Shown one piece after another: positions 1-64,000 of a stretch of DNA of 64,000 nucleotides (positions are counted from its first letter, which is position 1; each line of letters opens with the position of its first letter). Under the pieces are notes generated by a model. It worked only from the letters and a program-made list of their open reading frames with translations, searched no databases and was not told the origin of the DNA. Made by a program: the position numbers and the translations under genes. Source of the DNA: Methylobacterium durans (GTDB lineage Bacteria; Pseudomonadota; Alphaproteobacteria; Rhizobiales; Beijerinckiaceae); NCBI RefSeq assembly GCF_003173715.1, contig NZ_CP029550.1:6724376-6788375 (forward strand), read 5' to 3'.

Positions 1-116
1 GCCTCGCGCGCGGCGAGCGCCGCGAGCCAGAGCTGCGCGGTGGCCTGCTTCTCCGGAAATCGGTCGTCGCGTGCGTAGAGGAACACGTTCGTGTCGACGA
101 AGACGCGATCACCCAT
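1..116 (-). CDS. PIN-domain toxin (VapC-like), 5' part only
   Basis: The 38 readable residues begin MGDRVFVDTNVFLYARDD, the first strand and first acidic active-site residue (VDTN) of a PIN-domain ribonuclease. PIN toxins of type II toxin-antitoxin modules cleave RNA, usually tRNA or rRNA. The gene runs off the left edge, so the rest of the acidic pocket cannot be checked. Its ATG overlaps the last 8 bases of the antitoxin gene upstream, the usual translational coupling of VapBC pairs. The family is clear from the N-terminal motif; the exact subfamily is not. Confidence 0.75.
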   Translation of the reverse strand, partial: MGDRVFVDTNVFLYARDDRFPEKQATAQLWLAALAARE

Positions 117-339
117 CATAGATCTGGTCGCGGCTGGGCGCCTTTCCGCTCTCGTCGAGCAGGCGCATCGGCGGCCCGGCCAGGAACTGCTCCAACGCCT
201 CGATCTGTGTCAGCGGCCGGCCGACCCGCTGTTCCACCGCCTCGGCCACGAACTTCGACAGACTCTTGCCGTCGCGGGCGGCCGCCACGCGGGCGCGCTG
301 CAGCAGCGCCTCGTCCATCGTCACGGTCACGTTCTTCAC
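109..339 (-). CDS. Ribbon-helix-helix antitoxin (VapB-like)
   Basis: This is a 76-residue protein. Its N-terminal half (MKNVTVTMDEALLQRARVAA, then GKSLSKFVAEAVEQRV) has the strand-helix-helix pattern of ribbon-helix-helix DNA-binding antitoxins: a short beta strand that would sit in the major groove, followed by two helices for dimerisation. The C-terminal third is the part that would wrap the partner toxin. It precedes and overlaps a PIN toxin gene, so it most likely neutralises that toxin and represses its own promoter. I see no clear operator palindrome in the short upstream gap before pth. Confidence 0.7.
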   Translation of the reverse strand: MKNVTVTMDEALLQRARVAAARDGKSLSKFVAEAVEQRVGRPLTQIEALEQFLAGPPMRLLDESGKAPSRDQIYDG

Positions 340-382
340 TGGCGGTCTCCGGCGACCGATATCGTGTCCTCGTGTTTTCGTG

Positions 383-991
383 TCAATTCCGGGCTCCGAG
401 GGTCTTCACGTCGCCCCAGCCGCGGCCGTCCATGGCGAGATGGACCTTGTTCTGGAAGCTCGCATCCTCGCCCGCGGCGAGGAGAGCCGCGTGGTCGGCC
501 ACCGCCCGGCAGAGATCCTCCACCCAGGGCTCCTCGGCCCTGGCGAAGTCGTTGAGTACGTAGGCGTGCACGAGGGCCTTGTCGCCCGGGTGGCCGATGC
601 CGAGGCGCACGCGCCGGTACTCGTTCCCGCACTGCGCCGTGATCGAGCGCAGGCCGTTGTGGCCGGCATTGCCGCCGCCGAGCTTCACGCGGAGCTTGGC
701 GGGCGCGAGGTCGAGCTCGTCGTGCAGCACGATCACGTCGGAGAGTGCGATCTTGTAGAAGCGCTGCGCCTCCGACACCGCCCGGCCCGATTCGTTCATG
801 AAGGTCTGCGGCTTGAGGAGCACGGCGCGCTCGGAGCCCAGCACCGCCTCCGCCACCTCGCCCTGGAACTTCCGCCGGAACGGGCTGGCGCGGTGCACGC
901 GGGCGATCTCGTCGAGGGCGAGGAAGCCGATGTTGTGGCGGTTTCGCGCGTAGCGCGGTCCCGGATTGCCGAGGCCGACGATCAGGCGCAT
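383..991 (-). CDS. pth: Peptidyl-tRNA hydrolase
   Basis: This 202-residue protein hydrolyses the ester bond of peptidyl-tRNAs dropped from stalled ribosomes, recycling tRNA in the cytoplasm. The N-terminus has the family signature GLGNPG with Asn9, then NRHNIGF with catalytic His19. FMNESGRAV, the catalytic Asp region (VLHDELDL) and [13 protein letters not shown] follow in the right order. Length matches bacterial Pth (about 190-200). It lies downstream of rplY on the same strand, the common rplY-pth arrangement, separated by about 100 bases that hold a GC-rich hairpin. The start is the ATG with GGAG about 12 bases upstream. Confidence 0.97.
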
Positions 992-1032
992 CGCTGAAGA
1001 CTCCGGATGTGCTGGGGCCCAGATATGCGAAC

Positions 1033-1054
1033 GCCCCGGCCTTCCGGCCGGGGC
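1033..1054 (-). terminator. GC-rich hairpin between rplY and pth
   Basis: Two perfect 9-base arms (gccccggcc / ggccggggc) flank a 4-base loop between the rplY stop and the pth start. On the minus strand it is not followed by a run of T, so it may be an attenuator or an mRNA-stabilising hairpin rather than a full intrinsic terminator. Confidence 0.35.
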
Positions 1055-1093
1055 ATCCGCGAGAGGCTGAAGGACGGGCTCGCGCCCGGAGCC

Positions 1094-1783
1094 TCACGCC
1101 TCGGTCTTCTTCTCGCCCTCGGCCTCTTCGGCCTCGCCCTCGGCCTTCTCGTCGGCCGCCTCGGCCGACTGCGCCTCGGCGATCGCGGCCTCCTCGGCCT
1201 CGACCTCGGCGCCGAGCACCGTCGGCGGCACGATGTTGGCCACGGTGTCGGTCGGCTCGCCGGTGTAGGTGACGCCGGCGGGCAGCTTCACGTCGGTGAT
1301 GTGGATCACGTCACCGATGTCGCGGCCGCTCAGGTCGATCTCGATCGCGTCCGGGATCTGGTCGGGGGCGACGTCCAGGGCCAGCGTGTGCAGCACGATG
1401 TTGAGCGTGCCGCCCTTCTGCTTGATGCCCGGCGCCTTCTCATCGTTGAGGAAGTGCACGGGCACCGCGACGGTGACGGTCTGGCCGGCCACGACGCGCA
1501 GGAAATCGACGTGCAGCGGCACGCCGGTGACCGGGTCGAGCTGGAAGTCGCGCGGGATCACGCGGGTCTTGCGGCCGCCGGTCGTGACCTCGAACACGGT
1601 GGTCTTGAACCCGCCGGCGTAGATCAGGGTGCGGGCGCGGATGAGGTCGATGGCGATGGCCTGCGGGGCCTGGCCTCCGCCGTAGATGACGGCGGGAATC
1701 TGGCCCTGGCGACGAACGGCCCGGGCGGCCCCCTTGCCGACCCGGTCGCGTGCCACGGCCTCAAGCGGCTTAACGGCGCTCAT
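1094..1783 (-). CDS. rplY: 50S ribosomal protein L25 / Ctc
   Basis: The protein of 229 residues begins MSAVKPLEAVARDRVGKGAA, the start of the long (CTC-type) L25 family that binds 5S rRNA in the large subunit. RRQGQIPAVIYGGG and the conserved DFLRV and HFLN segments follow. The C-terminus is an acidic, Glu/Ala-rich tail typical of alphaproteobacterial L25. I chose the ATG at 1783 because AAAGGA lies 7-12 bases upstream; longer in-frame extensions carry arginine-rich junk. It is co-oriented with pth, consistent with a translation-related operon. Confidence 0.96.
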   Translation of the reverse strand: MSAVKPLEAVARDRVGKGAARAVRRQGQIPAVIYGGGQAPQAIAIDLIRARTLIYAGGFKTTVFEVTTGGRKTRVIPRDFQLDPVTGVPLHVDFLRVVAGQTVTVAVPVHFLNDEKAPGIKQKGGTLNIVLHTLALDVAPDQIPDAIEIDLSGRDIGDVIHITDVKLPAGVTYTGEPTDTVANIVPPTVLGAEVEAEEAAIAEAQSAEAADEKAEGEAEEAEGEKKTEA

Positions 1784-2152
1784 GGCGTGATCCTTTCGAT
1801 GTGATGAGGTGAGAAACGCCGAAGGCCGCCCGAAACGGACGGCCTCGAACCGATCCCACGCGCCCGTGCCTCCAAGGGTGTCCGGCGGGCGCGGCGCCTC
1901 CATACAGGCTCGGGCGCCCCGATGCAAACCTGCGAGCCCGGATCAGTCCTGCCGCCGCGTGAGCGGTTTAGGGTGCTCGGCGGATGCCGCCTCACAATGG
2001 CTTGGCGCGCAATCTTCGGCTTGGCGCGCAATCCTCATTCCGCAACAGAGATTAAGAGTTTTTTCGTTATCTTATGTTAATAAACACAATAAGCTCATTG
2101 GAATTCTGAAGGACAAATTTTGTCCTTCAGCATCAAGAGGGGGTTGTTGCTC
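1784..2152. other. Intergenic region between divergent rplY and chemoreceptor genes
   Basis: These 369 bases hold no gene I can support. The rplY-proximal half is GC-rich leader. The half nearer the chemoreceptor is markedly AT-rich from about 2040 (runs of T, then ttatgttaataaac) and probably contains the chemoreceptor promoter. It ends in a perfect palindrome, listed separately. Confidence 0.6.
2106..2130. promoter_or_regulatory. Perfect 12-bp palindrome before a chemoreceptor
   Basis: The arms ctgaaggacaaa (2106-2117) and tttgtccttcag (2119-2130) are exact inverted complements around one central base. The element sits 22 bases before the chemoreceptor ATG and just downstream of the AT-rich promoter-like stretch, so it would lie in the 5' leader or at the transcription start. 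It could be a repressor operator or an mRNA hairpin. It is not followed by a T run, so a terminator is unlikely. Confidence 0.6.
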
Positions 2153-4147
2153 ATGAAAATCGGGATCCGGTCGCGGCTCTACTCCGGCTTCGGTGCCCTC
2201 ATCGCGCTCGGAGCGTCGCTTGGTGGCATAACATACTATCAGACCGGCAATCTCATCGGTCAGCACAAGGAGTTGGTCCGCATCGAGTCGAATGCGCGCG
2301 ATCTCCTGGCGATCAACCGCTCGGCGGATCGTCTCAGCGGTCTCGCCGATGAGTTCCGGACCTCGCAGAAGGCCGAGAACATCGCCGCGATGAACGACGG
2401 CGCGGTCAACATGGCGACCATCGCCGGAAAGCTCGCTGCCGTGACGAAGTCCGATGAGCGGCGCGTGCTCTACGGCGCGGTCGTGCGCATCGCGGGCGAC
2501 ATCAAGGGTGACATCTCCCGCCTCGGTGCCCTCGGTGACGCGATCCGCACGAGCAAGGCGAAACTGTTCACCGGCGGCGACACTCTGACGAAGGCAACGA
2601 ACGCCCTCGTCGCAGAGGTTCGCGCGGGTGGTTCAGCGGACGCGGTGAGCCGCGCGGGCGCCGCCGAGAGCGCGATCCTGCTCGTTCGCGTTGCCAACTG
2701 GCGCTATCTCGCGGTGCAGGACGCGAAAGGACCGGCGACCTTCACAACCAATATCGGGAAGGCCGAGGCTGCCCTCGGGGCGCTGGCCGAGCGGGTCGGC
2801 GATGGCCACGCGAAGGCGCTGGCGGCGGCGCGTGAGGCGCTCGGCGCCTACCGGGACAACTTCCAGGCCACTGCCGAGGCCATGACCCAGAGTGCCGACC
2901 TGTTCCAGCAAGGGTTCACGCCCAAGCTTCAGGCCATCATCGAGAGCGGCGCCCGCGCGCAGAAATCCATCGAGGGCTCCGTCGCCACGATCGACGAGGA
3001 GACGGCTGCCACGACAAGCGCCTTCCAGCTCACGCTGCTCGGCCTGGTCGGGCTCGTCGTGGTGCTTGGCACAGCCTTCGCCGCCCTGATCGCGCGCGGG
3101 ATCATCCGGCCGATCCGCGGCATGACGGCTGCGATGAGCCGGCTCGCGGCCGGAGACCTGCACGTCGACGTGCCTTCCCGGGACGCCGTCGACGAGATGG
3201 GCGAGATGGCCAAGGCCGTCGAGGTCTTTCGCGAGAACGCGGTCATCCGCGCCGAGATGGAGGCCCGGTCCGCCGCGGATCAATCCGCCCGCGAGCAACG
3301 CCTCGCGCGGCGCGACCACCTGCTGCAGGAATTCGAGCGGGGGGTCACTGGCTCGCTCCAGATCGTGACCTCCGCGGCCAACGAACTCGACGCAACCGCG
3401 CACTCGATGACCGGTGTCGCGCAGGACACCAATCAGCGCGCCGTCGCCTCGAGTGCGGCCGCCGAGCAGACCTCCTCGAACGTCCAGACCGTCGCTGCGG
3501 CGACCGAGGAGATGGTGGCCTCGCTCGGCGAGATCGAGCGCAGCGTCGCCCGCTCGGCCGAGGTCGCGGGCGCGGCGCTCCGCGAGGCCGAGGCGACGAG
3601 CGGCTCCATGGACGCGCTGACCCGCGCCGCCGAGGAGATCGGCACCGCCGTCACCATGATCTCGGCAATCGCCGCGCAGACGAACCTGCTGGCGCTGAAC
3701 GCAACGATCGAGGCGGCGCGCGCCGGCGAGGCGGGGCGCGGCTTCGCGGTCGTGGCGAGCGAGGTCAAGGAACTCGCGAGCCAGACCGCCCGCGCAACGG
3801 ACGAGATCGCCTCGAAGATCGCGGCGATCCAGGCGGCGTCAGGCAGCGCCGCTACGGCGATCCGCCAGATCGGCCGGACCATCGTCTCGGTCAACGAGAT
3901 CTCCAGCGTGATCGCGGCGACCATCGTCGAGCAGACGGCGACGACGAACGAGATCGCCCGCAACGTCGGCGAGGCCGCCCGCGGCACCGTGGACGTCTCC
4001 AACAACATCGCCCAGGTCTCGGCCTCGGCGAGCGAGACGGGCAGCGCCGCCGCACAGGTACTCGGTTCCGCTCAGGACCTCTCGACCCAGTCGCTCGCGC
4101 TCAAGCAGCAGGTCGACAGTTTCCTAGCCCAGATCCGCGCGGCCTGA
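2153..4147 (+). CDS. Methyl-accepting chemotaxis protein
   Basis: This is a transmembrane chemoreceptor of 664 residues that would control CheA and hence motility. TM1 lies near residues 10-30. A helical periplasmic sensor domain of about 270 residues follows, rich in Ala, Lys and Asp. TM2 is [20 protein letters not shown], then a HAMP linker ([15 protein letters not shown]) and a long cytoplasmic signalling coiled coil. The hairpin tip shows the canonical [18 protein letters not shown] and [15 protein letters not shown]. No C-terminal CheR-binding pentapeptide is visible. The ATG at 2153 follows AAGAGGGGG; a TTG at 2120 would start inside the palindrome and is less likely. The ligand cannot be inferred. 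A strong terminator follows. Confidence 0.93.
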
Positions 4148-4166
4148 ACCCGGCACGCAGGCTCAG

Positions 4167-4208
4167 GCTTCGCCGCGGGCAGCCCCGGCCCTCCGCGGCG
4201 AAGCTTTT
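4167..4208 (+). terminator. Rho-independent terminator after the chemoreceptor
   Basis: A perfect 12-bp stem (gcttcgccgcgg at 4167-4178, ccgcggcgaagc at 4193-4204) with a 14-base loop is followed directly by tttt. It begins 20 bases after the chemoreceptor stop and isolates that gene from the mutase gene downstream. Confidence 0.8.
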
Positions 4209-4269
4209 CCTTTCCCTGCCCTTCGGCTATGCCGCTCTCGATCCCTTCCATCGCCGTCGAGGGCCCGCG

Positions 4270-5772
4270 ATGTTTCCCAAGCCGCACGCTTCGCTCACGC
4301 CCAACACCTTCGCGTTCGAGCAGCTGCCCCTCGTCAAGCCGACCGGCTTCCGGGAATACGACGCGCGCTGGCTCTTTCCCAAAGAGATCAACCTGATGGG
4401 CGTGCAGGCGCTCGGCCTCGGCATCGGCACGCTGGTGCACGAGATGGGCGTGCGCCCCGACATCGTGACGGGGCACGATTTCCGCTCCTATTCCTCCTCG
4501 ATCAAGCTCGCGCTGATCGCCGGCATGATGGCGGCGGGCCTGCGCGTTAAGGATGTCGGCCTCGCCCTCTCGCCGATGGCCTATTTCGGGCAGTTCGCCC
4601 TCGACTGCCCCTGCGTCGCGATGGTCACGGCATCCCACAACGACAACGGCTGGACCGGGGTGAAGATGGGCGCCAACCGCCCGATGACCTTCGGCCCCGA
4701 GGAGATGGGCCGGCTGAAGGAGATCGTGCTCGGCGGGACCTACCGATACCGGGACGGCGGCAATTACGAGTTCATCGAGGGCTTCGCGGAGACCTACCTC
4801 GCGGACCTGAAGTCCCGCGCCAAGCCGATCTCGCGCAAGCTCAAGGTGGTGGCCGCCTGCGGCAACGGCACCGCCGGTGCCTTCGCGCCGAAGCTCCTGG
4901 AGAGCCTCGGCGTCGAGGTCGTGCCCCTCGATATCGAGCCGGACTACACCTTCCCGCGCTACAACCCGAACCCCGAAGACCTGGAGATGCTCCACGCGAT
5001 CGCCGCCAAGGTGAAGGAGACGGGCGCCGATGTCGGCCTCGGTTTCGACGGCGATGGCGACCGGTGCGGCGTGGTCGACAACGAGGGCGAGGAGATCTTC
5101 GCCGACAAGATCGGCGTCATGCTGGCCCGAGACCTCTCGAAGCTGCATCCGGGCGCGACCTTCGTCGTCGACGTGAAGTCGACCGGCCTCTACAACACCG
5201 ACCCGGAACTGCAGGCCCAGGCCGTCAAGGCCGATTACTGGAAGACCGGCCATTCCTACATCAAGCGCCGCGTGAACGAGCTCGGGGCGCTCGCGGGCTT
5301 CGAGAAGTCCGGACACTTCTTCTTCAACGAGCCGATCGGCCGCGGCTACGACGATGGGCTGCTGACCGCCATCGCCGTGCTGGAGATGCTCGACCGCAAT
5401 CCCGGGACGACGATGGCCGAGCTCTACCGGGCCCTGCCGAAGACCTGGGGCTCGCCGACCATGTCGCCCCACTGCGACGACGAGGTGAAGTACGGCATCG
5501 TCGACAAGGTGACGGCGCGCTTCAAGGCGATGAAGGAGGCTGGCGAGACGGTCGCGGACGCCCGGATCACCGACCTCGTGACGGTCAACGGGGTGCGCGT
5601 CTCGACCGAGGACGGCACCTGGGGCTTGGTGCGCGCCTCCTCGAACAAGCCCGAACTCGTCGTGGTCGTGGAGAGCCCGGTCTCCGAAGAACGCCTTCGC
5701 GCCATGTTCAAGGCAGTCGACGGCGTGCTGCGGGAGAATCCGGAGGTCGGGGCTTACAACCAGTCCCTGTAA
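4270..5772 (+). CDS. Phosphomannomutase / phosphoglucomutase
   Basis: A cytoplasmic enzyme of 500 residues in the alpha-D-phosphohexomutase family, interconverting hexose 1- and 6-phosphates for polysaccharide and nucleotide-sugar synthesis. The catalytic phosphoserine loop is TASHNDNGWTG, the metal-binding loop is GFDGDGDRCG, and the sugar-binding loop is present as FEKSGHFFFNEP. The C-terminal phosphate-binding domain carries RASSNKPELVVVVES. Length fits the PMM/PGM (AlgC/ManB) branch rather than the shorter GlmM branch. It stands alone between a terminator and the convergent Tad pseudopilin operon. Whether mannose or glucose phosphate is preferred cannot be told from sequence. Confidence 0.92.
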   Translation: MFPKPHASLTPNTFAFEQLPLVKPTGFREYDARWLFPKEINLMGVQALGLGIGTLVHEMGVRPDIVTGHDFRSYSSSIKLALIAGMMAAGLRVKDVGLALSPMAYFGQFALDCPCVAMVTASHNDNGWTGVKMGANRPMTFGPEEMGRLKEIVLGGTYRYRDGGNYEFIEGFAETYLADLKSRAKPISRKLKVVAACGNGTAGAFAPKLLESLGVEVVPLDIEPDYTFPRYNPNPEDLEMLHAIAAKVKETGADVGLGFDGDGDRCGVVDNEGEEIFADKIGVMLARDLSKLHPGATFVVDVKSTGLYNTDPELQAQAVKADYWKTGHSYIKRRVNELGALAGFEKSGHFFFNEPIGRGYDDGLLTAIAVLEMLDRNPGTTMAELYRALPKTWGSPTMSPHCDDEVKYGIVDKVTARFKAMKEAGETVADARITDLVTVNGVRVSTEDGTWGLVRASSNKPELVVVVESPVSEERLRAMFKAVDGVLRENPEVGAYNQSL

Positions 5773-5790
5773 TCGACCCGGCGCCGGCCC

Positions 5791-6483
5791 TCAGGTCGGC
5801 GCCACGGTCGGGCAGGCCACGCCCTGCGGCAGGACGACCTCGTCGTCCGTGCGCTGCGGCCATGCGATGACCTCCTGCAGGGTGCTCGACATCGACAGAC
5901 CGGTGACGCGCAGGAGCGTCGAGCCGAGCATCGGCGTGAATGTCCCGGTCACCTCCGCCAGGATGTAACGGTTCTCGAGGGCCTCGTTCGCCAGCGTCAT
6001 CTTCTCCTTGAACGTGTCCGGGAAGGTGTTCCCGTGGCTCTTGTCCGACGCGACGGCGGAGCCGACCTTGCGCACGCTCGTGCCCTTGTTGCGCGAGGTC
6101 GAGCACACGATGGCCGAGTAGACGCCACCCTTCTTGTAGACGCCGACGGTGCTGATCTGCGCGTCGATGGTTGCGCTGTCGAAGGGGCGGGCCACGAGAT
6201 TGGCGGCCTCGTAGATCGGCTTCATGTCCGAAGGCGTGCCGCGCCCCGTCAGGTCCGCGATGGTGCGGGCGTATTGCGCGAGGCTGCGCTTCGCCTGGAT
6301 GCCTCGGCCGAGCTCGGCGAGCCCCAGATAGACGAGGAGCATCAGGGGCAGGAGCAGCGCGAACTCCACCGCCGTCGCGCCCTCGCGGGCCTTCGCCAGG
6401 GCGCGGCAACGGCGCCGGATCTCGAGTCCTGGCCCCTGCTCGCTGCGGTCGCGAGAGCGATGGGGAACGCGTGTCGTCAGCAT
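5791..6483 (-). CDS. TadE/TadG-like pseudopilin
   Basis: This protein of 230 residues has an N-terminal basic stretch, then REGATAVEFALLLPLMLLVYLGLAE, written here only for its pattern: the processed TadE motif (Gly-Ala-Thr-Ala-Val-Glu-Phe-Ala) followed by one hydrophobic helix. TadE and TadG are minor pilin-like membrane proteins of the Flp/Tad pilus, cut by the prepilin peptidase near this site. The rest is a predicted extracytoplasmic domain with few cysteines. The ATG at 6483 overlaps the stop of the preceding TadE gene by 7 bases, so the two are translationally coupled. It is the last gene of the minus-strand half of the pilus locus. Confidence 0.88.
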   Translation of the reverse strand: MLTTRVPHRSRDRSEQGPGLEIRRRCRALAKAREGATAVEFALLLPLMLLVYLGLAELGRGIQAKRSLAQYARTIADLTGRGTPSDMKPIYEAANLVARPFDSATIDAQISTVGVYKKGGVYSAIVCSTSRNKGTSVRKVGSAVASDKSHGNTFPDTFKEKMTLANEALENRYILAEVTGTFTPMLGSTLLRVTGLSMSSTLQEVIAWPQRTDDEVVLPQGVACPTVAPT

Positions 6484-7118
6484 GGATCGTTGTTCAAGGG
6501 CTCGATCCGGAACGCGGTCGCCGCCTGGATGACGCGCCGCCCATTCGCGAGAAGGGTTGCGGGTGCATAGAGCTGCGAGAGGAAGACGGGGTATTCGACG
6601 GCGGCCTGGACCACCATGATCTCGTTGCCGCGCCCGCAGGAATACTGCTTGCCGAAGGTCGGATTCCAGACGAGCTTCTTGCTGCCGGGATCGATGGTGG
6701 TCGGACTGGCGGCCGCGCTCGCGAAGCTCGAGACCGAGAGCACGTTCACCTTGACCGCGGTGCAGTCGAAGAAGGTCGACGCCGTCTTGCCGCCGTTCTG
6801 GCACAGGGCCGTCCTCAGATTCTTGAGGATCGTCGCCGCGTCGCCCGTCTTGTTGCCGGCCGTGTTCTGGAACTCGCCCGTGTAGATCAGCCGGCTCGCA
6901 TTCGCGAGCTGCGTGTTCAGGTTCTGACTGACCAGGAACGTCAGTCCGACCTCGAAGATCGCGAACAGGAGGCCGAGAAACGGAATGCCGATCAGGGCGA
7001 ACTCGACGGCGGAGGTGCCGCCCTGCGCTGACCCGAAGCTCGCCAGGTGGCGCGCCAAGAGGGACGGCAATCGGACGGGCGGGCGGCGCGGATAGGGCGA
7101 CGCGGCGGGAATTGTCAT
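6477..7118 (-). CDS. tadE: TadE-like pseudopilin
   Basis: The protein (213 residues) has a proline- and arginine-rich N-terminus, then the TadE signature GGTSAVEFALIGIPFLGLLF near residues 33-52, in which Glu follows the cleavage region, and a single hydrophobic helix. The remaining 150 residues are predicted periplasmic, with several cysteines (near 107, 118 and 161) that could form disulphides. It would be a minor pilin of the Tad apparatus. It is transcribed away from the main pilus operon and overlaps a second TadE-like gene downstream. Confidence 0.88.
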   Translation of the reverse strand: MTIPAASPYPRRPPVRLPSLLARHLASFGSAQGGTSAVEFALIGIPFLGLLFAIFEVGLTFLVSQNLNTQLANASRLIYTGEFQNTAGNKTGDAATILKNLRTALCQNGGKTASTFFDCTAVKVNVLSVSSFASAAASPTTIDPGSKKLVWNPTFGKQYSCGRGNEIMVVQAAVEYPVFLSQLYAPATLLANGRRVIQAATAFRIEPLNNDPC

Positions 7119-7280
7119 GGCTCGATCCGGTTCGCGCGGAAGCGGAACACCTCAGATGCGAGCGAGGCTATCGACCAAGAATTGCTGAAGCGTTGCAATG
7201 TTCGCGTGGAGCGTGCGGAGCGGTTGGCTTGACCCCAGCGCGTGACCCGATCGCTCACGAGAGGGTCATTGACCGCCCGA

Positions 7281-7769
7281 TCAGCGTTCGGTCGTGCCGA
7301 TCGCGAGCTTGCGCCGATTCTCGGCCTGTTGCGCGACATCGCCGAAATACTTGACGGAATCCCCGAGCTGCACCGCCGGCTGGCAGTTCGGCGTGCAGGA
7401 ATAGGATTCCCGTTCAAGGCCGCGCTGCACGGTGATGACGGCCGCCTGGGGTGCCTCGACGCGGATCTGCGACTCGGCGAGCATGGCGCCCGTGCCGTCG
7501 AGGGCGATGAGGTTCGTCGTGCCGAAGCTCTTGCCGGTCAGCACCAGGACGCCGTTCTTCTGGAGCGTCACGTCGGCGATGATCGGATTGCCGACGACCA
7601 CGGTCTGGGTCCGCTCCGGAAGCCGCATCACCTTGGCATTGTCGACGAGGACGGTGACCACTGCGGCGTCGGTCTCGGCCCGCGCCGGCAGGGCGAGAGC
7701 GAGGAGCGTCAGCGCGATCGCGCCGGGAAGCGCGGTCCGCTTCGGCGATGGACTGGTTCGGCGGCGCAT
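7281..7769 (-). CDS. Secreted pilus-assembly N-domain protein (CpaC N-terminal-like)
   Basis: The product of 162 residues starts with a clear Sec signal peptide (MRRRTSPSPKRTALPGAIAL, then LALPARA). Its body, VVVGNPIIADVTL and VLVLTGKSFGTTNLIALDGTG, closely parallels the N-terminal domain of the secretin CpaC encoded at 9.9 kb (VANPKVANAVV, GMENGTTSIFILDGTG). It therefore carries only the secretin N-domain, without the pore. Two cysteines (SCTPNC) near residue 120 could form a small disulphide loop. The ATG at 7769 has GAGG about 10 bases upstream; a start 13 codons earlier would spoil the signal peptide. It leads the minus-strand pseudopilin genes and probably helps anchor or gate the secretin. 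Confidence 0.85.
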   Translation of the reverse strand: MRRRTSPSPKRTALPGAIALTLLALALPARAETDAAVVTVLVDNAKVMRLPERTQTVVVGNPIIADVTLQKNGVLVLTGKSFGTTNLIALDGTGAMLAESQIRVEAPQAAVITVQRGLERESYSCTPNCQPAVQLGDSVKYFGDVAQQAENRRKLAIGTTER

Positions 7770-8186
7770 CGGACGGTGCCTCGAGGCGGGGGCTGACGCG
7801 CGGATCATCCCCGTCGGACGGACGAGCAGGCGGAACCGCGATAGGCGTCCACCAGACATCGGAATGGTGAAGGAACCCCTAAAGGCCGCCTGCTCTTGCT
7901 GCCTCCCTTCCTCGCCGCCGCGGCATGGAGCGCCGTGGACATGAGATGCTCGAAGCTTTCCCAAATCAATTTCAGATTGTGTCGATGCAAACTCAATTGA
8001 TCGGCCCGTCTCGACTGCGGTCACGATTTCTTCACCACGACAGAACGTGTCTCGCGGCGCCCCGGTTTCTCGGCCGGATTTAACGCAATCGCAAGGCGTA
8101 TCCGCGATGCTCCGTTCTGCCGCCGATCGAGAGAAGAGATCTTCGACGGCTCACCGATCAGTCGTTGAATCTGAGGATCACTGACC
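7770..8186. other. Divergent intergenic region of the pilus locus
   Basis: These 417 bases separate the minus-strand N-domain/TadE genes from flp. The middle (about 7960-8005) is AT-rich (caaatcaatttcagattg) and is the most likely promoter zone for flp. I find no convincing conserved operator and no ORF with a pilus-like or other recognisable product. Confidence 0.6.
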
Positions 8187-8351
8187 ATGAAGAACGTCTT
8201 CAATCGCTTCGCCGCCGACGAGTCCGGCGCCACCGCGATCGAGTACGGCATGATCGCCGCCCTCATCGCCGTGGTCATCATCGGCACGCTGAAGATCATC
8301 GGCACCAAGCTCAACACCGCCTTCACCAATATCTCGAACCAGCTCCAGTAA
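8187..8351 (+). CDS. flp: Flp/Fap major pilin
   Basis: Only 54 residues, which is normal for Flp pilins and easy to miss. The sequence is MKNVFNRFAADESGATAIEY, followed by GMIAALIAVVIIGTLKII and a short polar tail. The peptidase cleavage site lies at ESG-ATAIEY: glycine before the cut, then the conserved Glu-Tyr pair at +5/+6 of mature Flp pilins. GAGGATC stands about 8 bases before the ATG. The mature subunit would be about 40 residues, nearly all of it the hydrophobic assembly helix. It opens the plus-strand pilus operon directly before the prepilin peptidase gene. Confidence 0.97.
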   Translation: MKNVFNRFAADESGATAIEYGMIAALIAVVIIGTLKIIGTKLNTAFTNISNQLQ

Positions 8352-8498
8352 TCGAGAGCTTCGGCGCATCGGCCGGAAGCGGCGGGACGCGACGCGCCCG
8401 TTGCTTCCGGCCGCCCGCGTCTCCGGATGCTCCGACGTTCGCTGCCCCTTGCGCGAGGGGGGCGACACGAATTCGGCCTCCACGGCAAGGCAAACCAG

Positions 8499-9005
8499 AT
8501 GGCAACCCTCGGCCTCCTCGTCGTCTTCCCGTTCTTCATGGCCTACGCCGCGGCCAACGACCTCCTGACCATGCTGATCCCGAACCGGATCTCGCTGGGG
8601 CTCGTGGCCGGGTTTGCCGTCGTGGCCGCCACCGGCATCCTGAGCTGGTCCGAACTCGGCATGCATGTGGGCGCCGGCCTCCTCGTCCTCTCCATCACCT
8701 TCACGCTCTTCGCGCTGGGCAAGATCGGCGGCGGCGACGCCAAGCTCGCGGCGGCGACCGCCCTCTGGCTCGGCTTCGACCAACTCGTCGATTACGCCCT
8801 CGTGGCGGCCCTCGCCGGAGGCGCCCTCACGCTCGGGCTCCTCTTCGCGCGCTCTCATCCCCTGCCCTACCCGGTCGCCCGGCTGCCCTTCGCGCTGCAT
8901 CTCCACGACGCCAAGACGGGCATCCCCTACGGCATCGCGCTCGCCTTCGCGGCGCTGATCGTCGTGCCGGACACGCTGCTCTGGGCCCGGGCCCTCGCCG
9001 GCTGA
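8499..9005 (+). CDS. cpaA: Prepilin peptidase CpaA (TadV)
   Basis: An integral-membrane aspartyl protease (A24 family, 168 residues) that matures the Flp pilin and TadE-type pseudopilins. The first catalytic Asp lies in AAANDLLTMLIPNRIS. The second is in the family signature KIGGGDAKLAAATALW (GGGD). About five hydrophobic helices span the protein, and the N-terminal methylase domain of PilD-type peptidases is absent, as expected for CpaA. The ATG at 8499 is preferred over an upstream in-frame ATG because it starts the first membrane helix directly and has AAGG before it. It lies between flp and cpaB. Confidence 0.95.
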   Translation: MATLGLLVVFPFFMAYAAANDLLTMLIPNRISLGLVAGFAVVAATGILSWSELGMHVGAGLLVLSITFTLFALGKIGGGDAKLAAATALWLGFDQLVDYALVAALAGGALTLGLLFARSHPLPYPVARLPFALHLHDAKTGIPYGIALAFAALIVVPDTLLWARALAG

Positions 9006-9142
9006 CACCAGGACGCCTGTGCCGATTCCAGCCTGTGCAGGCGAACGATCGGTCACGTCTCCTTAACCGTAATTTGACGATTTCGGGTCCAGTCTCTCGG
9101 GACAGACGGTGATCGTGCCGTCGCCTCGGTTCCGGCCCGACG

Positions 9143-9943
9143 ATGAAACCAGCCCGTCTCGCCGTCCTCGCCATCGCCCTCGTTGCGGGCGGCGGGGCCG
9201 CGTACCTGATGAGCGGAGACGAGCCGCCCCCGCCGCCCGTCGCCCAGGCCGAGCCGACCCCTCCGCCGGTGCCCGTCGCCGAGGTGCTGGTCGCGGCGGT
9301 CGAGCTGCCGCTGGGCCAGACGCTCCAGGCCGCCGATCTGCGCTGGCAGAAATGGCCCCAGGACGCGGTCGCCGCCGGCTACATCACGCGCAGCGCCTCG
9401 CCGAAGGGCATCGAGGAAACCGCCGGCTCGGTCCTGCGAGGCGGCTTCCTGCCCGGCGAGCCGATCCGCCAGCAGAAGCTCGCCAAGGCCGGCAGCGGTT
9501 TCATGTCCTCGATCCTGCCCGCGGGCATGCGGGCGGTGGCGATCGTCACCGATACCCGCGGCTCGAACTCGGCCGGGGGCTTCATCCTGCCCAACGACCA
9601 TGTGGACGTGATTCGAACTTTCCGGGACGAGGAGGCCTCGCGCGCCGGCGGCGGCGAGGTGCAGCGCTCCGAGATCATCCTGCAGGACGTGCGGGTGCTG
9701 GCGGTGGGCCAGCTCATCCAGGAGAAGAACGGCGCCAACGTCGTCACGGGCGAGACCGCGACCCTCGCGCTGACGCCCGCCCAGGCCGAGACCATCACCC
9801 TCGCCCAGAAGGTCGGCGCCCTGTCGCTCGCCCTGCGCAGCCTCGTGGATTCCGGGCGCGGCCCCGAGACCGAGGCGAAACCTCAGGCGGATGCCGGGCT
9901 CACCGTCGTGCGCTTCGGCATCTCCCGGCAGCAGAGCCGGTGA
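9143..9943 (+). CDS. cpaB: Flp pilus assembly protein CpaB (RcpC)
   Basis: This protein of 266 residues begins with an uncleaved or cleaved membrane anchor (MKPARLAVLAIALVAGGG). A proline-rich stretch and an SAF domain (PVAEVLVAAVELPLGQTL) come next, as in CpaB/RcpC proteins, which sit in the periplasm and support secretin function, possibly by binding peptidoglycan. The C-terminal domain contains VRVLAVGQLIQE and LTPAQAETITLAQ, both typical of the family. Its stop codon overlaps the cpaC ATG as TGATG, so translation is coupled. Confidence 0.95.
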   Translation: MKPARLAVLAIALVAGGGAAYLMSGDEPPPPPVAQAEPTPPPVPVAEVLVAAVELPLGQTLQAADLRWQKWPQDAVAAGYITRSASPKGIEETAGSVLRGGFLPGEPIRQQKLAKAGSGFMSSILPAGMRAVAIVTDTRGSNSAGGFILPNDHVDVIRTFRDEEASRAGGGEVQRSEIILQDVRVLAVGQLIQEKNGANVVTGETATLALTPAQAETITLAQKVGALSLALRSLVDSGRGPETEAKPQADAGLTVVRFGISRQQSR

Positions 9944-11462
9944 TGACGATGTGGCGTTCTGGCCGAACGAAGGCTCTCGCGATGACACCGACCCGTGGCC
10001 TCCGGACGGCCCTCGTTCTCCTCGGCCTTCTGGCCGCCTCCGGCGCGAGCGCGCAGGGCCGATCCGAACCCGGCCTCGGCGCCGCGCCGATCCTCACGGT
10101 GGGAGCCGCCGAGGCCTCGGCCTCCCGCAAGCTCGAGTTGACGGCCGGCCGCTCCGTGATCGTCGACCTGCCGCGCGACGCCAAGGAAGTGTTTGTGGCC
10201 AATCCCAAGGTCGCCAACGCGGTCGTGCGCTCGACCCGAAAGGTCTTCGTCATCGGCATGGAGAACGGCACCACGTCGATCTTCATCCTCGACGGGACGG
10301 GAGGGCAGATCGCCGCCCTCGACGTCACGGTGGCGCGCGACCTCAACCTCAGCATCCTGCGCCAGACGCTCAACCAGAGCATCCCGGGCGGCCGTTTCGA
10401 CATCCGCTCGAACGGCGATTCAGTGCTGCTCTCGGGCACGGTGGGCTCGGCCGCCGAGGCGGCGCAGGCGATCGACATCGCCAACGCCTTCGTGGGCGTC
10501 GCCGGCACCGGGGCTGGCACGAGCCGCGGCACCGTCATCAACAATCTGACGATCCGCAACAAGGATCAGGTGATGCTGCGCGTCACCGTGGTCGAGGTGG
10601 CTCGCACCGTGCTCAAGCAGTTCGGCATCAACCTCAACGGCTCGTGGTCGAACCTCAACCTCGTCAACGCGACGCCGCTCTCCCTCTCGGGCGGCCAGTT
10701 TCCCTCGGGCAACCTCGCCTCGGCGACCATCAACGGCAGCGGCGGCGCGAGCCTCACGGCGACGTTGCGCGCTTTCGAGCAGGCGGGCGTGTCCCGGGTT
10801 CTCGCCGAGCCGACGCTGACCGCGATCTCGGGCGAGGCGGCCAAGTTCACGGCGGGCGGCGAGATCCCGGTGCCGTCGAGCCAGAGCTGCACGCCGAGCA
10901 CGATCGTGGGGGGCAGCCCACCTGCGTCGTCGGCATCGCGTTCAAGAAGTACGGCGTCAGCCTCAACTTCACGCCGGTGGTGCTGGCCGAGAACCGCATC
11001 TCGATCCGCGTCGGGACCGAGGTCAGCGAGATCGACCCGCAGAACTCCTACACCTTCACGAGCGGCAACTCCACGACGGCCGTCCCCGGCCTCACCGTGC
11101 GCAACTCGGAGACGACAGTGGAACTCGCCTCCGGCGCCACCATGATGACCGCCGGCCTGATCCAGCAGAAGAACAAGGCGGCGATCAGCGGCCTGCCCGG
11201 CCTCATCAACCTGCCGATCCTCGGCGCCCTGTTCCGCTCCCGCGATTACCAGCGCCAGGAGACGGAGCTGATGATCATGGTCACCCCCTACATCGCCAAG
11301 GCGATGGAGCCGCGCCAGACGACGCGTCCCGACGACGGCTTCGTCGACGCGCAGGACGGGCAGGCGGTCCTCCTCGGCCGGATCAACCGGCTCTACGGCG
11401 TCGCCGGCGCCGCGCCGCTCGGGTCCGCCTATCGCGGCCGCGTCGGCTTCATCACCGACTGA
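9943..11462 (+). pseudogene. cpaC: Outer-membrane secretin CpaC (RcpA), frameshifted as read
   Basis: The secretin forms the outer-membrane pore for the Tad pilus. A signal peptide (TALVLLGLLAASGASA) is followed by the N-domain (VANPKVANAVV), a BON-like segment and the secretin core (RVLAEPTLTAISGE, then LPGLINLPILGALF). The frame breaks in a run of six Gs near 10909-10914: upstream it reads to STIVGG, and the rest (CVVGIAFKKYGVSLNF) continues in the frame expected after a one-base deletion. Adding one G restores a full-length protein of about 505 residues. The start is at 9943 overlapping cpaB, or possibly the ATG at 9982. A sequencing deletion is most likely; slippage-based phase variation is the biological alternative. 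Confidence 0.93.
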
Positions 11463-11515
11463 CCGCCCGCCTTCCGGAAAGCTCGCGGCTCACGACCACA
11501 GGACTCGCGCGAACG

Positions 11516-12253
11516 ATGACGCTGCCCGCCCTCCCCCGCACGCCGCTCGCCCTCGCCGCGGTGACGGTGCTCGCCGCCCTGCTCGGCGCCTGCCGCGCCG
11601 AACGCGTGGCCACGACCGGCTCTCTCGCGCCGGTCGATTACCGGGCGCGCCACCCGATCGCCCTGACCGACGGGACCCGCAGCCTCGACGTCTTCCCGAC
11701 CGGGATGGGCCATCTCGATCCGCGCCAGTCGGCCGATGTCGATGCCTTCCTGCTCGAGTTCCGGCGCTACGGGCGGGGCCGCCTCGTCGTCGATGTGCCG
11801 CGCGGCGTCTCGCCCGCCGCCGGGGCGTCGGTCGAGCGGACGGTCGCGTCGATCCGGCGTCTCGGTGCCGAGGGCGGCGTCCCGCCGGAGGCCGTCGTGA
11901 TGACCGGCTACGCGGTCGCTGCCCCGCGTCTCGCCGCGCCGATCCGCCTCAGCTTCCAGCGGATGGAGGCCAAGGTGACGAGCCAGTGCGGGCTCTGGCC
12001 GCGCGACCTCGGGGTGAGCGACCCCGCCTACAGCCTCAGCAACGAGCCGAGCTGGAATCTCGGCTGCGCGACGCAATCGAACGTCGCCTCGCAGGTGGCC
12101 GACCCGGTCGACCTCGTGCGTGGGCGGACTGAGGGCCGCATCGACACGGTGCGCCGCGTCAAAGGCATCACCGACCTGCGCGACGGCAAGGATCCGTCAA
12201 CCACATGGCGGCAGGATGGGCAGGCCAGCGTGAAGACGCAGCTCGGCAACTGA
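11516..12253 (+). CDS. cpaD: Pilus assembly lipoprotein CpaD
   Basis: A lipoprotein of 245 residues with signal peptide and lipobox (TVLAALLGAC). The body fits the CpaD family: DYRARHPIAL, a central domain, and near the C-terminus SLSNEPSWNLGCATQSNVA and VADPVDLVRGR, where the conserved cysteines and the N-A-V/Q-N pattern lie. CpaD is needed for secretin placement in the outer membrane. The gene lies 53 bases after cpaC in the same operon. GVMTGY-like segments in the middle are ordinary for the family. Confidence 0.93.
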   Translation: MTLPALPRTPLALAAVTVLAALLGACRAERVATTGSLAPVDYRARHPIALTDGTRSLDVFPTGMGHLDPRQSADVDAFLLEFRRYGRGRLVVDVPRGVSPAAGASVERTVASIRRLGAEGGVPPEAVVMTGYAVAAPRLAAPIRLSFQRMEAKVTSQCGLWPRDLGVSDPAYSLSNEPSWNLGCATQSNVASQVADPVDLVRGRTEGRIDTVRRVKGITDLRDGKDPSTTWRQDGQASVKTQLGN

Positions 12254-12410
12254 GTGCTCCTCGCAGCGCTTCCGGCACGCGGGAGCGCCCCCTCCTCCGG
12301 CCGCGGCGTGGCGGGGGGCGCGGGGGACACTGAGCCCGCCGCGCGGGACGGCGCGAGCGCCGGCCTCGACAGAACTGATCGCAACAGGAATCCGGAGCCG
12401 GAACCCCGCC

Positions 12411-13667
12411 ATGTCGGACCATGCCGAGACGCCAGAGCGCATCATCGCCCCGGTGCCGCGGATCACGATCCAGGCCTTCTGCGAGACGGCCGAGACCGCC
12501 GCGCTCATCGAGAGCGTCGGTGGTGATCGGCGCATGCAGAAGGCCCATGTGAAGGTCCAGATGGGCGGCGGGCCGGCCGCGGTCGAGGCGTACCGTCAGG
12601 CGCCGACCCCGAACGTGATCCTCATCGAGACGCAAGGCTCCAAGTCGAAGCCGCTGGAATGCCTCGACGCCCTCGCCGAGGTCTGCGACCCGGGTACGAA
12701 GGTCCTCGTCGTCGGTCACGTGAACGACGTGCTGCTCTACCGCCAGTTCATCCAGCGCGGCGTCAGCGACTACCTGATGGCGCCGGTCGATCCGCTCTCG
12801 CTGATCGCCGCGGTGTCGGACCTGTTCACGGCGCCGGGCGTCAAGCCGGTCGGGCGCACCATCGCGGTCTTCGGCGCCAAGGGCGGCATCGGCGCCTCCA
12901 CGGTGGCGCACAACCTCGCGTGGTCGATCGCCCGCGGCCAGGGCACGCAGACCGTCATCGCCGATCTCGACATCGCCCACGGCACCGCGAGCCTCAACTT
13001 CAACCAGGATCCGCCCCAGGGCATCGCCGAGGCCGTCTTCGCGCCCGAGCGCCTGGATGCGGCCCTCGTCGAACGCCTCCTCTCGAAGTGCAGCGACAAC
13101 CTCTCCCTGCTCTCCGCGCCCGCGAGCCTCGACAGGACGATCGACCTCGCCGAGACCGCCTTCGACGGGCTGATCGATCACCTGCGCGCCGCCGTGCCCT
13201 GCATCGTCCTCGACGTGCCCCATCTCTGGTCCGCATGGTCGCGCCGGATGCTCGTGGCGGCCGACGAGATCCTGATCGTGGCCGGACCCGACCTCGCCTC
13301 GTTGCGCAATGCCAAGAACCTCGTCGCGAGCCTTCAGCACGGCCGGCCGAACGACCGCCCTCCCCGCATCGTGCTCAACGGCGTCGGCATGCCGAAGCGG
13401 CCGGAGATCGGCGCACCGGAATTCGCCAAGGCCCTCGAGACGGCGCTCTTCGCGAGCATCCCGTTCGAGCCGGCCCTGTTCGGCGCGGCCGCCAACAACG
13501 GCCAGATGATCGCCGAGGTGCAGCCGGGCTCGAAGGCCGCCGAGATCTTCGCCGATCTCTCCGCTTCCATCCTCGGCCGGCCCGAGGTGCGTCGCGGGCG
13601 GCCCAACCTGTTCGAGCCCCTGCTCGTGCCGATCCGTGCCAAGCTCGCGCGCCGGAAGGCGTCCTGA
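12411..13667 (+). CDS. cpaE: CpaE (TadZ), MinD-like polar localisation ATPase
   Basis: A protein of 418 residues with two parts. Residues about 20-130 form a receiver-like domain (NVILIETQG, KVLVVGHVNDVLL, DYLMAPVDPLSLI) without a normal phosphorylation pocket. From about 150 a ParA/MinD ATPase follows, with a deviant Walker A motif (FGAKGGIGASTVAHNLAW) and the switch segment VIADLDIAHGTASLNF. CpaE/TadZ proteins place the pilus machine at a cell pole. It sits in the standard position between cpaD and cpaF, 158 bases after cpaD. Confidence 0.94.
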   Translation: MSDHAETPERIIAPVPRITIQAFCETAETAALIESVGGDRRMQKAHVKVQMGGGPAAVEAYRQAPTPNVILIETQGSKSKPLECLDALAEVCDPGTKVLVVGHVNDVLLYRQFIQRGVSDYLMAPVDPLSLIAAVSDLFTAPGVKPVGRTIAVFGAKGGIGASTVAHNLAWSIARGQGTQTVIADLDIAHGTASLNFNQDPPQGIAEAVFAPERLDAALVERLLSKCSDNLSLLSAPASLDRTIDLAETAFDGLIDHLRAAVPCIVLDVPHLWSAWSRRMLVAADEILIVAGPDLASLRNAKNLVASLQHGRPNDRPPRIVLNGVGMPKRPEIGAPEFAKALETALFASIPFEPALFGAAANNGQMIAEVQPGSKAAEIFADLSASILGRPEVRRGRPNLFEPLLVPIRAKLARRKAS

Positions 13668-13717
13668 GGGCCGCCCCATGAGCCGGAACGCCTCCAGCGC
13701 AGACGGGAACGTGTCCC

Positions 13718-15151
13718 ATGTTCGGTAGACGGCACAGCGCCGCTGCTGCGCCGGCCGCCGCGCTGCCGCAGACCAAGGTGGCCCCGCTCCAGGTCTCGGA
13801 GCCCGCAGCGCCGCGCCGGGCCGATCCGCCACCGCCGCCGCCCGCCGAGACGACGCGCTCCGAGGATTATTACCGCACGAAGAGCATGATCTTCGGCGCG
13901 CTGATCGAGGCGATCGACCTCGCTCAGCTCGCCCGCCTCGACACGGAGACGGCCCGCGAGGAGATCCGCGACATCGTCTCGGAGATCATCGGGCTCAAGA
14001 ACATCGTCCTGTCGATCGCCGAGCAGGAGGAACTGCTCGACGACATCTGCAACGACGTCCTCGGTTACGGGCCGCTGGAGCCGCTGCTCGCCCGCGACGA
14101 CATCGCCGACATCATGGTCAACGGCGCGAACCGGACCTTCATCGAGGTCAGCGGCAAGATCCAGCAGACGAACGTCCGCTTCCGCGACAACCAGCAACTG
14201 ATGAACATCTGCCAGCGCATCGTGAGCCAGGTCGGCCGGCGCGTGGACGAGGCCTCCCCCATCTGCGACGCGCGCCTGCCCGACGGCTCGCGCGTCAACG
14301 TGATCGCCCCCCCGCTCTCGATCGACGGGCCGGCGCTCACGATCCGCAAGTTCAAGAAGGACAAGCTCACCCTCGACCAGCTCGTGCGCTTCGGTGCGAT
14401 CTCGCCCGAAGGTGCCCAGATCCTGAAGATCATCGGCAAGGTCCGCTGCAACATCGTGATCTCGGGCGGCACCGGCTCCGGCAAGACGACGCTGCTGAAC
14501 TGCCTCACCGCCTTCATCGAGCACGACGAGCGCGTGATCACCTGCGAGGACGCGGCGGAGCTGCAATTGCAGCAGCCCCATGTCGTGCGCCTGGAGACGC
14601 GGCCCGCGAACATGGAGGGCCAGGGCCAGATCACGATGCGCGACCTCGTCAAGAATTGCCTGCGCATGCGGCCGGAGCGGATCATCGTCGGCGAGGTGCG
14701 CGGACCGGAGGCGTTCGACCTCCTCCAGGCCATGAACACGGGTCATGACGGCTCGATGGGGACGCTGCACGCCAACTCCCCGCGCGAGTGCCTCTCGCGC
14801 ATCGAGTCGATGATCACGATGGGCGGATTCACGCTGCCCTCGCGAACGTTGCGCGAGATGATCTGCGGCTCGGTCGACATCATCGTCCAGGCCACCCGCC
14901 TGCGCGACGGTTCCCGTCGCATCACCCACATCACCGAGGTGCTCGGGATGGAAGGCGAGGTCATCACGACGCAGGACCTCTTCCTCTATGAGATCCTCGG
15001 CGAGGACGCGAACGGCAAGCTGATCGGGCGGCACCGCTCGACCGGGGTCGGCCGTCCGAAATTCTGGGATCGGGCCCGCTATTACGGCGAGGAGCGCGCT
15101 CTGGCGGCCGCTCTCGACGCCGCGGCGGAGCAGGCCGGACCCGCGACCTGA
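13718..15151 (+). CDS. cpaF: Pilus secretion ATPase CpaF (TadA)
   Basis: This hexameric traffic ATPase of 477 residues powers extension, and in Tad systems also retraction, of the Flp pilus. It has the VirB11/CpaF layout: an N-terminal domain up to about 230 (EQEELLDDICNDVLGYGPLE), Walker A GGTGSGKTTLLN near 250, the Asp box, Walker B IIVGEVRGPEAFDLL near 325, and the His box GSMGTLHANSPRECLSRIE. The C-terminal part ends with an alanine-rich tail. Its TGA overlaps the tadB ATG by one base, which argues for tight co-translation of motor and platform. Confidence 0.97.
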   Translation: MFGRRHSAAAAPAAALPQTKVAPLQVSEPAAPRRADPPPPPPAETTRSEDYYRTKSMIFGALIEAIDLAQLARLDTETAREEIRDIVSEIIGLKNIVLSIAEQEELLDDICNDVLGYGPLEPLLARDDIADIMVNGANRTFIEVSGKIQQTNVRFRDNQQLMNICQRIVSQVGRRVDEASPICDARLPDGSRVNVIAPPLSIDGPALTIRKFKKDKLTLDQLVRFGAISPEGAQILKIIGKVRCNIVISGGTGSGKTTLLNCLTAFIEHDERVITCEDAAELQLQQPHVVRLETRPANMEGQGQITMRDLVKNCLRMRPERIIVGEVRGPEAFDLLQAMNTGHDGSMGTLHANSPRECLSRIESMITMGGFTLPSRTLREMICGSVDIIVQATRLRDGSRRITHITEVLGMEGEVITTQDLFLYEILGEDANGKLIGRHRSTGVGRPKFWDRARYYGEERALAAALDAAAEQAGPAT

Positions 15152-16122
15152 TGAGTGCCGTCAATCTTCCGGTCGCCGCCGGACTCGCCGCGCTCGCTGC
15201 GGGCGCCGTCGCCTACGCGGTCATCCTGCCGTTGTTCAGCACCGAGCGCCGGGCCGCTCAGCGCCTGAAGGCGGTCAGCGCCTCGGTCTCGGCCTCGGCG
15301 TCCCGAGGCGTTGCCGTCAACCGCCGCGAGCAGGTCGCCAAGACCCTCAACGACATCGAGGCAAAGAGCCGCGGCACCAAGGTGACGCTCGAGTTGAAGA
15401 TCGCCCGGGCGGGCCTGACCTGGTCCAAGCGGACATATTACCTGGTCTCGGCGTTGCTGGGCCTCGTCCTCGGCTTCGCGCTCCTGACGATGACCGAGAA
15501 CCCGATCGCAGGCCTCGGCGCCGCGTTCGCGGGCGGCATCGGGCTGCCACTCTGGCTCCTCAAGTACCTGCGCAAACGGCGCATCAACAAATTCATCCTG
15601 GAGCTGCCCAACGCCGTCGACGTGGTGGTGCGCGGCATCAAGACCGGCATCCCGGTCAATGACTGTTTCCGCATCGTCTCGCGAGAATCCGAGGAGCCGG
15701 TGCGCGGAGAGTTCAAGCAGATCATCGAGGCGCAGACGATGGGCCTCTCGCTCAGTGAATCGGTATCGCGGCTCTTCGACCGCGTGCCGGTTCCCGAGGT
15801 GAACTTCTTCGCCATCGTGATCAACATCCAGCAGCAATCGGGCGGCAACCTCTCGGAGGCCCTGACCAACCTGTCGCGGGTGCTGCGCGAGCGCCGCAAG
15901 ATGGCGGCGAAGGTTCAGGCCATGAGCACCGAGGCGAAGGCGTCCGGCGGCATCATCGCCTGCCTGCCGTTCCTCGTCGCCGGCATCACCTACATCACGA
16001 GCCCCGACTACATCTCGCTCCTCTGGACGACGGATATCGGCAAGATGGCGCTCGGCGGCTGCGCCCTGTGGATGTCGATGGGCGTCTTCACCATGAAGAA
16101 GATGATCCACTTCGACTTCTGA
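15151..16122 (+). CDS. tadB: Tad inner-membrane platform protein TadB
   Basis: A protein of 323 residues with a T2SF (GspF/PilC-type) domain in the middle (about 150-270: FILELPNAVDVVVRGIKTG and QQSGGNLSEALTNLSRVLRE). Membrane helices lie near 5-28, 92-112, 118-138, 266-285 and at the C-terminus. TadB and TadC form the cytoplasmic-membrane platform through which CpaF assembles the pilus. The ATG overlaps the cpaF stop. Order, length and domain all fit TadB. Confidence 0.95.
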   Translation: MSAVNLPVAAGLAALAAGAVAYAVILPLFSTERRAAQRLKAVSASVSASASRGVAVNRREQVAKTLNDIEAKSRGTKVTLELKIARAGLTWSKRTYYLVSALLGLVLGFALLTMTENPIAGLGAAFAGGIGLPLWLLKYLRKRRINKFILELPNAVDVVVRGIKTGIPVNDCFRIVSRESEEPVRGEFKQIIEAQTMGLSLSESVSRLFDRVPVPEVNFFAIVINIQQQSGGNLSEALTNLSRVLRERRKMAAKVQAMSTEAKASGGIIACLPFLVAGITYITSPDYISLLWTTDIGKMALGGCALWMSMGVFTMKKMIHFDF

Positions 16123-16181
16123 CGTCAGCCGGTGCGCGCCTCGGCGCCGAGGAAAACGAGGCCGCGGGGAAAGGGCCGGAC

Positions 16182-17144
16182 ATGGTCGAGAACATCGTCG
16201 GCAAGCTGACGGATCCCCGCTTCATCGGGGTGGCCCTCACCGGCGTCGCGGTGGCCGCCACCGCCTTCGCCGTGCTCCAGCCGTTCCTGGAGCCGGACGT
16301 CCTGGCGAAGCGGATGAAACTCGTCAGCGACGAGCGCGAGCTGATGCGCAAGCGCGAGCGGGAGAGGCTCTCGACGAAGGCGACCCTGCGGGTCGAGCCC
16401 AAAGCCTACATGAAGCGGGTCGTTGAGCAGTTCGACCTGCATCGCTGGCTCGGCACGGAGAGCGCCAAGCGCAAGCTGATGATGGCCGGCTACCGCGGTG
16501 TCGGAGCCGAGACGGGCTTCCTGTTCTTCCGCCTCGTGACTCCGATCGCGCTGGGTCTCGGGACGGCCTTCTACCTGTTCGTTCTGGAAGTTCTCGACCA
16601 GCCTGTCCTCGTGCAACTCGGCATCGTCATCCTGGCCGCCCTTCTCGGCATGAAGGCGCCCGAACTCTACCTGATGAACAAGGCCAAGAAGCGCCAGGCG
16701 GAGATCCGTCTCGCCTGGCCCGACGCCCTCGACCTTACCCTGATCTGCGTGGAATCCGGCATGGCGGTCGAGAACGCCTTCCGGCGCGTCAGCACGGAGA
16801 TCGCGGCGCAATCGGTGGTGCTCGCCGAGGAACTCGCGCTGATGACGGCCGAGCTCTCCTACCTGCCGGACAGGCGCTCGGCTTACGAGAACCTCGCTGC
16901 CCGCGTCGGGATCGAGGCGGTGAAATCGATCTGCACCGCCCTGATCCAGGCCGAGCGCTACGGCACGCCGGTGGGTCAGGCGCTGCGCGTCCTCTCCCAG
17001 GAGAGCCGCGACCAGCGGATGAACGAGGCGGAGAAGAAGGCGGCCGCCCTTCCCCCGAAGCTCACCGTGCCGATGATCCTGTTCTTCCTGCCGGTGCTGT
17101 TCGTCGTGATCCTGACGCCGGCGCTGATCCAGGTGTTTCGCTGA
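16182..17144 (+). CDS. tadC: Tad inner-membrane platform protein TadC
   Basis: The second platform protein, of 320 residues, again has a T2SF domain (AWPDALDLTLICVESGMAVE and ERYGTPVGQALRVLSQESR) and four hydrophobic segments: near 10-30, a pair around 115-160, and the C-terminal PMILFFLPVLFVVILTPALI. The ATG at 16182 follows GGGGAAAGGG and begins MVENIVGKL; upstream in-frame codons look like noncoding DNA. It closes the plus-strand pilus operon. About 240 bases with no gene separate it from convergent tadD. Confidence 0.95.
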   Translation: MVENIVGKLTDPRFIGVALTGVAVAATAFAVLQPFLEPDVLAKRMKLVSDERELMRKRERERLSTKATLRVEPKAYMKRVVEQFDLHRWLGTESAKRKLMMAGYRGVGAETGFLFFRLVTPIALGLGTAFYLFVLEVLDQPVLVQLGIVILAALLGMKAPELYLMNKAKKRQAEIRLAWPDALDLTLICVESGMAVENAFRRVSTEIAAQSVVLAEELALMTAELSYLPDRRSAYENLAARVGIEAVKSICTALIQAERYGTPVGQALRVLSQESRDQRMNEAEKKAAALPPKLTVPMILFFLPVLFVVILTPALIQVFR

Positions 17145-17386
17145 GACGGTGACGCGGGGCCCCATGCAGCCGACGCCACACGCGCCGGCGCTCAAGGCGA
17201 GCTTTCTGACCGAGGGGATACGCGGTGTCCGGACGTGGGATGATGCCCGGCATCCGCTCGGGCCGGACCTCGATCCGTCACCCGGTCCTTCGCGCGAAGA
17301 GGAGGGAGCCCGCGCTCGACGTTCTCGGCGTCGGGGGGCCTCCGGAGCGCTGTCAGTCCGCCAGCCCGACGCGTCATGCGGCCGCT

Positions 17387-18247
17387 TCAGCCCCGCGTGG
17401 CGGGCTTGCGGGCGACCTGCGCCGCCTTCGCGCCGGGCGGCGCCACGAGGGTGCGCAGAGCCTGCGCATTGGACGCCGCCTCGTCCGGGGTGAGATCGCG
17501 GCGCATCGCGGCCTCCGCATCGGGGATGCGGCCTTTCAGGCCGAGCACGAGAGCGAGATTCTGACGCACGCGGGCGTCGGCTCCGGGCTGCTCGGCCGCG
17601 AGCCGGAGGGCCGTCTCAGCCCGATCGAGCTGACGCGAGAGCGCGTAGGAGAGCCCGAGATTCGACAGCACGGCCGGCTCGTTCGGGCGGATCTTCAGAG
17701 CGGCCTCGTAGAAGGATTGTGCCCGGGCATGGTCGCCGAGCTGGTCGGCGACGGAGCCCTGCGCGGAGAGGACCCGCCAATCGGGCTGGGCCGGCGTATG
17801 AGCGTTCTGCAGGACCTCGGCCGCCTCCTCGAAGCGCCCGACTTCGGCGAGTGTCTTGCCGTAGGCGGCCAGCACCGCGACGTTCTTCGGATTGCGCAGC
17901 GCCGCCTGCTGCAGGACCGCGACGGCCTGCGTGCGCTGACCGACGGCGCGCAGCGCCTGTGCATAGCGCATGGCGTTGCCGAGATCGTTGGGGCTCGAGG
18001 CGTAGGATTCGCCGAGCGCCTCGACCTCGCGGCGGGAGATCGTCCGCTCCGCCCGTGGGCTCGCGCCGAGGCCGAGGCTGGAGAGGCCCCCGCCGATGGA
18101 GCCTGTGGTCTCCGGCGATCTCGCCTGGCAGCCGGCTGCCAGGAGGCCGACGAGGATGGCTGCGGCGAGCGGCATCCGACGCGTCGGGCCCGCCGGCCCG
18201 CCCGTCACTGCCGAGACCTCTCCTGCAGTCGATCGCGCCGTGGTCAT
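17387..18247 (-). CDS. tadD: TPR-repeat lipoprotein TadD
   Basis: This protein of 286 residues has a lipobox (ILVGLLAAGC, Cys40) and then tandem tetratricopeptide repeats, for example AMRYAQALRAVGQRTQAVAV, AYGKTLAEVGRFEEAAEVL and NLGLSYALSRQLDRAETAL. TadD is an outer-membrane-associated pilotin-like TPR lipoprotein needed for Tad pilus assembly. It faces the rest of the pilus operon, so it has its own promoter in the 105-base gap before the peptidase gene. Translation could also start at Met25, which would give a normal-length lipoprotein signal peptide. Confidence 0.9.
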   Translation of the reverse strand: MTTARSTAGEVSAVTGGPAGPTRRMPLAAAILVGLLAAGCQARSPETTGSIGGGLSSLGLGASPRAERTISRREVEALGESYASSPNDLGNAMRYAQALRAVGQRTQAVAVLQQAALRNPKNVAVLAAYGKTLAEVGRFEEAAEVLQNAHTPAQPDWRVLSAQGSVADQLGDHARAQSFYEAALKIRPNEPAVLSNLGLSYALSRQLDRAETALRLAAEQPGADARVRQNLALVLGLKGRIPDAEAAMRRDLTPDEAASNAQALRTLVAPPGAKAAQVARKPATRG

Positions 18248-18352
18248 GCTACGCTCCGGACAGGCTGACGGCCGCGCTTCACGCGCCCGCCCTCCGGGTG
18301 ATAGACCGTTAACCCTAATCTCCGGTTAAGGCTTGGGCCGCATTCCCCGCGC

Positions 18353-19747
18353 ATGACGACGATCCCATCCTCGCACGAACTCCTGCCCGCCGGCGGCGCC
18401 GGCATCCCGATTTGCTGTGTCGGATCAGCCCTTTGGCCCGAGGTCGAAGCCACCCTATCGCCGTTTCAGAGAGCCTTCCTCAAGGCCACCGACTTCGCGC
18501 CCAAGGTCGGGCGTCTGGCGATGCTGCCAGGCGACGACGGGTCTCTCGCCCGGATCCTGTTCGGGCTCGGCGACGCCGAGGGCCCGGCCCGCGACCGGCT
18601 CGCCGCCGGCAAGCTTCCGTCCCTGCTGCCGCCGGGCAGCTACCGTTTCGAGCCGGCGGGAATCGATCCGGCCGAGGCGGCGCTCGCGTGGCTTCTCGGC
18701 AGCTACCGTTTCGGGCGCTACCGGGAGGCGAAGGGCGAGCGGCCGCGTCTCGTCGCGCCGGACGGCGTCGATTCTGCGGAGATCGAGCGGATCGCGGCCG
18801 CCGTCGCGATGGGCCGCGACCTCGTCAACACACCGGCGAACGATCTCGGTCCGGCCGAGATCGAAACGGCCGCGCGCGATCTCTCGCGGCACCACGGCGC
18901 GTTGATCGCGATCATCGCAGGCGAGCCGCTGGCGCGCGACTTTCCGCTCGTGCACGCGGTCGGCGCGGCCTCCGTGCGGGCACCCCGGCTGATCGACCTG
19001 ACCTGGGGGGCGCCGGACGCGCCGCGCGTCACCCTCGTCGGCAAGGGCGTGGCCTTCGACACGGGCGGCCTCGACATCAAGCCCTCCGCCGGCATGCTCC
19101 TGATGAAGAAGGACATGGGCGGGGCCGCCGCCGCGCTCGCCGTCGCCGACATGGTGATGGGGGGCGGGCTGAACCTGCGGCTGCGCCTCGTCATCCCCGC
19201 CGTCGAGAACGCGGTCTCGGGCGCGGCCTTCCGGCCCGGCGACGTGCTGGCGAGCCGCGCGGGTCTCAAGGTCGAGATCGGCAACACCGACGCGGAAGGG
19301 CGCCTGATCCTCGCGGACGCGCTCGCCCTCGCAGACGCGGAGGAGCCGGAGCTCCTGATCGACTTCGCGACCCTGACCGGCGCGGCGCGGGTGGCGCTCG
19401 GGCCGGACCTGCCGGCCTTCTTCACGGAGGACGACGACCTCGCCCGCGCCGTCGCGGAGGCGGGAGCGGAGGCGGCCGATCCAGTCTGGCGCCTGCCGCT
19501 CCACGCGCCCTACGCGAGCCTCCTCGACTCGAAGGTCGCCGATCTCAACAACGTCTCGGGCGGTCCCTTCGCGGGCGCGATCACGGCGGCCCTGTTCCTG
19601 CGCCGCTTCGCGCCGAAGACGCGGGCGCACGTGCATTTCGACCTCTACGGGTGGAATCCGTCCACGAAGCCGGGCCGACCCGAGGGCGGCGAGGTGCAGA
19701 CGGCGCGGCTCGTCTACGGGCTGCTCAAGAGCCGCTACGGACGCTGA
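18353..19747 (+). CDS. Leucyl aminopeptidase (M17 family)
   Basis: This cytosolic aminopeptidase of 464 residues uses two metal ions to remove N-terminal residues from peptides. The M17 catalytic core is complete: GKGVAFDTGGLDIKPS with the catalytic lysine and metal-binding Asp, MKKDMGGAA, and NTDAEGRLILADAL, which is the family signature. The last third has the expected DSKVADLNNVSGG. It is slightly shorter than E. coli PepA (503) and close to PepB-type enzymes. It is divergent from tadD and convergent with the M20 peptidase gene. Confidence 0.93.
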   Translation: MTTIPSSHELLPAGGAGIPICCVGSALWPEVEATLSPFQRAFLKATDFAPKVGRLAMLPGDDGSLARILFGLGDAEGPARDRLAAGKLPSLLPPGSYRFEPAGIDPAEAALAWLLGSYRFGRYREAKGERPRLVAPDGVDSAEIERIAAAVAMGRDLVNTPANDLGPAEIETAARDLSRHHGALIAIIAGEPLARDFPLVHAVGAASVRAPRLIDLTWGAPDAPRVTLVGKGVAFDTGGLDIKPSAGMLLMKKDMGGAAAALAVADMVMGGGLNLRLRLVIPAVENAVSGAAFRPGDVLASRAGLKVEIGNTDAEGRLILADALALADAEEPELLIDFATLTGAARVALGPDLPAFFTEDDDLARAVAEAGAEAADPVWRLPLHAPYASLLDSKVADLNNVSGGPFAGAITAALFLRRFAPKTRAHVHFDLYGWNPSTKPGRPEGGEVQTARLVYGLLKSRYGR

Positions 19748-19759
19748 CGGGGGGCGCCC

Positions 19760-20932
19760 TCATCTCGTCAGCGGCAGCCCCGTCTCGATGAGCCGGGCCC
19801 AGAGCGAGGCGCCGTAGGGGGCGGCTTCGTCGCAGAAATCGTATTCGGGGTGGTGCAGCCCCGCGCTCGGCCCGTTGCCCATGAAGATGTAGGCGCCGGG
19901 CCGGTGCTCGAGCATGTAGGAGAAATCCTCGGCCGCCATCAGCGGCGCGACGGCCCGGTCGACCTGCGCCTCGCCCACGATCTGCGCCGCGACGTCGGCC
20001 ATGAACCGGGTCTCGGCCGGGTGGTTCTCCGTCACCGGATAGCTGCCGCTGAAATCGATCTCGCCCGCGGCGCCGAAGGCCGCCGAGACGTTTCGGACGA
20101 TCTCCCGCACCCTGTCCTTGATCGTGTCCCGCACCTCTTGCGAGAGGGCGCGCAGGGTGCCCCTCAGGGTGACGCAGTCGGGCAGCACGTTGAACGCCTC
20201 GCCGGCTTCGAGTGCGCAGACCGAGACCACGGCCGAGTGCAGCGGATCGACCGAGCGGGCGGCGATCGATTGCAGGGCGACGATGACGTGGCTCGCCACC
20301 AGCACGCTGTCGACCGCGTGCTGCGGCAGGGCGGCGTGGCCGCCGCGGCCGCGGATCGTGATGGTGAAGCGGTCGGTCGAGGCCATGATCGGGCCGGGGC
20401 GGATCGCGAACCGCCCGACCGGCAGGTTCGGGATGTTGTGCAGGCCGTAGACCGCCTCGATGCCGAAGCGCTCCATCAGCCCGTCATGCACCATCGCCTC
20501 GCCGCCGCCGCCGCCCTCCTCGGCGGGCTGGAAGATTATCACGGCGGTTCCGTCGAAGCTTCGGGTCTCGGCGAGGTAGCGGGCGGCGCCGAGCAGCATC
20601 GCCGTGTGCCCGTCATGCCCGCAGGCGTGCATCCTGCCCGGCACGACCGAGCGGTAGGGCAGGTCCCGCACCTCCTGGATCGGCAGGGCGTCCATGTCGG
20701 CCCGCAGGCCGATCGCCCGGTTCGAGGCGGCGCCGCGCCCGCGGATGACGCCGACGACGCCGGTGCGGCCGATGCCGGTGACGACGGCATCGCATCCGAA
20801 ACCGGTCAGCTTCTCGGCCACGAAGCCCGCCGTCCGCTCGACGTCGTAGAGCAGCTCCGGATGGGCGTGCAGGTCGTGGCGCCACGCGGTGATCTCGTCC
20901 GCGAAGGCGCCGATGCGGTCGACGAGGGGCAT
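19760..20932 (-). CDS. M20 amidohydrolase (hippurate hydrolase / N-acyl amino acid type)
   Basis: A protein of 390 residues from the M20D metallopeptidase family. The order of motifs is normal: HDLHAHPELLYDVERTA, GLRADMDALPIQE, HACGHDGHTAMLLGAA (metal ligands Cys and His), FQPAEEGGGGGEAM with the catalytic Glu, and a dimerisation domain with IRGRGGHAALPQ. The late PLMAAEDFSYMLE supplies the last metal ligand. Such enzymes release amino acids from N-acyl or N-benzoyl conjugates; the substrate here is unknown. GAGAGCC precedes the ATG at 20932. It is not clearly in an operon with cueR, 119 bases upstream. Confidence 0.92.
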   Translation of the reverse strand: MPLVDRIGAFADEITAWRHDLHAHPELLYDVERTAGFVAEKLTGFGCDAVVTGIGRTGVVGVIRGRGAASNRAIGLRADMDALPIQEVRDLPYRSVVPGRMHACGHDGHTAMLLGAARYLAETRSFDGTAVIIFQPAEEGGGGGEAMVHDGLMERFGIEAVYGLHNIPNLPVGRFAIRPGPIMASTDRFTITIRGRGGHAALPQHAVDSVLVASHVIVALQSIAARSVDPLHSAVVSVCALEAGEAFNVLPDCVTLRGTLRALSQEVRDTIKDRVREIVRNVSAAFGAAGEIDFSGSYPVTENHPAETRFMADVAAQIVGEAQVDRAVAPLMAAEDFSYMLEHRPGAYIFMGNGPSAGLHHPEYDFCDEAAPYGASLWARLIETGLPLTR

Positions 20933-21051
20933 GGCTCTCGAAAGGTCTGTCAGAGCGGAGGGTGAGGCGGATCGTCCGGCCGGCCAAGCCCTCTCGCCGG
21001 GCTCGCCGGACTTGCCACCAGCAAACAGGAGGCCAACCCCGGGGTCAACGG

Positions 21052-21494
21052 TCAGGCGCGGTGCGGCGCCGGGACCCTCTCGGGCGTTCGCTCCGCGAGG
21101 TCGTCGAGGATCGGGCAATCGGGCCTGTCGTCGCCGCAGCAGCGCTCCGCGAGGTCCGCGAGCGTCCCGGCCATGCCTTCGAGCTCCGCGATCCGGCGCC
21201 GGAGCGCCGCGACATGGTCGAGGGCGATGGCCTTCACCTGCGCGCTCGACCGGGTCCGGTCCCGCCACAGGGCGAGCAGATCGCCGATCGCGTCCATCGA
21301 GAAGCCGAGGTCGCGGGCCCGGCGCACGAAGCGAAGGCTGTGCAGGTCGGCGGGACCGTAGGTCCGGTAGCCGCTCTCCGCTCGGACCGGCGCCGGCAGC
21401 AGGCCGATCGACTCGTAGTAGCGGATCATCTTGGCCGAGACGCCGCTCAGCCGCGCCGCCTCCCCGATCGTGACCCGCTCCGGCGCCCGCACGC

Positions 21495-21498
<4 letters not shown>
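21052..21498 (-). CDS. cueR: Copper-responsive MerR-family activator CueR
   Basis: A protein of 148 residues: an N-terminal MerR helix-turn-helix (TIGEAARLSGVSAKMIRYYE), a long dimerisation helix, and the metal loop CCGDDRPDCPIL, in which Cys120 and Cys128 have the 8-residue spacing of the Cu(I) pair in E. coli CueR (112/120). The RSSAQVK segment places a serine (Ser85) where monovalent-metal MerR proteins have one. It would twist the copA promoter into an active form when copper is bound. Its ATG overlaps the copA stop by 4 bases, so it is co-transcribed with, and downstream of, the gene it controls. Confidence 0.93.
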
Positions 21499-23993
<2,495 letters not shown>

Positions 23994-24035
23994 GGGAGCG
24001 GATCGGGCCTGTTCATCCATGCACCCCATGTGGGG

Positions 24036-24057
24036 CTTCCCATGATGGGAAGGTCAA
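24036..24057 (-). promoter_or_regulatory. CueR operator and -35 element of the copA promoter
   Basis: On the minus strand TTGACC (24057-24052) is followed at once by the perfect dyad CTTCCCAT-C-ATGGGAAG (24052-24036): 8-bp arms and one central base. This is the MerR/CueR operator pattern (ACCTTCC...GGAAGG) set inside an elongated 19-20 bp spacer, as at E. coli copA. The expected -10 lies around 24027-24032, just before the copA coding start. Confidence 0.88.
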
Positions 24058-24088
24058 GGGCCGCTCGGTCGCATGCCCGGACATGCGC

Positions 24089-24142
24089 CGCCAAGCTGCG
24101 GCCGCCCGCCAAGCTGCGGCCGCCCGCCAAGCTGCGGCCGCC
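24089..24142. repeat. Three exact 18-bp tandem repeats
   Basis: The unit cgccaagctgcggccgcc is repeated three times without change. It lies in the noncoding gap (24058-24229) between the copA promoter and the end of the histidine-kinase gene. It is neither a CRISPR array (no spacers) nor part of a supported gene. Confidence 0.85.
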
Positions 24143-24229
24143 GTCGGCAGGGCGCCTGGCGGGCCCCCGTCGCGGCAGGCCTTCACCGCCCGATCGTTCG
24201 GGCTCCTGGGACGCCCGGGGCGAGACGGC

Positions 24230-25489
24230 TCAGGAGGCGGCCCCTGTCCTGCCCGGCTCCCGCTCGGGCAACCGGACGCGAACGACGGTTCCGCGACCGA
24301 TCTCGCTCTCGATCGTCAACCGCCCGCGGTGGCGGTTCAGGGTGTGCTTGACGATCGCGAGGCCGAGGCCCGTCCCGCCCTGCTGGCGGCTCGACGTCAC
24401 GTCGACCCGGTAGAACCGCTCGGTGAGGCGGGGGATGTGCTCGGGCGCGATGCCGGCACCATCATTCGTGACGGCGAGTTCGATCTCGGGCTCGCCGAGC
24501 CGCCCGAGCGGGTCGCGGGCAAGCGAGACCGTCACGTGGGCGCCGCCATACTTCACCGCGTTCTCGATCAGGTTCTCCACCACGCGCAGAAGCTCGTCGC
24601 GGCTGCCGAGGACGGGATAATCCCCCTCCTCCGCCCGCAGCGTCACGGAAACGCCGCGCTCCGCCGCGAGCGGGCCCTGCGCGTCCACCATCTGGCGGGC
24701 GATCTGCCCGAGATCGACCGTCTCGGTCGGCGCGACGTGCTCGCGCAACTCGATCCGCGACAGGGAGAGCAGATCGTCGATGAGCCGCGTCATCCGCTGC
24801 GCCTGCGTGCGCATGATGGCGAGGAAGCGCTCGCGCGCAGCGACGTCGTTGCGGGCGGGGCCCTGCAGCGTCTCGATGAAGCCGAGGAGCGAGGCGAGCG
24901 GTGTCCGCAGCTCGTGGCTGGCATTGGCCACGAAATCGACCCGCATCGCCTCAAGCCGCTGGGCCGAGGTGAGGTCGCGCAGGAACAGCACCACGTTCGG
25001 CTGACCCCCCGCCTGCGGCATCGGCAGGGCGCCGATCTGCACCTCGAAGCTTCGCTCGGTCGGCACGCGTGTGGCGTAGCCGGTCTTCAGGGGCTGGCCG
25101 GTCCGCAGGACCGCCTCGATGCCGTCGAGGATCTCCGGCGCCCGCAGGGCGAAGGAGAGCGGGTGGCGCAGCTTCAGGTTCGGGAAGAGTGCTCGGGCGG
25201 CGGGGTTTGCCTCGATGACGACGGAGCGGCGATCGATCAGGATGACGGGATCGGGGATGTTGGCGAGCAGCGCCTCGGCGATGGCGTGGCGGGCCGGGCT
25301 CGCGGCCTCCAGCGGCGCGGCGACGGGGACACGTTGGCGTCCGCCGATCGCCCCTCCGAGGCCGGCGGCGGCGAGGGAAGCGGCAACGAGGGCGAGATCG
25401 AGGCTTCCGTCGAGCCAGGCGACGGCGAGCAGGAAGGCTGCCGCCACGCTCGCCCCCGTCCAGGCGGCCCGGCGTGCGCCCTCTTCCAT
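24230..25489 (-). CDS. phoR: PhoR-type sensor histidine kinase
   Basis: A membrane kinase of 419 residues. Two short hydrophobic helices lie near 12-28 and 32-50. A PAS domain (AEALLANIPDPVILIDRRS, ANPAARALFP) is followed by the dimerisation H-box FVANASHELRTPLASLLGF with His192. The ATPase domain has N box VVENLIENAVKYGG, G1 NDGAGIAPEHI and G2 GGTGLGLAIVKH. The architecture is that of PhoR, the phosphate-starvation kinase of PhoB. The usual phoB or pst genes are not adjacent in the window, so phosphate sensing is inferred from architecture only. Confidence 0.85.
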   Translation of the reverse strand: MEEGARRAAWTGASVAAAFLLAVAWLDGSLDLALVAASLAAAGLGGAIGGRQRVPVAAPLEAASPARHAIAEALLANIPDPVILIDRRSVVIEANPAARALFPNLKLRHPLSFALRAPEILDGIEAVLRTGQPLKTGYATRVPTERSFEVQIGALPMPQAGGQPNVVLFLRDLTSAQRLEAMRVDFVANASHELRTPLASLLGFIETLQGPARNDVAARERFLAIMRTQAQRMTRLIDDLLSLSRIELREHVAPTETVDLGQIARQMVDAQGPLAAERGVSVTLRAEEGDYPVLGSRDELLRVVENLIENAVKYGGAHVTVSLARDPLGRLGEPEIELAVTNDGAGIAPEHIPRLTERFYRVDVTSSRQQGGTGLGLAIVKHTLNRHRGRLTIESEIGRGTVVRVRLPEREPGRTGAAS

Positions 25490-25540
25490 CAGCGGATCGC
25501 GACCATCGAGAGAGGCGCCCTCAGCGACGGGCAGGAGGCG

Positions 25541-26608
25541 TCACGGCCGCCCGTCCGGATCGGCGCCGCGGCGCACCTGCTGCGCCCGCTTGAAGATCTC
25601 GTAGGCCCCGAGCATCGCGAGGGCGAGGATGAAGGGCACGAGGTAGTAGCAGACCCGGAACAGCAGCAGCGAGCCGAGCACCTGGTCCCGCGGCAGGCTG
25701 GACAGGGCGAGAAGGATCGTCGCCTCGAACACCCCGAGGCCGCCCGGCGCGTGGCTCGCGATGCCGAGCATGGCGGCGAGCACGTAGACGGCGAGGAATG
25801 TGGTGAAGCCGATCGTCAGGCCCGGCGGCAGCAGCACGTAGAGCACGGCCGCGGCGGCGCAGACGTCGCCGATGCCGACGAGCATCTGGCTGAAGGAGAC
25901 CGAGGCGCCGGGCAGTTCCAGCCGCCAGCCCTTCACCTTCACGCTGCGCCGCTTGAGCGAGACCCAGGCGAGATAGCCGAGCACCGCGACGAGGGCGGCG
26001 AGGCCGACCCCCTGGTTCAGCCGGATCGACGTGAAGGTCAGTCCCGCGAGCTGGCCCGCCTCGACGATGAGGCTGAGGCCCAGCACGACGCCCATGCCGA
26101 GCCAGAAGGTGAAGCCCGCGATCACTGTGAGCGCGGCGATCTTCGGGGCTGACAGCCCTTCCCGGGAGTAGATCCAGTAGCGGATCGTTCCCGCCGTGAA
26201 GAGCGGGAAGCCTAGGGTGAAGCTCACCGCGTAGCTCGTGAACGAGGCGAGCGCCGTGATGCGGTAACGGACCTTCACCTTGAGCTGGCGCAGCGCCAGC
26301 GCGTCGTAGCCGGTGAGGAACAGGTAGCTCACGCAGACGAACAGGAAGGCGAGGCCGAGCTGCTTCGAAGTCGCCGCCGTGAAGGCCGCGTGCAGCTCCG
26401 ACCACGTGACGGTCTGGACGAGCTTCCACAGGACGCCGATCGACACCGCGAACAGGATCACGCTCGCGGCGGTGCCGATCCAGGCGTAGCGGCTCCGCAT
26501 CCCCGAGGACCGGGCGACCTGCGGCACGCCGGCGGCTTCCGCCGTCCGATCGGCCTCGATCGCCTCGGCGTCGTCGAGCGCCTTCTGATGCTGTCCGACA
26601 AAATTCAT
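25541..26608 (-). CDS. YbhN/UPF0104 membrane protein (LPG synthase flippase-domain family)
   Basis: A protein of 355 residues with about eight hydrophobic segments, for example GTAASVILFAVSIGVLWKLV and LGLAFLFVCVSYLFLTGYDA, and the family motifs TSYAVSFTLGFPLFTAGTIRYW, given here for the YR/W pattern, and ASHAPGGLGVFEATIL. This matches the lysylphosphatidylglycerol-synthase membrane domain (YbhN/UPF0104), thought to move lipids or lipid-linked molecules across the membrane. The soluble aminoacyltransferase domain of MprF is absent. No catalytic role can be assigned. It runs in the same direction as phoR but is separated from it by 51 bases. Confidence 0.85.
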   Translation of the reverse strand: MNFVGQHQKALDDAEAIEADRTAEAAGVPQVARSSGMRSRYAWIGTAASVILFAVSIGVLWKLVQTVTWSELHAAFTAATSKQLGLAFLFVCVSYLFLTGYDALALRQLKVKVRYRITALASFTSYAVSFTLGFPLFTAGTIRYWIYSREGLSAPKIAALTVIAGFTFWLGMGVVLGLSLIVEAGQLAGLTFTSIRLNQGVGLAALVAVLGYLAWVSLKRRSVKVKGWRLELPGASVSFSQMLVGIGDVCAAAAVLYVLLPPGLTIGFTTFLAVYVLAAMLGIASHAPGGLGVFEATILLALSSLPRDQVLGSLLLFRVCYYLVPFILALAMLGAYEIFKRAQQVRRGADPDGRP

Positions 26609-26799
26609 GAATTCGGCGTTCGCCTCCGCCGGGTGCGCCGCCCGGGAAAAGCGGGCGGTGGATCATTCCCCGAGCCTGTGCCGGACCGCGGTCCGTTGGC
26701 GAGGCATTTAGGGGCAATGGCGGGCAAAGGCCAGCGAGGCGGCTCCGATCCGGCGGTCTCGTCCCGGCCGGACCCGGTGATTCGGCGGTGCGGCGCGGA

Positions 26800-27438
26800 T
26801 CACCGTTGCATGAAGCGCAGGCCCGCGAGGTGAGCCGCGGCTTCGGACAGGCCCGTGCGGATGCGTTCGGCCACGCTCGGCGATGTGCAGACGTAGGTCG
26901 GGCTCGGATGCGGGATGGCGACGACGGGCAGATCCGGCCGGAGCGCCGCGATCGCCGGCCGCGCCTCGCCGGCGAAGCGCCCGGCCAGGACCGCCACGGC
27001 GAGGTGCGGCAACAGGTCGAGGAGCGGCGCCAGATAGGCGGCCGCCGCCTTCGCTTCCACCCGGCGCGGTGCCCGGTTCAGGGCGCCCTCCGCGTGGATC
27101 ACCCAGGGCACCGCGTTCCAGATCAGGGTGTCCCGGCGCGCGATGCCGGCCTCACGGAGGAAGCGGAACAGGTTGGCGGAGGTCCCCGTCGCGTTGTCGC
27201 GGGAGACGAAGCCGGTTCGGAAGATCGCCGGGCCCGGCGTCTCGAGGAGCAGCAGCAGCCGCGCGCCGATGCCGCCGTCGAGTGGGTCGGGATCGGGCAC
27301 CGGCGCCTGCCGCTCCGCCGCGATGGTGCGGGCCAGATCCCGCAGGGGCGCGAGATGGGGCGATCCGACGAGGGCGCGCCGCGCGGCGAGGATCGCCGGA
27401 TCGGCGAGGCTCTTCGGCGCGTCGGGTTCAGTCGCCAT
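26800..27438 (-). CDS. Uracil-DNA-glycosylase-fold protein in a biosynthetic operon
   Basis: A protein of 212 residues with the motifs of the UDG superfamily: LLLLETPGPAIF (motif 1 region, about 62-73), DNATGTSANLF, TLIWNAVPW with Asn108, and AIPHPSPTYV with His177 of motif 2. It aligns with none of the well-known families by eye: motif 1 has Glu-Thr-Pro-Gly-Pro rather than GQDPY or GEAPG. The ATG at 27438 overlaps the stop of the PIG-L gene by 11 bases, so it belongs to the inositol/YcaO operon and is its last gene. It may repair DNA, or it may be a glycosidase-like enzyme recruited to the pathway. Confidence 0.75.
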   Translation of the reverse strand: MATEPDAPKSLADPAILAARRALVGSPHLAPLRDLARTIAAERQAPVPDPDPLDGGIGARLLLLLETPGPAIFRTGFVSRDNATGTSANLFRFLREAGIARRDTLIWNAVPWVIHAEGALNRAPRRVEAKAAAAYLAPLLDLLPHLAVAVLAGRFAGEARPAIAALRPDLPVVAIPHPSPTYVCTSPSVAERIRTGLSEAAAHLAGLRFMQR

Positions 27439-28186
27439 CGTGCCCCGGGACGCCCGCCGGCAGGGTGCCGGAGACGCGGAAGCGCTCGACCCCACCCTCC
27501 TCGGAGAGCCGGCGGGACAGGCCCTCGCGCCCGCCGAACTGGAAGCCGATCTGCGTCCCGTAGGCCGCGCAGGCGGCCGCCTTGCGGACCTCGGCCGCCG
27601 GCGTCAGCCGGATCTCCCGCTCCCCGAGATCCGTGAAGCGGGCGCGCAGCGGCTCCTTCGGGGCGGCTTTGCGCACCGTGTAGGGGAAGTCGCGCCACCA
27701 CAGGACCGGCAGCCTCGATCCGACGGCGTCGAGCGCCCGGACCATCTGGACGTGATCGACATGGCCACCGATCGCCTGAGGGCTCAGGAGAAGATCGGGC
27801 CGCACGGCCGCGACGAGATCGGCCAGGGCCCGAGCGAGATCCGGGACGATGGCATCGTCGTCCCGCGTCTCCTCGAACAGCTCGGGTGCCGAGCCGTAGC
27901 CGCGGTGCGGCGCCTCCCGGAACGGCAGGTGGGTCGGCGCGGCGATGCCGAGGGCCGCCGCCGCCGCCCGGTCCTCGTCGCGGCGAAGCGCCATGTAATC
28001 GACCTCCGCCGGCAGACCCTTGTCGAGCTGGCAGGCGAGCGCGAAGCCCTGCGGCTCGGGCACGCTGCCCGTGAACAGGGTCGCCATGACGACCTGCCAG
28101 CCGCCTTCAGCCAGCATCGCCAGCGTGCCGCCGCAGGAGAAGGCGGCATCGTCGAGATGGGGCGAGAGGGCGAGCGCAATGGGCAT
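27428..28186 (-). CDS. PIG-L family N-acetylglucosaminyl deacetylase
   Basis: A zinc-dependent deacetylase of 252 residues in the LmbE/PIG-L family. The N-terminus has the metal motif SPHLDDAAFSCGGTLA (His10, Asp12, Asp13, and the GG). The second zinc histidine is in the GGHVDHVQMVRAL segment. Relatives such as MshB, BshB and PIG-L remove the acetyl group from GlcNAc attached to inositol, malate or phosphatidylinositol. The gene lies 9 bases after the GT4 gene, so the expected pair is transfer of GlcNAc, then deacetylation. Acceptor identity is inferred from the inositol-phosphate synthase in the same operon. Confidence 0.88.
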   Translation of the reverse strand: MPIALALSPHLDDAAFSCGGTLAMLAEGGWQVVMATLFTGSVPEPQGFALACQLDKGLPAEVDYMALRRDEDRAAAAALGIAAPTHLPFREAPHRGYGSAPELFEETRDDDAIVPDLARALADLVAAVRPDLLLSPQAIGGHVDHVQMVRALDAVGSRLPVLWWRDFPYTVRKAAPKEPLRARFTDLGEREIRLTPAAEVRKAAACAAYGTQIGFQFGGREGLSRRLSEEGGVERFRVSGTLPAGVPGHDGD

Positions 28187-28195
28187 GGTGCCGGC

Positions 28196-29434
28196 CTAGA
28201 GGAGGTGCGGCTCCGCCCGGAACCGACAGGACGGATCGACGGGCAGGTCCGGCGAGAAGCGCGTGTCCGGATGTGCACCCGCGATCTCGGCGTAGATCCC
28301 CATGATCTGGCGGCCGACCGTCTCCCAGGAATAGACCCGGCGGCACTCCTCCAGCCCCCCACCGGCGATGCGGCGGCGCAGCGCCGCGTCTTCGATCACG
28401 CGGGCGAGCGCGTCCGTGAGGGCGGCGACGTCGCCGGGCTCGGTCAGGAGCCCGTTCTCCCCGTCGCGCAGGCAATCGGAGACGCCGACCGAGTGGGTCG
28501 AGACCACGGCGAGCCCGGCCGCCATCGCCTCCAGGATCGTGTTCGAGAAGCCCTCGGCGTAGGTCGGCGAGACGAAGACATCGGCCTGCCGGTAGAGGTC
28601 CGGCACGGTGGCGTAGTCGGCGTAGCCCGTGAAGCGAAGCCGCTCCTCGGGCAGGTCGCGCTCGGCGGCCCGCGCCTGCGCGGCCTCGACGTCGGGGCCG
28701 ATGCCCGAGATCGTCGCGGCGAACGGCATGCCGCGATCGCGCAGGCGCCCGAGCGCGTCGACGAAATCGAGCACGCCTTTCCGCCGGTCGACGCGACCGT
28801 GATAGAGGAGACGAACCGGGCCGGCATGCAGCTCGGGAAGCCCGTCCGCATGGGGCTGCGTGAAGCGCGCCGTGTCGACCGCGCCGGGCACGATGGTGAA
28901 GCGGCCCGGGTCGGTGCCGAGGCGCTCGCAGACCTCAGCCACGAAGGAGCGGCCGCCGATGAGGAGCGCGTTGGCGTGGTCGAGAACCGCGCACATGGCG
29001 CGCCGGTGCGTCTCGCAGCAGGAGCCGACCCAGTGGCCGTCTCCGCCCTGGATCGAGACCACGTTCGGCACGCCGAGCCGGCGGGAGGCCAGCAGGACCG
29101 CCCAGCCGGTCGGGTAGCCGTACTGCGCGTGCAGGACGTCGAAGGGCGCGCGCGCGTGCTCGGCCGCGATCGTCTCGACCATCGCCTCGACGTCGCGCTC
29201 GAAGTCGCCGCCCTCCTGCTCGCCGAGCTGCTCGAGGCCGATCACCCGAACGCCCGGCACGGGCGGGGGCGGGCCGCCGCCGTAGACGCGGGTGCCGAAG
29301 GCGTCGCCCCGGTACTGGCTGATCATCGTCACGTCATGCCCGGCGCCGACGAGCTCGCGCAGGAGGTTCTGCGCGTAGACGCTCATGCCGGATATCGCCG
29401 GGAAGTAGCGCCGGCTGACGAAGCAGATCCTCAT
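28196..29434 (-). CDS. GT4-family glycosyltransferase
   Basis: A GT-B fold glycosyltransferase of 412 residues, starting MRICFVSRRYFPAISGMSVY. The C-terminal donor domain has LLYHGRVDRRKGVLDFVDAL, FTGYADYATVPDLYRQADVF, and the retaining GT4 motif EGFSNTILE (E-x7-E). MshA, BshA and many lipopolysaccharide transferases share this layout. It overlaps the TIM-barrel gene by 4 bases (ATGA) and is followed 9 bases later by the PIG-L deacetylase. Sugar donor and acceptor are unproven; GlcNAc onto an inositol is the natural guess. The start is placed at the ATGA overlap, because upstream codons lie within the neighbouring gene. Confidence 0.88.
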   Translation of the reverse strand: MRICFVSRRYFPAISGMSVYAQNLLRELVGAGHDVTMISQYRGDAFGTRVYGGGPPPPVPGVRVIGLEQLGEQEGGDFERDVEAMVETIAAEHARAPFDVLHAQYGYPTGWAVLLASRRLGVPNVVSIQGGDGHWVGSCCETHRRAMCAVLDHANALLIGGRSFVAEVCERLGTDPGRFTIVPGAVDTARFTQPHADGLPELHAGPVRLLYHGRVDRRKGVLDFVDALGRLRDRGMPFAATISGIGPDVEAAQARAAERDLPEERLRFTGYADYATVPDLYRQADVFVSPTYAEGFSNTILEAMAAGLAVVSTHSVGVSDCLRDGENGLLTEPGDVAALTDALARVIEDAALRRRIAGGGLEECRRVYSWETVGRQIMGIYAEIAGAHPDTRFSPDLPVDPSCRFRAEPHLL

Positions 29435-30309
29435 CGGACAGGGGTTTCCCGTACGGTCATGTCGGGCGGCGGCAAGTCCGGGCCCGGGCGTCGGCATTGC
29501 TTCAGGTATTCGATGGCGGCCGGAATCATCGCGTCCGCCCGGTGGCTCTCGCGGGACAGCTCGACGCAGATGAGCTTGCCGAAATGGATCGCATCGAGGG
29601 CGTCGAGCACGCCCGGCACGTCCATGTCACCCTCGCCGAAGGGCAGATGCACGTGGATGCCGCGCGCCATGTCCTCGATCGCCACGGTGCCGATGCGGGG
29701 CGCGAATTCGGCGACCGCCGCGGCGGGCTCGCGCTCGCCGGTGACGAGGCAGTGGCCGGTGTCGAGGGCGAGGCAGAGACCCTCCACCTGAAGCGCGGCG
29801 AAGTCGTCCAGGGTCTCGACCAGCATGCCGGGCTCGGGCTCCAGGCAGGGCACGACGCCGTTCTCGCGGGCGTAGGCCACCACCTCCTGCAGCCCGTCCA
29901 CCAGCCAGTGCCGCGCCTCCGCAGGGTCGATTCCGGGCTTCGGCACACCGGCCCAGAAGGACACGGCCTCGGATTTCAGGATCGCGCCGATCTCGATCGC
30001 CCGCTTCAGGAAGCCGATCCGGCGGGCGCGGCCCGTCGCGTCGGCCGTCACCAGGGTCGGCTCGTGCTTGGCCCGCGGATCGAGGAGGAAGCGGGCCCCG
30101 GTCTCGATCACCGAGCCGAGCCCAAGGCGCTCCAGGCGGCTCGCGACCCGCTCCGCCTCCCGCGCCCAGGTCTCGGCGAAGGGGTCGAGGTGGTGGATGT
30201 CGAGGGTGAGCGCGACGCCGTCGTAACCGGCCCCGGCGATGAGGTCGATCGCGTCGTCGAGGCGGTGATTGGCCGCCCCGTTGGTGTTGTAGGCGAAGCG
30301 GAGACTCAT
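29431..30309 (-). CDS. TIM-barrel sugar isomerase/epimerase-like protein
   Basis: A protein of 292 residues of the xylose-isomerase-like / AP-endonuclease-2 superfamily. Candidate metal ligands occur in order: CLEPEPGMLV (Glu), CLALDTGHCLV (Asp and His), GIHVHLPFGEGDMD and CVELSRESH. The N-terminus MSLRFAYNTNG and GYDGVALTLDIHHL are typical of the first strands. Members isomerise or epimerise sugars and inositols (IolE, IolI). Next to Ino1 and an oxidoreductase, acting on an inositol or keto-inositol is plausible. It overlaps neighbours on both sides by 4 bases (ATGA). Confidence 0.82.
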   Translation of the reverse strand: MSLRFAYNTNGAANHRLDDAIDLIAGAGYDGVALTLDIHHLDPFAETWAREAERVASRLERLGLGSVIETGARFLLDPRAKHEPTLVTADATGRARRIGFLKRAIEIGAILKSEAVSFWAGVPKPGIDPAEARHWLVDGLQEVVAYARENGVVPCLEPEPGMLVETLDDFAALQVEGLCLALDTGHCLVTGEREPAAAVAEFAPRIGTVAIEDMARGIHVHLPFGEGDMDVPGVLDALDAIHFGKLICVELSRESHRADAMIPAAIEYLKQCRRPGPDLPPPDMTVRETPVR

Positions 30310-31895
30310 GCGGCCCGTCCCCTCTGCTCCAGCCGGAACGGCGCGTGGTGCGATTCCGGCTCGCGGTAGAGGGGATAATGGCTGCCGACGATCTCCTCGG
30401 CCAGCGCCACGTCGAAGAGCGGCTGACCGCCGAAGCGCTCGATCGCCTCGGGCGTCAGGCGGATCGGGCGCAGGGTCTCGCTCTGCGTGCCGAAGCGGAC
30501 GAGGGGGTGATCGCGCTCGATGAGCTTCCGGGCGTTGCGCTCGCCGATCCGGTAATAGCTCATGGTCTCGACCTCGAGCCCCGGCACGATCGCCTTGACG
30601 ACGCCCACCCCGCCGCGCGGCGGCGAGCAATCGACGTAGAGAACGTCGAACCCGGCCTCCAGAAGCCGCTCGCAGGCGATCGCGCCGCGGGCGTGCCCGT
30701 CGGCGGCGGGCGTCGTCGGCAGCTCCGCGAAGGCTTTCGTCGCGCGCTCGGAATAGACGGTGTCGGCGAGCACCGCGTGCAGATCCTCCGGCGGCAGCAC
30801 GATCCATTCGAGCATGGCCTTCAGCGCCCGGCTCTCCTCCAGGTCTAGGCTCGGCAGGGCCTTCTCGATGAAGGCGTGGACGTAGCCCGGCGGCGTGACC
30901 CGCTCGGCGAAGGCGAGGGGCCCATGGCCGAAGGCCTTGCGCACCCGCGCCGCCTGGAATTCGAGGAGCGCCTTGCGCAGGGCCCGCTCCCGGTCCGGGT
31001 CGCAGGCCTCGCCGCAGGCCGAGAGCGCGATCGGCGTCGGCGCGTCGGCGGGATTCCGGTCGTAGCCGACGACGTAGAGGTTCGTCAGGCCGAACTGGTC
31101 GGTGGCGAATTTCGGCAGGGCCCGGATGCCGAGCGATTCCAGCCTTGCCAACATGCCTGAGGTCTCGGGCCCAAGCCCTTGCGAGAGATCGAGCATCACG
31201 CCCTGGTCGAGGGCGCGGAACAGGAGGCCGTTGCCGTCCCGCTGCAGCAGTTCCAGCACCCCGTGGCCGAGGGCGAAGGGCACGTCCGGCCCGGCGCCGA
31301 GCCCGTTCGTGATCAGGTTCGTGAAGGGCTTGTAACCCTCGGACAGCTCGAAATAATCCGTCGCCGCCACGTCGAGGGGCATCAGCACCGTCTCGCCGGT
31401 CGGGTGGCGGGTGGCGGCCGTCCATTCGAGCACGGTGTCGCGGCCCACGGGCGAGCCCGCGGGCAGGCCGAGGGTGAGCGGGTCGGCGACGGAGCGGGCG
31501 CCGTGGACCCGCACGAGGTCGTTGTAGGACCCCCGCTCCTTCCTGCGCGGGATCAGCGCCAGCGAGGGCATCAGGTTCTCGGCGATCTCGGCCACCGCGC
31601 CGATAATCGCCTCGTCGTCGGTCGCCCCGTAGCCGATGCCGCTCGGCATGGCGCCGACGAAGTAGGGATCGTCGAGGAAGAGCGAGACGAACCAGACCGG
31701 GATCCCGGTCCGGTCGAGGGGCGCCAGGGGAAAGCCGACGATGCGCCCTTCCGGCAGCACGTCGAGATAGGCCCGCACGGGCTCCGGAAGGGATTGCGGC
31801 AGCCCGTCGATCCGGCGCTTCTGCCCGAACCGATAGGCGCGCGGCGCCTTCAGGCGGGCGTGGCGGGCGCGGTCGTCCTGATCAAGCTCGGTCAT
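30306..31895 (-). CDS. YcaO-domain ATP-dependent enzyme
   Basis: A protein of 529 residues. The YcaO ATP-binding elements are visible: GIGYGATDDEAIIGAVAEIAEN (here cited for Glu103 and Glu106; the usual ER is EN), NLITNGLGAGPDVPFALG and HGVLELLQRDGNG (Glu215, Arg219, Asp220). The C-terminal part ends with VVKAIVPGLEVETMSYYR, as in cyclodehydratase-type members. YcaO enzymes phosphorylate an amide backbone to make azolines, thioamides or amidines. No TfuA, no E1-like partner and no precursor peptide is encoded nearby. Its position between an oxidoreductase and a sugar isomerase suggests a non-ribosomal substrate. The ATG at 31895 follows a 50-base gap. Confidence 0.88.
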   Translation of the reverse strand: MTELDQDDRARHARLKAPRAYRFGQKRRIDGLPQSLPEPVRAYLDVLPEGRIVGFPLAPLDRTGIPVWFVSLFLDDPYFVGAMPSGIGYGATDDEAIIGAVAEIAENLMPSLALIPRRKERGSYNDLVRVHGARSVADPLTLGLPAGSPVGRDTVLEWTAATRHPTGETVLMPLDVAATDYFELSEGYKPFTNLITNGLGAGPDVPFALGHGVLELLQRDGNGLLFRALDQGVMLDLSQGLGPETSGMLARLESLGIRALPKFATDQFGLTNLYVVGYDRNPADAPTPIALSACGEACDPDRERALRKALLEFQAARVRKAFGHGPLAFAERVTPPGYVHAFIEKALPSLDLEESRALKAMLEWIVLPPEDLHAVLADTVYSERATKAFAELPTTPAADGHARGAIACERLLEAGFDVLYVDCSPPRGGVGVVKAIVPGLEVETMSYYRIGERNARKLIERDHPLVRFGTQSETLRPIRLTPEAIERFGGQPLFDVALAEEIVGSHYPLYREPESHHAPFRLEQRGRAA

Positions 31896-31945
31896 GGTCC
31901 TCGATAAACCCCGTTCCGCATCGCCGTACGGCCGTTGCCGTGCCC

Positions 31946-32977
31946 TCAGCGGCCCGCCAGCGGCCCTCCCCGGTGGCGCTCGCTCTCGTAGGCGTCCACC
32001 ACGAGCCGCATCGTGTGCAGGTCGCGCTCGACCGAGTAGGCGCCGCGTTCCTCCGGGCGGCGCAGGGCCGAGCCGAAGGCGCGCACCTGCTCCAGGAAGG
32101 GCGAGGCCTGCGTGTCGAACGCGATCTCCTCCGAGCGGCCGCCAGCGCCGTCCGTGAACGTCACCGTGCCGCCGGCCACCTGCCCCATCGTATCGATCGC
32201 GGTGAGCATGCCCCTGGTGCCCACCACCTCCAGCCGGCGCCGGGGCAGCGCGTCGGGGCAATTGTAGGCGACGTGGAGGTTGGCGAGCACGCCCGCACCC
32301 GTGCGCCCGATCAGCAGGGCACCGTCGTCGACCGCGTAATCCTGCGCCCGGGCCTGGGTCAGGGCGACGATCTCGGCGATCGATTCGCCGGTGAGGAAGT
32401 CGACGAGGTCGATCCCGTGGGGGGCGAGGTCCATCAGCGCGCCGCCTCCCGCTTGGACGGGGTCGATGCGCCAGTTGTCGAGGCCCTCGACGGAGGTCCA
32501 GGCCCGATCCAGCCAGCAGGCATAGACGATGCGCACCGCGGTCACGGTGCCGAGGCGGCCTGCCTCGATCAGGGCCCGCATGGCGCGGTGGCCGGGATGG
32601 TGGCGCTGGTCGAAGGCGGTGCCGTAGAAGATGCCGCTGCCGCGCACGGCTTCGGCCATCGCCTCGGCATCGCCGAGCCGCGCCGCCATCGGCTTCTCGC
32701 AGAGCACGGCCTTGCCGGCCCGGGACAGCGCCACCACCGCCTCGCGATGCAGATGGTTCGGGGTGGCGACGTAGACGGCCTCGATCTCGGGGTCGGCCAG
32801 AAGCTCTGGAAGTGTCGCGTAAGCCCGCGCGCCCTCCGCGTCCGCCGCCTGGCGGGAACCCTCGCCCGGGTCGCAGACGGCGACGAGCCGATGCCCGGCA
32901 GCCCGGATGCCCGGCGCCATGTAGTCCCGGGCGACCCAGCCGTAGCCGACGATGCCCCAGCCGACGTTGTCGCCCAT
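31946..32977 (-). CDS. Gfo/Idh/MocA-family oxidoreductase
   Basis: An NAD(P)-dependent dehydrogenase of 343 residues. The Rossmann start WGIVGYGWVARDYMAPGI and the family motif VLCEKPMAARL with its lysine are present, then GGGALMDLAPHGIDLVDFL with the catalytic-region His. Family members oxidise or reduce sugars and inositols (for example inositol 2-dehydrogenase IolG). Together with Ino1 and the TIM-barrel protein, it could form a keto- or amino-inositol intermediate. The ATG overlaps the methyltransferase stop by one base (TGATG). Confidence 0.88.
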   Translation of the reverse strand: MGDNVGWGIVGYGWVARDYMAPGIRAAGHRLVAVCDPGEGSRQAADAEGARAYATLPELLADPEIEAVYVATPNHLHREAVVALSRAGKAVLCEKPMAARLGDAEAMAEAVRGSGIFYGTAFDQRHHPGHRAMRALIEAGRLGTVTAVRIVYACWLDRAWTSVEGLDNWRIDPVQAGGGALMDLAPHGIDLVDFLTGESIAEIVALTQARAQDYAVDDGALLIGRTGAGVLANLHVAYNCPDALPRRRLEVVGTRGMLTAIDTMGQVAGGTVTFTDGAGGRSEEIAFDTQASPFLEQVRAFGSALRRPEERGAYSVERDLHTMRLVVDAYESERHRGGPLAGR

Positions 32978-34172
32978 CACCAGCGCTCCGGCAGGTCGAC
33001 GAATTCTCGCCGCCTCACGCGCTCGGCCTCGGGCGCGGTCGGAGGCCCGACCCAATCGAGCGCGTCCGGTCCCTCCGAGCGCATCGGGTAGGTGACGATG
33101 GCGGCGTATTCCTGCTCGTAGCGCTCCGACGGCCATCGGATCTCGTACGCGCCGGCCCCGTCCGGCGCGTAGAGCGGGTTCAGGCGCAGATGCGTGCCCT
33201 CCCGCGGCAGGGTCAGGCCGTCGACGATCGCGCGCGGCGCCGGGCGCATCCCCGGACCCGCCACCACCGAGAAGGCCTCGCAGCCCCGGATCTCGGCCGG
33301 CAGGCGGGGCGCGGGGGCGCGGGTCTCCACGAGGGCCTGGGTCAGCTCGGCGTCGTCGTAGACGAGGGCGTCCGGGAACAGCTCCTCGATCTCCTCCGCC
33401 GAGACGGCCCGGCCCGCCGAGAAGCCCGGGCGGTCGCTGTTGTGGATGTGGCTCAAGGCCAGCCAGCCGTCATCGCCCGCGTTCTGGCGCAGGCATTCGA
33501 GCAGACCCGCCTTGTCGTCGAGGAAATAGAAGGCGTCGTTGCAGACGACGAGATCGACCGGCGCGCCGCTGACGGGCCAGTGGGGCGAGGCCGCGTCGAA
33601 GCAGACGAGCTGCGCGCCCTCCCCACCACCCAGTGGCGGGCGACCCAGAGCTTGGCGAAGACCACGTCCGCACCCGCGACCTTGGCGCCGTGGCGCCTCA
33701 ATTCGCGCAGGTAATGCCCGATGCCGCAGGCGAACTCGAAGACGCAGGCCGGGCCGTTCCAGTGCGCCTCCAGCAGGGCGAGGCCGGCCAGGAAGGTCGG
33801 GTCGCTCCAGCGGTGCAGGAAGTAGTCGCCGACGCGGCCCCAGCCGAGGAGGCGGACCGCGTCCCGCAGGCTGGCCTCCTCGCGACCGTGCACGAGGGCC
33901 GCGAGATCGGCCGGGTCCGCCGGCGGGCCGTTCCACCAATCGTCCTGGTCGGCGAGCAGCGCCACGAGCGCCTTCTCGCGGCCGTTCTCCGCACCCGCAT
34001 CGTCGAGATGCGCCAGGACCTCGGCGATGAGGCCGTCCCGGCCGATGCGCAGGTACGGTATGCCGTCGATCACCGGCCAGCGCGCGCCGGTCTCGGCGTC
34101 GCGCAGCGAGTGCGGCGTGTCGGAGCGGAGCGCGTTGCCGGTCTCGGGCGAGGTCAGGGTGAAGGGGATCAT
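32977..34172 (-). pseudogene. SAM-dependent methyltransferase with Trm112-like N-domain, frameshifted as read
   Basis: The N-terminus (FTLTSPETGNALR, then ARWPVIDGIPYL) looks like a Trm112-type domain, here lacking the zinc cysteines. It is followed by a class I methyltransferase fold: VFEFACGIGHYLREL for motif I and VDLVVCNDAFYFLDD for motif II. The frame breaks near 33621-33625 in a G run (minus strand GGTGGGGAGGG). One missing G explains the shift from ARHWVVG to EGAQLVCFDAASPHW, and the whole protein would have about 399 residues. Translation may start at the ATG at 34172 or at a GTG at 34208 that overlaps the upstream stop. O- or N-methylation of the pathway product is the likely role. 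Confidence 0.85.
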
Positions 34173-34204
34173 GCTCTCTCTACCCGCCCCCGTCGCGTTT
34201 GCGA

Positions 34205-35122
34205 TCACGGGATGCGCATATCCTTCAGCACCCGATCATGGAACCCCTTCACCGGCCCGGCATGGACGAGTTCCATCTCGCCGAGCACGGTCTCCATGGT
34301 GAGCGAGGCGGCGCGCAGGTGCTGGGCGATCTGGAGGACCCGGTCGATCGCATCCGCCGCGTGGAAGGCGCGGCCCTCCGCGGTGGCGTCGTCGGGCAGA
34401 ACCGCCCGCGCCCGCTCGATCGTCGCGCGCAGGGGCGGCTCGAGCGCGTCGAGCGCCCATTGCGTGGTCCGCGCCATGATCGGCCCGAGATGGTCGCCGA
34501 GCAGCATCTCGCCGGTGAAGCCCGCATCCGGCATCGCCGCGTTGTGGAAATGGTGCGCCATCGCCGCCAGGAACACGGTGGTGGGGTCGGCCCGGTAGAA
34601 CGGGCTCAGCACCACGCCGTAGACCGCGACCATCAGGCAGTGCTCAGCGTGATTCTCCGGCGGCTCCAACAGGATGCGGGGCTTGCCCGGGCAGGTCACG
34701 CCCGCCCGCGGCTGCTGCGCCAGCGCCGCGACGAAACCCGGCAGCGGACCGGCCACCAAGTTGTCCCGCTCTCGGAGCCGTTCACGCAGCCGTCCGCGCA
34801 GATCGGCCTCGACCTCGGGCGTCACCGCTTCGAAGCCCGCGACCAGCACGTCGCCGATCGCGGCCTCGGAGAGGCCCGCTGCCGCCAGGAAGGCGTCGTC
34901 GAGGTCGCAGAGTCGGCAGGCGGCGAGCGTCTTGGCGGTGATCTCCAGGGCCACGGCCTCGGGATCGGCCCCGCCTGTCAGAGCGCTCCAGCCCTGCGCG
35001 AAGAGACGCTCCGCGACCGAGCCCGTCCGTCCGGCCGAGCGGACGCGCTTGAGGTCGTTCAGCTCGACGAGAAGCTCGCGGAGCGCGACGGGTGCTGCGG
35101 CGCCCTCGAACGGGCCCGGCAT
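34205..35122 (-). CDS. HD-fold metal protein of unknown function
   Basis: A protein of 305 residues. The central region resembles the HD superfamily of phosphohydrolases and diiron oxygenases: ENHAEHCLMVAVYG (His158, His161), then FLAAMAHHFHNAAMPDAG (His190, His191, His193) and a late FHAADAIDRVLQIAQHL. The typical His-Asp doublet is replaced by His-His, so metal chemistry may differ from a normal HD phosphatase. It overlaps the inositol-phosphate synthase stop by one base and would be translated right after it. Dephosphorylating inositol 3-phosphate, or oxidising it in the way of MIOX/PhnZ, are two reasonable ideas; neither is shown by the sequence. Confidence 0.6.
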   Translation of the reverse strand: MPGPFEGAAAPVALRELLVELNDLKRVRSAGRTGSVAERLFAQGWSALTGGADPEAVALEITAKTLAACRLCDLDDAFLAAAGLSEAAIGDVLVAGFEAVTPEVEADLRGRLRERLRERDNLVAGPLPGFVAALAQQPRAGVTCPGKPRILLEPPENHAEHCLMVAVYGVVLSPFYRADPTTVFLAAMAHHFHNAAMPDAGFTGEMLLGDHLGPIMARTTQWALDALEPPLRATIERARAVLPDDATAEGRAFHAADAIDRVLQIAQHLRAASLTMETVLGEMELVHAGPVKGFHDRVLKDMRIP

Positions 35123-36312
35123 CAGTGCACGCCGAGCCAGTCGAGCAGCATCTGCTCCTGCTTGCCGAAGGCGTGCTCCGGCCCGTGGCCGTTCTTCACC
35201 ATCGGCGCCTTGAAGAAGGTCGAGAGCTGTTCCTGCACGCCGCCGTCGCCGCGCTTCTTGGCGAGGTCCAGCACGCGGGCGATCTCGATGACGAGCGGCG
35301 CGGCCAGGATCGAGTCCTTGCAGAGGAAGTTCACCTTGATCTGCATCCGCTGGCCAAGGAAGCCGGTGACGTCGATGTTGTCCCAGGCTTCCTTGTCGTC
35401 GCCGCGGGGACGGTAATAGTGGATGTGCACGAGGTGGTCCTCGACCGGGTAGCCGAGGATCGAGTCGAGCACCGTGCCCTTGGTGTTGAGCTTCGATTGC
35501 AGCGAGCTCGGATCGTTGAGGGCGAGGCCGTCGCGGTTGCCCAGGATGTTCGTCGAGAACCAGCCGTCGACATGGAGGGCGCGGGCCTTCAGCGCCGGCG
35601 CCAGCACCGTCTTCATCATGGTCTGGCCCGTCTTGCCGTCCTTGCCGGCGACCGGGACGTTGAGCTCGCGCGCGAGTTCCAGGAGAGCGGGGACGTCGGC
35701 CGCGACGCTCGGGGTGAAATTCGCGTACGGCACGCCGCTCTTGATCGCCGCGTAGGCGTAGAGCATCGCCGGGCTGATCGACTCGTCGCTCGCATCGAGA
35801 CCCTTCTCGAAGGCGGCCGAGGAGTTCAGCACCGGCTCGCTGAGATCGGGCCAGCGCTCGGTCGAGGCGAGGTTGACGACGACCACCTCGTCGAGGTTGC
35901 TCTCCTGGCGGAACCGACGCAGGTCGTTGGCGATGATCGAGACCGTTTCGCGGTGATCCTTGGCGACGATGCGGTTGCCACCGTCGATGTTCTTGCAGAA
36001 CTTGGCGCTGCCGACCGCCGGCCAGGGCGTGATGCCCTTCAGGACCTGGGCGCCGTTCTCGATGTCCTGCTTGGTGAGCACGCCGTGGCCCGCCGCGGCG
36101 GAGGCGAGGTCGTCGCTGTTGAGGTCCCAGCCGCCGAAGACGAGATCCTTGTAGTCGGCCATGCCGGCGACGGGGACGTTCGCGAGCGGCAGGCCGTCGA
36201 GCCTGTTCGATCCCGATTTGATCATCTCGATGCCGGCGATCGCTGTGGTGGCGACGGCGCCACCCATGCCAACGAACGCAACGCCGACGCGGCGACCGGT
36301 CTGCATGCTCAT
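35122..36312 (-). CDS. ino1: Inositol-3-phosphate synthase
   Basis: A protein of 396 residues that converts glucose 6-phosphate to 1L-myo-inositol 3-phosphate with bound NAD. The N-terminus has the NAD-binding GVAFVGMGGAVATTAIAG. The catalytic region includes VAGKDGKTGQTMMKTVLAP, LALNDPSSLQSK and VHIHYYRPRGDDKEAWDN, which are hallmarks of bacterial Ino1. Upstream of the ATG lies AAGGAAG, about 10-16 bases away. It is the first gene of a nine-gene minus-strand operon, so it would commit glucose 6-phosphate to that pathway. Confidence 0.93.
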   Translation of the reverse strand: MSMQTGRRVGVAFVGMGGAVATTAIAGIEMIKSGSNRLDGLPLANVPVAGMADYKDLVFGGWDLNSDDLASAAAGHGVLTKQDIENGAQVLKGITPWPAVGSAKFCKNIDGGNRIVAKDHRETVSIIANDLRRFRQESNLDEVVVVNLASTERWPDLSEPVLNSSAAFEKGLDASDESISPAMLYAYAAIKSGVPYANFTPSVAADVPALLELARELNVPVAGKDGKTGQTMMKTVLAPALKARALHVDGWFSTNILGNRDGLALNDPSSLQSKLNTKGTVLDSILGYPVEDHLVHIHYYRPRGDDKEAWDNIDVTGFLGQRMQIKVNFLCKDSILAAPLVIEIARVLDLAKKRGDGGVQEQLSTFFKAPMVKNGHGPEHAFGKQEQMLLDWLGVH

Positions 36313-36623
36313 CGGAACCGAACTTCCTTGCTGTGAAGACGCGGGGGCGTCGGACGGGCCAGGAGAGCCAGCCCCGCGTGGGACTAGGTAACTGGCTCCG
36401 CCAGGCTTCGTTCCAAGCCCCGCTCGGACAAATTTCTGCCTCCGTTCCCCTGAACCGCGCCCGAACGAGCCGTTAAAAATTCGTGAAAGCGCAGAGTTAA
36501 CCGACTCTTAAGGGTGCCACGGTTGGATCACCCGGTCGTCCCATTGTGGACACAGCGGGCGGCGACATAGCCGCCACTTGATCGAAGCCGCGCCCAAGCA
36601 AGCCGCGGCACGACAAAGGAAGA
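36313..36623. other. Divergent promoter region
   Basis: These 311 bases separate ino1 from the lytic transglycosylase gene. A gene-free AT-richer stretch at 36470-36520 (gttaaaaattcgtgaaag and agagttaaccgactct, the latter with 5-bp inverted arms) is the likely site of the two promoters. No ORF here is convincing, and I see no known operator. Confidence 0.6.
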
Positions 36624-37754
36624 ATGATGGGGGTTTTCCCGGAGCCGGCGCATTGCGCCGACGACGCGAGCCGTCTCGTGCCTGGCGAGACTGTGGATCA
36701 AGATCAGACCGTAGCGTGGCTGCTGCGGGCCGAGCCGAAAAGACAGGGCCGACGCCGTGCCAATATTCGCCGTCGTCTGCTGACGACTATGCTAGCCGGT
36801 CTCGTCGGCTTCAGTTTGCCGCAGAGCGCGCTGGCCCCGGCCTCCGCCCACGACCGCATCGACGAGCGCGCCTTCGCGGCCCGCGATCTCGCGAGCCGGA
36901 CGGGCCCGGAGAGGCCGTCCGACTGGGGCGGCGTGCCACTGCTCGACCAGGAGCCGGCCACCACGGCCCTCATCGCGAGCGATCTCGCCGCCCTGCCCCA
37001 GCCCCGCACCGGAACCGGGGACGAGATCCTTCGCTTCGGCGAGATGAGCGTGCCGCGCTCGATCGTCGAGACGATCCTGCGCGCCTCCGCCGAGGCCGGG
37101 GTCGACCCCGTCTACATGATGGCGCTCGCCGACAAGGAGTCGAGCTTCTCGACCCGGGCCAAGGCCGCGACCTCGTCCGCCGAGGGCCTGTTCCAGTTCG
37201 TCGCCGCGACCTGGCTGGAGATGATCCGCGACTTCGGTGCCCGCTACGGCTACGAGGATGAGGCCGCCGCCGTCACCGGCCGGGGCGGCGCGATCACCGT
37301 CTCGGGCGAGGGCATGCGCGAGCGGGTGCTGCGCCTGCGCCGCGACCCCTACGTCGCCTGCCTGATGGCGGCCGAGCTGATCAAGCGCGATCGCGCCCGG
37401 ATCGAGGCCCGGATCGGGCGCGACCTGAAGACATCGGAACTCTACCTCGCCCATTTCTTCGGCACGTCGAGCGCCGGCCGCTTCCTGGCGCTGAGCGCCG
37501 AGCAGCCGGGCATCGTCGCCTCGAAGGAGTTCCGCAGCGCGGCCCGGGCGAACCGCTCCCTGTTCACGGAGAAGGCCGGCAAGGGCCGCCGCGGCCTGAC
37601 GGTCGCCGAGGTCTACGAGAAGATCGACGACATGATCGACCGCCGCCTCAACCAGTACGAGGGCGTCGCGGCCCTCGCCGAGACCTTGGTGAGAGATGTG
37701 CGTGAGGACGGCCGCGTGAAGATCACCGACGCCTCGCTGCCCGAGATCCGCTGA
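36624..37754 (+). CDS. Lytic transglycosylase (SLT domain)
   Basis: A protein of 376 residues with an unusually long N-terminus: about 50 polar residues, then a hydrophobic export segment (TMLAGLVGFSLPQSALAPAS). The catalytic SLT domain is near 150-215: VDPVYMMALADKESSFSTRA, with Glu as general acid, followed by SAEGLFQFVAATWLEM. It would cut peptidoglycan in the periplasm. AAAGGAAGA directly before the ATG is a strong ribosome binding site, though a second ATG follows immediately. The export signal would be read normally only if translation begins nearer residue 50; the long N-terminus is odd. Confidence 0.88.
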   Translation: MMGVFPEPAHCADDASRLVPGETVDQDQTVAWLLRAEPKRQGRRRANIRRRLLTTMLAGLVGFSLPQSALAPASAHDRIDERAFAARDLASRTGPERPSDWGGVPLLDQEPATTALIASDLAALPQPRTGTGDEILRFGEMSVPRSIVETILRASAEAGVDPVYMMALADKESSFSTRAKAATSSAEGLFQFVAATWLEMIRDFGARYGYEDEAAAVTGRGGAITVSGEGMRERVLRLRRDPYVACLMAAELIKRDRARIEARIGRDLKTSELYLAHFFGTSSAGRFLALSAEQPGIVASKEFRSAARANRSLFTEKAGKGRRGLTVAEVYEKIDDMIDRRLNQYEGVAALAETLVRDVREDGRVKITDASLPEIR

Positions 37755-37773
37755 GGCTCGTTCCAGCTGGCCG

Positions 37774-39405
37774 TCAGTGGCCGGCCGGCGCCTCGCCCTC
37801 GCGCTTGACCCGGCTCAGGATCATCGCGAGGGGCACGGCCGACGCCGAGACGAGGGCCAGCGCCCAGAACACGTCGATATAGGCTAAGAACGCGACCTGC
37901 TGGGCGAGCTGCTGGCCGATCCAGGCGGTGGCCTGCCCCTGCGCGTCGACGCCGGCCGCCCCGTGCTGCGCGAAGTAGCGCGTGGCCCGCGCGAGCGTCT
38001 CCTGGTAGGCGGGCTCGGTCGGCGTGATGTGCTCCACGAGCCGGCTCTGGTGGAATTGCTGGCGGTAGGCGAGGATGTTCTGCGCCAGCGAGACGCCCAT
38101 CGAGCCGCCGACGTTGCGGGCGACGTTGATCAGCGCCGAGGCCTGATCCGTCTGCGAGGGGTCGATGCCCTCGTACGAGGCGGCCGTGATCGAGATGAAG
38201 ATCATCGGCAGGCCGATGCCGATATAGATGCGCGACCACGCGAAGAACCAGAACGTGCTGTCGCCGTAGAGGCGCGTGAGGTCGTACATCGCGAAGGCGA
38301 CGATCGTGGCGCCCGCGGCGATCAGGTATTTCGGCTGTATCGTGCCCGAGACGCGCCCGATCACGAGCATCATGAACACCGTGACGAGGCCGCCCGGCGC
38401 CAGCGCGAGGCCGGCGAGCGTCGCCGTGTAGCCGAAGTAATCCTGCACGATCTGCGGGATGAACTGCGTCGTCGCGATCAGGATCGCGCCGGTGGCGAGC
38501 ATCACGAGGAAGCAGGCGCCGAACTGGCGCTTGCCGAGAAGCCGCAGGTCGACGACCGGGTTCTTGCGGGTCAGCTCCCAGGGAATCATCAGGACGAAGG
38601 CGAGGACGCTCAGGATCGCGAAGGTGACGATCAGGTTCGAGCCGAACCAGTCCTTGCGCTGCCCCTCGTCGAGGACGACCTCAAGCGAGCCGAGGAAGGT
38701 CGCCACCAGCAGGAAGCCGATCAGGTCGAAGCGCACGCCCTCGCGCCGCAGCCGGCGACGCTCCCGCTTCGCCGAATCCGGATCCTCCAGCAGGACGTAC
38801 ATCAGGCCGAGGGCGAGCAGGCCGATCGGCCCGTTGATCAGGAAGCACCAGTGCCAGGACACGTTGTCCGAGAGCCAGCCGCCGAGCGTCGGCCCGACCA
38901 CGGGCGCCACCACCACCGCGAGCCCGTAGAGGGCGAAGGCCTGCCCCCGCTTCCGGGGCGGGAAGGAATCCGCCAGGATCGACTGCGCCAGCGGCGCCAT
39001 GCCGCCGCCGCCCAGCCCCTGCAGCACCCGGAAGACGAGGAGTGATCGCAGGTTCCAGGCGAAGCCGCACAGAACCGAAGCGACGGTGAAGAGCGCCACG
39101 CTCCACATGAAGAACGCCTTGCGGCCGTAGCGCTTGGCAAGGAAGCTCGAGGCGGTGAGGACGATGGCGTTGGCCACGAGGTAGCTTGTCACCACCCAGG
39201 CCGCCTCGTCGGGGCCGACCGCGAGGCCGCCGGAAATGTAGCGGAGCGCGACGTTCGCGATCGTCGTGTCGAGCACCTCCATGAAGGTCGCGAGCGACAC
39301 GACGAGGGCGATGGCCCACGGGCTGTGCCCGCCCGCCGCCTTCGGCAACGCCCCGGATCTTGATCCCGACCGACCCCCGCCCGCCGCGGCGGCGCCCACG
39401 CTCAT
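37774..39405 (-). CDS. EmrB/QacA-type MFS multidrug transporter (DHA2)
   Basis: An inner-membrane proton-coupled exporter of 543 residues with 14 predicted helices. Motifs: LATFMEVLDTTIANVALR (motif D1), GRKAFFMWSVALF (motif A), QGLGGGGMAPLAQSIL (motif B) and VVVAPVVGPTLGGWL (motif C). This fits EmrB-type pumps that work with an EmrA adaptor and TolC. Its ATG overlaps the upstream adaptor gene stop by 4 bases, so the two are made together. Substrates are unknown. Confidence 0.92.
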   Translation of the reverse strand: MSVGAAAAGGGRSGSRSGALPKAAGGHSPWAIALVVSLATFMEVLDTTIANVALRYISGGLAVGPDEAAWVVTSYLVANAIVLTASSFLAKRYGRKAFFMWSVALFTVASVLCGFAWNLRSLLVFRVLQGLGGGGMAPLAQSILADSFPPRKRGQAFALYGLAVVVAPVVGPTLGGWLSDNVSWHWCFLINGPIGLLALGLMYVLLEDPDSAKRERRRLRREGVRFDLIGFLLVATFLGSLEVVLDEGQRKDWFGSNLIVTFAILSVLAFVLMIPWELTRKNPVVDLRLLGKRQFGACFLVMLATGAILIATTQFIPQIVQDYFGYTATLAGLALAPGGLVTVFMMLVIGRVSGTIQPKYLIAAGATIVAFAMYDLTRLYGDSTFWFFAWSRIYIGIGLPMIFISITAASYEGIDPSQTDQASALINVARNVGGSMGVSLAQNILAYRQQFHQSRLVEHITPTEPAYQETLARATRYFAQHGAAGVDAQGQATAWIGQQLAQQVAFLAYIDVFWALALVSASAVPLAMILSRVKREGEAPAGH

Positions 39406-40628
39406 CGCACCCGCACCGTAGGAACGATCGACATGCCGGGTCCGATCGAGACGTCGCGGGGCCAGTCGTCGACGACGATCTTCACCGGGATGCGCTGGAC
39501 GACCTTGACGTAATTGCCGGTGGCGTTCTGGGCCGGCAGCAGGCTGAAGGCGGTCCCCGAGCCAGGCTGCACCGAGTCGACCCGGCCGTGGATCTTGCGG
39601 TTCGGGTAGGCGTCGATCTCGATCTCGGCGCTCTGACCCGGCCGCATGTCGGTGATCTGCGTCTCCTTGTAGTTCGCCGTCACCCATTTCTCGTCGGGAA
39701 CGAAGGTCGAGAGCGATTGACCGGCCTGCGCAAACTGGCCCTTGGCGCCGGAGAGCTGGACGATGCGGCCGGGCTGAGCGGCCATCACCGTCGTGTAGCC
39801 GAGGTTGAGTTCGGCCTGTGCGGCCTGGGCGCGGGCGGTGGCGAGGCTAGCCTCCGCGCTCGCCCGCTGCGCCTCCAGCGAACCGATCTGCTTCTGCGCC
39901 GAGATGACGCTCGCCCGCGCCCTCTGCAGCGAGGCTTCCTGCTGCTCCAAGTTCGAGGTCGATTGCTGCGATTGCTGAACCGTGCCGGCGCCGCGCGTAG
40001 CGAGGTCCTTGTAGCGGGCGGCATCCGCCTTGGCGAAGTCGAGGGCGGCCTGCGTCTGGGTCACCTGCACGCTCGCGACGTCGATCTGCGCCTTCTGCGC
40101 CTCGATCTGCGCGTCCACGTTCTGGATCGAGGCCTCTGCCGAGGCGATCTGCGCCTGCGCCTGCCGGACGGCCACGTCGTAATCGCGCCGGTCGATCTGG
40201 AAGAGCGTGGTGCCGGCCTCGACGTGCTGATTGTCGGTGACCGGCACGTCGACGACGTACCCCGAGACCTTCGGAGCGATCGTGAACTGGCGCGCATCCA
40301 CGAAGGCGTCGTCGGTCGATTCGTAGGGGTGCAGGGAGACGAGCCAGTAGAGGTAGCCCGCGACGCCGAGGGCGATCACGGCAAGCGCGCCGAGGCCGAA
40401 CCAGATCGGGTGACGGCGGATCACGCTCGGGCGCTTCCCCTTCGCCCGTTCGTCATCGTCGTGACGTTTTCCGGCTTGGTCGCCCTCGGAATCGGAGGCC
40501 TGCCCGCCGTCGGATCCCTCGCGGGCCACCCCGGCCCCGTCGAGGTTCAGGACGTCGCGGGCGCTTGCGCGCGCAGCATCGTGGGGTCGAGCGCCGTCCT
40601 GCGGCGCGCCCTGCCGGTCATCAAGCAT
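39402..40628 (-). CDS. EmrA/HlyD-type membrane fusion protein
   Basis: A protein of 408 residues. After an unusually long, acidic, disordered cytoplasmic N-terminus of about 70 residues, one membrane anchor is seen (PIWFGLGALAVIALGVAGYL). Then come a biotinyl-lipoyl half motif (GYVVDVPVTDNQHVEAGTTL), a long coiled coil of Ala, Gln and Glu, and the second half (PGRIVQLSGAKGQFAQAG). It would bridge the EmrB-like pump downstream and an outer-membrane channel. I start it at the ATG at 40628; an earlier in-frame start adds 31 residues of arginine-rich sequence. Confidence 0.9.
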   Translation of the reverse strand: MLDDRQGAPQDGARPHDAARASARDVLNLDGAGVAREGSDGGQASDSEGDQAGKRHDDDERAKGKRPSVIRRHPIWFGLGALAVIALGVAGYLYWLVSLHPYESTDDAFVDARQFTIAPKVSGYVVDVPVTDNQHVEAGTTLFQIDRRDYDVAVRQAQAQIASAEASIQNVDAQIEAQKAQIDVASVQVTQTQAALDFAKADAARYKDLATRGAGTVQQSQQSTSNLEQQEASLQRARASVISAQKQIGSLEAQRASAEASLATARAQAAQAELNLGYTTVMAAQPGRIVQLSGAKGQFAQAGQSLSTFVPDEKWVTANYKETQITDMRPGQSAEIEIDAYPNRKIHGRVDSVQPGSGTAFSLLPAQNATGNYVKVVQRIPVKIVVDDWPRDVSIGPGMSIVPTVRVR

Positions 40629-40837
40629 CGGTCCATCGTCCGCAAACGTTCCGAAGCCGCGCGAACGACCCGAAACCCTCGATAACCCGCCTCGTCCCTG
40701 CAAAGACTGACGGGCGCGCAAGGTTCCGCTCGGCCTCGACAGGGCTGGACTGCTGGAAACGCCGCCGCGTGCGATGCGGTCAGCGGCCGAGATCCGGCTT
40801 CGCGGTCCCTTTCCGCCCCCTCGGAGGAGCTTCTGCC

Positions 40838-41521
40838 ATGACGACCGGCAACCCCATCAACCCTCCCCACATTGCGGGCGCGACTCCGGCCGTGCCGCCC
40901 CTCGTCGGCGCCGCCCGCCTCGACGCGATGAGCATGGTGCTCGCGCGCAACTGGTGGCTGGTGGCACTTCGCGGACTCTGCGCCATCCTGTTCGGTGTGA
41001 TCAGCCTCGTGGCGCCGCTCGCCACGATCCTCACACTCGTGATCTTTTTCGCAGCCTACATGCTGGTCGACGGCGTGGTCGGCATCGTCGCCGCGGTGCG
41101 GGCGGCGCAGCGCCAGGAACGCTGGGGGCTGCTCCTGTTCGAGGGCCTGCTCGACATCGTCGTCGGCGTCGTCGCCTTCCTGATGCCGGCGGCCGCGGTC
41201 TGGGCCTTCGTCTACCTCGTGGCGCTGTGGGCGCTCGTCACCGGCGGCCTGATGCTCGCCGCCTCCTTCCGGCTGCACCTGAATTACGGCCGCTGGTGGC
41301 TGGCGCTCGGCGGCGTGATCTCGATCCTGTTCGGGATCGCGCTGCTCATCAATCCGGGCATGTCGGCTGTGGTGCTGACGTGGTGGATGGGCGGCTACGC
41401 CGTCGCCTTCGGCATCATGCTGCTGATCCTCGCCTTCCGCCTGCGCGGACGGCACGAGGAGGCCGGACGGCCGATGCCGAGCGCGCCCGGGGGCGCGACG
41501 CCGCCCGCCCCCGCCGCGTAG
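40838..41521 (+). CDS. HdeD-family membrane protein (DUF308)
   Basis: This is a six-helix membrane protein of 227 residues, built from repeated DUF308 units such as RNWWLVALRGLCAILFGVIS, GLLLFEGLLDIVVGVVAFL and GRWWLALGGVISILFGIALL. In E. coli HdeD is an acid-resistance membrane protein; its mechanism is not known, and no acid-stress genes are seen nearby. GGAGGAG stands 8-14 bases before the ATG. The C-terminal tail is proline-rich. Confidence 0.9.
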   Translation: MTTGNPINPPHIAGATPAVPPLVGAARLDAMSMVLARNWWLVALRGLCAILFGVISLVAPLATILTLVIFFAAYMLVDGVVGIVAAVRAAQRQERWGLLLFEGLLDIVVGVVAFLMPAAAVWAFVYLVALWALVTGGLMLAASFRLHLNYGRWWLALGGVISILFGIALLINPGMSAVVLTWWMGGYAVAFGIMLLILAFRLRGRHEEAGRPMPSAPGGATPPAPAA

Positions 41522-41585
41522 CGCCGCCCGCCTCATCCGGTCTAAAAGGGCGGCCCCGCACATTCTGGCCGGCGTCCCGCGCCGG

Positions 41586-44057
41586 GTGAACGATCAGCCG
41601 ATGCCGCCTCACGAACCGGACCGCCCGCAGGACGGCCCCGCCCCGGACACCCGCGCCGCCGCCCGCGAGGCCGCGGCGGCGGCGCGCGTCCTCGGCCGCC
41701 AACTCGGCATCCTGGCGGCCGGCGCCGCCCGGGGCGCCGGGGCGCGGACGCGCGCCGCCGCGTCCGGTACCGGCCCGCTCCTGCGCGGTCTGTCGGAGCG
41801 CCTGCGCCGGCCCCGGCCCAGCCGCTTGGCGACGGGCGCGAGCGAAGCGGGCGAGGCGACGCGCGTCCCACGCCGCGGCTGGCGCGGGCGCATCGCCGGC
41901 AGTCCCCTCCTGGTGGCGCTCCTCGCTCTCGTGGCGCCACCGGTCCTCGCCCTGACGGGCCTCGTCGTCACGAGTTTTCTCACCCTGCCGCCCCTCGGCG
42001 GCGCGGCCCTCGACCCGGGGCAGCGGGCGCTCACCGTCGAGGCCGACGACGGGCGCGTCTTCGCGACCCGCGGCGCCTTCCGCGGGCAGCTCCTGACCGC
42101 GCCCGACCTGCCGCCGCACCTCGCCCAGGCGATCATCGCCATCGAGGACCGCCGCTTCTACAGCCATTGGGGCGTCGACCTGCGCGGACTCTTCCGCGCG
42201 GCCTGGCGCAACGCCGTCGGCGGCGGCGTGCGCGAGGGCGGCTCGACCATCACCCAGCAATATGTCCGACTGACCTCGCTGACCCAGGAGAAGACCCTGC
42301 GCCGCAAGGTCCAGGAGGCGTTCCTCGCTCTGCGCGTCGAGAGCGAGATGTCGAAGGACCAGATCCTGCTCGGCTATCTCAACACCGCCTATTTCGGGGC
42401 CGGCGCCTATGGGGTCGATGCGGCGGCCCGGCGCTACTTCGGCAAGCCCGCCAAGGCCCTGACGCTGCCCGAGGCGGCGATGCTGGCGGGCCTCGTGCGC
42501 GCGCCCTCGCAGCTTGCCCCGACCCGCAATTTCGGCGGCGCCAAGGAGCGTGCGGACGTCGTCCTGCAGACGATGGTCGAGACCGGCGCGATCACGGCGG
42601 AGGCCGCCGACAAGGCCCGCGCCCAGACGATCACGCTTCGCACGCCGCCCGAGACACCGCCCGGCACCAACTACTTCCTCGACATGGTGGCGGGCGACGC
42701 CAAGCGGCTCGCCGACACGCAAGGCGACGTGACCGTGCGCACGACGCTCAACCTCGACCTGCAGAGCCTCGCCGAGGGCGTCGTCGCCCGACGCCTTGAT
42801 GCGGAGGGCACGAAGAAGAAGGCCGGTCAGGCCGCTCTCGTGGCGCTCTCGAAGGACGGCGCGATCCTCGCTCTGGTTGGCGGGCGCGACTACGAGGACA
42901 GCCAGTTCAACCGCGCGACGCAGGCCAAGCGCCAAGCGGGCTCGCTGTTCAAGCTGTTCGTCTACCTTACGGCCTACCAGAAGGGCTACACGCCGGAGAG
43001 CGTTCTCGTCGATCGCCCCGTCCAGATCGGCGATTGGGAACCGCAGAACTCGAACAACCGCTTCCGCGGCGCGGTGCCCCTTTCGACGGCCTTCGCCCTC
43101 TCGATCAACACCATCGCGGCGCAACTCGCCGACGAGGTCGGCGTGCCGGCGGTGATCGAGACGGCCCGCAGCCTCGGGGTCACGTCGGAGCTGCCGAACG
43201 TGCCGAGCCTGGCGCTCGGCTCGGCCGAGGTGACGCTCCTCGAGATGACCCGCGCCTATGCGGGGGTGCTCGCCAACCGCATGCCGCTCGAGGCCTACGG
43301 CGTCCACGCGATCCGGGGCGGAGCGCCCCAGCCGCTCTACGTCCATCCCGACCCCAAGGCGGGAGCGGCGCTGCCCGGCGACACCCGGGCGATGATGCTC
43401 GACTCGCTCCAGGCGGTGGTCGACGGCGGCACCGGCAAGGCGGCGCGGGTCTCCGGAATCCCGGTCGGCGGCAAGACTGGCACGACGCAGGAATATCGTG
43501 ACGCGTGGTTCGTCGGGGTGACGCCCGATCTCGTGGTCGGAATCTGGGTCGGCAACGACGACAACAGCGCCATGAACCGGGTCAGCGGCGGCGATATGCC
43601 GGCCGCGATCTTCCGGGACTTCGTTCAGCGCGCCGCCGCCCAGATGGCGAAGGGCCGCGCCAAGCGCCCCTCCGCGGCGCGGGCCGAGCCCGCCCCGGCG
43701 GCGCCGGTCGCAGCATCTCCGGCGGCGGAGCTGCGCGGCGTGCCCGAGGTGATCGATACCGGCACCCTCGCCTTCCGGGGCCGGGTGGTACGGCTTCTCG
43801 GCGTCGAGGGCGAGGGCGGCGCGCTCGCCCGACAGCTCGCCCGTTATCTTCGCCGCCGCGAGGTCACCTGCGGACCCGGTGCCGAGGCACAACCAAGCAG
43901 CGCCGCGCTTCGCTGCCGGATCGACGGAGACGACCTCGCCGCCCTGATCCTGGCGGCCGGGGGCGCTCGCGCCAGCGACGACGCGCCCTCCGACCTCCTT
44001 TCCGCCGAGGAGCAGGCCCGCTCCGAGCGGGTCGGCCTGTGGCGGCGCGAGCGCTGA
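41586..44057 (+). CDS. Class A penicillin-binding protein with a C-terminal nuclease-like domain
   Basis: A bifunctional peptidoglycan synthase of 823 residues. A cytoplasmic Ala/Arg-rich N-terminus and one membrane helix (PLLVALLALVAPPVLALTG) precede the GT51 glycosyltransferase (EDRRFYSHWGVDLRGL, REGGSTITQQYVR). The transpeptidase has SLFK (Ser near 452), SIN and KTGTTQ. After an Ala/Pro linker the last 105 residues (from about 719) look like a Staphylococcal-nuclease fold: VIDTGTLAFRGRVVRLLGV, then AEEQARSERVGLWRRE. The DGDT and IDAPE catalytic positions are changed (DTGT, VEGEG), so catalysis is unlikely. The start is a GTG at 41586; an ATG five codons on is equally possible. Confidence 0.9.
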   Translation: MNDQPMPPHEPDRPQDGPAPDTRAAAREAAAAARVLGRQLGILAAGAARGAGARTRAAASGTGPLLRGLSERLRRPRPSRLATGASEAGEATRVPRRGWRGRIAGSPLLVALLALVAPPVLALTGLVVTSFLTLPPLGGAALDPGQRALTVEADDGRVFATRGAFRGQLLTAPDLPPHLAQAIIAIEDRRFYSHWGVDLRGLFRAAWRNAVGGGVREGGSTITQQYVRLTSLTQEKTLRRKVQEAFLALRVESEMSKDQILLGYLNTAYFGAGAYGVDAAARRYFGKPAKALTLPEAAMLAGLVRAPSQLAPTRNFGGAKERADVVLQTMVETGAITAEAADKARAQTITLRTPPETPPGTNYFLDMVAGDAKRLADTQGDVTVRTTLNLDLQSLAEGVVARRLDAEGTKKKAGQAALVALSKDGAILALVGGRDYEDSQFNRATQAKRQAGSLFKLFVYLTAYQKGYTPESVLVDRPVQIGDWEPQNSNNRFRGAVPLSTAFALSINTIAAQLADEVGVPAVIETARSLGVTSELPNVPSLALGSAEVTLLEMTRAYAGVLANRMPLEAYGVHAIRGGAPQPLYVHPDPKAGAALPGDTRAMMLDSLQAVVDGGTGKAARVSGIPVGGKTGTTQEYRDAWFVGVTPDLVVGIWVGNDDNSAMNRVSGGDMPAAIFRDFVQRAAAQMAKGRAKRPSAARAEPAPAAPVAASPAAELRGVPEVIDTGTLAFRGRVVRLLGVEGEGGALARQLARYLRRREVTCGPGAEAQPSSAALRCRIDGDDLAALILAAGGARASDDAPSDLLSAEEQARSERVGLWRRER

Positions 44058-44066
44058 GCGAACCGG

Positions 44067-45755
44067 TCAGGCCGCCCGCACCTCGTTGAGGAAGCGCCGG
44101 ACCTCGGCGCCAAGATGGTCGGCCTGCACGGTGAGGCCCGAGGCGGAGGCGAGCACGCGGCCCGCCGCCTCGCCGGTCTCGCCCGCCGCCCCCGCGACGC
44201 GGGTGACGGTGCGGGTGACCTCGTCGGTGCCGGCGGCCGCCTGCCCGACATTGCGCACGATCTCCTGCGTCGCCGAGCTCTGCTCCTCCACGGCCGCCGC
44301 GATGGCGCCGGTCATGGCGTTCATCTCGCCGACCCGCCCGGCGATCGAGCGGATCGCCGTCACCGCCTGATCCGTGGCGCCCTGGATCTCGCCGATCTGG
44401 CGCGAGATCTCGTCGGTGGCGCGCGCGGTCTGCGAGGCAAGTTCCTTCACCTCGGCGGCCACGACGGCGAAGCCCCGCCCCGCCTCGCCGGCGCGAGCCG
44501 CCTCGATCGTCGCGTTCAGCGCCAGGAGGTTGGTCTGACCCGCGATGCTGGAGATGAGGTTGACGACGTCGCCGATCCGGGTTGCGCCCGCACTCAGGGC
44601 CTCGACCAGCCCGGCGGTCGTTCCCGCTTCCGCAGCGGCCGCAGCGGCCAGGCTCGCGGAGCCCTGGACCTGACGGCCGATCTCGTGGACGGAGCTGCCG
44701 AGTTCCTCCGCCGCGGCGGCGACCATCGAGACGTTGGCGGCGGCCTCCTCGGCGGCGGCGGCGGCACCGGTCGACTGGTCGGCGGTGCAGGCCGCGTTCG
44801 CGCTCATCGCGTGGGCGGTCCCCGGAAGATCGTTCGCGGCCGTCGAGACCGCCTGCACGATGCCGCCGACCGCCCGCTCGAACCCGTCCGCGAGGTCGCG
44901 CATCGCCGCCTGCCGCTGCGCCTCGGCACCGGCGCGGGCGAGCGCGGCCTCATCCTCCAGGGCCCTGGCGCGGATGAGGCCGTCCTTGAACACCTGCACG
45001 GCGTCGGCCATCGCGCCGATCTCGTCCTTGCGCCCGAGGCCGGGCACGGCGGCGGCGAGGTCGCCGCCCGCGAGCCGGCCCATCGCCCCGTTCATGCCGC
45101 GGATCGGCCGGCTGATCCCAAGGTGCAGCAGAATGAGCGATCCCAGGGCGGCGGCGATCATCACGGCCAGACCGAAGCCGGTCGCGAAGCGCGAGGACGA
45201 TGCGGCCGCCAGCGCCGCCGCGCTGCGCTCGCCGAGGAGGGAACGCTCGGCCGCCATCAGCTCGCCCGCAATGGCGCGCAGAGCGTCCATCGCGGACTTG
45301 CCCGCGCCGGACGCCTCGATCCGCCGCGCCTCGTCCCGGGTCTCGGAATTGCGCATCAGGGCGATCTCACGCTCGGCGACCTCCCGCCAGCGCTGCGCCT
45401 GAGCCTCGAGGTTCGAGAGGCGCTTCTGCTGAGCGGGATTGTCCGCCGTCATCCGCCGTGCCGTCGCTGCGGCCTCCGTGAAGCTGCTCACGCCCTCGCG
45501 GTACGGAGCCAGGAACGTCTCGTCGGCGGAGATGAGATAGCCGCGCAAGCCCGTCTCCTGGTTGATCATCGCGCCGACCGCGTCGTCGACCTGGCTGATC
45601 ACCGCATGGGTGTGGGCGGTCCAATGGTTGGTGTTCTCGATCGTGCCGAGGTTGCGCAGCGACACGAAGGAGATGCACAGCCCCACGACGAGAAGGACGG
45701 CAAGCGTCGCTCCGATCTTGGCGGCGATGGACAGGTTGGCAAGGCGCGACGACAT
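44067..45755 (-). CDS. Methyl-accepting chemotaxis protein with CHASE3 sensor
   Basis: A chemoreceptor of 562 residues. TM1 is [20 protein letters not shown]. The extracellular domain has the CHASE3 signature [20 protein letters not shown] and AYAPYREG-like continuation (here FLAPYREG). TM2 ([20 protein letters not shown]) leads to HAMP ([20 protein letters not shown]) and a signalling domain with [18 protein letters not shown]. No CheR-docking pentapeptide is seen at the C-terminus. The ATG at 45755 has GGGAT upstream; a TTG 13 codons earlier is less likely. Its C-terminus and that of the first receptor in the window end alike ([13 protein letters not shown] versus [11 protein letters not shown]). 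CHASE3 ligands are generally unknown. Confidence 0.93.
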
Positions 45756-45979
45756 CGAGATCCCGCAAAAGTTGTCGGGGATGTCGCTGGTCAACGTCCC
45801 CGCGTGAAAGCTTCGGGATACTGAGGTGAAAATAATAATGATGATTTAATCGCCATATTTGAGCAAATTTCGTTCTTTTATACTTTCAAATGGCTGGTTT
45901 TGGTCAATTTTTGCTGCCGACCTACACCTCGACAGCGCGGGAAAGCACCTGCCAGGTCCCGCGCAATCCCCCGAGCCGA

Positions 45980-47449
45980 TCAGCGGAAGGGCGGCTCATC
46001 GAAGCTGCGCAGCTTTCGCGAGTGCAGGCCCGCGCGGTCGGCGCGGAGGGCGTCGAGGGCGGCGAGGCCGATCAGCAGGTGCTCGGCCACTGCCCGCTCG
46101 TAGAAGGCGTTGGCGGCGCCCGGCAGCTTGATCTCGCCGTGAAGCGGCTTGTCGGAGACGCAGAGCAGCGTGCCGTAGGGGACGCGCAGGCGATATCCCT
46201 GGGCGGCTATGGTGCCGCTCTCCATGTCGACGCCAATCGCGCGGGACAGGTTGATGCGCCGCCGCTCCTGCGAAAAGCGCAACTCCCAATTGCGGTCGTC
46301 GTAGGTGACGACGGTGCCGGTGCGCAGGCGGCTCTTCAGCGTCTCGGCCTGCTCGCCGGTCACCTTTCCGGCGGCGGCCTGAAGCGCCAGCTGCACCTCG
46401 GCGAGCGCCGGAACCGGCACGTCCGGGGGCACCAGCTCATCGAGGATGCGGTCGCGGCGCAGGTAGCCGTGGGCAAGGACGTAGTCGCCGATGCGTTGCG
46501 ACTGGCGCAGTCCCCCGCAATGCCCAACCATCAGCCAGCAATGGGGCCGCAGCACCGCGAGATGGTCGGTGATCGTCTTGGCGTTCGAGGGGCCGACCCC
46601 GATGTTGACGAGCGTGGTGCCCTCCATCGACCCGTCCGGTCGCCGGGCGACGAGGTGGTAGGCCGGCATCTGGAAGCGGTGCCAGGGTGAGGCGGCGACG
46701 ATCGCGGCCGGGTCGGCGCCGGCCGCCTCGGCACGGCTCACCGTGATGCCGCCCGGCAGGATCATCTGCTCCAAGCCGTCCTCGCCCGCGGCCAAGCGGT
46801 CCAGGCCGTGGCGCACGAAGCGGTCGACGTAGCGGTGGTAGTTTGTCAGCAGGATCCAGGGCTGCACGTGGCGCCAGTCGCAGCCCGTGTAGTGCACGAG
46901 CCGGCGCAGGGAGTAGTCGACGCGGATCGCGTCGAAGAGGGCGAGCGGGCGCGGCGCGTCCGGGAGCTGCTGCCATGTCCCGTCCGCGATCTCGTCGCCG
47001 ACGACGGAGAGGAGCGGGACGGGGAAGTAGGTCGCGAGTTCGGCCGGCCCGATCCCGCCGCGCGTCAGGTCGGCTCCGGGCTCCAAGACGTAGGGGTACG
47101 GGATCTCCTGACCGCTGAGCCCGACCTCCAGGCTGACGCCGTAATCCTCGACGAGCGGCTGGAGCTGCGCCATCAGGTAAGTGCGGAAGTGGTCGGGCTG
47201 GGTCACGGTTGTGGCGTAGGTACCCGGCACCTGGAGCTTCGCCGTCGCCCGGCTGATCCGCGGCACGGGCCCGGACGGCCGGTAGGTGACGCGCAGTTCC
47301 GGGTAGCGGAAGCGGAGCCGCTCGGCGGCATCCGGCGGCGTTCCGCCGTCGAGGAAGCGGTCGAGCGCTGCCCGCAGGGCGCCGGTCGCTCCGGCATGGA
47401 GCGCGACGAGCCGGTCGATCGCCGCAGAAGGGTCGGGCACCGATTCCAT
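45980..47449 (-). CDS. amn: AMP nucleosidase
   Basis: This cytoplasmic enzyme of 489 residues (E. coli Amn has 484) splits AMP to adenine and ribose 5-phosphate. The N-terminal regulatory domain contains RFRYPELRVTYRPSGP and TYATTVTQPDHFRTYLM. The C-terminal nucleoside-phosphorylase fold has GTTLVNIGVGPSNAKTITDH and IGVDMESGTIAAQGYR, in which DMES supplies the ribose-binding Glu. LLCVSDKPLHGEIK is also conserved. The ATG at 47449 gives the family length. Before its end, about 45756-45979, lies a gene-free AT-rich gap serving the chemoreceptor promoter. Confidence 0.95.
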   Translation of the reverse strand: MESVPDPSAAIDRLVALHAGATGALRAALDRFLDGGTPPDAAERLRFRYPELRVTYRPSGPVPRISRATAKLQVPGTYATTVTQPDHFRTYLMAQLQPLVEDYGVSLEVGLSGQEIPYPYVLEPGADLTRGGIGPAELATYFPVPLLSVVGDEIADGTWQQLPDAPRPLALFDAIRVDYSLRRLVHYTGCDWRHVQPWILLTNYHRYVDRFVRHGLDRLAAGEDGLEQMILPGGITVSRAEAAGADPAAIVAASPWHRFQMPAYHLVARRPDGSMEGTTLVNIGVGPSNAKTITDHLAVLRPHCWLMVGHCGGLRQSQRIGDYVLAHGYLRRDRILDELVPPDVPVPALAEVQLALQAAAGKVTGEQAETLKSRLRTGTVVTYDDRNWELRFSQERRRINLSRAIGVDMESGTIAAQGYRLRVPYGTLLCVSDKPLHGEIKLPGAANAFYERAVAEHLLIGLAALDALRADRAGLHSRKLRSFDEPPFR

Positions 47450-47618
47450 CGGTCGCAACTCGTCGTCGATCACGCGGCGGCCTCCGTACACGATGGGAAT
47501 CCCGCCTCCGGCTCTACACCGCCGGGCGTCCCGGCGCGACGCCCCGCCGTGGTCGACGCTTGCACCGGAGGTCGGGCTGCCCGAAAGCGGGGGATCGGCA
47601 CGAACGGGGACGGTCGGC

Positions 47619-48131
47619 ATGAGCGAGGTGGACGGCGCATCGGCGGAGGACGGGTTCGAGCGCCGGCCCGGCGAGGAGTGGACCGCGCTTCCGACCGAGT
47701 TCGATGCCGGCCTGTACTTCATCGGCCGGATCTCGACGCCCTGGACCCGCCGCTCCGAGTGCCCGAAGAACGGACGCCAGACGAACGCAGTCTGCACCGT
47801 GCGGGTCGACCCGGCCTTCGTGCCGGCCCTCCAGAACGTCGAGGGCGCGAGCCACCTGATCCTGCTCTACTGGATGGACAGGGCCGCGCGGAACCTCGTG
47901 CGGCAGCGGCCGCGCCACGCCGACGGAAGCCGGGGCACTTTCTCGCTGCGCTCGCCCGCCCGGCCGAACCCGGTCGCCCTCTCTGTCGTCGAGCTCATCC
48001 GGCGCGACGGGGATACGCTTGTGGTGCAGGGCCTCGACTGTCTCGACGGGACGCCGCTCCTCGACATCAAGCCCTACTACGCCAGCACCGATTCGCGGCC
48101 CGAGGCCACGGTGGAGCGGTCGGGACGCTGA
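47619..48131 (+). CDS. trmO: tRNA (t6A37) methyltransferase TrmO (TsaA/VirR family)
   Basis: A protein of 170 residues with the single-sheet beta-barrel UPF0066 fold. The family signature GTFSLRSPARPNPVALSVVE is complete, preceded by LYFIGRISTPWTRRSECPKN and followed by CLDGTPLLDIKPY. TrmO methylates N6 of threonylcarbamoyladenosine in tRNA-Thr using SAM. The short C-terminal extension of some members is missing, which is common. The ATG at 47619 gives a natural start before an acidic leader. It is divergent from amn and lies just left of the IS1380-type element. Confidence 0.9.
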   Translation: MSEVDGASAEDGFERRPGEEWTALPTEFDAGLYFIGRISTPWTRRSECPKNGRQTNAVCTVRVDPAFVPALQNVEGASHLILLYWMDRAARNLVRQRPRHADGSRGTFSLRSPARPNPVALSVVELIRRDGDTLVVQGLDCLDGTPLLDIKPYYASTDSRPEATVERSGR

Positions 48132-48241
48132 GCACGTCCGGCCCGGCAATCTCCGCCCGCCGAGGCCACCCAAATTGACACTTTTTGCGGGATGCCCCCG
48201 CTGTGCCCGGAATGTCGCAGCGCTATGAACAAAATGTGCTC

Positions 48242-48258
48242 TAGCCCGTCTTATTCAC
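48242..48258 (+). repeat. Left terminal inverted repeat of the IS1380-type element
   Basis: The sequence tagcccgtcttattcac is an exact inverted complement of 49832-49848. The transposase reading frame ends inside it (TGA at 48255-48257), as in many compact IS elements. Confidence 0.9.
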
Positions 48259-49724
48259 CGGGCAGTGGCTTGCGGCGTGTTTTGGGCTGATGGCGCGCGG
48301 GATCGGGCGTCTGTTCTGACGCGTGTGGACCTGGATCGTTCTGTCAGCACTGGAGGGACGGGAGCGGGTTTGTGGGCATCACGGCCCCTTGGTTTAGCCA
48401 GGTGCTGGGCGAGCGTGTCCGCGAGATGGCTCAGTAGGTCGCCTCAGGACAGGCGGCGGCGAAGGCGAGGCGAACCCGGCTGGCGGTCTCGCGGATGCGG
48501 GCGCCAAGCTTCAGGAGGCGCAGCCGGAGCGTGGCGAACTCGGCCGTGGCGAGGCGGTGCGCCTTCGGATGGCCTCACGCACGCTCAGCATCAGCCAGTA
48601 GGCCGCCGTGTGCAGGACGAGCCGCATCTGGTTGGCGGCGGATGCCGGCACGAGGTACGGTCGGAGGCGAGCTGGCTCTTGTGCAAGCTTGATCAGGTTC
48701 TCGGCCTGTCCGCGGCACAGTACAGGTCGGCATAGAGCCATTCCGGCGTGCCGGTCGTGATGTTGTGACGACATAGCGGATGTCGAGGCCGAGCCGGGTC
48801 GCCTCGATACGGGCGGCGACGCGCCGCTCTTGCCGCCAGGATTTGCCGCGTGCGTGGTCTCGCAAAGCCCCGCACCGCATCCTCGTTGTCGATGGCTCGC
48901 ACAACTCTGATGTGATCGGCCGTCTGTTCCACCTTGGCCGCCAGCGCTTTGGTGCCGGTCAACCGAAGACGTAAGCGACGCGGTTGTCCTCGCACCAGTC
49001 CATTGCCTCGGGCCGGCCGTAGTGGCCGTCGCCCCGGATGGTGATCGCGGTGTTGGGCCAGTGGCGGCGGATCGCCCGGACGAGGCGGCGCAGATGTCCA
49101 CGCACTTCGCGGCCCGAGGGCGTCTTGCCCGGCCGCAGGATCATCGCGACCGGCGGCTGGTGCGGTGTCGTAGACGTGGATCGGCAGAAAGCAGCGCCAT
49201 CGTGATGGGCGTTGAACAGCGACAGTTGCTGCTGGCCGTGCACCACGTCGCACGTGTCGTCGATGTCCAGGGTGACGGCGTCGGGCGGGACGGGGTAGCT
49301 GGCGCAGTAGAGGTCGACAGCACCCGCCCGAGCCGGATGAGGTCGCGCAGACCCGGCGTGTTCTCCAGCCGCGAGACGGTGGGCTGGCTCATCAGGTCGT
49401 GCCCGCTCTCGGGCAGGCGGCCGCAGGCGAGCTTGAAGGCGGGGTCGGCGCGCAGGTGGTCGAGGTCGTCCGATCCTCATACCCGCAGGCAATCGCCAGG
49501 ATGCGCGCCAGCAGGATCTCGGGCAACGGATGCAGAACCCGGCTGGGGTCACGACGGTCCGGGATCACAGCAGCGAGCTTGTCGGCAATGTCCAACCGCC
49601 GGGCGGCCTGGGCGAGCAGCAGGACGCCGCCATCCGAGGTCAGGCGTCCGCCATCGAAGGCGGCTGTGAGCTTCTTGCCCCGAACGGATGGAAACGCGAA
49701 CGGGAGACACGTAGGATCGGACAT
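48255..49724 (-). pseudogene. IS1380-family transposase, several frameshifts
   Basis: The N-terminus MSDPTCLPFAFPSVRGKK, then AFDGGRLTSDGGVLLLAQAA and ILARILAIACGYED, is IS1380-type. The rest continues across frames: DLDHLRADPAFKLACGRLPE, SQPTVSRLENTPGLRDLI, VDLYCASYPVPPDAVTLDI (the DDE Asp region), CFLPIHVYDTA, ILRPGKTPSGREVRGHL and TIRGDGHYGRP. Shifts occur near 49474, 49317, 49195 and 49165, plus more after about 48960. Almost all act as single-base deletions. Either the copy is decayed, or the sequence is poor here. The last part, HTAAYWLMLSVREAIRR, is still recognisable. Confidence 0.85.
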
Positions 49725-49831
49725 GGCGGCGTGGCAGGCTCGGTGCGATCTGAAGGCTTGGCGTCAGCACCCAATCCCTAAGCTACATCAATGCTTTATG
49801 CTACGCTCGCCACCCCAGATCCACCGTCCTC

Positions 49832-49848
49832 GTGAATAAGACGGGCTA
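49832..49848 (-). repeat. Right terminal inverted repeat of the IS1380-type element
   Basis: The sequence gtgaataagacgggcta is the exact inverted complement of the left repeat at 48242-48258. Confidence 0.9.
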
Positions 49849-49864
49849 ATATGTTCTGATCAGG

Positions 49865-50506
49865 ATGAATCCGACGCTGCGGCGTGCGGCCGCGAGGGCA
49901 TCGATGGGTCGAACGACGAAGGCATTGCGCGAGGCCGGGAGCGCCGCGGTCCGGCACGAGACGATCGATCCGGATATCTACGTGCCGGCCCTGCTGACGA
50001 CCCTCTCGAACAACCTGACGCGGAGCGCCTCGACCTTCTACCGGCGGCATTTCGGGGTCGGCATCACCGACTGGCGGATCATGTACCGGCTCGCCTCCGA
50101 GCCCTGGGTGACGGCGCACCACATCTGCAACGCGGCCCAGCTCGACAAGGGCGTGGTGAGCCGGAGCCTCGCCTGGATGGAGAAGCGCGGGCTGGTGCTG
50201 GTGCGCGGCGACGAGACCGACGCGCGCCGCCGCCTCGTCGCCCTGTCGCCCGCGGGCCACGACCTGCACGACCGGATCACGGTGGTGGCGCTGGAGCGCG
50301 AGCGCAATTTCCTCGCGACGCTGACGACCGAGGAGACCGACGCTGCCATCCACCTCCTGCGCAAGCTGATCGGAAACCTGCGGGCCTTCCAGAAGCCGGT
50401 GGCGATCCCGCCGCCCCGGGACGTCCCCGCCGCTACGACGGTCGAGGCGGCGGGCGAGGTCCTCGCCGCCGCGGTCAGGCCGCGCGCCCGCGCGGCGGCG
50501 CCTTGA
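49865..50506 (+). CDS. MarR-family transcriptional regulator
   Basis: A winged-helix regulator of 213 residues. The MarR core lies about 40-165: YVPALLTTLSNNLTRSASTF, then WVTAHHICNAAQLDKGVVSR as recognition helices and LVLVRGDETDARRRLVAL as the wing. The first 35 residues are basic; translation may start at the ATG at 49904 instead. Its end overlaps the RND pump gene by 32 bases on the other strand, which may link their expression. The IS1380-type element ends 16 bases upstream, so the native promoter has been displaced. Confidence 0.87.
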   Translation: MNPTLRRAAARASMGRTTKALREAGSAAVRHETIDPDIYVPALLTTLSNNLTRSASTFYRRHFGVGITDWRIMYRLASEPWVTAHHICNAAQLDKGVVSRSLAWMEKRGLVLVRGDETDARRRLVALSPAGHDLHDRITVVALERERNFLATLTTEETDAAIHLLRKLIGNLRAFQKPVAIPPPRDVPAATTVEAAGEVLAAAVRPRARAAAP

Positions 50507-53500
50507 TCCGGTACCAGCCGACATAGAGGGCCGGCAGGAAGAACAGGGTCAGGAAGGTGGCGGCGATGATGCCGCCGATCATGGCGTAGGCCATCGGGCC
50601 CCAGAACACCTCGCGGGCGATCGGGATCATGCCGAGGCTGGCGGCCGCCGCGGTGAGCAGGATCGGCCTCATGCGGTGGCGGGTCGCCTCGACCACGGCG
50701 TCCCAGGGCCCGAGCCCCTCCGCCTCGCATTCCTCGATCTGAGCGATCAGGATCACGGCATTGCGGATGATGATCCCGATCAAGGCCAGAATCCCGAGAA
50801 TCGCCACGAATCCCATGGGCTTACCCGAGCTGAGGAGCGCCGCGACGACGCCGATGATCCCCAGCGGCGCGACGCTGGAGACGAGGAACAGCTTCTGCAC
50901 GCTCTGGAGCTGGATCATCAGGAAGACCGCCATCGTCAGCAGCATGACCGGCACCACCGCCGCGATCGGCCCCTGGCCCTTGGCGGCCTCCTCGACGGCG
51001 CCGCCGGTCGCCAGCGTGTAGCCCTCGGGCAGCGCGCGCGCGTAGGCATCGATCTCGGCCTGGAGATCCGCCACGATGGTCGGCGGCTGCGTCGCGTCGA
51101 TGATCGGCGCCTTGACGGTGAGCGTCGGCACCCGGTCGCGGCGCCAGACGATCGGCTGTTCGAGGTCGTAGTCGATCTTCGCGAAGGCGAGGAGCGGCAC
51201 CACGGCGCCGTTCGAGAGCGTGACCTGCAGGCTCTGGAGCGTATCGAGGGAGGTGCGCTCGATGGTGCGGGCGCGGCCCACGACGTTCACGAGGTAGATC
51301 GAGTCGCGCACCTGCGTGATCGCGGAGCCGCCGACGACGCTGTTGAGGATCGAGGCGATGTCCTGGCTGGTCACGCCGAGCTGGCGGGCCTTGTCCTGCA
51401 GGATCTCGACGCGCAGCACCTTGCCGGGCTCGTTCCAGTCGAAGGTCGGCACGCCGACATGGGGTTTCGCGCGACGATGTCGGCGAGCTTCAGGGCGTTC
51501 TCGCGCACCACCTGCAGGTCCGGCCCGCTGAGCCGGTACTGGATCGGCCGGCCGACCGGGGGGCCGAGGGAGAGCGGGTTCACGAAGACGTCGGTGCCGA
51601 CGAAGTCGCGCTTCCCGAACGCGTCCAGGCGGGCGATCACCCGGTCGCGGGCCTCGAGCGACTTCGTGACGATCACGATCTGCCCGAAGAAGGCGTTGGC
51701 GAGCTGCTGGTCGAGGGGCAGGTAGAAGCGCACGGCGCCCTGGCCGACATAGGACGACCAGCGCTCGATGTCGGGGTCGCCCTTCAGCGCCGCCTCGAAG
51801 CGGTCCATCTGGGCCTTCGTCTCGGTGATGGTCGCGTTCTGCGGCAGCGTCATGTCGACGAGGAGCTCGGCCCGGTCGGAGGCGGGGAAGAATTGCTGCT
51901 GCACCTTCGTCATGCCGGCGATCGCGAGCCCCATCATCGCGACGCAGGCGAGCACCGTGGTCCAGCGGAAGCGCATCGCGACCCGGAGCACGCGGAGGAA
52001 CAGGCGGGTCAGCCGGCCGCCCTCGTGGGAATGCGCCTTCATCGTCTTGGGCAGCAGCGCCACGCCGATGAGGGGCGCGAACAGCACCGCCACCACCCAG
52101 GAGACGAGGAGCGAGGCCGCGATCACCACGAAGAGCGAGTAGGTGTACTCGCCGGCCGCCGAGCCGTTGAAGCCGATCGGCAGGAAGCCCGCCACCGTCA
52201 CCAGGGTGCCGGTGAGCATCGGGAAGGCGGTCGAGGTGTAGGCGTAGGTCGCAGCCTTCTTCAGCGAGTCGCCGAGTTCGAGGCGGGCGACCATCATCTC
52301 CACGGTGATCATCGCGTCATCGACGAGAAGTCCCAGCGCGATGATCAGGGCGCCGAGGGAGATGCGCTGCAGCGTCACCCCCATGATCTGCATGATCACG
52401 AAGACGATGGCGAGGACCAGCGGGATCGAGATCGCGACGACGAGCCCCGCCCGCAGCCCGAGGCTGATGAAGCTGACGACGAGGACGATGACGACGGCCT
52501 CGACCAGCGCCTGGGTGAAGCCGCCGACCGCCTCCTCCACGATTCTGGGCTGGTCCGAGACGAGGTGGATGCCGACCCCGATCGGGAGCTTGGCCTCGAT
52601 CTGACGCATGCGCGCGCTCAGATCCTCGCCGAAATGCAGGAGGTTGGCGTTCGGCCGCATGGCGATGGCGAGCCCGATCGCCGGCTTGCCGTCGACCCGG
52701 AACAGGGCGGCCGGCGGGTCCTCGTAGCCGCGGCTGATCTCGGCGACGTCCGAGAGGCGGAAGAAGCGGTCGTTGAAGCGCAGGTTGATGTCGCGCAGCG
52801 AATCCTCGGAGGCGAACTGGCCGCTCACCCGCACCGAGACCCGCTCCGGACCGGCCTGGACGACGCCGGACGGCGAGATCGCGTTCTGGCTCTGCAGGGT
52901 CTTGATCAGCGACTGGATGTCGATGCCGTAGCCGGCGAGCTTGCGGGTCGAGAAGTCGAGGTAAATCGTCTCCTTCTGGCTGCCGAGCAGCAGCGTCTTG
53001 CCGATGTTCGGGACCTTCAGGATCTCGGTGCGCACGCCCTCGACGTAGTCGCGCAGCTGCCGGTGGGTCAGCCCGTCGGCGGTGAAGCCGTAGACGTTGC
53101 CGTAGACGTCGCCGAACTCGTCGTTGAAGAACGGGCCCTGCACCCCTTGCGGGAAGGTGTTCTGGATGTCCCCGAGGCGCTTACGCACCTGGTAGAAGGC
53201 GGGCTGGATCTCCCCCGGCTTTGTCGTATCGCGCAGGTTGACGAACACGGTCGCCTGGCCCGGCGTCGTGTAGCTCCGCACGTAGTCGAGGGCGTTGATC
53301 TGCTGGAGCTCCTTCTCGATCCGGTCGGTGACCTGCTCCAGCGTGTCCTTGATGGTGGCGCCCGGCCAGTTCGCCTGGACGACCATGGTCTTGATGGCGA
53401 AGGGCGGGTCCTCCTCGCGGCCGAGGCCCCGGTAGGCGATGGTGCCGGCGACCAGGCACACGGCCATCAGGAACCAGACGAAGGAGCGGTGCCCGAGCGC

Positions 53501-53563
53501 CCAGTCCGAGAGGTTGAAGCCCCCAGTGCGCACCTCGCCGCTTGTGTCGTTCGGTGCGTGCAT
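50475..53563 (-). pseudogene. RND efflux pump (AcrB/HAE1-like), frameshifted as read
   Basis: An inner-membrane proton-driven exporter of about 1029 residues. FREEDPPFAIKTMVVQANWPG-like N-terminal porter sequence (GREEDPPFAIKTMVV) is followed by helix LSFISLGLRAGLVVAISIP (as SFISLGLRAGLVVA) and the proton-relay motif LGLLVDDAMITVEMMVARL. The C-terminal half ends with LTAAAASLGMIPIAREVFWGP and a final helix. The frame breaks near 51461-51464, a run of four G (minus strand AACCCCATG): one missing C would give NPHVGVPTFDWNEPGKVL. The start is the ATG at 53563 in a TGATG overlap with the adaptor gene, or a GTG three bases before. Confidence 0.9.
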
Positions 53564-54774
53564 CACAGGGGCTCTTCCGAGAGCCGGATCGTCTGGCCCT
53601 CCTGCAGGGAATGGACGCCGGCGACGACGACGCGCTCGTTCGGGTTCAGGCCGCCGCTCACCGTGACGCGCTCGGGGCCGCGCTCGGCCAGGGCGACGTC
53701 GCGGCGGGCCACGGCATTGCCGGCGGCGTTCACGATCCAGACCGAGTCGCGCCCGTTCTCCGTCAGGATGGCGGTGGCGGGCAGCGGGAAGCGGGGCGCG
53801 ACCGGCCGCGACAGGGAGACCGTGATGGTCGCGCCGAGGCGGAAGGCGGAAGGCGGGTTCTCCAGGCTCATACGGATGCGCCGGGTGCGGGTCGACTGGT
53901 CGGCGAAGGGCGAGACCTCGCGGACCCGGCCCGCCGCCGTGACTTCGGGCGCGCTCTGGAGCGAGACCGTGAAGCGCCCGTCCTTGGGCATCGCGCCGGC
54001 CAGATCCTCGGGGATGTCGACGACGGCCTCGCGCTCCTCGGGGCGGGCCACGGTCACGACCGCCTGGCCGGCGCTCAGGACCTGCCCGACCTCGGCGCTG
54101 CGCTGCGTCACCACCCCGTCGAAATCCGCCTTCAGCTCGGTGTAGCCGATCTGGTCCTGCGCCTTCTGCAGGCTCGACTGGGCCTGGGCGAGGCGGGCCT
54201 GGGCGGTGTCGCGGTTGGCCACGGCGCCGTCGAGCTGGGCCTGGGTGACGTTGGCGCCCTCCATCAGGCGGCGGGTGCGCGCCTCGGTGGCCGCGGCATT
54301 CTCGGCCTGCGCCCTGGCATCGGCGACATCGGCCTCGGCCCGCACCAGGGCGAAGCGCGGCACCACGGGATCGAGGGCGGCCAAGCGCTGGCCCTTCGTC
54401 ACGATGTCGCCGACCGTGACGTCGCGGGCGACCACCCGGCCGCCGATCTGGAAGCCGAGCTGCGACTGGTAGCGCGGCTCCACCGTGCCGGCGAAGGGGC
54501 CGAAGACGACCCGGTCGACGGGCTTGGCGAGGGTGTAGAGCACCGGCCGTACCGGCGGCGCCTCGGCCTTCTCCTGTGCCGGCTGGCAGGCGGCGAGGAG
54601 GAGGGGCATGGCGAGGAGACAGGCGCGCCCTGCCCCCTCTCCCGTTCGGGAGAGGGTTGGGGTGAGGGGTGCGACCTCTCCGGATACGGCCGATCCCTCA
54701 CCCGGTCCGCGTGCCGCGGACTCAGGCCTTCCCGAACGGGAGAGGTGGGCGGATCGCATCCCCGTCGCGCTCAT
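53563..54774 (-). CDS. RND membrane fusion lipoprotein with a repeat-derived insert in its signal peptide
   Basis: A periplasmic adaptor of 403 residues. A lipobox (MPLLLAACQ) lies near residue 63, then biotinyl-lipoyl halves (GGRVVARDVTVGDIVTKGQR), an alpha-helical hairpin, and ELKADFDGVVTQRSAEVGQV. Residues about 15-48 (for example SRTGEG and PLTPTLS) are encoded by the 113-bp palindromic repeat at 54633-54745, which kept the frame open. The native protein probably ran MSATGMRSAH straight into ACLLAMPLLLAAC. Translation starts by ATGA overlap with the second adaptor gene and runs into the pump gene. Export of the altered protein is uncertain. Confidence 0.87.
   Translation of the reverse strand: MSATGMRSAHLSRSGRPESAARGPGEGSAVSGEVAPLTPTLSRTGEGAGRACLLAMPLLLAACQPAQEKAEAPPVRPVLYTLAKPVDRVVFGPFAGTVEPRYQSQLGFQIGGRVVARDVTVGDIVTKGQRLAALDPVVPRFALVRAEADVADARAQAENAAATEARTRRLMEGANVTQAQLDGAVANRDTAQARLAQAQSSLQKAQDQIGYTELKADFDGVVTQRSAEVGQVLSAGQAVVTVARPEEREAVVDIPEDLAGAMPKDGRFTVSLQSAPEVTAAGRVREVSPFADQSTRTRRIRMSLENPPSAFRLGATITVSLSRPVAPRFPLPATAILTENGRDSVWIVNAAGNAVARRDVALAERGPERVTVSGGLNPNERVVVAGVHSLQEGQTIRLSEEPL
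54633..54745. repeat. Palindromic interspersed repeat, copy A
   Basis: A 113-bp element with hairpins at both ends (ctctcccgttcgggagag and cctcccgaa-type end cccgaacgggagagg) and an internal hairpin gtccgcg-tgc-cgcggac. It closely matches 62354-62465. On the minus strand it is translated as part of the adaptor gene; the PLTPTLSRTGEG peptide is a known mark of such REP-like elements in proteobacteria. Confidence 0.85.
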
Positions 54775-55880
54775 CGGCCGCCCTCCCCGCTCGCCGCCAC
54801 CGTCACGGTCTGGCCCGGACGCAGGAACTGGATGCCCGCCGTGACGACCTGCTCGCCCGGCTCCACGCCGGCGGCGAGCGCGATCGTGTCGGCGCCGTAG
54901 CGCTCGACCGTGACGTTGCGCGGGGACACCGTGCCCGTCGCCGGGTCGAGCACCCAGATCGCGGGCCGGCCCTTCCAGCGGTAGAGCGCCGACCAGGGCA
55001 GCACGATGGCCGGTTGCGGCCGGAACTTGCCCCGCCCGACCACGACCGCTCCGAGCCCCATCTGCGGCGGCGTCCGGTCGAGCCCGACCTTGACCCGCAC
55101 CGTGCCGGAGGACGGATCGACGCTCGGCGCGATCTCGCGGACGCTGCCCACCGCGACGACGCCGGGGTCGGCCTGGAGCACGACCTCGACGGTCTTCGAG
55201 TCGGGCGGCGTCGCCAGCAGCGCCTCGTAGACGTTGAACACCGCATCGCGCGGCCCGTCCTGCGCGAGAATGAGCACGGACTGGCCCGCCCGCACGACCT
55301 GGCCGGTCTCCAGCGAGCGGCTGAGCACGATGCCGGCGACGCCCGCGCGCAGCTCCGTGTAGGAGAACTGCTCCTGCGCGGTGCCGAGCGCGGCCTTGGC
55401 CGAGTCGACCGCCGCCTGGGTCGTCCGGAGCTGCTGCTCGGCATTGTCGAAGGCGGGCCGGGTCGTGTAGCCGCTCGCCAGCAGCGTCTCCTGGCGCTTG
55501 AAGCTGAGCTTCGCCTGCGTGAGCTGCGCCTCCGCCGAGGTGAGCGCCGCGCGGGCGTTGTCGAGGTTCGCCCGCTGCTCCTGCGGGTCGAGGCGGGCGA
55601 GGACCTGATCGGCCTCGACATGGTCCCCCACCTCGACGAGGCGCGCGCCGACCTTGCCGTTCGTCCGGAACGAGACGTTGGTCTGCGCCTGCGCCTGCAC
55701 GTCCCCGGTGATGACGATGTCGGTGGCGATCATCGAGCGCTCGGCCGCGACGACGCGCACGAATGTCTGCGCCGCGAGCGGCTTCCCGGGCTCCGTCTGG
55801 GCAGAGAGGGCGGGTGCGGCGACCGCGCCGGCCAGCAGGACGGCGCAGATGGCGAGCGGCGTTGATCGACGTCCCGTCAT
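54771..55880 (-). CDS. RND membrane fusion protein (second adaptor)
   Basis: A periplasmic adaptor of 369 residues with a normal signal peptide (TPLAICAVLLAGAVAAPALS). It has lipoyl halves (GKVGARLVEVGDHVEADQVL and YTELRAGVAGIVLSRSLETG), a coiled-coil hairpin between them (NARAALTSAEAQLTQAKLSF), and a beta-barrel end. It is the first gene of the three-gene efflux operon and overlaps the next adaptor as ATGA. Two different adaptors for a single pump imply either a hetero-oligomeric collar or use with another pump. The ATG at 55880 is favoured because it begins the signal peptide. Confidence 0.9.
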   Translation of the reverse strand: MTGRRSTPLAICAVLLAGAVAAPALSAQTEPGKPLAAQTFVRVVAAERSMIATDIVITGDVQAQAQTNVSFRTNGKVGARLVEVGDHVEADQVLARLDPQEQRANLDNARAALTSAEAQLTQAKLSFKRQETLLASGYTTRPAFDNAEQQLRTTQAAVDSAKAALGTAQEQFSYTELRAGVAGIVLSRSLETGQVVRAGQSVLILAQDGPRDAVFNVYEALLATPPDSKTVEVVLQADPGVVAVGSVREIAPSVDPSSGTVRVKVGLDRTPPQMGLGAVVVGRGKFRPQPAIVLPWSALYRWKGRPAIWVLDPATGTVSPRNVTVERYGADTIALAAGVEPGEQVVTAGIQFLRPGQTVTVAASGEGGR

Positions 55881-55958
55881 GGCAACATCTCGGGCGGCAC
55901 CTCGGGCCAAGGCCGCGATTCGGCCTATCGCCGCGCAGCCATATCCACTACATTACCG

Positions 55959-55972
55959 ACCGTCCAGACGGT
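55959..55972. promoter_or_regulatory. Probable TetR operator between adaptor and regulator genes
   Basis: The palindrome accgtc-ca-gacggt (6-bp arms, 2-base centre) sits 18 bases before the tetR start in the 110-base divergent gap. Its position suits binding of the neighbouring TetR protein to shut off both promoters. Confidence 0.55.
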
Positions 55973-55990
55973 TTTTAACAGGTCGAGGGT

Positions 55991-56554
55991 ATGGCGAAGG
56001 CGCGCACCCGGCGGGAGGACCGGCCCGAGATCATCCTCGACGCGGCCGAGGCGCTGCTGCGCCGCTCCGGCAGCCGCACGCTGACGATCGACGCGGTGGC
56101 GGCGGAGGCGGGCCTCAGCAAGGGCGGGGTGCTGCACCATTACGCCTCGAAGGACGCGCTGGTCACGGCGCTCGCCGCCCGCAAGGTGGAGCGGCTGCGC
56201 GCCGGCATCGGCGAGCACGCCGCCGCGCTGGCGGCGTCGCGGGCCCGCATGCCGCTCGCGATGATCGGGCACGCCCGCGAGGTCTACGCCGAGGAATGTG
56301 GTTTCCCCGATTCCCTGCTGATCGCGACCGCGGAGAACGCGGAGGCCGTCGCCGGCTTCCGGAGCTTCCTCGCCGAGCGCCTGCGGGATCTCGCCGAGAT
56401 CGAGGCGCGCCCGGGCGCCGGGGCCGCCTTCCTGTTCGCGATCCTCGGGCTGATGATGAGCCGGTCGCTCGGCTTCCACGAACTCGACGGTGCGGAGCTC
56501 GACCGGCTGTTCGGGGCGCTGGAGGCGCAGGCGCGGGCCCTGCCGGAGGGCTAG
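55991..56554 (+). CDS. TetR-family repressor of the RND operon
   Basis: A regulator of 187 residues. The N-terminal helix-turn-helix is IILDAAEALLRRSGSRTLTI followed by AVAAEAGLSKGGVLHHYASK. The C-terminal ligand domain is of the type with FPDSLLIATAENAEAVAGF and LGLMMSRSLGFHEL. It is divergent from the efflux operon and the palindrome at 55959-55972 lies between. The IS701-type element is inserted exactly at its TAG stop codon, which is kept, so the protein is intact. Confidence 0.9.
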   Translation: MAKARTRREDRPEIILDAAEALLRRSGSRTLTIDAVAAEAGLSKGGVLHHYASKDALVTALAARKVERLRAGIGEHAAALAASRARMPLAMIGHAREVYAEECGFPDSLLIATAENAEAVAGFRSFLAERLRDLAEIEARPGAGAAFLFAILGLMMSRSLGFHELDGAELDRLFGALEAQARALPEG

Positions 56555-56568
56555 CATTACAGTTGCAG
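56555..56568 (+). repeat. Left terminal inverted repeat of the IS701-type element
   Basis: The sequence cattacagttgcag is the exact inverted complement of 57943-57956. The restored transposase C-terminus (KLQL, then stop) would end here. Confidence 0.9.
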
Positions 56569-56647
56569 TTTCGTTCTGAGGTGCGCCTGTCGGGCGGCAG
56601 CTTGGTGGGCGCGCCGCCAGGCTGACCAAGCGAGCACGAGCGCGGGC

Positions 56648-57901
56648 TCAATGCGCCGCTGCGCCAGCCGCATCGCCACGCGCCGGATCTCCTGAATGGA
56701 CCACGGCACCGGCGAGCTTGGCGATGAGCGGCGTTTTTGGGGGCGTTCCGTTGGCCAACCGGCGCACCCGCGCCAACATCGCAAAAGCCAGCATCACCAA
56801 GCTGACGTGCCGGTGCCAGCCGTGCCACGAACGGCTCTCGTTGTGGGCCAGCCCGAGCTCCGTCTTGGCGGTCTCGAACGCGTCCTCGATGGCCCAGCGT
56901 CGCCCCTCCACGGCCACCAGCGTCTGCACCGGCGTGCCGGCCGGGCACCAAGTGGTGAAGTAGGAGAAGCTCCCGTCCGACAGGCTGCGCCGCACGAGCA
57001 GGCCGCGCGTCCACACGCTCTGATCAAGAGCGGCGTCGAGCGCATCCGCCGGCAGCGTGGCCAGCGGCAGGTAGGCCCAGTCGAACAGGCGCGGTCCCTT
57101 CGTGCCAGATCCGGCCGAGAGCCGGATCCAGTCTGTCTTGGAGAGATCCTTGGCGATCTCCTCGGCGGTGCCCGCGACGTCGAGGTTTTGGTCCCAGGAC
57201 CAGAACCGATGCTGACCCGTGACACCGAGCACGTAGCCCTTGTACGCACGGCGCAGCGCCAGCTCGATCTCGCCAACCCCGTAGATGCTGTCAGCCGCAA
57301 CCCACGCAAACGGCACCTCTGCCTTTATCGCCCGCTCGATCATGGCCAGCGCCAGCTGCGGCTTGGTGGCAAAGGTGATGGCCTCCGGCACATGCGCCGT
57401 CCGCCTTCGAGCCGGGTCTCCGGCCCAGGCTTTGGGCAGGTACAGCTGACGATCGATGAAGGCGTGGCCCTGATCCGAGACGTAGGCGGCAAACACCCCG
57501 ATCTGGCAGTTGGTGATCTTGCCAGCTGAGCCTGTGTACTGCCGGCCCACACCGCACGAGGCTCTGCCCTGCTTCAAGAAGCCGGTCTCGTCGATCACCA
57601 CCACCGCGTCAGGTGAGCCGAGCGTCTCGAGGACGTAGTCACGCACCACGTCCCGCAGCGCCTCCGCGTCCCAGTGCGTGCGACCGAGGACAGCCTGCTG
57701 GCGCCAGGGGCCTGGATCACCAGCAGCTTCAGCCCGCATCCAGCCGGTCTTGCGCCGCTCACCCCCAAGCAAGCCCTCCAGGAAGGCGTTGGCGGAGGCG
57801 GCGACGCTCGGGGCGGCAAACAGCGGGCGGATGCGCTGCTTGGCCTGCCGCAGTGTCGTCGACCAGAGCTCCAGCGTGGATTCGAGCGAGGTTGAGGACA
57901 T
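56648..57901 (-). CDS. IS701-family transposase, altered C-terminus
   Basis: A DDE transposase of 417 residues. The first catalytic Asp is in AVVVIDETGFLKQGRAS, the second in AWVAADSIYGVGE, and the Glu region is GRRWAIEDAFETAKTELGL. The N-terminal region has ANAFLEGLLGGERRKTGW. The last 20 residues (VVHSGDPARGDAAGAAAH) are unlike the family. The expected end, PWSIQEIRRVAMRLAQRR then AHLRTKLQL, is in the next frame down to 56557, inside the terminal repeat. The shift near 56700 behaves as one extra base or two missing bases. The catalytic core is complete, so activity is possible. Confidence 0.9.
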   Translation of the reverse strand: MSSTSLESTLELWSTTLRQAKQRIRPLFAAPSVAASANAFLEGLLGGERRKTGWMRAEAAGDPGPWRQQAVLGRTHWDAEALRDVVRDYVLETLGSPDAVVVIDETGFLKQGRASCGVGRQYTGSAGKITNCQIGVFAAYVSDQGHAFIDRQLYLPKAWAGDPARRRTAHVPEAITFATKPQLALAMIERAIKAEVPFAWVAADSIYGVGEIELALRRAYKGYVLGVTGQHRFWSWDQNLDVAGTAEEIAKDLSKTDWIRLSAGSGTKGPRLFDWAYLPLATLPADALDAALDQSVWTRGLLVRRSLSDGSFSYFTTWCPAGTPVQTLVAVEGRRWAIEDAFETAKTELGLAHNESRSWHGWHRHVSLVMLAFAMLARVRRLANGTPPKTPLIAKLAGAVVHSGDPARGDAAGAAAH

Positions 57902-57942
57902 CGCGCTCTCCCATCCGAAACCACTCAGATAGGAGCCTCACC

Positions 57943-57956
57943 CTGCAACTGTAATG
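57943..57956 (-). repeat. Right terminal inverted repeat of the IS701-type element
   Basis: The sequence ctgcaactgtaatg is the exact inverted complement of the left repeat at 56555-56568. Confidence 0.9.
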
Positions 57957-58036
57957 CTAGGGGAACCGTCGGTCTCCTGACGCGGAGCACCTGCCCGGAG
58001 CGTCAGCGGAGGGCGACCCGGGACGGAGATCGGATG

Positions 58037-58937
58037 CTATCCCCCGGCCTCGGCCGCCATCGCCTCGAAGACGAGGGCGTGGCGGGCCGCGATCGCGTCG
58101 ACGTCGTGGCCGTAGCCGCCGCCGATGACCGCCACCAGCGGGATGCCCCGCGCCCGCGCCTCCCGCACGACGAGCCAGTCGCGGGCCGCGAGGCCCTCGT
58201 CCGTCAGGGCGAGGCGCCCGAGCCGGTCGTCCCGGTGCGGATCGACGCCGGCATTGTAGAAGACGAGGTCCGGCCGCAGGGCGTCGAGGAGCGGCGGCAG
58301 CCGGCCCGCGAGGATGGCGAGGTACTCGGCGTCGCTCTGGCCGTCGGCAAGGCCGATGTCGAGGTCGCCTGCGATCTTGCGGGCGGGGTAGTTCTTCTCG
58401 GCGTGGATCGAGAGGGTGAAGAGGTCCGGGCAGGCGTAGAGGCAGTCGGCGGTGCCGTCGCCCTGGTGGACGTCGCAATCGACCACGAGGGCCCGGCCGA
58501 TCGCGCCCTCCCTCTGCAGGGCGCGGGCCGCCACCGCCACGTCGTTGAACACGCAGAAGCCCGCCCCTTGCGCCCGCCGCGCGTGGTGGCTGCCGCCCGC
58601 CGCGCTCCCGCGAGGCCGTGGGCCAGGGCGAGCCGCGCCGCCGCCAGCGTGCCGCCCGCCGAGGCGCGGGCGCGGCGCGTCACGCCCGGATCGATCGGCA
58701 GGCCGATCGCCTTCTCGATCTCGCGGGGCACGGCCGAGGCGAGCACGGCCTCGACATAGGCGCGGTCGTGGACGAGGCAGAGGGTCTCCGCCCCCGCCGG
58801 CTCCGGCGTCACGAAGCCCGCCGGCGCGAGGCCGCGGGCGGACAGGATCTCGGCGAGCCGGCCGTACTTGCCCATGGGGAAGCGGTGCCCGCGGGCAGGC
58901 TCGCCTGATAGGCCGGGTGATAGACGATCGGCGTCAC
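58037..58937 (-). pseudogene. Histone-deacetylase-family protein (acetoin utilisation type), two frameshifts
   Basis: A zinc amidohydrolase of about 300 residues when repaired. It starts at a GTG (58937) with GGAGGAGGGG upstream and reads TPIVYHPAYQASLPAG. After a shift near 58887 it continues HRFPMGKYGRLAEIL and TLCLVHDRAYVEAVL. A second shift near 58607 restores GGSHHARRAQGAGFCVFND (active-site HH), then VVDCDVHQGDGT and YNAGVDPHRDDRLG with the metal ligands. Both shifts act as single-base deletions. Bacterial members deacetylate polyamines or small molecules. It is next to the IS701-type element but not interrupted by it. Confidence 0.87.
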
Positions 58938-59091
58938 GCCCGCCCCTCCTCCGGCGCCCGCGGGCGCTCCCTGGTTCGCGGCCTGTCATACGCCTGATAC
59001 GGCCCGGCTGTTAGGGGCCCTGTTCGGATTGGGACCGGCAGGGATCGGCGCGTGCCGTCCCGTCGCGAGCCCGGAGCCGAGGAGCGAATTC

Positions 59092-60276
59092 ATGGCGGGA
59101 TTCATGGACGGCGCCTTCGCGAGCGGCATCCCGATCGCCACCCTGGCCGTCCTGGCGCTCTGCGCCCTCGTGACCCTCGTCAATCTCGCGAGCCTGATCG
59201 TCGCCGCGCACCGCATCGGCGCGGTCCGGACAGGCTCGACCATCCCGGCCGGCGCTCCCGTCTCCCTGGTGCGGCCGGTCTGCGGGCTCGAGACCTTCAG
59301 CGAGGAGATGCTGACCCGCGGCTTCCGCCTCGACTATCCCGCCTACGAGCTGATCTTCTGCGTGGCGGATGCGGGAGACCCGATCCTGCCGCTCCTGCAC
59401 CGGCTCATCGCGGCCCATCCGTCCGTGCCGGCGCGGATCATCGTCGGCGACGAGCGGGTGAGCGACAACCCGAAGCTCAACAATTGCGTGCGCGGCTGGG
59501 AGGCGGCCCGCCACGAATGGGTGGTGCTCGCCGATTCGAACGTGCTGATGCCGCCGGACTACCTGCAGCGGCTGCAGGCGGCGTGGCGGCCCGACACCGG
59601 CCTCGTCTGCTCGACGCCGGTCGGCGCCCGGCCGGACAGCTTCCCGGCCGAGGTCGAGTGCGCCTTCCTCAACACCCTGCAGGCGCGCTGGCAATATGCC
59701 GGCGAGGCCCTCGGGCTCGGCTTCGCGCAGGGCAAGAGCATGCTGTGGCACCGGCCCTTCCTGGAGGCTCGCGGCGGCATCCGGGCGCTCGCCGCCGAGA
59801 TCGCGGAGGACGCCGCGGCCACGAAGCTCGTGCGGGTGGCGGGACGCCGCGTCCACCTCGTCGCGGCGCCCTTCGAGCAGCCCCTCGGGCGGCGGAGCCT
59901 GCGGGAGGTGTGGGCGCGCCAGATCCGCTGGGCCCGGCTGCGGCGCGTCACCTTCCCGCTGTTCTTCGCCCCCGAGATCGGCACCGGCGCCCTCCTTCCC
60001 CTCGGGCTCGGCGCCGCCGCGGTCGAGGGCGCGCCCGCGCACCTCGCCCTCCTCGCGATGGCGGCGCTCTGGTACGGCGCCGAATTCCGGCTCGCCGCGC
60101 GCGCCGGCTGGCACCGCTCGCCGCGCCTCGTCCTCGCCTTCCTGGTGCGGGACGCGATGCTGCCGGCCCTCTGGGCCGCCGCCTGGATGCGGAGCGCGAT
60201 CGTCTGGCGCGGCAACGCCATGGACATCCGCCCGAAGGCGGCGGGGGCCTTGCGCCCACGGGTCAGGGCCGCGTGA
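59092..60276 (+). CDS. GT21-type membrane glycosyltransferase (ceramide glucosyltransferase / HpnI-like)
   Basis: A protein of 394 residues with an N-terminal membrane helix (PIATLAVLALCALVTLVNLA) and several C-terminal ones. The processive-type GT2/GT21 motifs are visible: VSLVRPVCGLETFSEEML, YELIFCVADAGDPI (D1), VVLADSNVLMPPDYLQ (D2 region), AEDAAATKLVR-like D3 (EIAEDAAATKLV) and RQIRWARLRR (the R-x-x-R-W motif). Such enzymes move a hexose onto ceramide, or GlcNAc onto hopanoid (HpnI). No other hopanoid or sphingolipid genes are in the window, so the acceptor is undecided. GAGGAG lies before the ATG at 59092. Confidence 0.85.
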   Translation: MAGFMDGAFASGIPIATLAVLALCALVTLVNLASLIVAAHRIGAVRTGSTIPAGAPVSLVRPVCGLETFSEEMLTRGFRLDYPAYELIFCVADAGDPILPLLHRLIAAHPSVPARIIVGDERVSDNPKLNNCVRGWEAARHEWVVLADSNVLMPPDYLQRLQAAWRPDTGLVCSTPVGARPDSFPAEVECAFLNTLQARWQYAGEALGLGFAQGKSMLWHRPFLEARGGIRALAAEIAEDAAATKLVRVAGRRVHLVAAPFEQPLGRRSLREVWARQIRWARLRRVTFPLFFAPEIGTGALLPLGLGAAAVEGAPAHLALLAMAALWYGAEFRLAARAGWHRSPRLVLAFLVRDAMLPALWAAAWMRSAIVWRGNAMDIRPKAAGALRPRVRAA

Positions 60277-60356
60277 GGCCGTCCTTCCGGGCGGTCGCCG
60301 CCTGATCTACACCGCGGGTCGAGTGACACGCTTCGGACACGCGAAACGACCCGCCC

Positions 60357-61052
60357 ATGAGAATTGCCGTCCTCGAGACCGGCCGGCCGCCGGCGCGCCT
60401 CGGCGGGCGCTATCCCGGCTACGGCGCGATGGTGCGCAGCCTCGTCGGGCCCGGCCACGATTACGAGATCGTCCGCGCCGATGCCGGGGCGCTTCCCGCG
60501 CCGGACGCGCACGCGGCCTACCTGATCACCGGCTCGCCGGCCGGCGTCTACGATCCCGATCCGTGGATCGCGGCGCTGATCGCCTTCCTGCGGGCGCTCG
60601 CGCCCGACCGGAAGGTGGTCGGGCTCTGCTTCGGCCATCAGGTGATGGCGCAGGCCTGGGGCGGGCAGGTCGTAAAGTCGGAGAGGGGCTGGGGCCTCGG
60701 GCTGCACCGCTACGCGATCGTGGAGCGAGCGCCCTTCATGGATGGCGGCGACGACGCGATCCGCGTGCCCGTGAGCCATCAGGACCAGGTCGTGGCTCGG
60801 CCGCCCGGCGCGCGGGTGCTCGCGGCCAGCGCCTTCACCCCGCACGCGGTGCTCGCCTACCGGGACCGTGCCGCCCTCTCCTTCCAGTGCCATCCGGAAT
60901 TCAATCCCGACTTCGCCCGCGCGCTCACGGACGGGCACCGGGCGGGGGAGACGGATCCGGCGCTCGTCGCGGCGGCGCTCGCCTCCCTGGACGCGCCCCA
61001 CGATTCCGGCCGCGTCGGCTCCTGGATCCGGCGCTTTCTCGATGAGGATTGA
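60357..61052 (+). CDS. Class I glutamine amidotransferase-like protein
   Basis: A protein of 231 residues with the full triad of the class I amidotransferase fold: nucleophile Cys91 in GLCFGHQVMAQAWGG, and His-Glu in LSFQCHPEFNPDF. It stands alone, with no synthetase domain, and resembles the GMP-synthase-like GATases such as gamma-glutamyl hydrolases of unknown substrate. The N-terminus MRIAVLETGRPPARLGG is typical of this stand-alone group. It is followed 8 bases later by the 3' end of tRNA-Leu on the other strand. Confidence 0.87.
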   Translation: MRIAVLETGRPPARLGGRYPGYGAMVRSLVGPGHDYEIVRADAGALPAPDAHAAYLITGSPAGVYDPDPWIAALIAFLRALAPDRKVVGLCFGHQVMAQAWGGQVVKSERGWGLGLHRYAIVERAPFMDGGDDAIRVPVSHQDQVVARPPGARVLAASAFTPHAVLAYRDRAALSFQCHPEFNPDFARALTDGHRAGETDPALVAAALASLDAPHDSGRVGSWIRRFLDED

Positions 61053-61060
61053 GGCTGCGT

Positions 61061-61144
61061 GGTGCGGGTAGAGGGAATCGAACCCCCACGCCTTGCGGCT
61101 GGCGATTTTGAGTCGCCCGCGTCTACCAATTCCGCCATACCCGC
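61061..61144 (-). tRNA. tRNA-Leu(CAA)
   Basis: On the minus strand the acceptor stem GCGGGTA pairs with TACCCGC, followed by A and an encoded CCA. The anticodon arm is GGCGA-CTCAAAA-TCGCC, so the anticodon is CAA. A long variable arm (class II, GCC..GCAA..GGC) and the T arm with GGTTCGATTCC follow. It would read UUG leucine codons. Confidence 0.95.
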
Positions 61145-61279
61145 GACCCGCGCCTCATCGCACAAGTTCGCCCCGGCGGCCAAGGACTTTTGCGGAGACG
61201 GTGCGGCGCGCCTTCACTGGCCAGGGCCGCCCGCCTGTGCTCAAAGGTCGGCGCCTCTCCCCGACCGGACAAGGACCCG

Positions 61280-61860
61280 ATGATCCGCGGCCTCTACGAG
61301 TGGATACTCGCGCTCGCCGGCAAGCCCTCGGCGCCCTGGGCGCTCGGCGCCGTGGCTTTCGCGGAGAGCTCGTTCTTTCCCGTCCCGCCCGACGCCATGA
61401 TGGTGCCGATGGCGGTGAGCCGGCCCGACCGGGTCTGGTTCTACGCCCTCGTGGCGACGGTGGCCTCGGTGGCGGGCGGCCTCGTCGGCTACGCGATCGG
61501 GCCCTGCTGTTCGATTCCCTCGGCCAGTGGCTGATCCGGCTCTACGGGCTGCAGAACTCGGCCCATACCTTTCAGGAATCCTACGCCGAGTACGGCCACT
61601 GGGTGATCCTGCTGAAGGGCCTGACGCCGATCCCCTACAAGCTCGTCACCATCACCTCGGGCTTCGCGCATTACAGCCTGTTCTGGTTCACGGTGCTGTC
61701 GATCGTCACCCGCGGCGCGCGCTTCTTCCTGCTGGCGGGGCTTCTCGGGCGCTACGGCGTGCAGATCCGCGGCGTGCTCGACCGGCACCTGAACGCGGTC
61801 GCGGCGATCTCGGTGGCGGTGATCGTGCTCGGCTTTGTGCTGTTCAAGCTGGTGCTGTGA
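61280..61860 (+). pseudogene. DedA-family membrane protein, frameshifted as read
   Basis: A polytopic membrane protein of about 193 residues when repaired. It starts MIRGLYEWILALAGKP with ACAAGGA upstream. It has the DedA hallmark FAESSFFPVPPDAMMVPMA and later GLTPIPYKLVTITSGFAHYS. The frame breaks near 61499-61503: the N-terminal part ends GLVGYAIG, and adding one base in cgggccc restores ALLFDSLGQWLIRLYGLQ. DedA proteins are linked to lipid transport and membrane potential. The stop overlaps the dsbB ATG (TGATG). Confidence 0.88.
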
Positions 61861-62566
61861 TGCGTGCGGCCGGTCTGTCGAGCCTCCGCGTCGCCGCCCT
61901 CCTCGTGGCGCTCGGCGCGGCGCTGACCGTCGGGGGCGCCCTCGTGTTCGAGCACGGGCTCGGCTACGTGCCCTGCAAGCTCTGCCTCACCGAGCGCATC
62001 CCCTACTACGCCGCGGTGCCGCTCGCGCTCGCCGCCCTCGTCCTGCCGGCGCGCCTCGCCCGCCTCGCCCTCGGGCTCGCGGCCCTCGGCCTCCTCTACG
62101 GAGCGGGCCTCGGGATCTACCACGCGGGCGCGGAATGGGGGTTCTGGCCCGGCCCGAGCGATTGCGGCGGCGGCGCCGGCGCCAATCCCGAGGCGATGAG
62201 AGCGATTTCCTCGACCGGCTCAAGACGACGCGGGTGGTCGATTGCTCGACGGCCGCCTGGCGCTTCCTCGGGCTCTCGCTCGCCGGCTGGAACGCGCTGA
62301 TCGCGGCCGCCCTCGCCTCGGTTGCCGGCGGGGCCGCCATCCGGCGCGACGCGCCCCCTCTCCGTTCGGGAGAGGGCGGGGTGAGGGGTGCGGCCTGTCC
62401 GGGTATGGCGCACCCTTCACCCAGTCCGCGTGCCGCGGACTCGACCTCTCCCGAACGGGAGAGGGGATCCGCGCCTCATCCGGGAGCCGGCCCGGCCCGA
62501 ACCCGCCCTAGTTCCGGTCGTCCGGCATCGGCGGCAGCGGCGCCACGTCGATGCCCTCCTCGATGA
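61860..62566 (+). pseudogene. dsbB: Disulphide bond formation protein DsbB, frameshifted, repeat-encoded tail
   Basis: A four-helix membrane protein that re-oxidises DsbA and passes electrons to quinone. The first redox pair is VPCKLCLTERIPYY. The second pair is spread over PSDCGGGAG and TTRVVDCSTAAWRF. The frame breaks near 62198 (gatgagagc), and one missing base joins ANPEAM to SDFLDRLKTTRVV. After GNALIAAALAS-type final helix (GWNALIAAALASVAGG) the natural end is lost: the frame runs on through palindromic repeat B and stops at 62566, adding about 70 proline- and arginine-rich residues. It overlaps the DUF1178 gene at the other strand. Confidence 0.85.
62354..62465. repeat. Palindromic interspersed repeat, copy B
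   Basis: A 112-bp copy of the element at 54633-54745, with the same end hairpins and the internal gtccgcg-tgc-cgcggac hairpin. It differs by several substitutions and one lost C in the left hairpin (ctctccgttcgggagag). It lies at the 3' end of dsbB. Confidence 0.85.
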
Positions 62567-62977
62567 GGGCGCGGGCCTCCTCGGGGCTCGCCTCGCCGTA
62601 GATCGGCCGCTCCGCGACCTCGCCGTAATGGATCTTGCGGGCCTCCTCGGGAAAGCGCGGGCCGACATGCTCGGCGGTGCTCTGCACGTGCTCGCGCACG
62701 GCGCGCAAGAGCGCCCTGAGCTTCTGCTCCGGCTCCGCAATCATCGGCATGGGGCTGGGCCCGGGTGCCTCCGGGAGGGGAGCCGGCACGGGCGCCGACC
62801 GCTCGCCCCGGTCCGTGCGGGCGATGCGGGGGGCCATCAGGCCCTTCTCCACCTTGCCCGATCCGCAGAGCGGGCAGCTCACGAGGCGCGCGCGGCCTGC
62901 TCGTCGAAGGAGGCGCTTGAGGGAAACCAGCTCTCGAACGTGTGGCTGGCCTCGCAGACGAGGGTGTAGCGGATCAT
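62508..62977 (-). pseudogene. DUF1178-family protein, frameshifted as read
   Basis: A small protein of about 156 residues. It starts MIRYTLVCEASHTFESWFPS, then SASFDEQAA, and continues after a shift as SCPLCGSGKVEKGLMAPRIA, with a zinc-ribbon-like pair of cysteines (CPLC). The C-terminal part has RKIHYGEVAERPIYGEASPE. This is the DUF1178 family, of unknown function, widespread in alphaproteobacteria. The shift near 62885-62893 (minus strand CGCGCGCGCC) acts as a one-base deletion. It lies 21 bases before the end of the nitrilase gene and probably shares its operon. Confidence 0.87.
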
Positions 62978-62998
62978 GACGTCAGGATAACGCGCGAC

Positions 62999-63836
62999 TC
63001 ATGAACAACGCCCCACCCGCTCGACGGTGAAGGGCCGCGCGTGCTGGAGCGCCGGGATGCGGCCCCGCGCCTCGGCGACGCGCGCAAGGTCGATCTCGGC
63101 GAGGATCACGCCGGGCTCCGCCCCGTCGGCCTCGGCGATCACCCGACCCCAGGGATCGACGATGATCGAGTGGCCGTAGGTGTCGCGTCCGTCCTCGTGG
63201 CGCCCGCCCTGCGCGGCCGAGATCATGAACGAGCCGGTCTCGATGGCGCGGGCCCGGTGCAGCACGTGCCAGTGGGCTCGCCGGTCTGCTGGGTGAAGCA
63301 GGCGGGCGCCGTCAGGATGCTGGCGCCGGCCTCCGCGAGCGCCCGGAACAGGGCGGGGAAGCGGATGTCGTAGCAGATGCCGAGCCCGATCGGAGCCAGA
63401 GCCGTGTCGGCGACGATCGCGCAGGCGCCGCCCGTATAGGTGGCCGATTCACGCCAGCGCTCGCCGTTCGGCAGATCGACGTCATAGAGGTGGAGCTTGT
63501 CGTAGGCCGCGACGATCTCGCCCTGCCCGTCGATCAGGCGCGCGGTTGGCGATCTTCTCGCCGTTGCGGATCGCCAGCGAGCGATCTGCACCACGGCGCC
63601 GGTCTCGCGGGCAACGTCGCGGAGCGCGGCGAGCGTCGGATCGTCCTCTGCGCACGCACCCCTCGAAATCGCCGTGCGGCTGCGCTCGACCAGCGAGGTC
63701 ATTTCCGGCGTCTGAACGTAGTGTGCGCCGGCCGCCACCGCCTCGCGGACGCCCGCACCGCCGCGTCGCGGTTGGCCAGGGGCTCGCGGCCCGAGCGCAT
63801 CTGCACGCAGGCGGCGATGAAGCGGCCCTCAGGCAC
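62999..63836 (-). pseudogene. Carbon-nitrogen hydrolase (Nit/omega-amidase type), several frameshifts
   Basis: A nitrilase-superfamily amidase of about 280 residues when repaired. It starts at a GTG (63836) as PEGRFIAACVQMRSG. The catalytic Glu is in HYVQTPEMTSLVERS, the Lys in VAAYDKLHLYDVDLPNG, and the Cys in GLGICYDIRFPALFRAL. The end is RHEDGRDTYGHSIIVDPWG and AEIDLARVAEARGRIPAL. Shifts occur near 63750, 63582, 63540 and 63276; the third fits loss of TT from NRAFLIDGQG and the others fit loss of one base. Members deaminate alpha-ketoglutaramate or similar. The start overlaps the glutaredoxin stop by 8 bases. Confidence 0.85.
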
Positions 63837-64000
63837 CGGCGACCCCGACTTCGGCACCCTTCAGGAGCGGGTCGAGCTTGCCGGCGCGGGAGGGCGTAGA
63901 GGTCGTCGCAGCCGCCGACGTGCTGTTCGCCGACGAAGATCTGCGGCACGCTGGTGCGTCCGCCCGCCCGCTGCACCATCGCGGCCCGGGCCCCTTGCGT
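63829..64000 (-). pseudogene. grxC: Glutaredoxin 3, 3' end only
   Basis: Only the C-terminal half is in the window. It reads GRTSVPQIFVGEQHVGGCDD and LYAL, the glutathione-binding TVPQIF and GGCDDL motifs of monothiol/dithiol glutaredoxins of the GrxC type. The end is GKLDPLLKGAEVGVAGA. A shift near 63888 fits loss of two bases before the last helix. The redox-active CPYC site would be beyond the right edge. It is upstream of the nitrilase-family gene, the common grxC-amidase-DUF1178 order of alphaproteobacteria. Confidence 0.85.

Follow-up and report, generated by a model that had tools for sequence, protein, structure and literature searches.

A conserved and mobile gene cluster joining inositol phosphate synthase to a YcaO enzyme in Methylobacterium

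Genes at the locus

The window, that is the whole stretch of 64,000 nucleotides of Methylobacterium durans DNA analysed here, carries nine tightly packed minus-strand genes at 26800-36312, which run from ino1 to the gene of a UDG-fold protein according to ORF and Pfam analysis. In window coordinates, the features of the locus are the following:

36390..36414, minus strand: EcfG-type promoter-like site GGAAC-N16-AGTT, 77 bases before the ino1 ATG
35122..36312, minus strand: ino1, myo-inositol-3-phosphate synthase (PF07994, 221 bits; PF01658, 119 bits)
34205..35122, minus strand: HD-fold protein with a helical N-terminal part, possible phosphohydrolase (weak fold matches)
32977..34172, minus strand: class I SAM methyltransferase, ATG at 34172, frame broken near 33.6 kb (partial Methyltransf_23 matches)
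31946..32977, minus strand: Gfo/Idh/MocA NAD(P)-dependent sugar or cyclitol dehydrogenase (PF01408, PF22725)
30306..31895, minus strand: YcaO ATP-dependent enzyme of its own subfamily (PF02624, 147 bits, cut-off 25.7)
29431..30309, minus strand: xylose-isomerase-like TIM barrel, an epimerase, isomerase or dehydratase fold (common to ino1-type ebo operons)
28196..29434, minus strand: GT4 glycosyltransferase (PF13692, 115 bits; start from alignment of relatives)
27428..28186, minus strand: PIG-L family N-deacetylase (PF02585, 69 bits)
26800..27438, minus strand: UDG-fold protein, loosely attached to the cluster (PF03167, 38 bits)
25541..26608, minus strand: LPG_synthase_TM membrane protein, a conserved downstream neighbour of uncertain membership (PF03706; 74 of 93 loci)

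The nine genes listed by the first-pass annotation are all present in the order it gave, and their coordinates agree with its gaps of 32, 50 and 9 bases and its overlaps of 1-11 bases. Two gene models needed revision. The GT4 gene is there, and its start is probably 29434, with a 4-base overlap, rather than the 29497 first called, because in many relatives the alignment begins only near residue 20-22 of the longer ORF (in some it begins earlier). The methyltransferase gene has the ATG and the place first given to it and is not the single open frame that had been assumed: in this assembly its frame shifts by one base near 33.6 kb, in both contig-end copies, which leaves an N-terminal part in ORF 33453-34208 and a C-terminal part in ORF 32977-33939. 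Both ORFs give partial Methyltransf_23 matches below the Pfam cut-off, and intact relatives exceed the cut-off of methyltransferase families in profile searches. In all 92 relatives having the gene, the two parts lie in one frame that stays open downstream of the ATG; 86 of these lack any stop in the whole span, and the other six each have a single one, before the ATG.

Apart from a redundant contig end, ino1 is single in the genome, and the best solved relative of its product is 7nwr (E 1.5e-87). The HD motif of the HD-fold protein appears as HH (H190, H191). The Gfo/Idh/MocA protein has 1,5-anhydro-D-fructose reductases as its best solved relatives, and the GT4 enzyme is nearest to Tll1590 (6kih) and the phosphatidylinositol mannosyltransferase PimA. 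The YcaO protein, which we aligned in a set of 14 sequences, matches MJ1094 alone among PDB sequences (6pe3, E 1.4e-7). It scores 27 bits, below cut-off, on the YcaO kinase-domain model, which its Roseomonas orthologue passes (78.8 bits versus 75.65).

Conservation, mobility and partners of the cluster

Conservation of the cluster is far beyond chance, since the same genes occur on the same strand and in the same order in 91 of the 91 testable loci; a search of related genomes for the neighbourhood, as the first-pass annotation had proposed, thus found it with identical order. The cluster is also mobile and is carried by plasmids of distant bacteria. On a Roseomonas plasmid, mdoH alone separates it from two spore photoproduct lyase genes, and uvsE lies about 10 kb from its other end. 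A plasmid of Hymenobacter volaticus, a member of the Bacteroidota from air, bears the cluster without the methyltransferase gene, and the unit is otherwise almost unchanged between Alphaproteobacteria and Bacteroidota. A gene annotated bshB1 adjoins this Hymenobacter cluster.

Methylobacterium are among the commonest leaf bacteria. The YcaO of the cluster is present in other alphaproteobacteria and in every sampled member of the window's genus (16 of 16 genomes, M. durans included), yet our literature search turned up neither a paper on the cluster nor a known pathway that has these genes, in line with what had first been noted.

The least constant of the nine genes is that of the UDG-fold protein: 78 of 93 loci have it in the neighbourhood of the cluster, and of the six f103 loci, five carry it in the opposite orientation. 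Its product is probably a DNA repair protein and not a pathway enzyme. Spore photoproduct lyase, which repairs UV damage, occurs in 16 of 28 YcaO-positive versus 3 of 220 negative genomes (p 0.003 at the genus level). It is missing from the other 12 positive genomes, including 4 of the 16 of the window's genus.

In other bacteria, a zinc-ribbon MBL-fold protein is encoded next to YcaO or fused to it, and in Methylobacterium its gene is unlinked. Within the family sample, it was found in 28 of 28 YcaO-positive genomes and in only 1 of the 220 negative ones (in Fisher's test, p is about 4e-36 when genomes are counted and 6e-6 when genera are), and it is likely a tenth, unlinked member of the pathway. 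The M. durans gene lies at contig positions 881047-881882, and its frame is also interrupted in this assembly.

The site before ino1 is the only GGAAC-N16/17-NGTT match in the window, where about one is expected by chance, so that the window alone proves nothing. Such an EcfG-type site precedes ino1 in most Methylobacterium: of 90 upstream regions, 62 contain the pattern at a distance of 63-104 bases from the start, versus 178 of 12116 background windows, and it forms a conserved footprint in an alignment of 77 upstream sequences. GGAAC-N16/17-GTT agrees with the motif published for the EcfG (PhyR-NepR) general stress regulon, reported as GGAAC-N17-20-GTT (PMC6599016), and from this pattern we predict that EcfG may control the operon. 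The 28 regions without it include 16 Methylobacterium-named loci, the Hymenobacter and Roseomonas clusters, and all six f103 loci. The nine-gene picture drawn at first stands as far as the cluster itself is concerned; what it had overlooked is that YcaO has an MBL-fold partner, that a stress-type promoter precedes ino1, that the cluster has been transferred horizontally, and that Ino1 and the TIM barrel are kin to their ebo counterparts.

Kinship with known pathways and a proposed route

This kinship concerns the ino1-bearing variants of ebo operons found in Streptomyces, a haloarchaeon and Gemmatirosa, where the genes for Ino1 and the TIM-barrel enzyme are close together and located on plasmids. 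Their Ino1 is 37-40% identical to that of the cluster, and their TIM-barrel enzyme is homologous, with 44-50% identity (33% in the haloarchaeon). Both systems place the two genes in one operon, with four genes between them here and a UbiA gene between them in Streptomyces. However, ebo has a UbiA prenyltransferase, EboA, TatD, EboE and EboF, where the cluster has Gfo/Idh, methyltransferase, YcaO, GT4, PIG-L and HD proteins. No Pfam family of UbiA-type EboC, TatD-type EboB or EboF was found among the products of the nine genes and of their two downstream neighbours; the EboA model had no match in the genome, and it matched none of the control genomes either. The ebo operons have been proposed to make isoprenoid-cyclitol compounds (PMC5133447), and in Nostoc they are reported to be required for the UVA-induced sunscreen scytonemin (PMC6282210).

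Mycothiol synthesis (Ino1, MshA, MshB, MshC, MshD) likewise combines Ino1 with a GT4 enzyme and a PIG-L deacetylase, whereas the cluster has an extra dehydrogenase, isomerase, methyltransferase, YcaO and MBL-fold protein. Plain mycothiol is ruled out, as the first-pass annotation had concluded: the models of MshA (TIGR03449, 71.3 bits versus a cut-off of 462.5), MshB (TIGR03445, 22.4 versus 224.35) and, in the genome, MshC (TIGR03447, best 268.8 versus 485.1, at a single place) all fall far short, and no MshD acetyltransferase was seen among the operon proteins scanned. The MshC match is probably CysS; among 14 control genomes, that model exceeded its cut-off in one and gave matches of lower score in the remaining 13. 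Concerning inositol catabolism (IolG, IolE, IolI), inositol 2-dehydrogenase IolG is the best NCBIfam model for the Gfo/Idh protein and the TIM barrel aligns with IolI (1i60) among many others, but the IolG (112 bits versus 355) and IolE models are far below cut-off. Moreover, since Ino1 produces inositol in this cluster, the pathway probably runs in the biosynthetic direction.

These data give good support to a dedicated cyclitol pathway. Beyond this, our preferred reading, plausible and still tentative, is a stress-regulated ten-gene pathway to a small inositol-derived glycosylated compound that includes an ATP-dependent YcaO step, the product possibly being the UVA absorber of Methylobacterium. 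We infer every chemical step and the product. The GlcN-inositol-like pseudodisaccharide with a YcaO-activated amide that the first-pass annotation proposed is likewise a putative product. Ino1 would supply inositol phosphate, from which the HD protein may strip the phosphate; the Gfo/Idh enzyme would oxidise the ring to a keto-cyclitol, which the TIM-barrel enzyme would isomerise or dehydrate, and the methyltransferase would cap a hydroxyl. The GT4 enzyme would attach an N-acetylated sugar, whose amine PIG-L would free. Finally, YcaO and its MBL-fold partner would use ATP to activate a carbonyl (an amide or a vinylogous acid), to which a nucleophile would then be joined. In favour of this reading speak the conserved order, the copies on plasmids of distant bacteria with UV-repair genes close by in Roseomonas, the MBL-fold partner, the EcfG-type site, the greater frequency of spore photoproduct lyase in positive genomes, the ebo kinship and the UV absorbers reported from methylobacteria.

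That the product is a sunscreen is a testable guess, in which we picture a compound that protects bacteria of leaves, lichens and air by absorbing UV. Published reports describe UV-absorbing compounds of methylobacteria, among them methylobamine (PMC9664959), as well as UVA absorbers, for which a review gives avobenzone as the example (PMC12573535). Avobenzone would not fit a cyclitol, which counts against the sunscreen. Further points against our preferred reading are the weak fold matches behind the HD assignment, the low scores of the IolG, IolE and Msh models, the patchiness of the promoter pattern across loci and of spore photoproduct lyase across positive genomes, three negative genomes having the lyase as well, and the fact that the substrates of known YcaO enzymes are peptides or proteins. 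Since the Hymenobacter cluster has no methyltransferase gene, O-methylation of a chromophore cannot be a general feature. The operon also contains no ligase, transporter or self-resistance gene that would mark the product.

Should the sunscreen guess be right, the cluster would resemble the mycosporine-like amino acid pathway (MysA, MysB, MysC, MysD) in having a cyclitol-like ring, a methyltransferase and an ATP-dependent amine coupling. The cyclase of the DHQ-synthase type and the ATP-grasp ligase, both absent from the operon in our Pfam scan, would be replaced by inositol phosphate synthase and YcaO. One may then imagine, although we consider it unlikely, that bacteria have a second route to mycosporine-like sunscreens, independent of the first, with inositol instead of sedoheptulose as the ring source. 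Isomerisation or dehydration of a keto-inositol would give a gadusol-like enone, which most hosts would O-methylate, and YcaO-MBL, acting on a non-peptide substrate in place of the ATP-grasp ligase, would form an imine chromophore with a glucosamine amine. This would be the route to the orphan Methylobacterium UVA absorber, and plasmids would spread it from one phylum to another within a UV-tolerance kit.

If our preferred reading is true, these are the genes for an orphan protective metabolite, YcaO chemistry reaches beyond peptides with its missing MBL partner supplied, and ino1-type ebo chemistry becomes testable via the common Ino1 and TIM-barrel enzymes.

Alternative explanations

The product might instead be a cyclitol glycolipid, carrier or compatible solute, serving transport, the envelope or desiccation tolerance and not light absorption, which we regard as rather unlikely. 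Ino1 and the TIM barrel are common to ebo, for which such a product has been proposed and which has been interpreted as an export system, perhaps via a lipid carrier (PMC6282210). The LPG_synthase_TM protein is a frequent downstream neighbour, and an MdoH-like glucosyltransferase gene lies near loci L094 and L129 and the f103 loci. Several hosts of the cluster are also desiccation-tolerant. However, the UbiA, TatD and EboF families are absent from the operon, and the ebo scheme has no place for YcaO, MBL or PIG-L.

Improbable, in our view, is a glucosaminyl-cyclitol of low molecular weight that serves as a redox cofactor in the manner of mycothiol or bacillithiol, YcaO being an atypical enzyme that couples groups or inserts sulfur at the expense of ATP. 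The combination of genes known from MshA/MshB/Ino1, the stress-type promoter and the bshB1-annotated neighbour in Hymenobacter would suit it. So would the MJ1094 match and the McrA-glycine thioamidation model (TIGR03266, methanogenesis marker 1), which is the best NCBIfam match of two YcaO relatives. That model gives 112 bits at most versus a cut-off of 365; the cluster YcaO differs also in its MBL partner, and no McrA is known from these bacteria. Against the redox cofactor, the operon lacks a TfuA or sulfur carrier gene, the Msh scores are low, and the dehydrogenase, isomerase and methyltransferase would be left unexplained.

We give similarly little credence to a YcaO engaged in RiPP synthesis or protein modification, acting on a ribosomal or precursor peptide that the sugar genes decorate, even though known YcaO enzymes act on peptide amides, the domain is present (its SagD-like match reaches 75 bits, below the cut-off of 219), and gaps of 176-228 bases before ycaO in some relatives leave space for a short gene. 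Within the window operon itself, whose largest gap is 50 bases, there is no space for a precursor gene. In other relatives ycaO overlaps the preceding gene, so a precursor gene there is not a conserved part. Neither an E1-like nor a TfuA partner was found in 10 operon ORFs and 20 neighbour or cluster proteins, and YcaO tracks with the MBL-fold protein instead.

Ordinary surface polysaccharide or lipopolysaccharide sugar synthesis, in whose clusters GT4, PIG-L and Gfo/Idh genes are common and which a GT2/MdoH-like gene adjoining some loci might recall, is very improbable, for it leaves YcaO and MBL unexplained, the conserved unit lacks a flippase, polymerase, ligase and nucleotidyltransferase, and that unit stays nearly the same across two phyla.

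Conservation of the operon and state of the assembly

We consider it highly probable that the cluster studied here represents a real cyclitol pathway that is conserved, mobile and linked to stress. The operon and its main flanking features are:

25541-26608 (-), LPG_synthase_TM membrane-protein gene, downstream of the operon
26800-36312 (-), nine-gene operon: ino1, HD, methyltransferase, Gfo/Idh, YcaO, TIM barrel, GT4, PIG-L and UDG
36390-36414 (-), promoter-like site of the type used by the general stress sigma factor EcfG

A search with the YcaO protein gave 2201 proteins, 120 of them listed. Among the matches listed, all the named ones at 79-93% identity are labelled Methylobacterium or Methylorubrum, apart from one given only as a Hyphomicrobiales MAG; at 62-74%, the labels include Beijerinckiaceae, Salinarimonas and Microvirga. 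Scanning 84,980 species genomes led to 212 confirmed loci, and 75 of the best 80 of these are named Methylobacterium or Methylorubrum. The nearest relative locus found, in a comparison excluding the window's own loci, is that of M. segetis (97% identity for YcaO and 99% for Ino1), a kinship that marks the genome as a Methylobacterium. Within the family sample, YcaO is present in 16/16 genomes of the window's genus, its own genome included, and in 28/248 genomes overall (5/43 genera); genome-level statistics ignore kinship, and genus-level values stand beside them. Presence falls to 6/297 genomes in the order sample, 3/385 in the class sample and 6/398 in the phylum sample, and is 6/82 in a second alphaproteobacterial family (f103).

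Recurrence of the neighbourhood in other genomes had been proposed as a check on the operon. Of 93 loci exceeding 9 kb in length, each with a different YcaO sequence, 91 hold at least eight of the nine segments, and all 91 keep them on one strand and in one order. The gene-order test set aside L056, which lacks GT4 and PIG-L and stops about 0.9 kb past YcaO, and L093, which lacks the methyltransferase. The cluster has the UDG gene nearby in 78/93 loci and the LPG_synthase_TM gene in 74/93. Downstream of the latter, on the same strand, the window also carries a gene for a PAS-domain sensor histidine kinase (24230-25489); a 421-residue ORF occupies the corresponding position in locus L132.

The window lies at the end of a single 6.79 Mb contig whose ends are redundant: positions 23953-64000 of the window and 1-38414 of the contig form an untrimmed overlap of about 40 kb at 99.8% identity. 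The operon is therefore one locus, though genome searches report its genes twice. The two copies differ mainly by short insertions and deletions, whose clustering suggests raw long-read ends, and by one IS-like 1.6 kb insertion (window 48242-49848) with 17-base perfect terminal inverted repeats, which is missing from the other copy and apparently polymorphic in the sequenced culture. The genes, order, overlaps and gaps described in the first-pass annotation agree with the coordinates, save two corrections to the gene calls: the start of GT4 is probably 29434, and the methyltransferase frame is broken near 33.6 kb. This break is found in both contig-end copies, while the frame is open from its ATG in 92/92 relatives, and is either a consensus error common to the two copies or a genuine mutation of the strain.

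Horizontal spread and a probable MBL-fold partner

Two plasmids carry the cluster in distant hosts. On p546-2 of Roseomonas haemaphysalidis the order is ino1-HD-MT-Gfo-MBL-YcaO-TIM-GT4-PIGL (MT, methyltransferase), and a plasmid of Hymenobacter volaticus, a member of Bacteroidota from air, has the same order, except that the methyltransferase is missing and Gfo is annotated as two pieces. Genes for MdoH-like GT2 glucosyltransferases are found near the cluster in L094 (19266-20828), L129 (3059-5122) and L113 (16388-18544), with no match in the Methylobacterium loci compared.

The additional gene between Gfo/Idh and YcaO codes for an MBL-fold protein whose N-terminal part bears a four-cysteine ribbon, and is found in the Roseomonas, Hymenobacter, L130 and f103 loci; L128 and L129 have it next to the cluster, on the opposite strand. 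The Methylobacterium operon lacks this gene, but an orthologue is encoded at another place in the window's genome, contig 881047-881882, its frame interrupted in the assembly. Within the family sample of 248 genomes, the gene occurs in 28/28 YcaO-positive versus 1/220 YcaO-negative genomes, the sole match among the latter having 32% identity (by genus, 5/5 versus 1/38, p 6e-6). Relatives of the protein occur in Lichenihabitans and Lichenibacterium, whose names mark them as lichen bacteria. In an alignment of eight members, the four cysteines, an HxH motif, one more His and an Asp are invariant, and the second-metal ligands of the usual MBL motif are missing. In more distant relatives (P0135, which bears the name Salinibacter ruber, and P0136-P0139), YcaO and an MBL domain form one fused protein, gene-fusion evidence that the two act together; YcaO relatives were also found, as proteins, in Gemmatimonadota. 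The MBL-fold protein reads as a partner enzyme of YcaO.

A probable EcfG-type promoter

The pattern GGAAC-N16-NGTT, widened after a stricter version matched 2/90 regions, occurs upstream of ino1 in 62/90 regions (the window's own site being counted twice) versus 178/12116 background windows, and lies 63-104, mostly 72-78, bases from the ino1 start. When 77 distinct upstream regions from Methylobacterium, chosen without regard to the motif, are aligned, each of the five GGAAC columns reaches at least 90% conservation and AGTT at least 80%, most of the spacer (13 of its 16 columns) is at 30-69%, and a few columns outside the motif are equally conserved. Excerpts of a published study give the EcfG motif as GGAAC-N17-20-GTT, and the AGTT variant at one listed Sphingomonas melonis target (PMC6599016). 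We infer that the operon is probably under EcfG control. The site is common, not universal, since 16 of the 28 regions without the pattern come from loci named Methylobacterium.

A possible UV-absorbing product and kinship with ebo operons

Hosts and neighbours point to light: the cluster occurs in leaf, air and lichen bacteria; on p546-2 it has two spore photoproduct lyase genes one gene away and a UvsE gene about 10 kb from its other end; and spore photoproduct lyase is found in 16/28 cluster-positive versus 3/220 negative genomes (p 0.003 by genus). In mycosporine-like amino acids, the amine is attached by an ATP-dependent step. Inositol, once oxidised, dehydrated and methylated, would resemble the core of these compounds, and YcaO might activate a vinylogous acid for the ATP-dependent joining of an amine. 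Methylobacteria are reported to produce UV-absorbing compounds, including methylobamine, in excerpts of two papers (PMC9664959, PMC12573535). A UV-absorbing product, that is, a sunscreen, is our leading guess, to which we give somewhat less than an even chance. Against it, the Hymenobacter cluster lacks the methyltransferase, 12 of the 28 cluster-positive genomes lack spore photoproduct lyase, avobenzone is the example of UVA absorbers given in one review (PMC12573535), and desiccation or salt stress would suit many of the same hosts. Model scores exclude mycothiol membership, in line with the earlier view that this is not plain mycothiol; a product acting like a mycothiol-type cofactor is unlikely. 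That view also knew of no described pathway with such genes, and the literature searched, largely by listings, yielded no description of the cluster.

Outside its own cluster type, the closest plasmid relatives of the TIM barrel (44-51% identity) belong to Streptomyces, other actinomycetes and Gemmatirosa. In three Streptomyces plasmid loci (L143, L144, L145) a UbiA prenyltransferase gene separates ino1 from the TIM relative, which is two genes away, and the operons also hold EboA, TatD, EboE and a phosphodiesterase; similar gene sets occur on plasmids of Gemmatirosa (L146) and the haloarchaeon Halocatena (L147). Excerpts of published work propose that the ebo operon leads to an isoprenoid-cyclitol compound (PMC5133447) and report that the UVA-induced sunscreen scytonemin of Nostoc needs ebo genes (PMC6282210). 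Since Ino1 and the TIM barrel stand together in both cluster types, they look like a cyclitol pair that may serve two different pathways. The five loci are ebo operons with an inositol-phosphate synthase, those of Streptomyces having a further TIM-barrel enzyme in addition to EboE; their annotated stretches list no EboD, and they possibly form a distinct ebo class.
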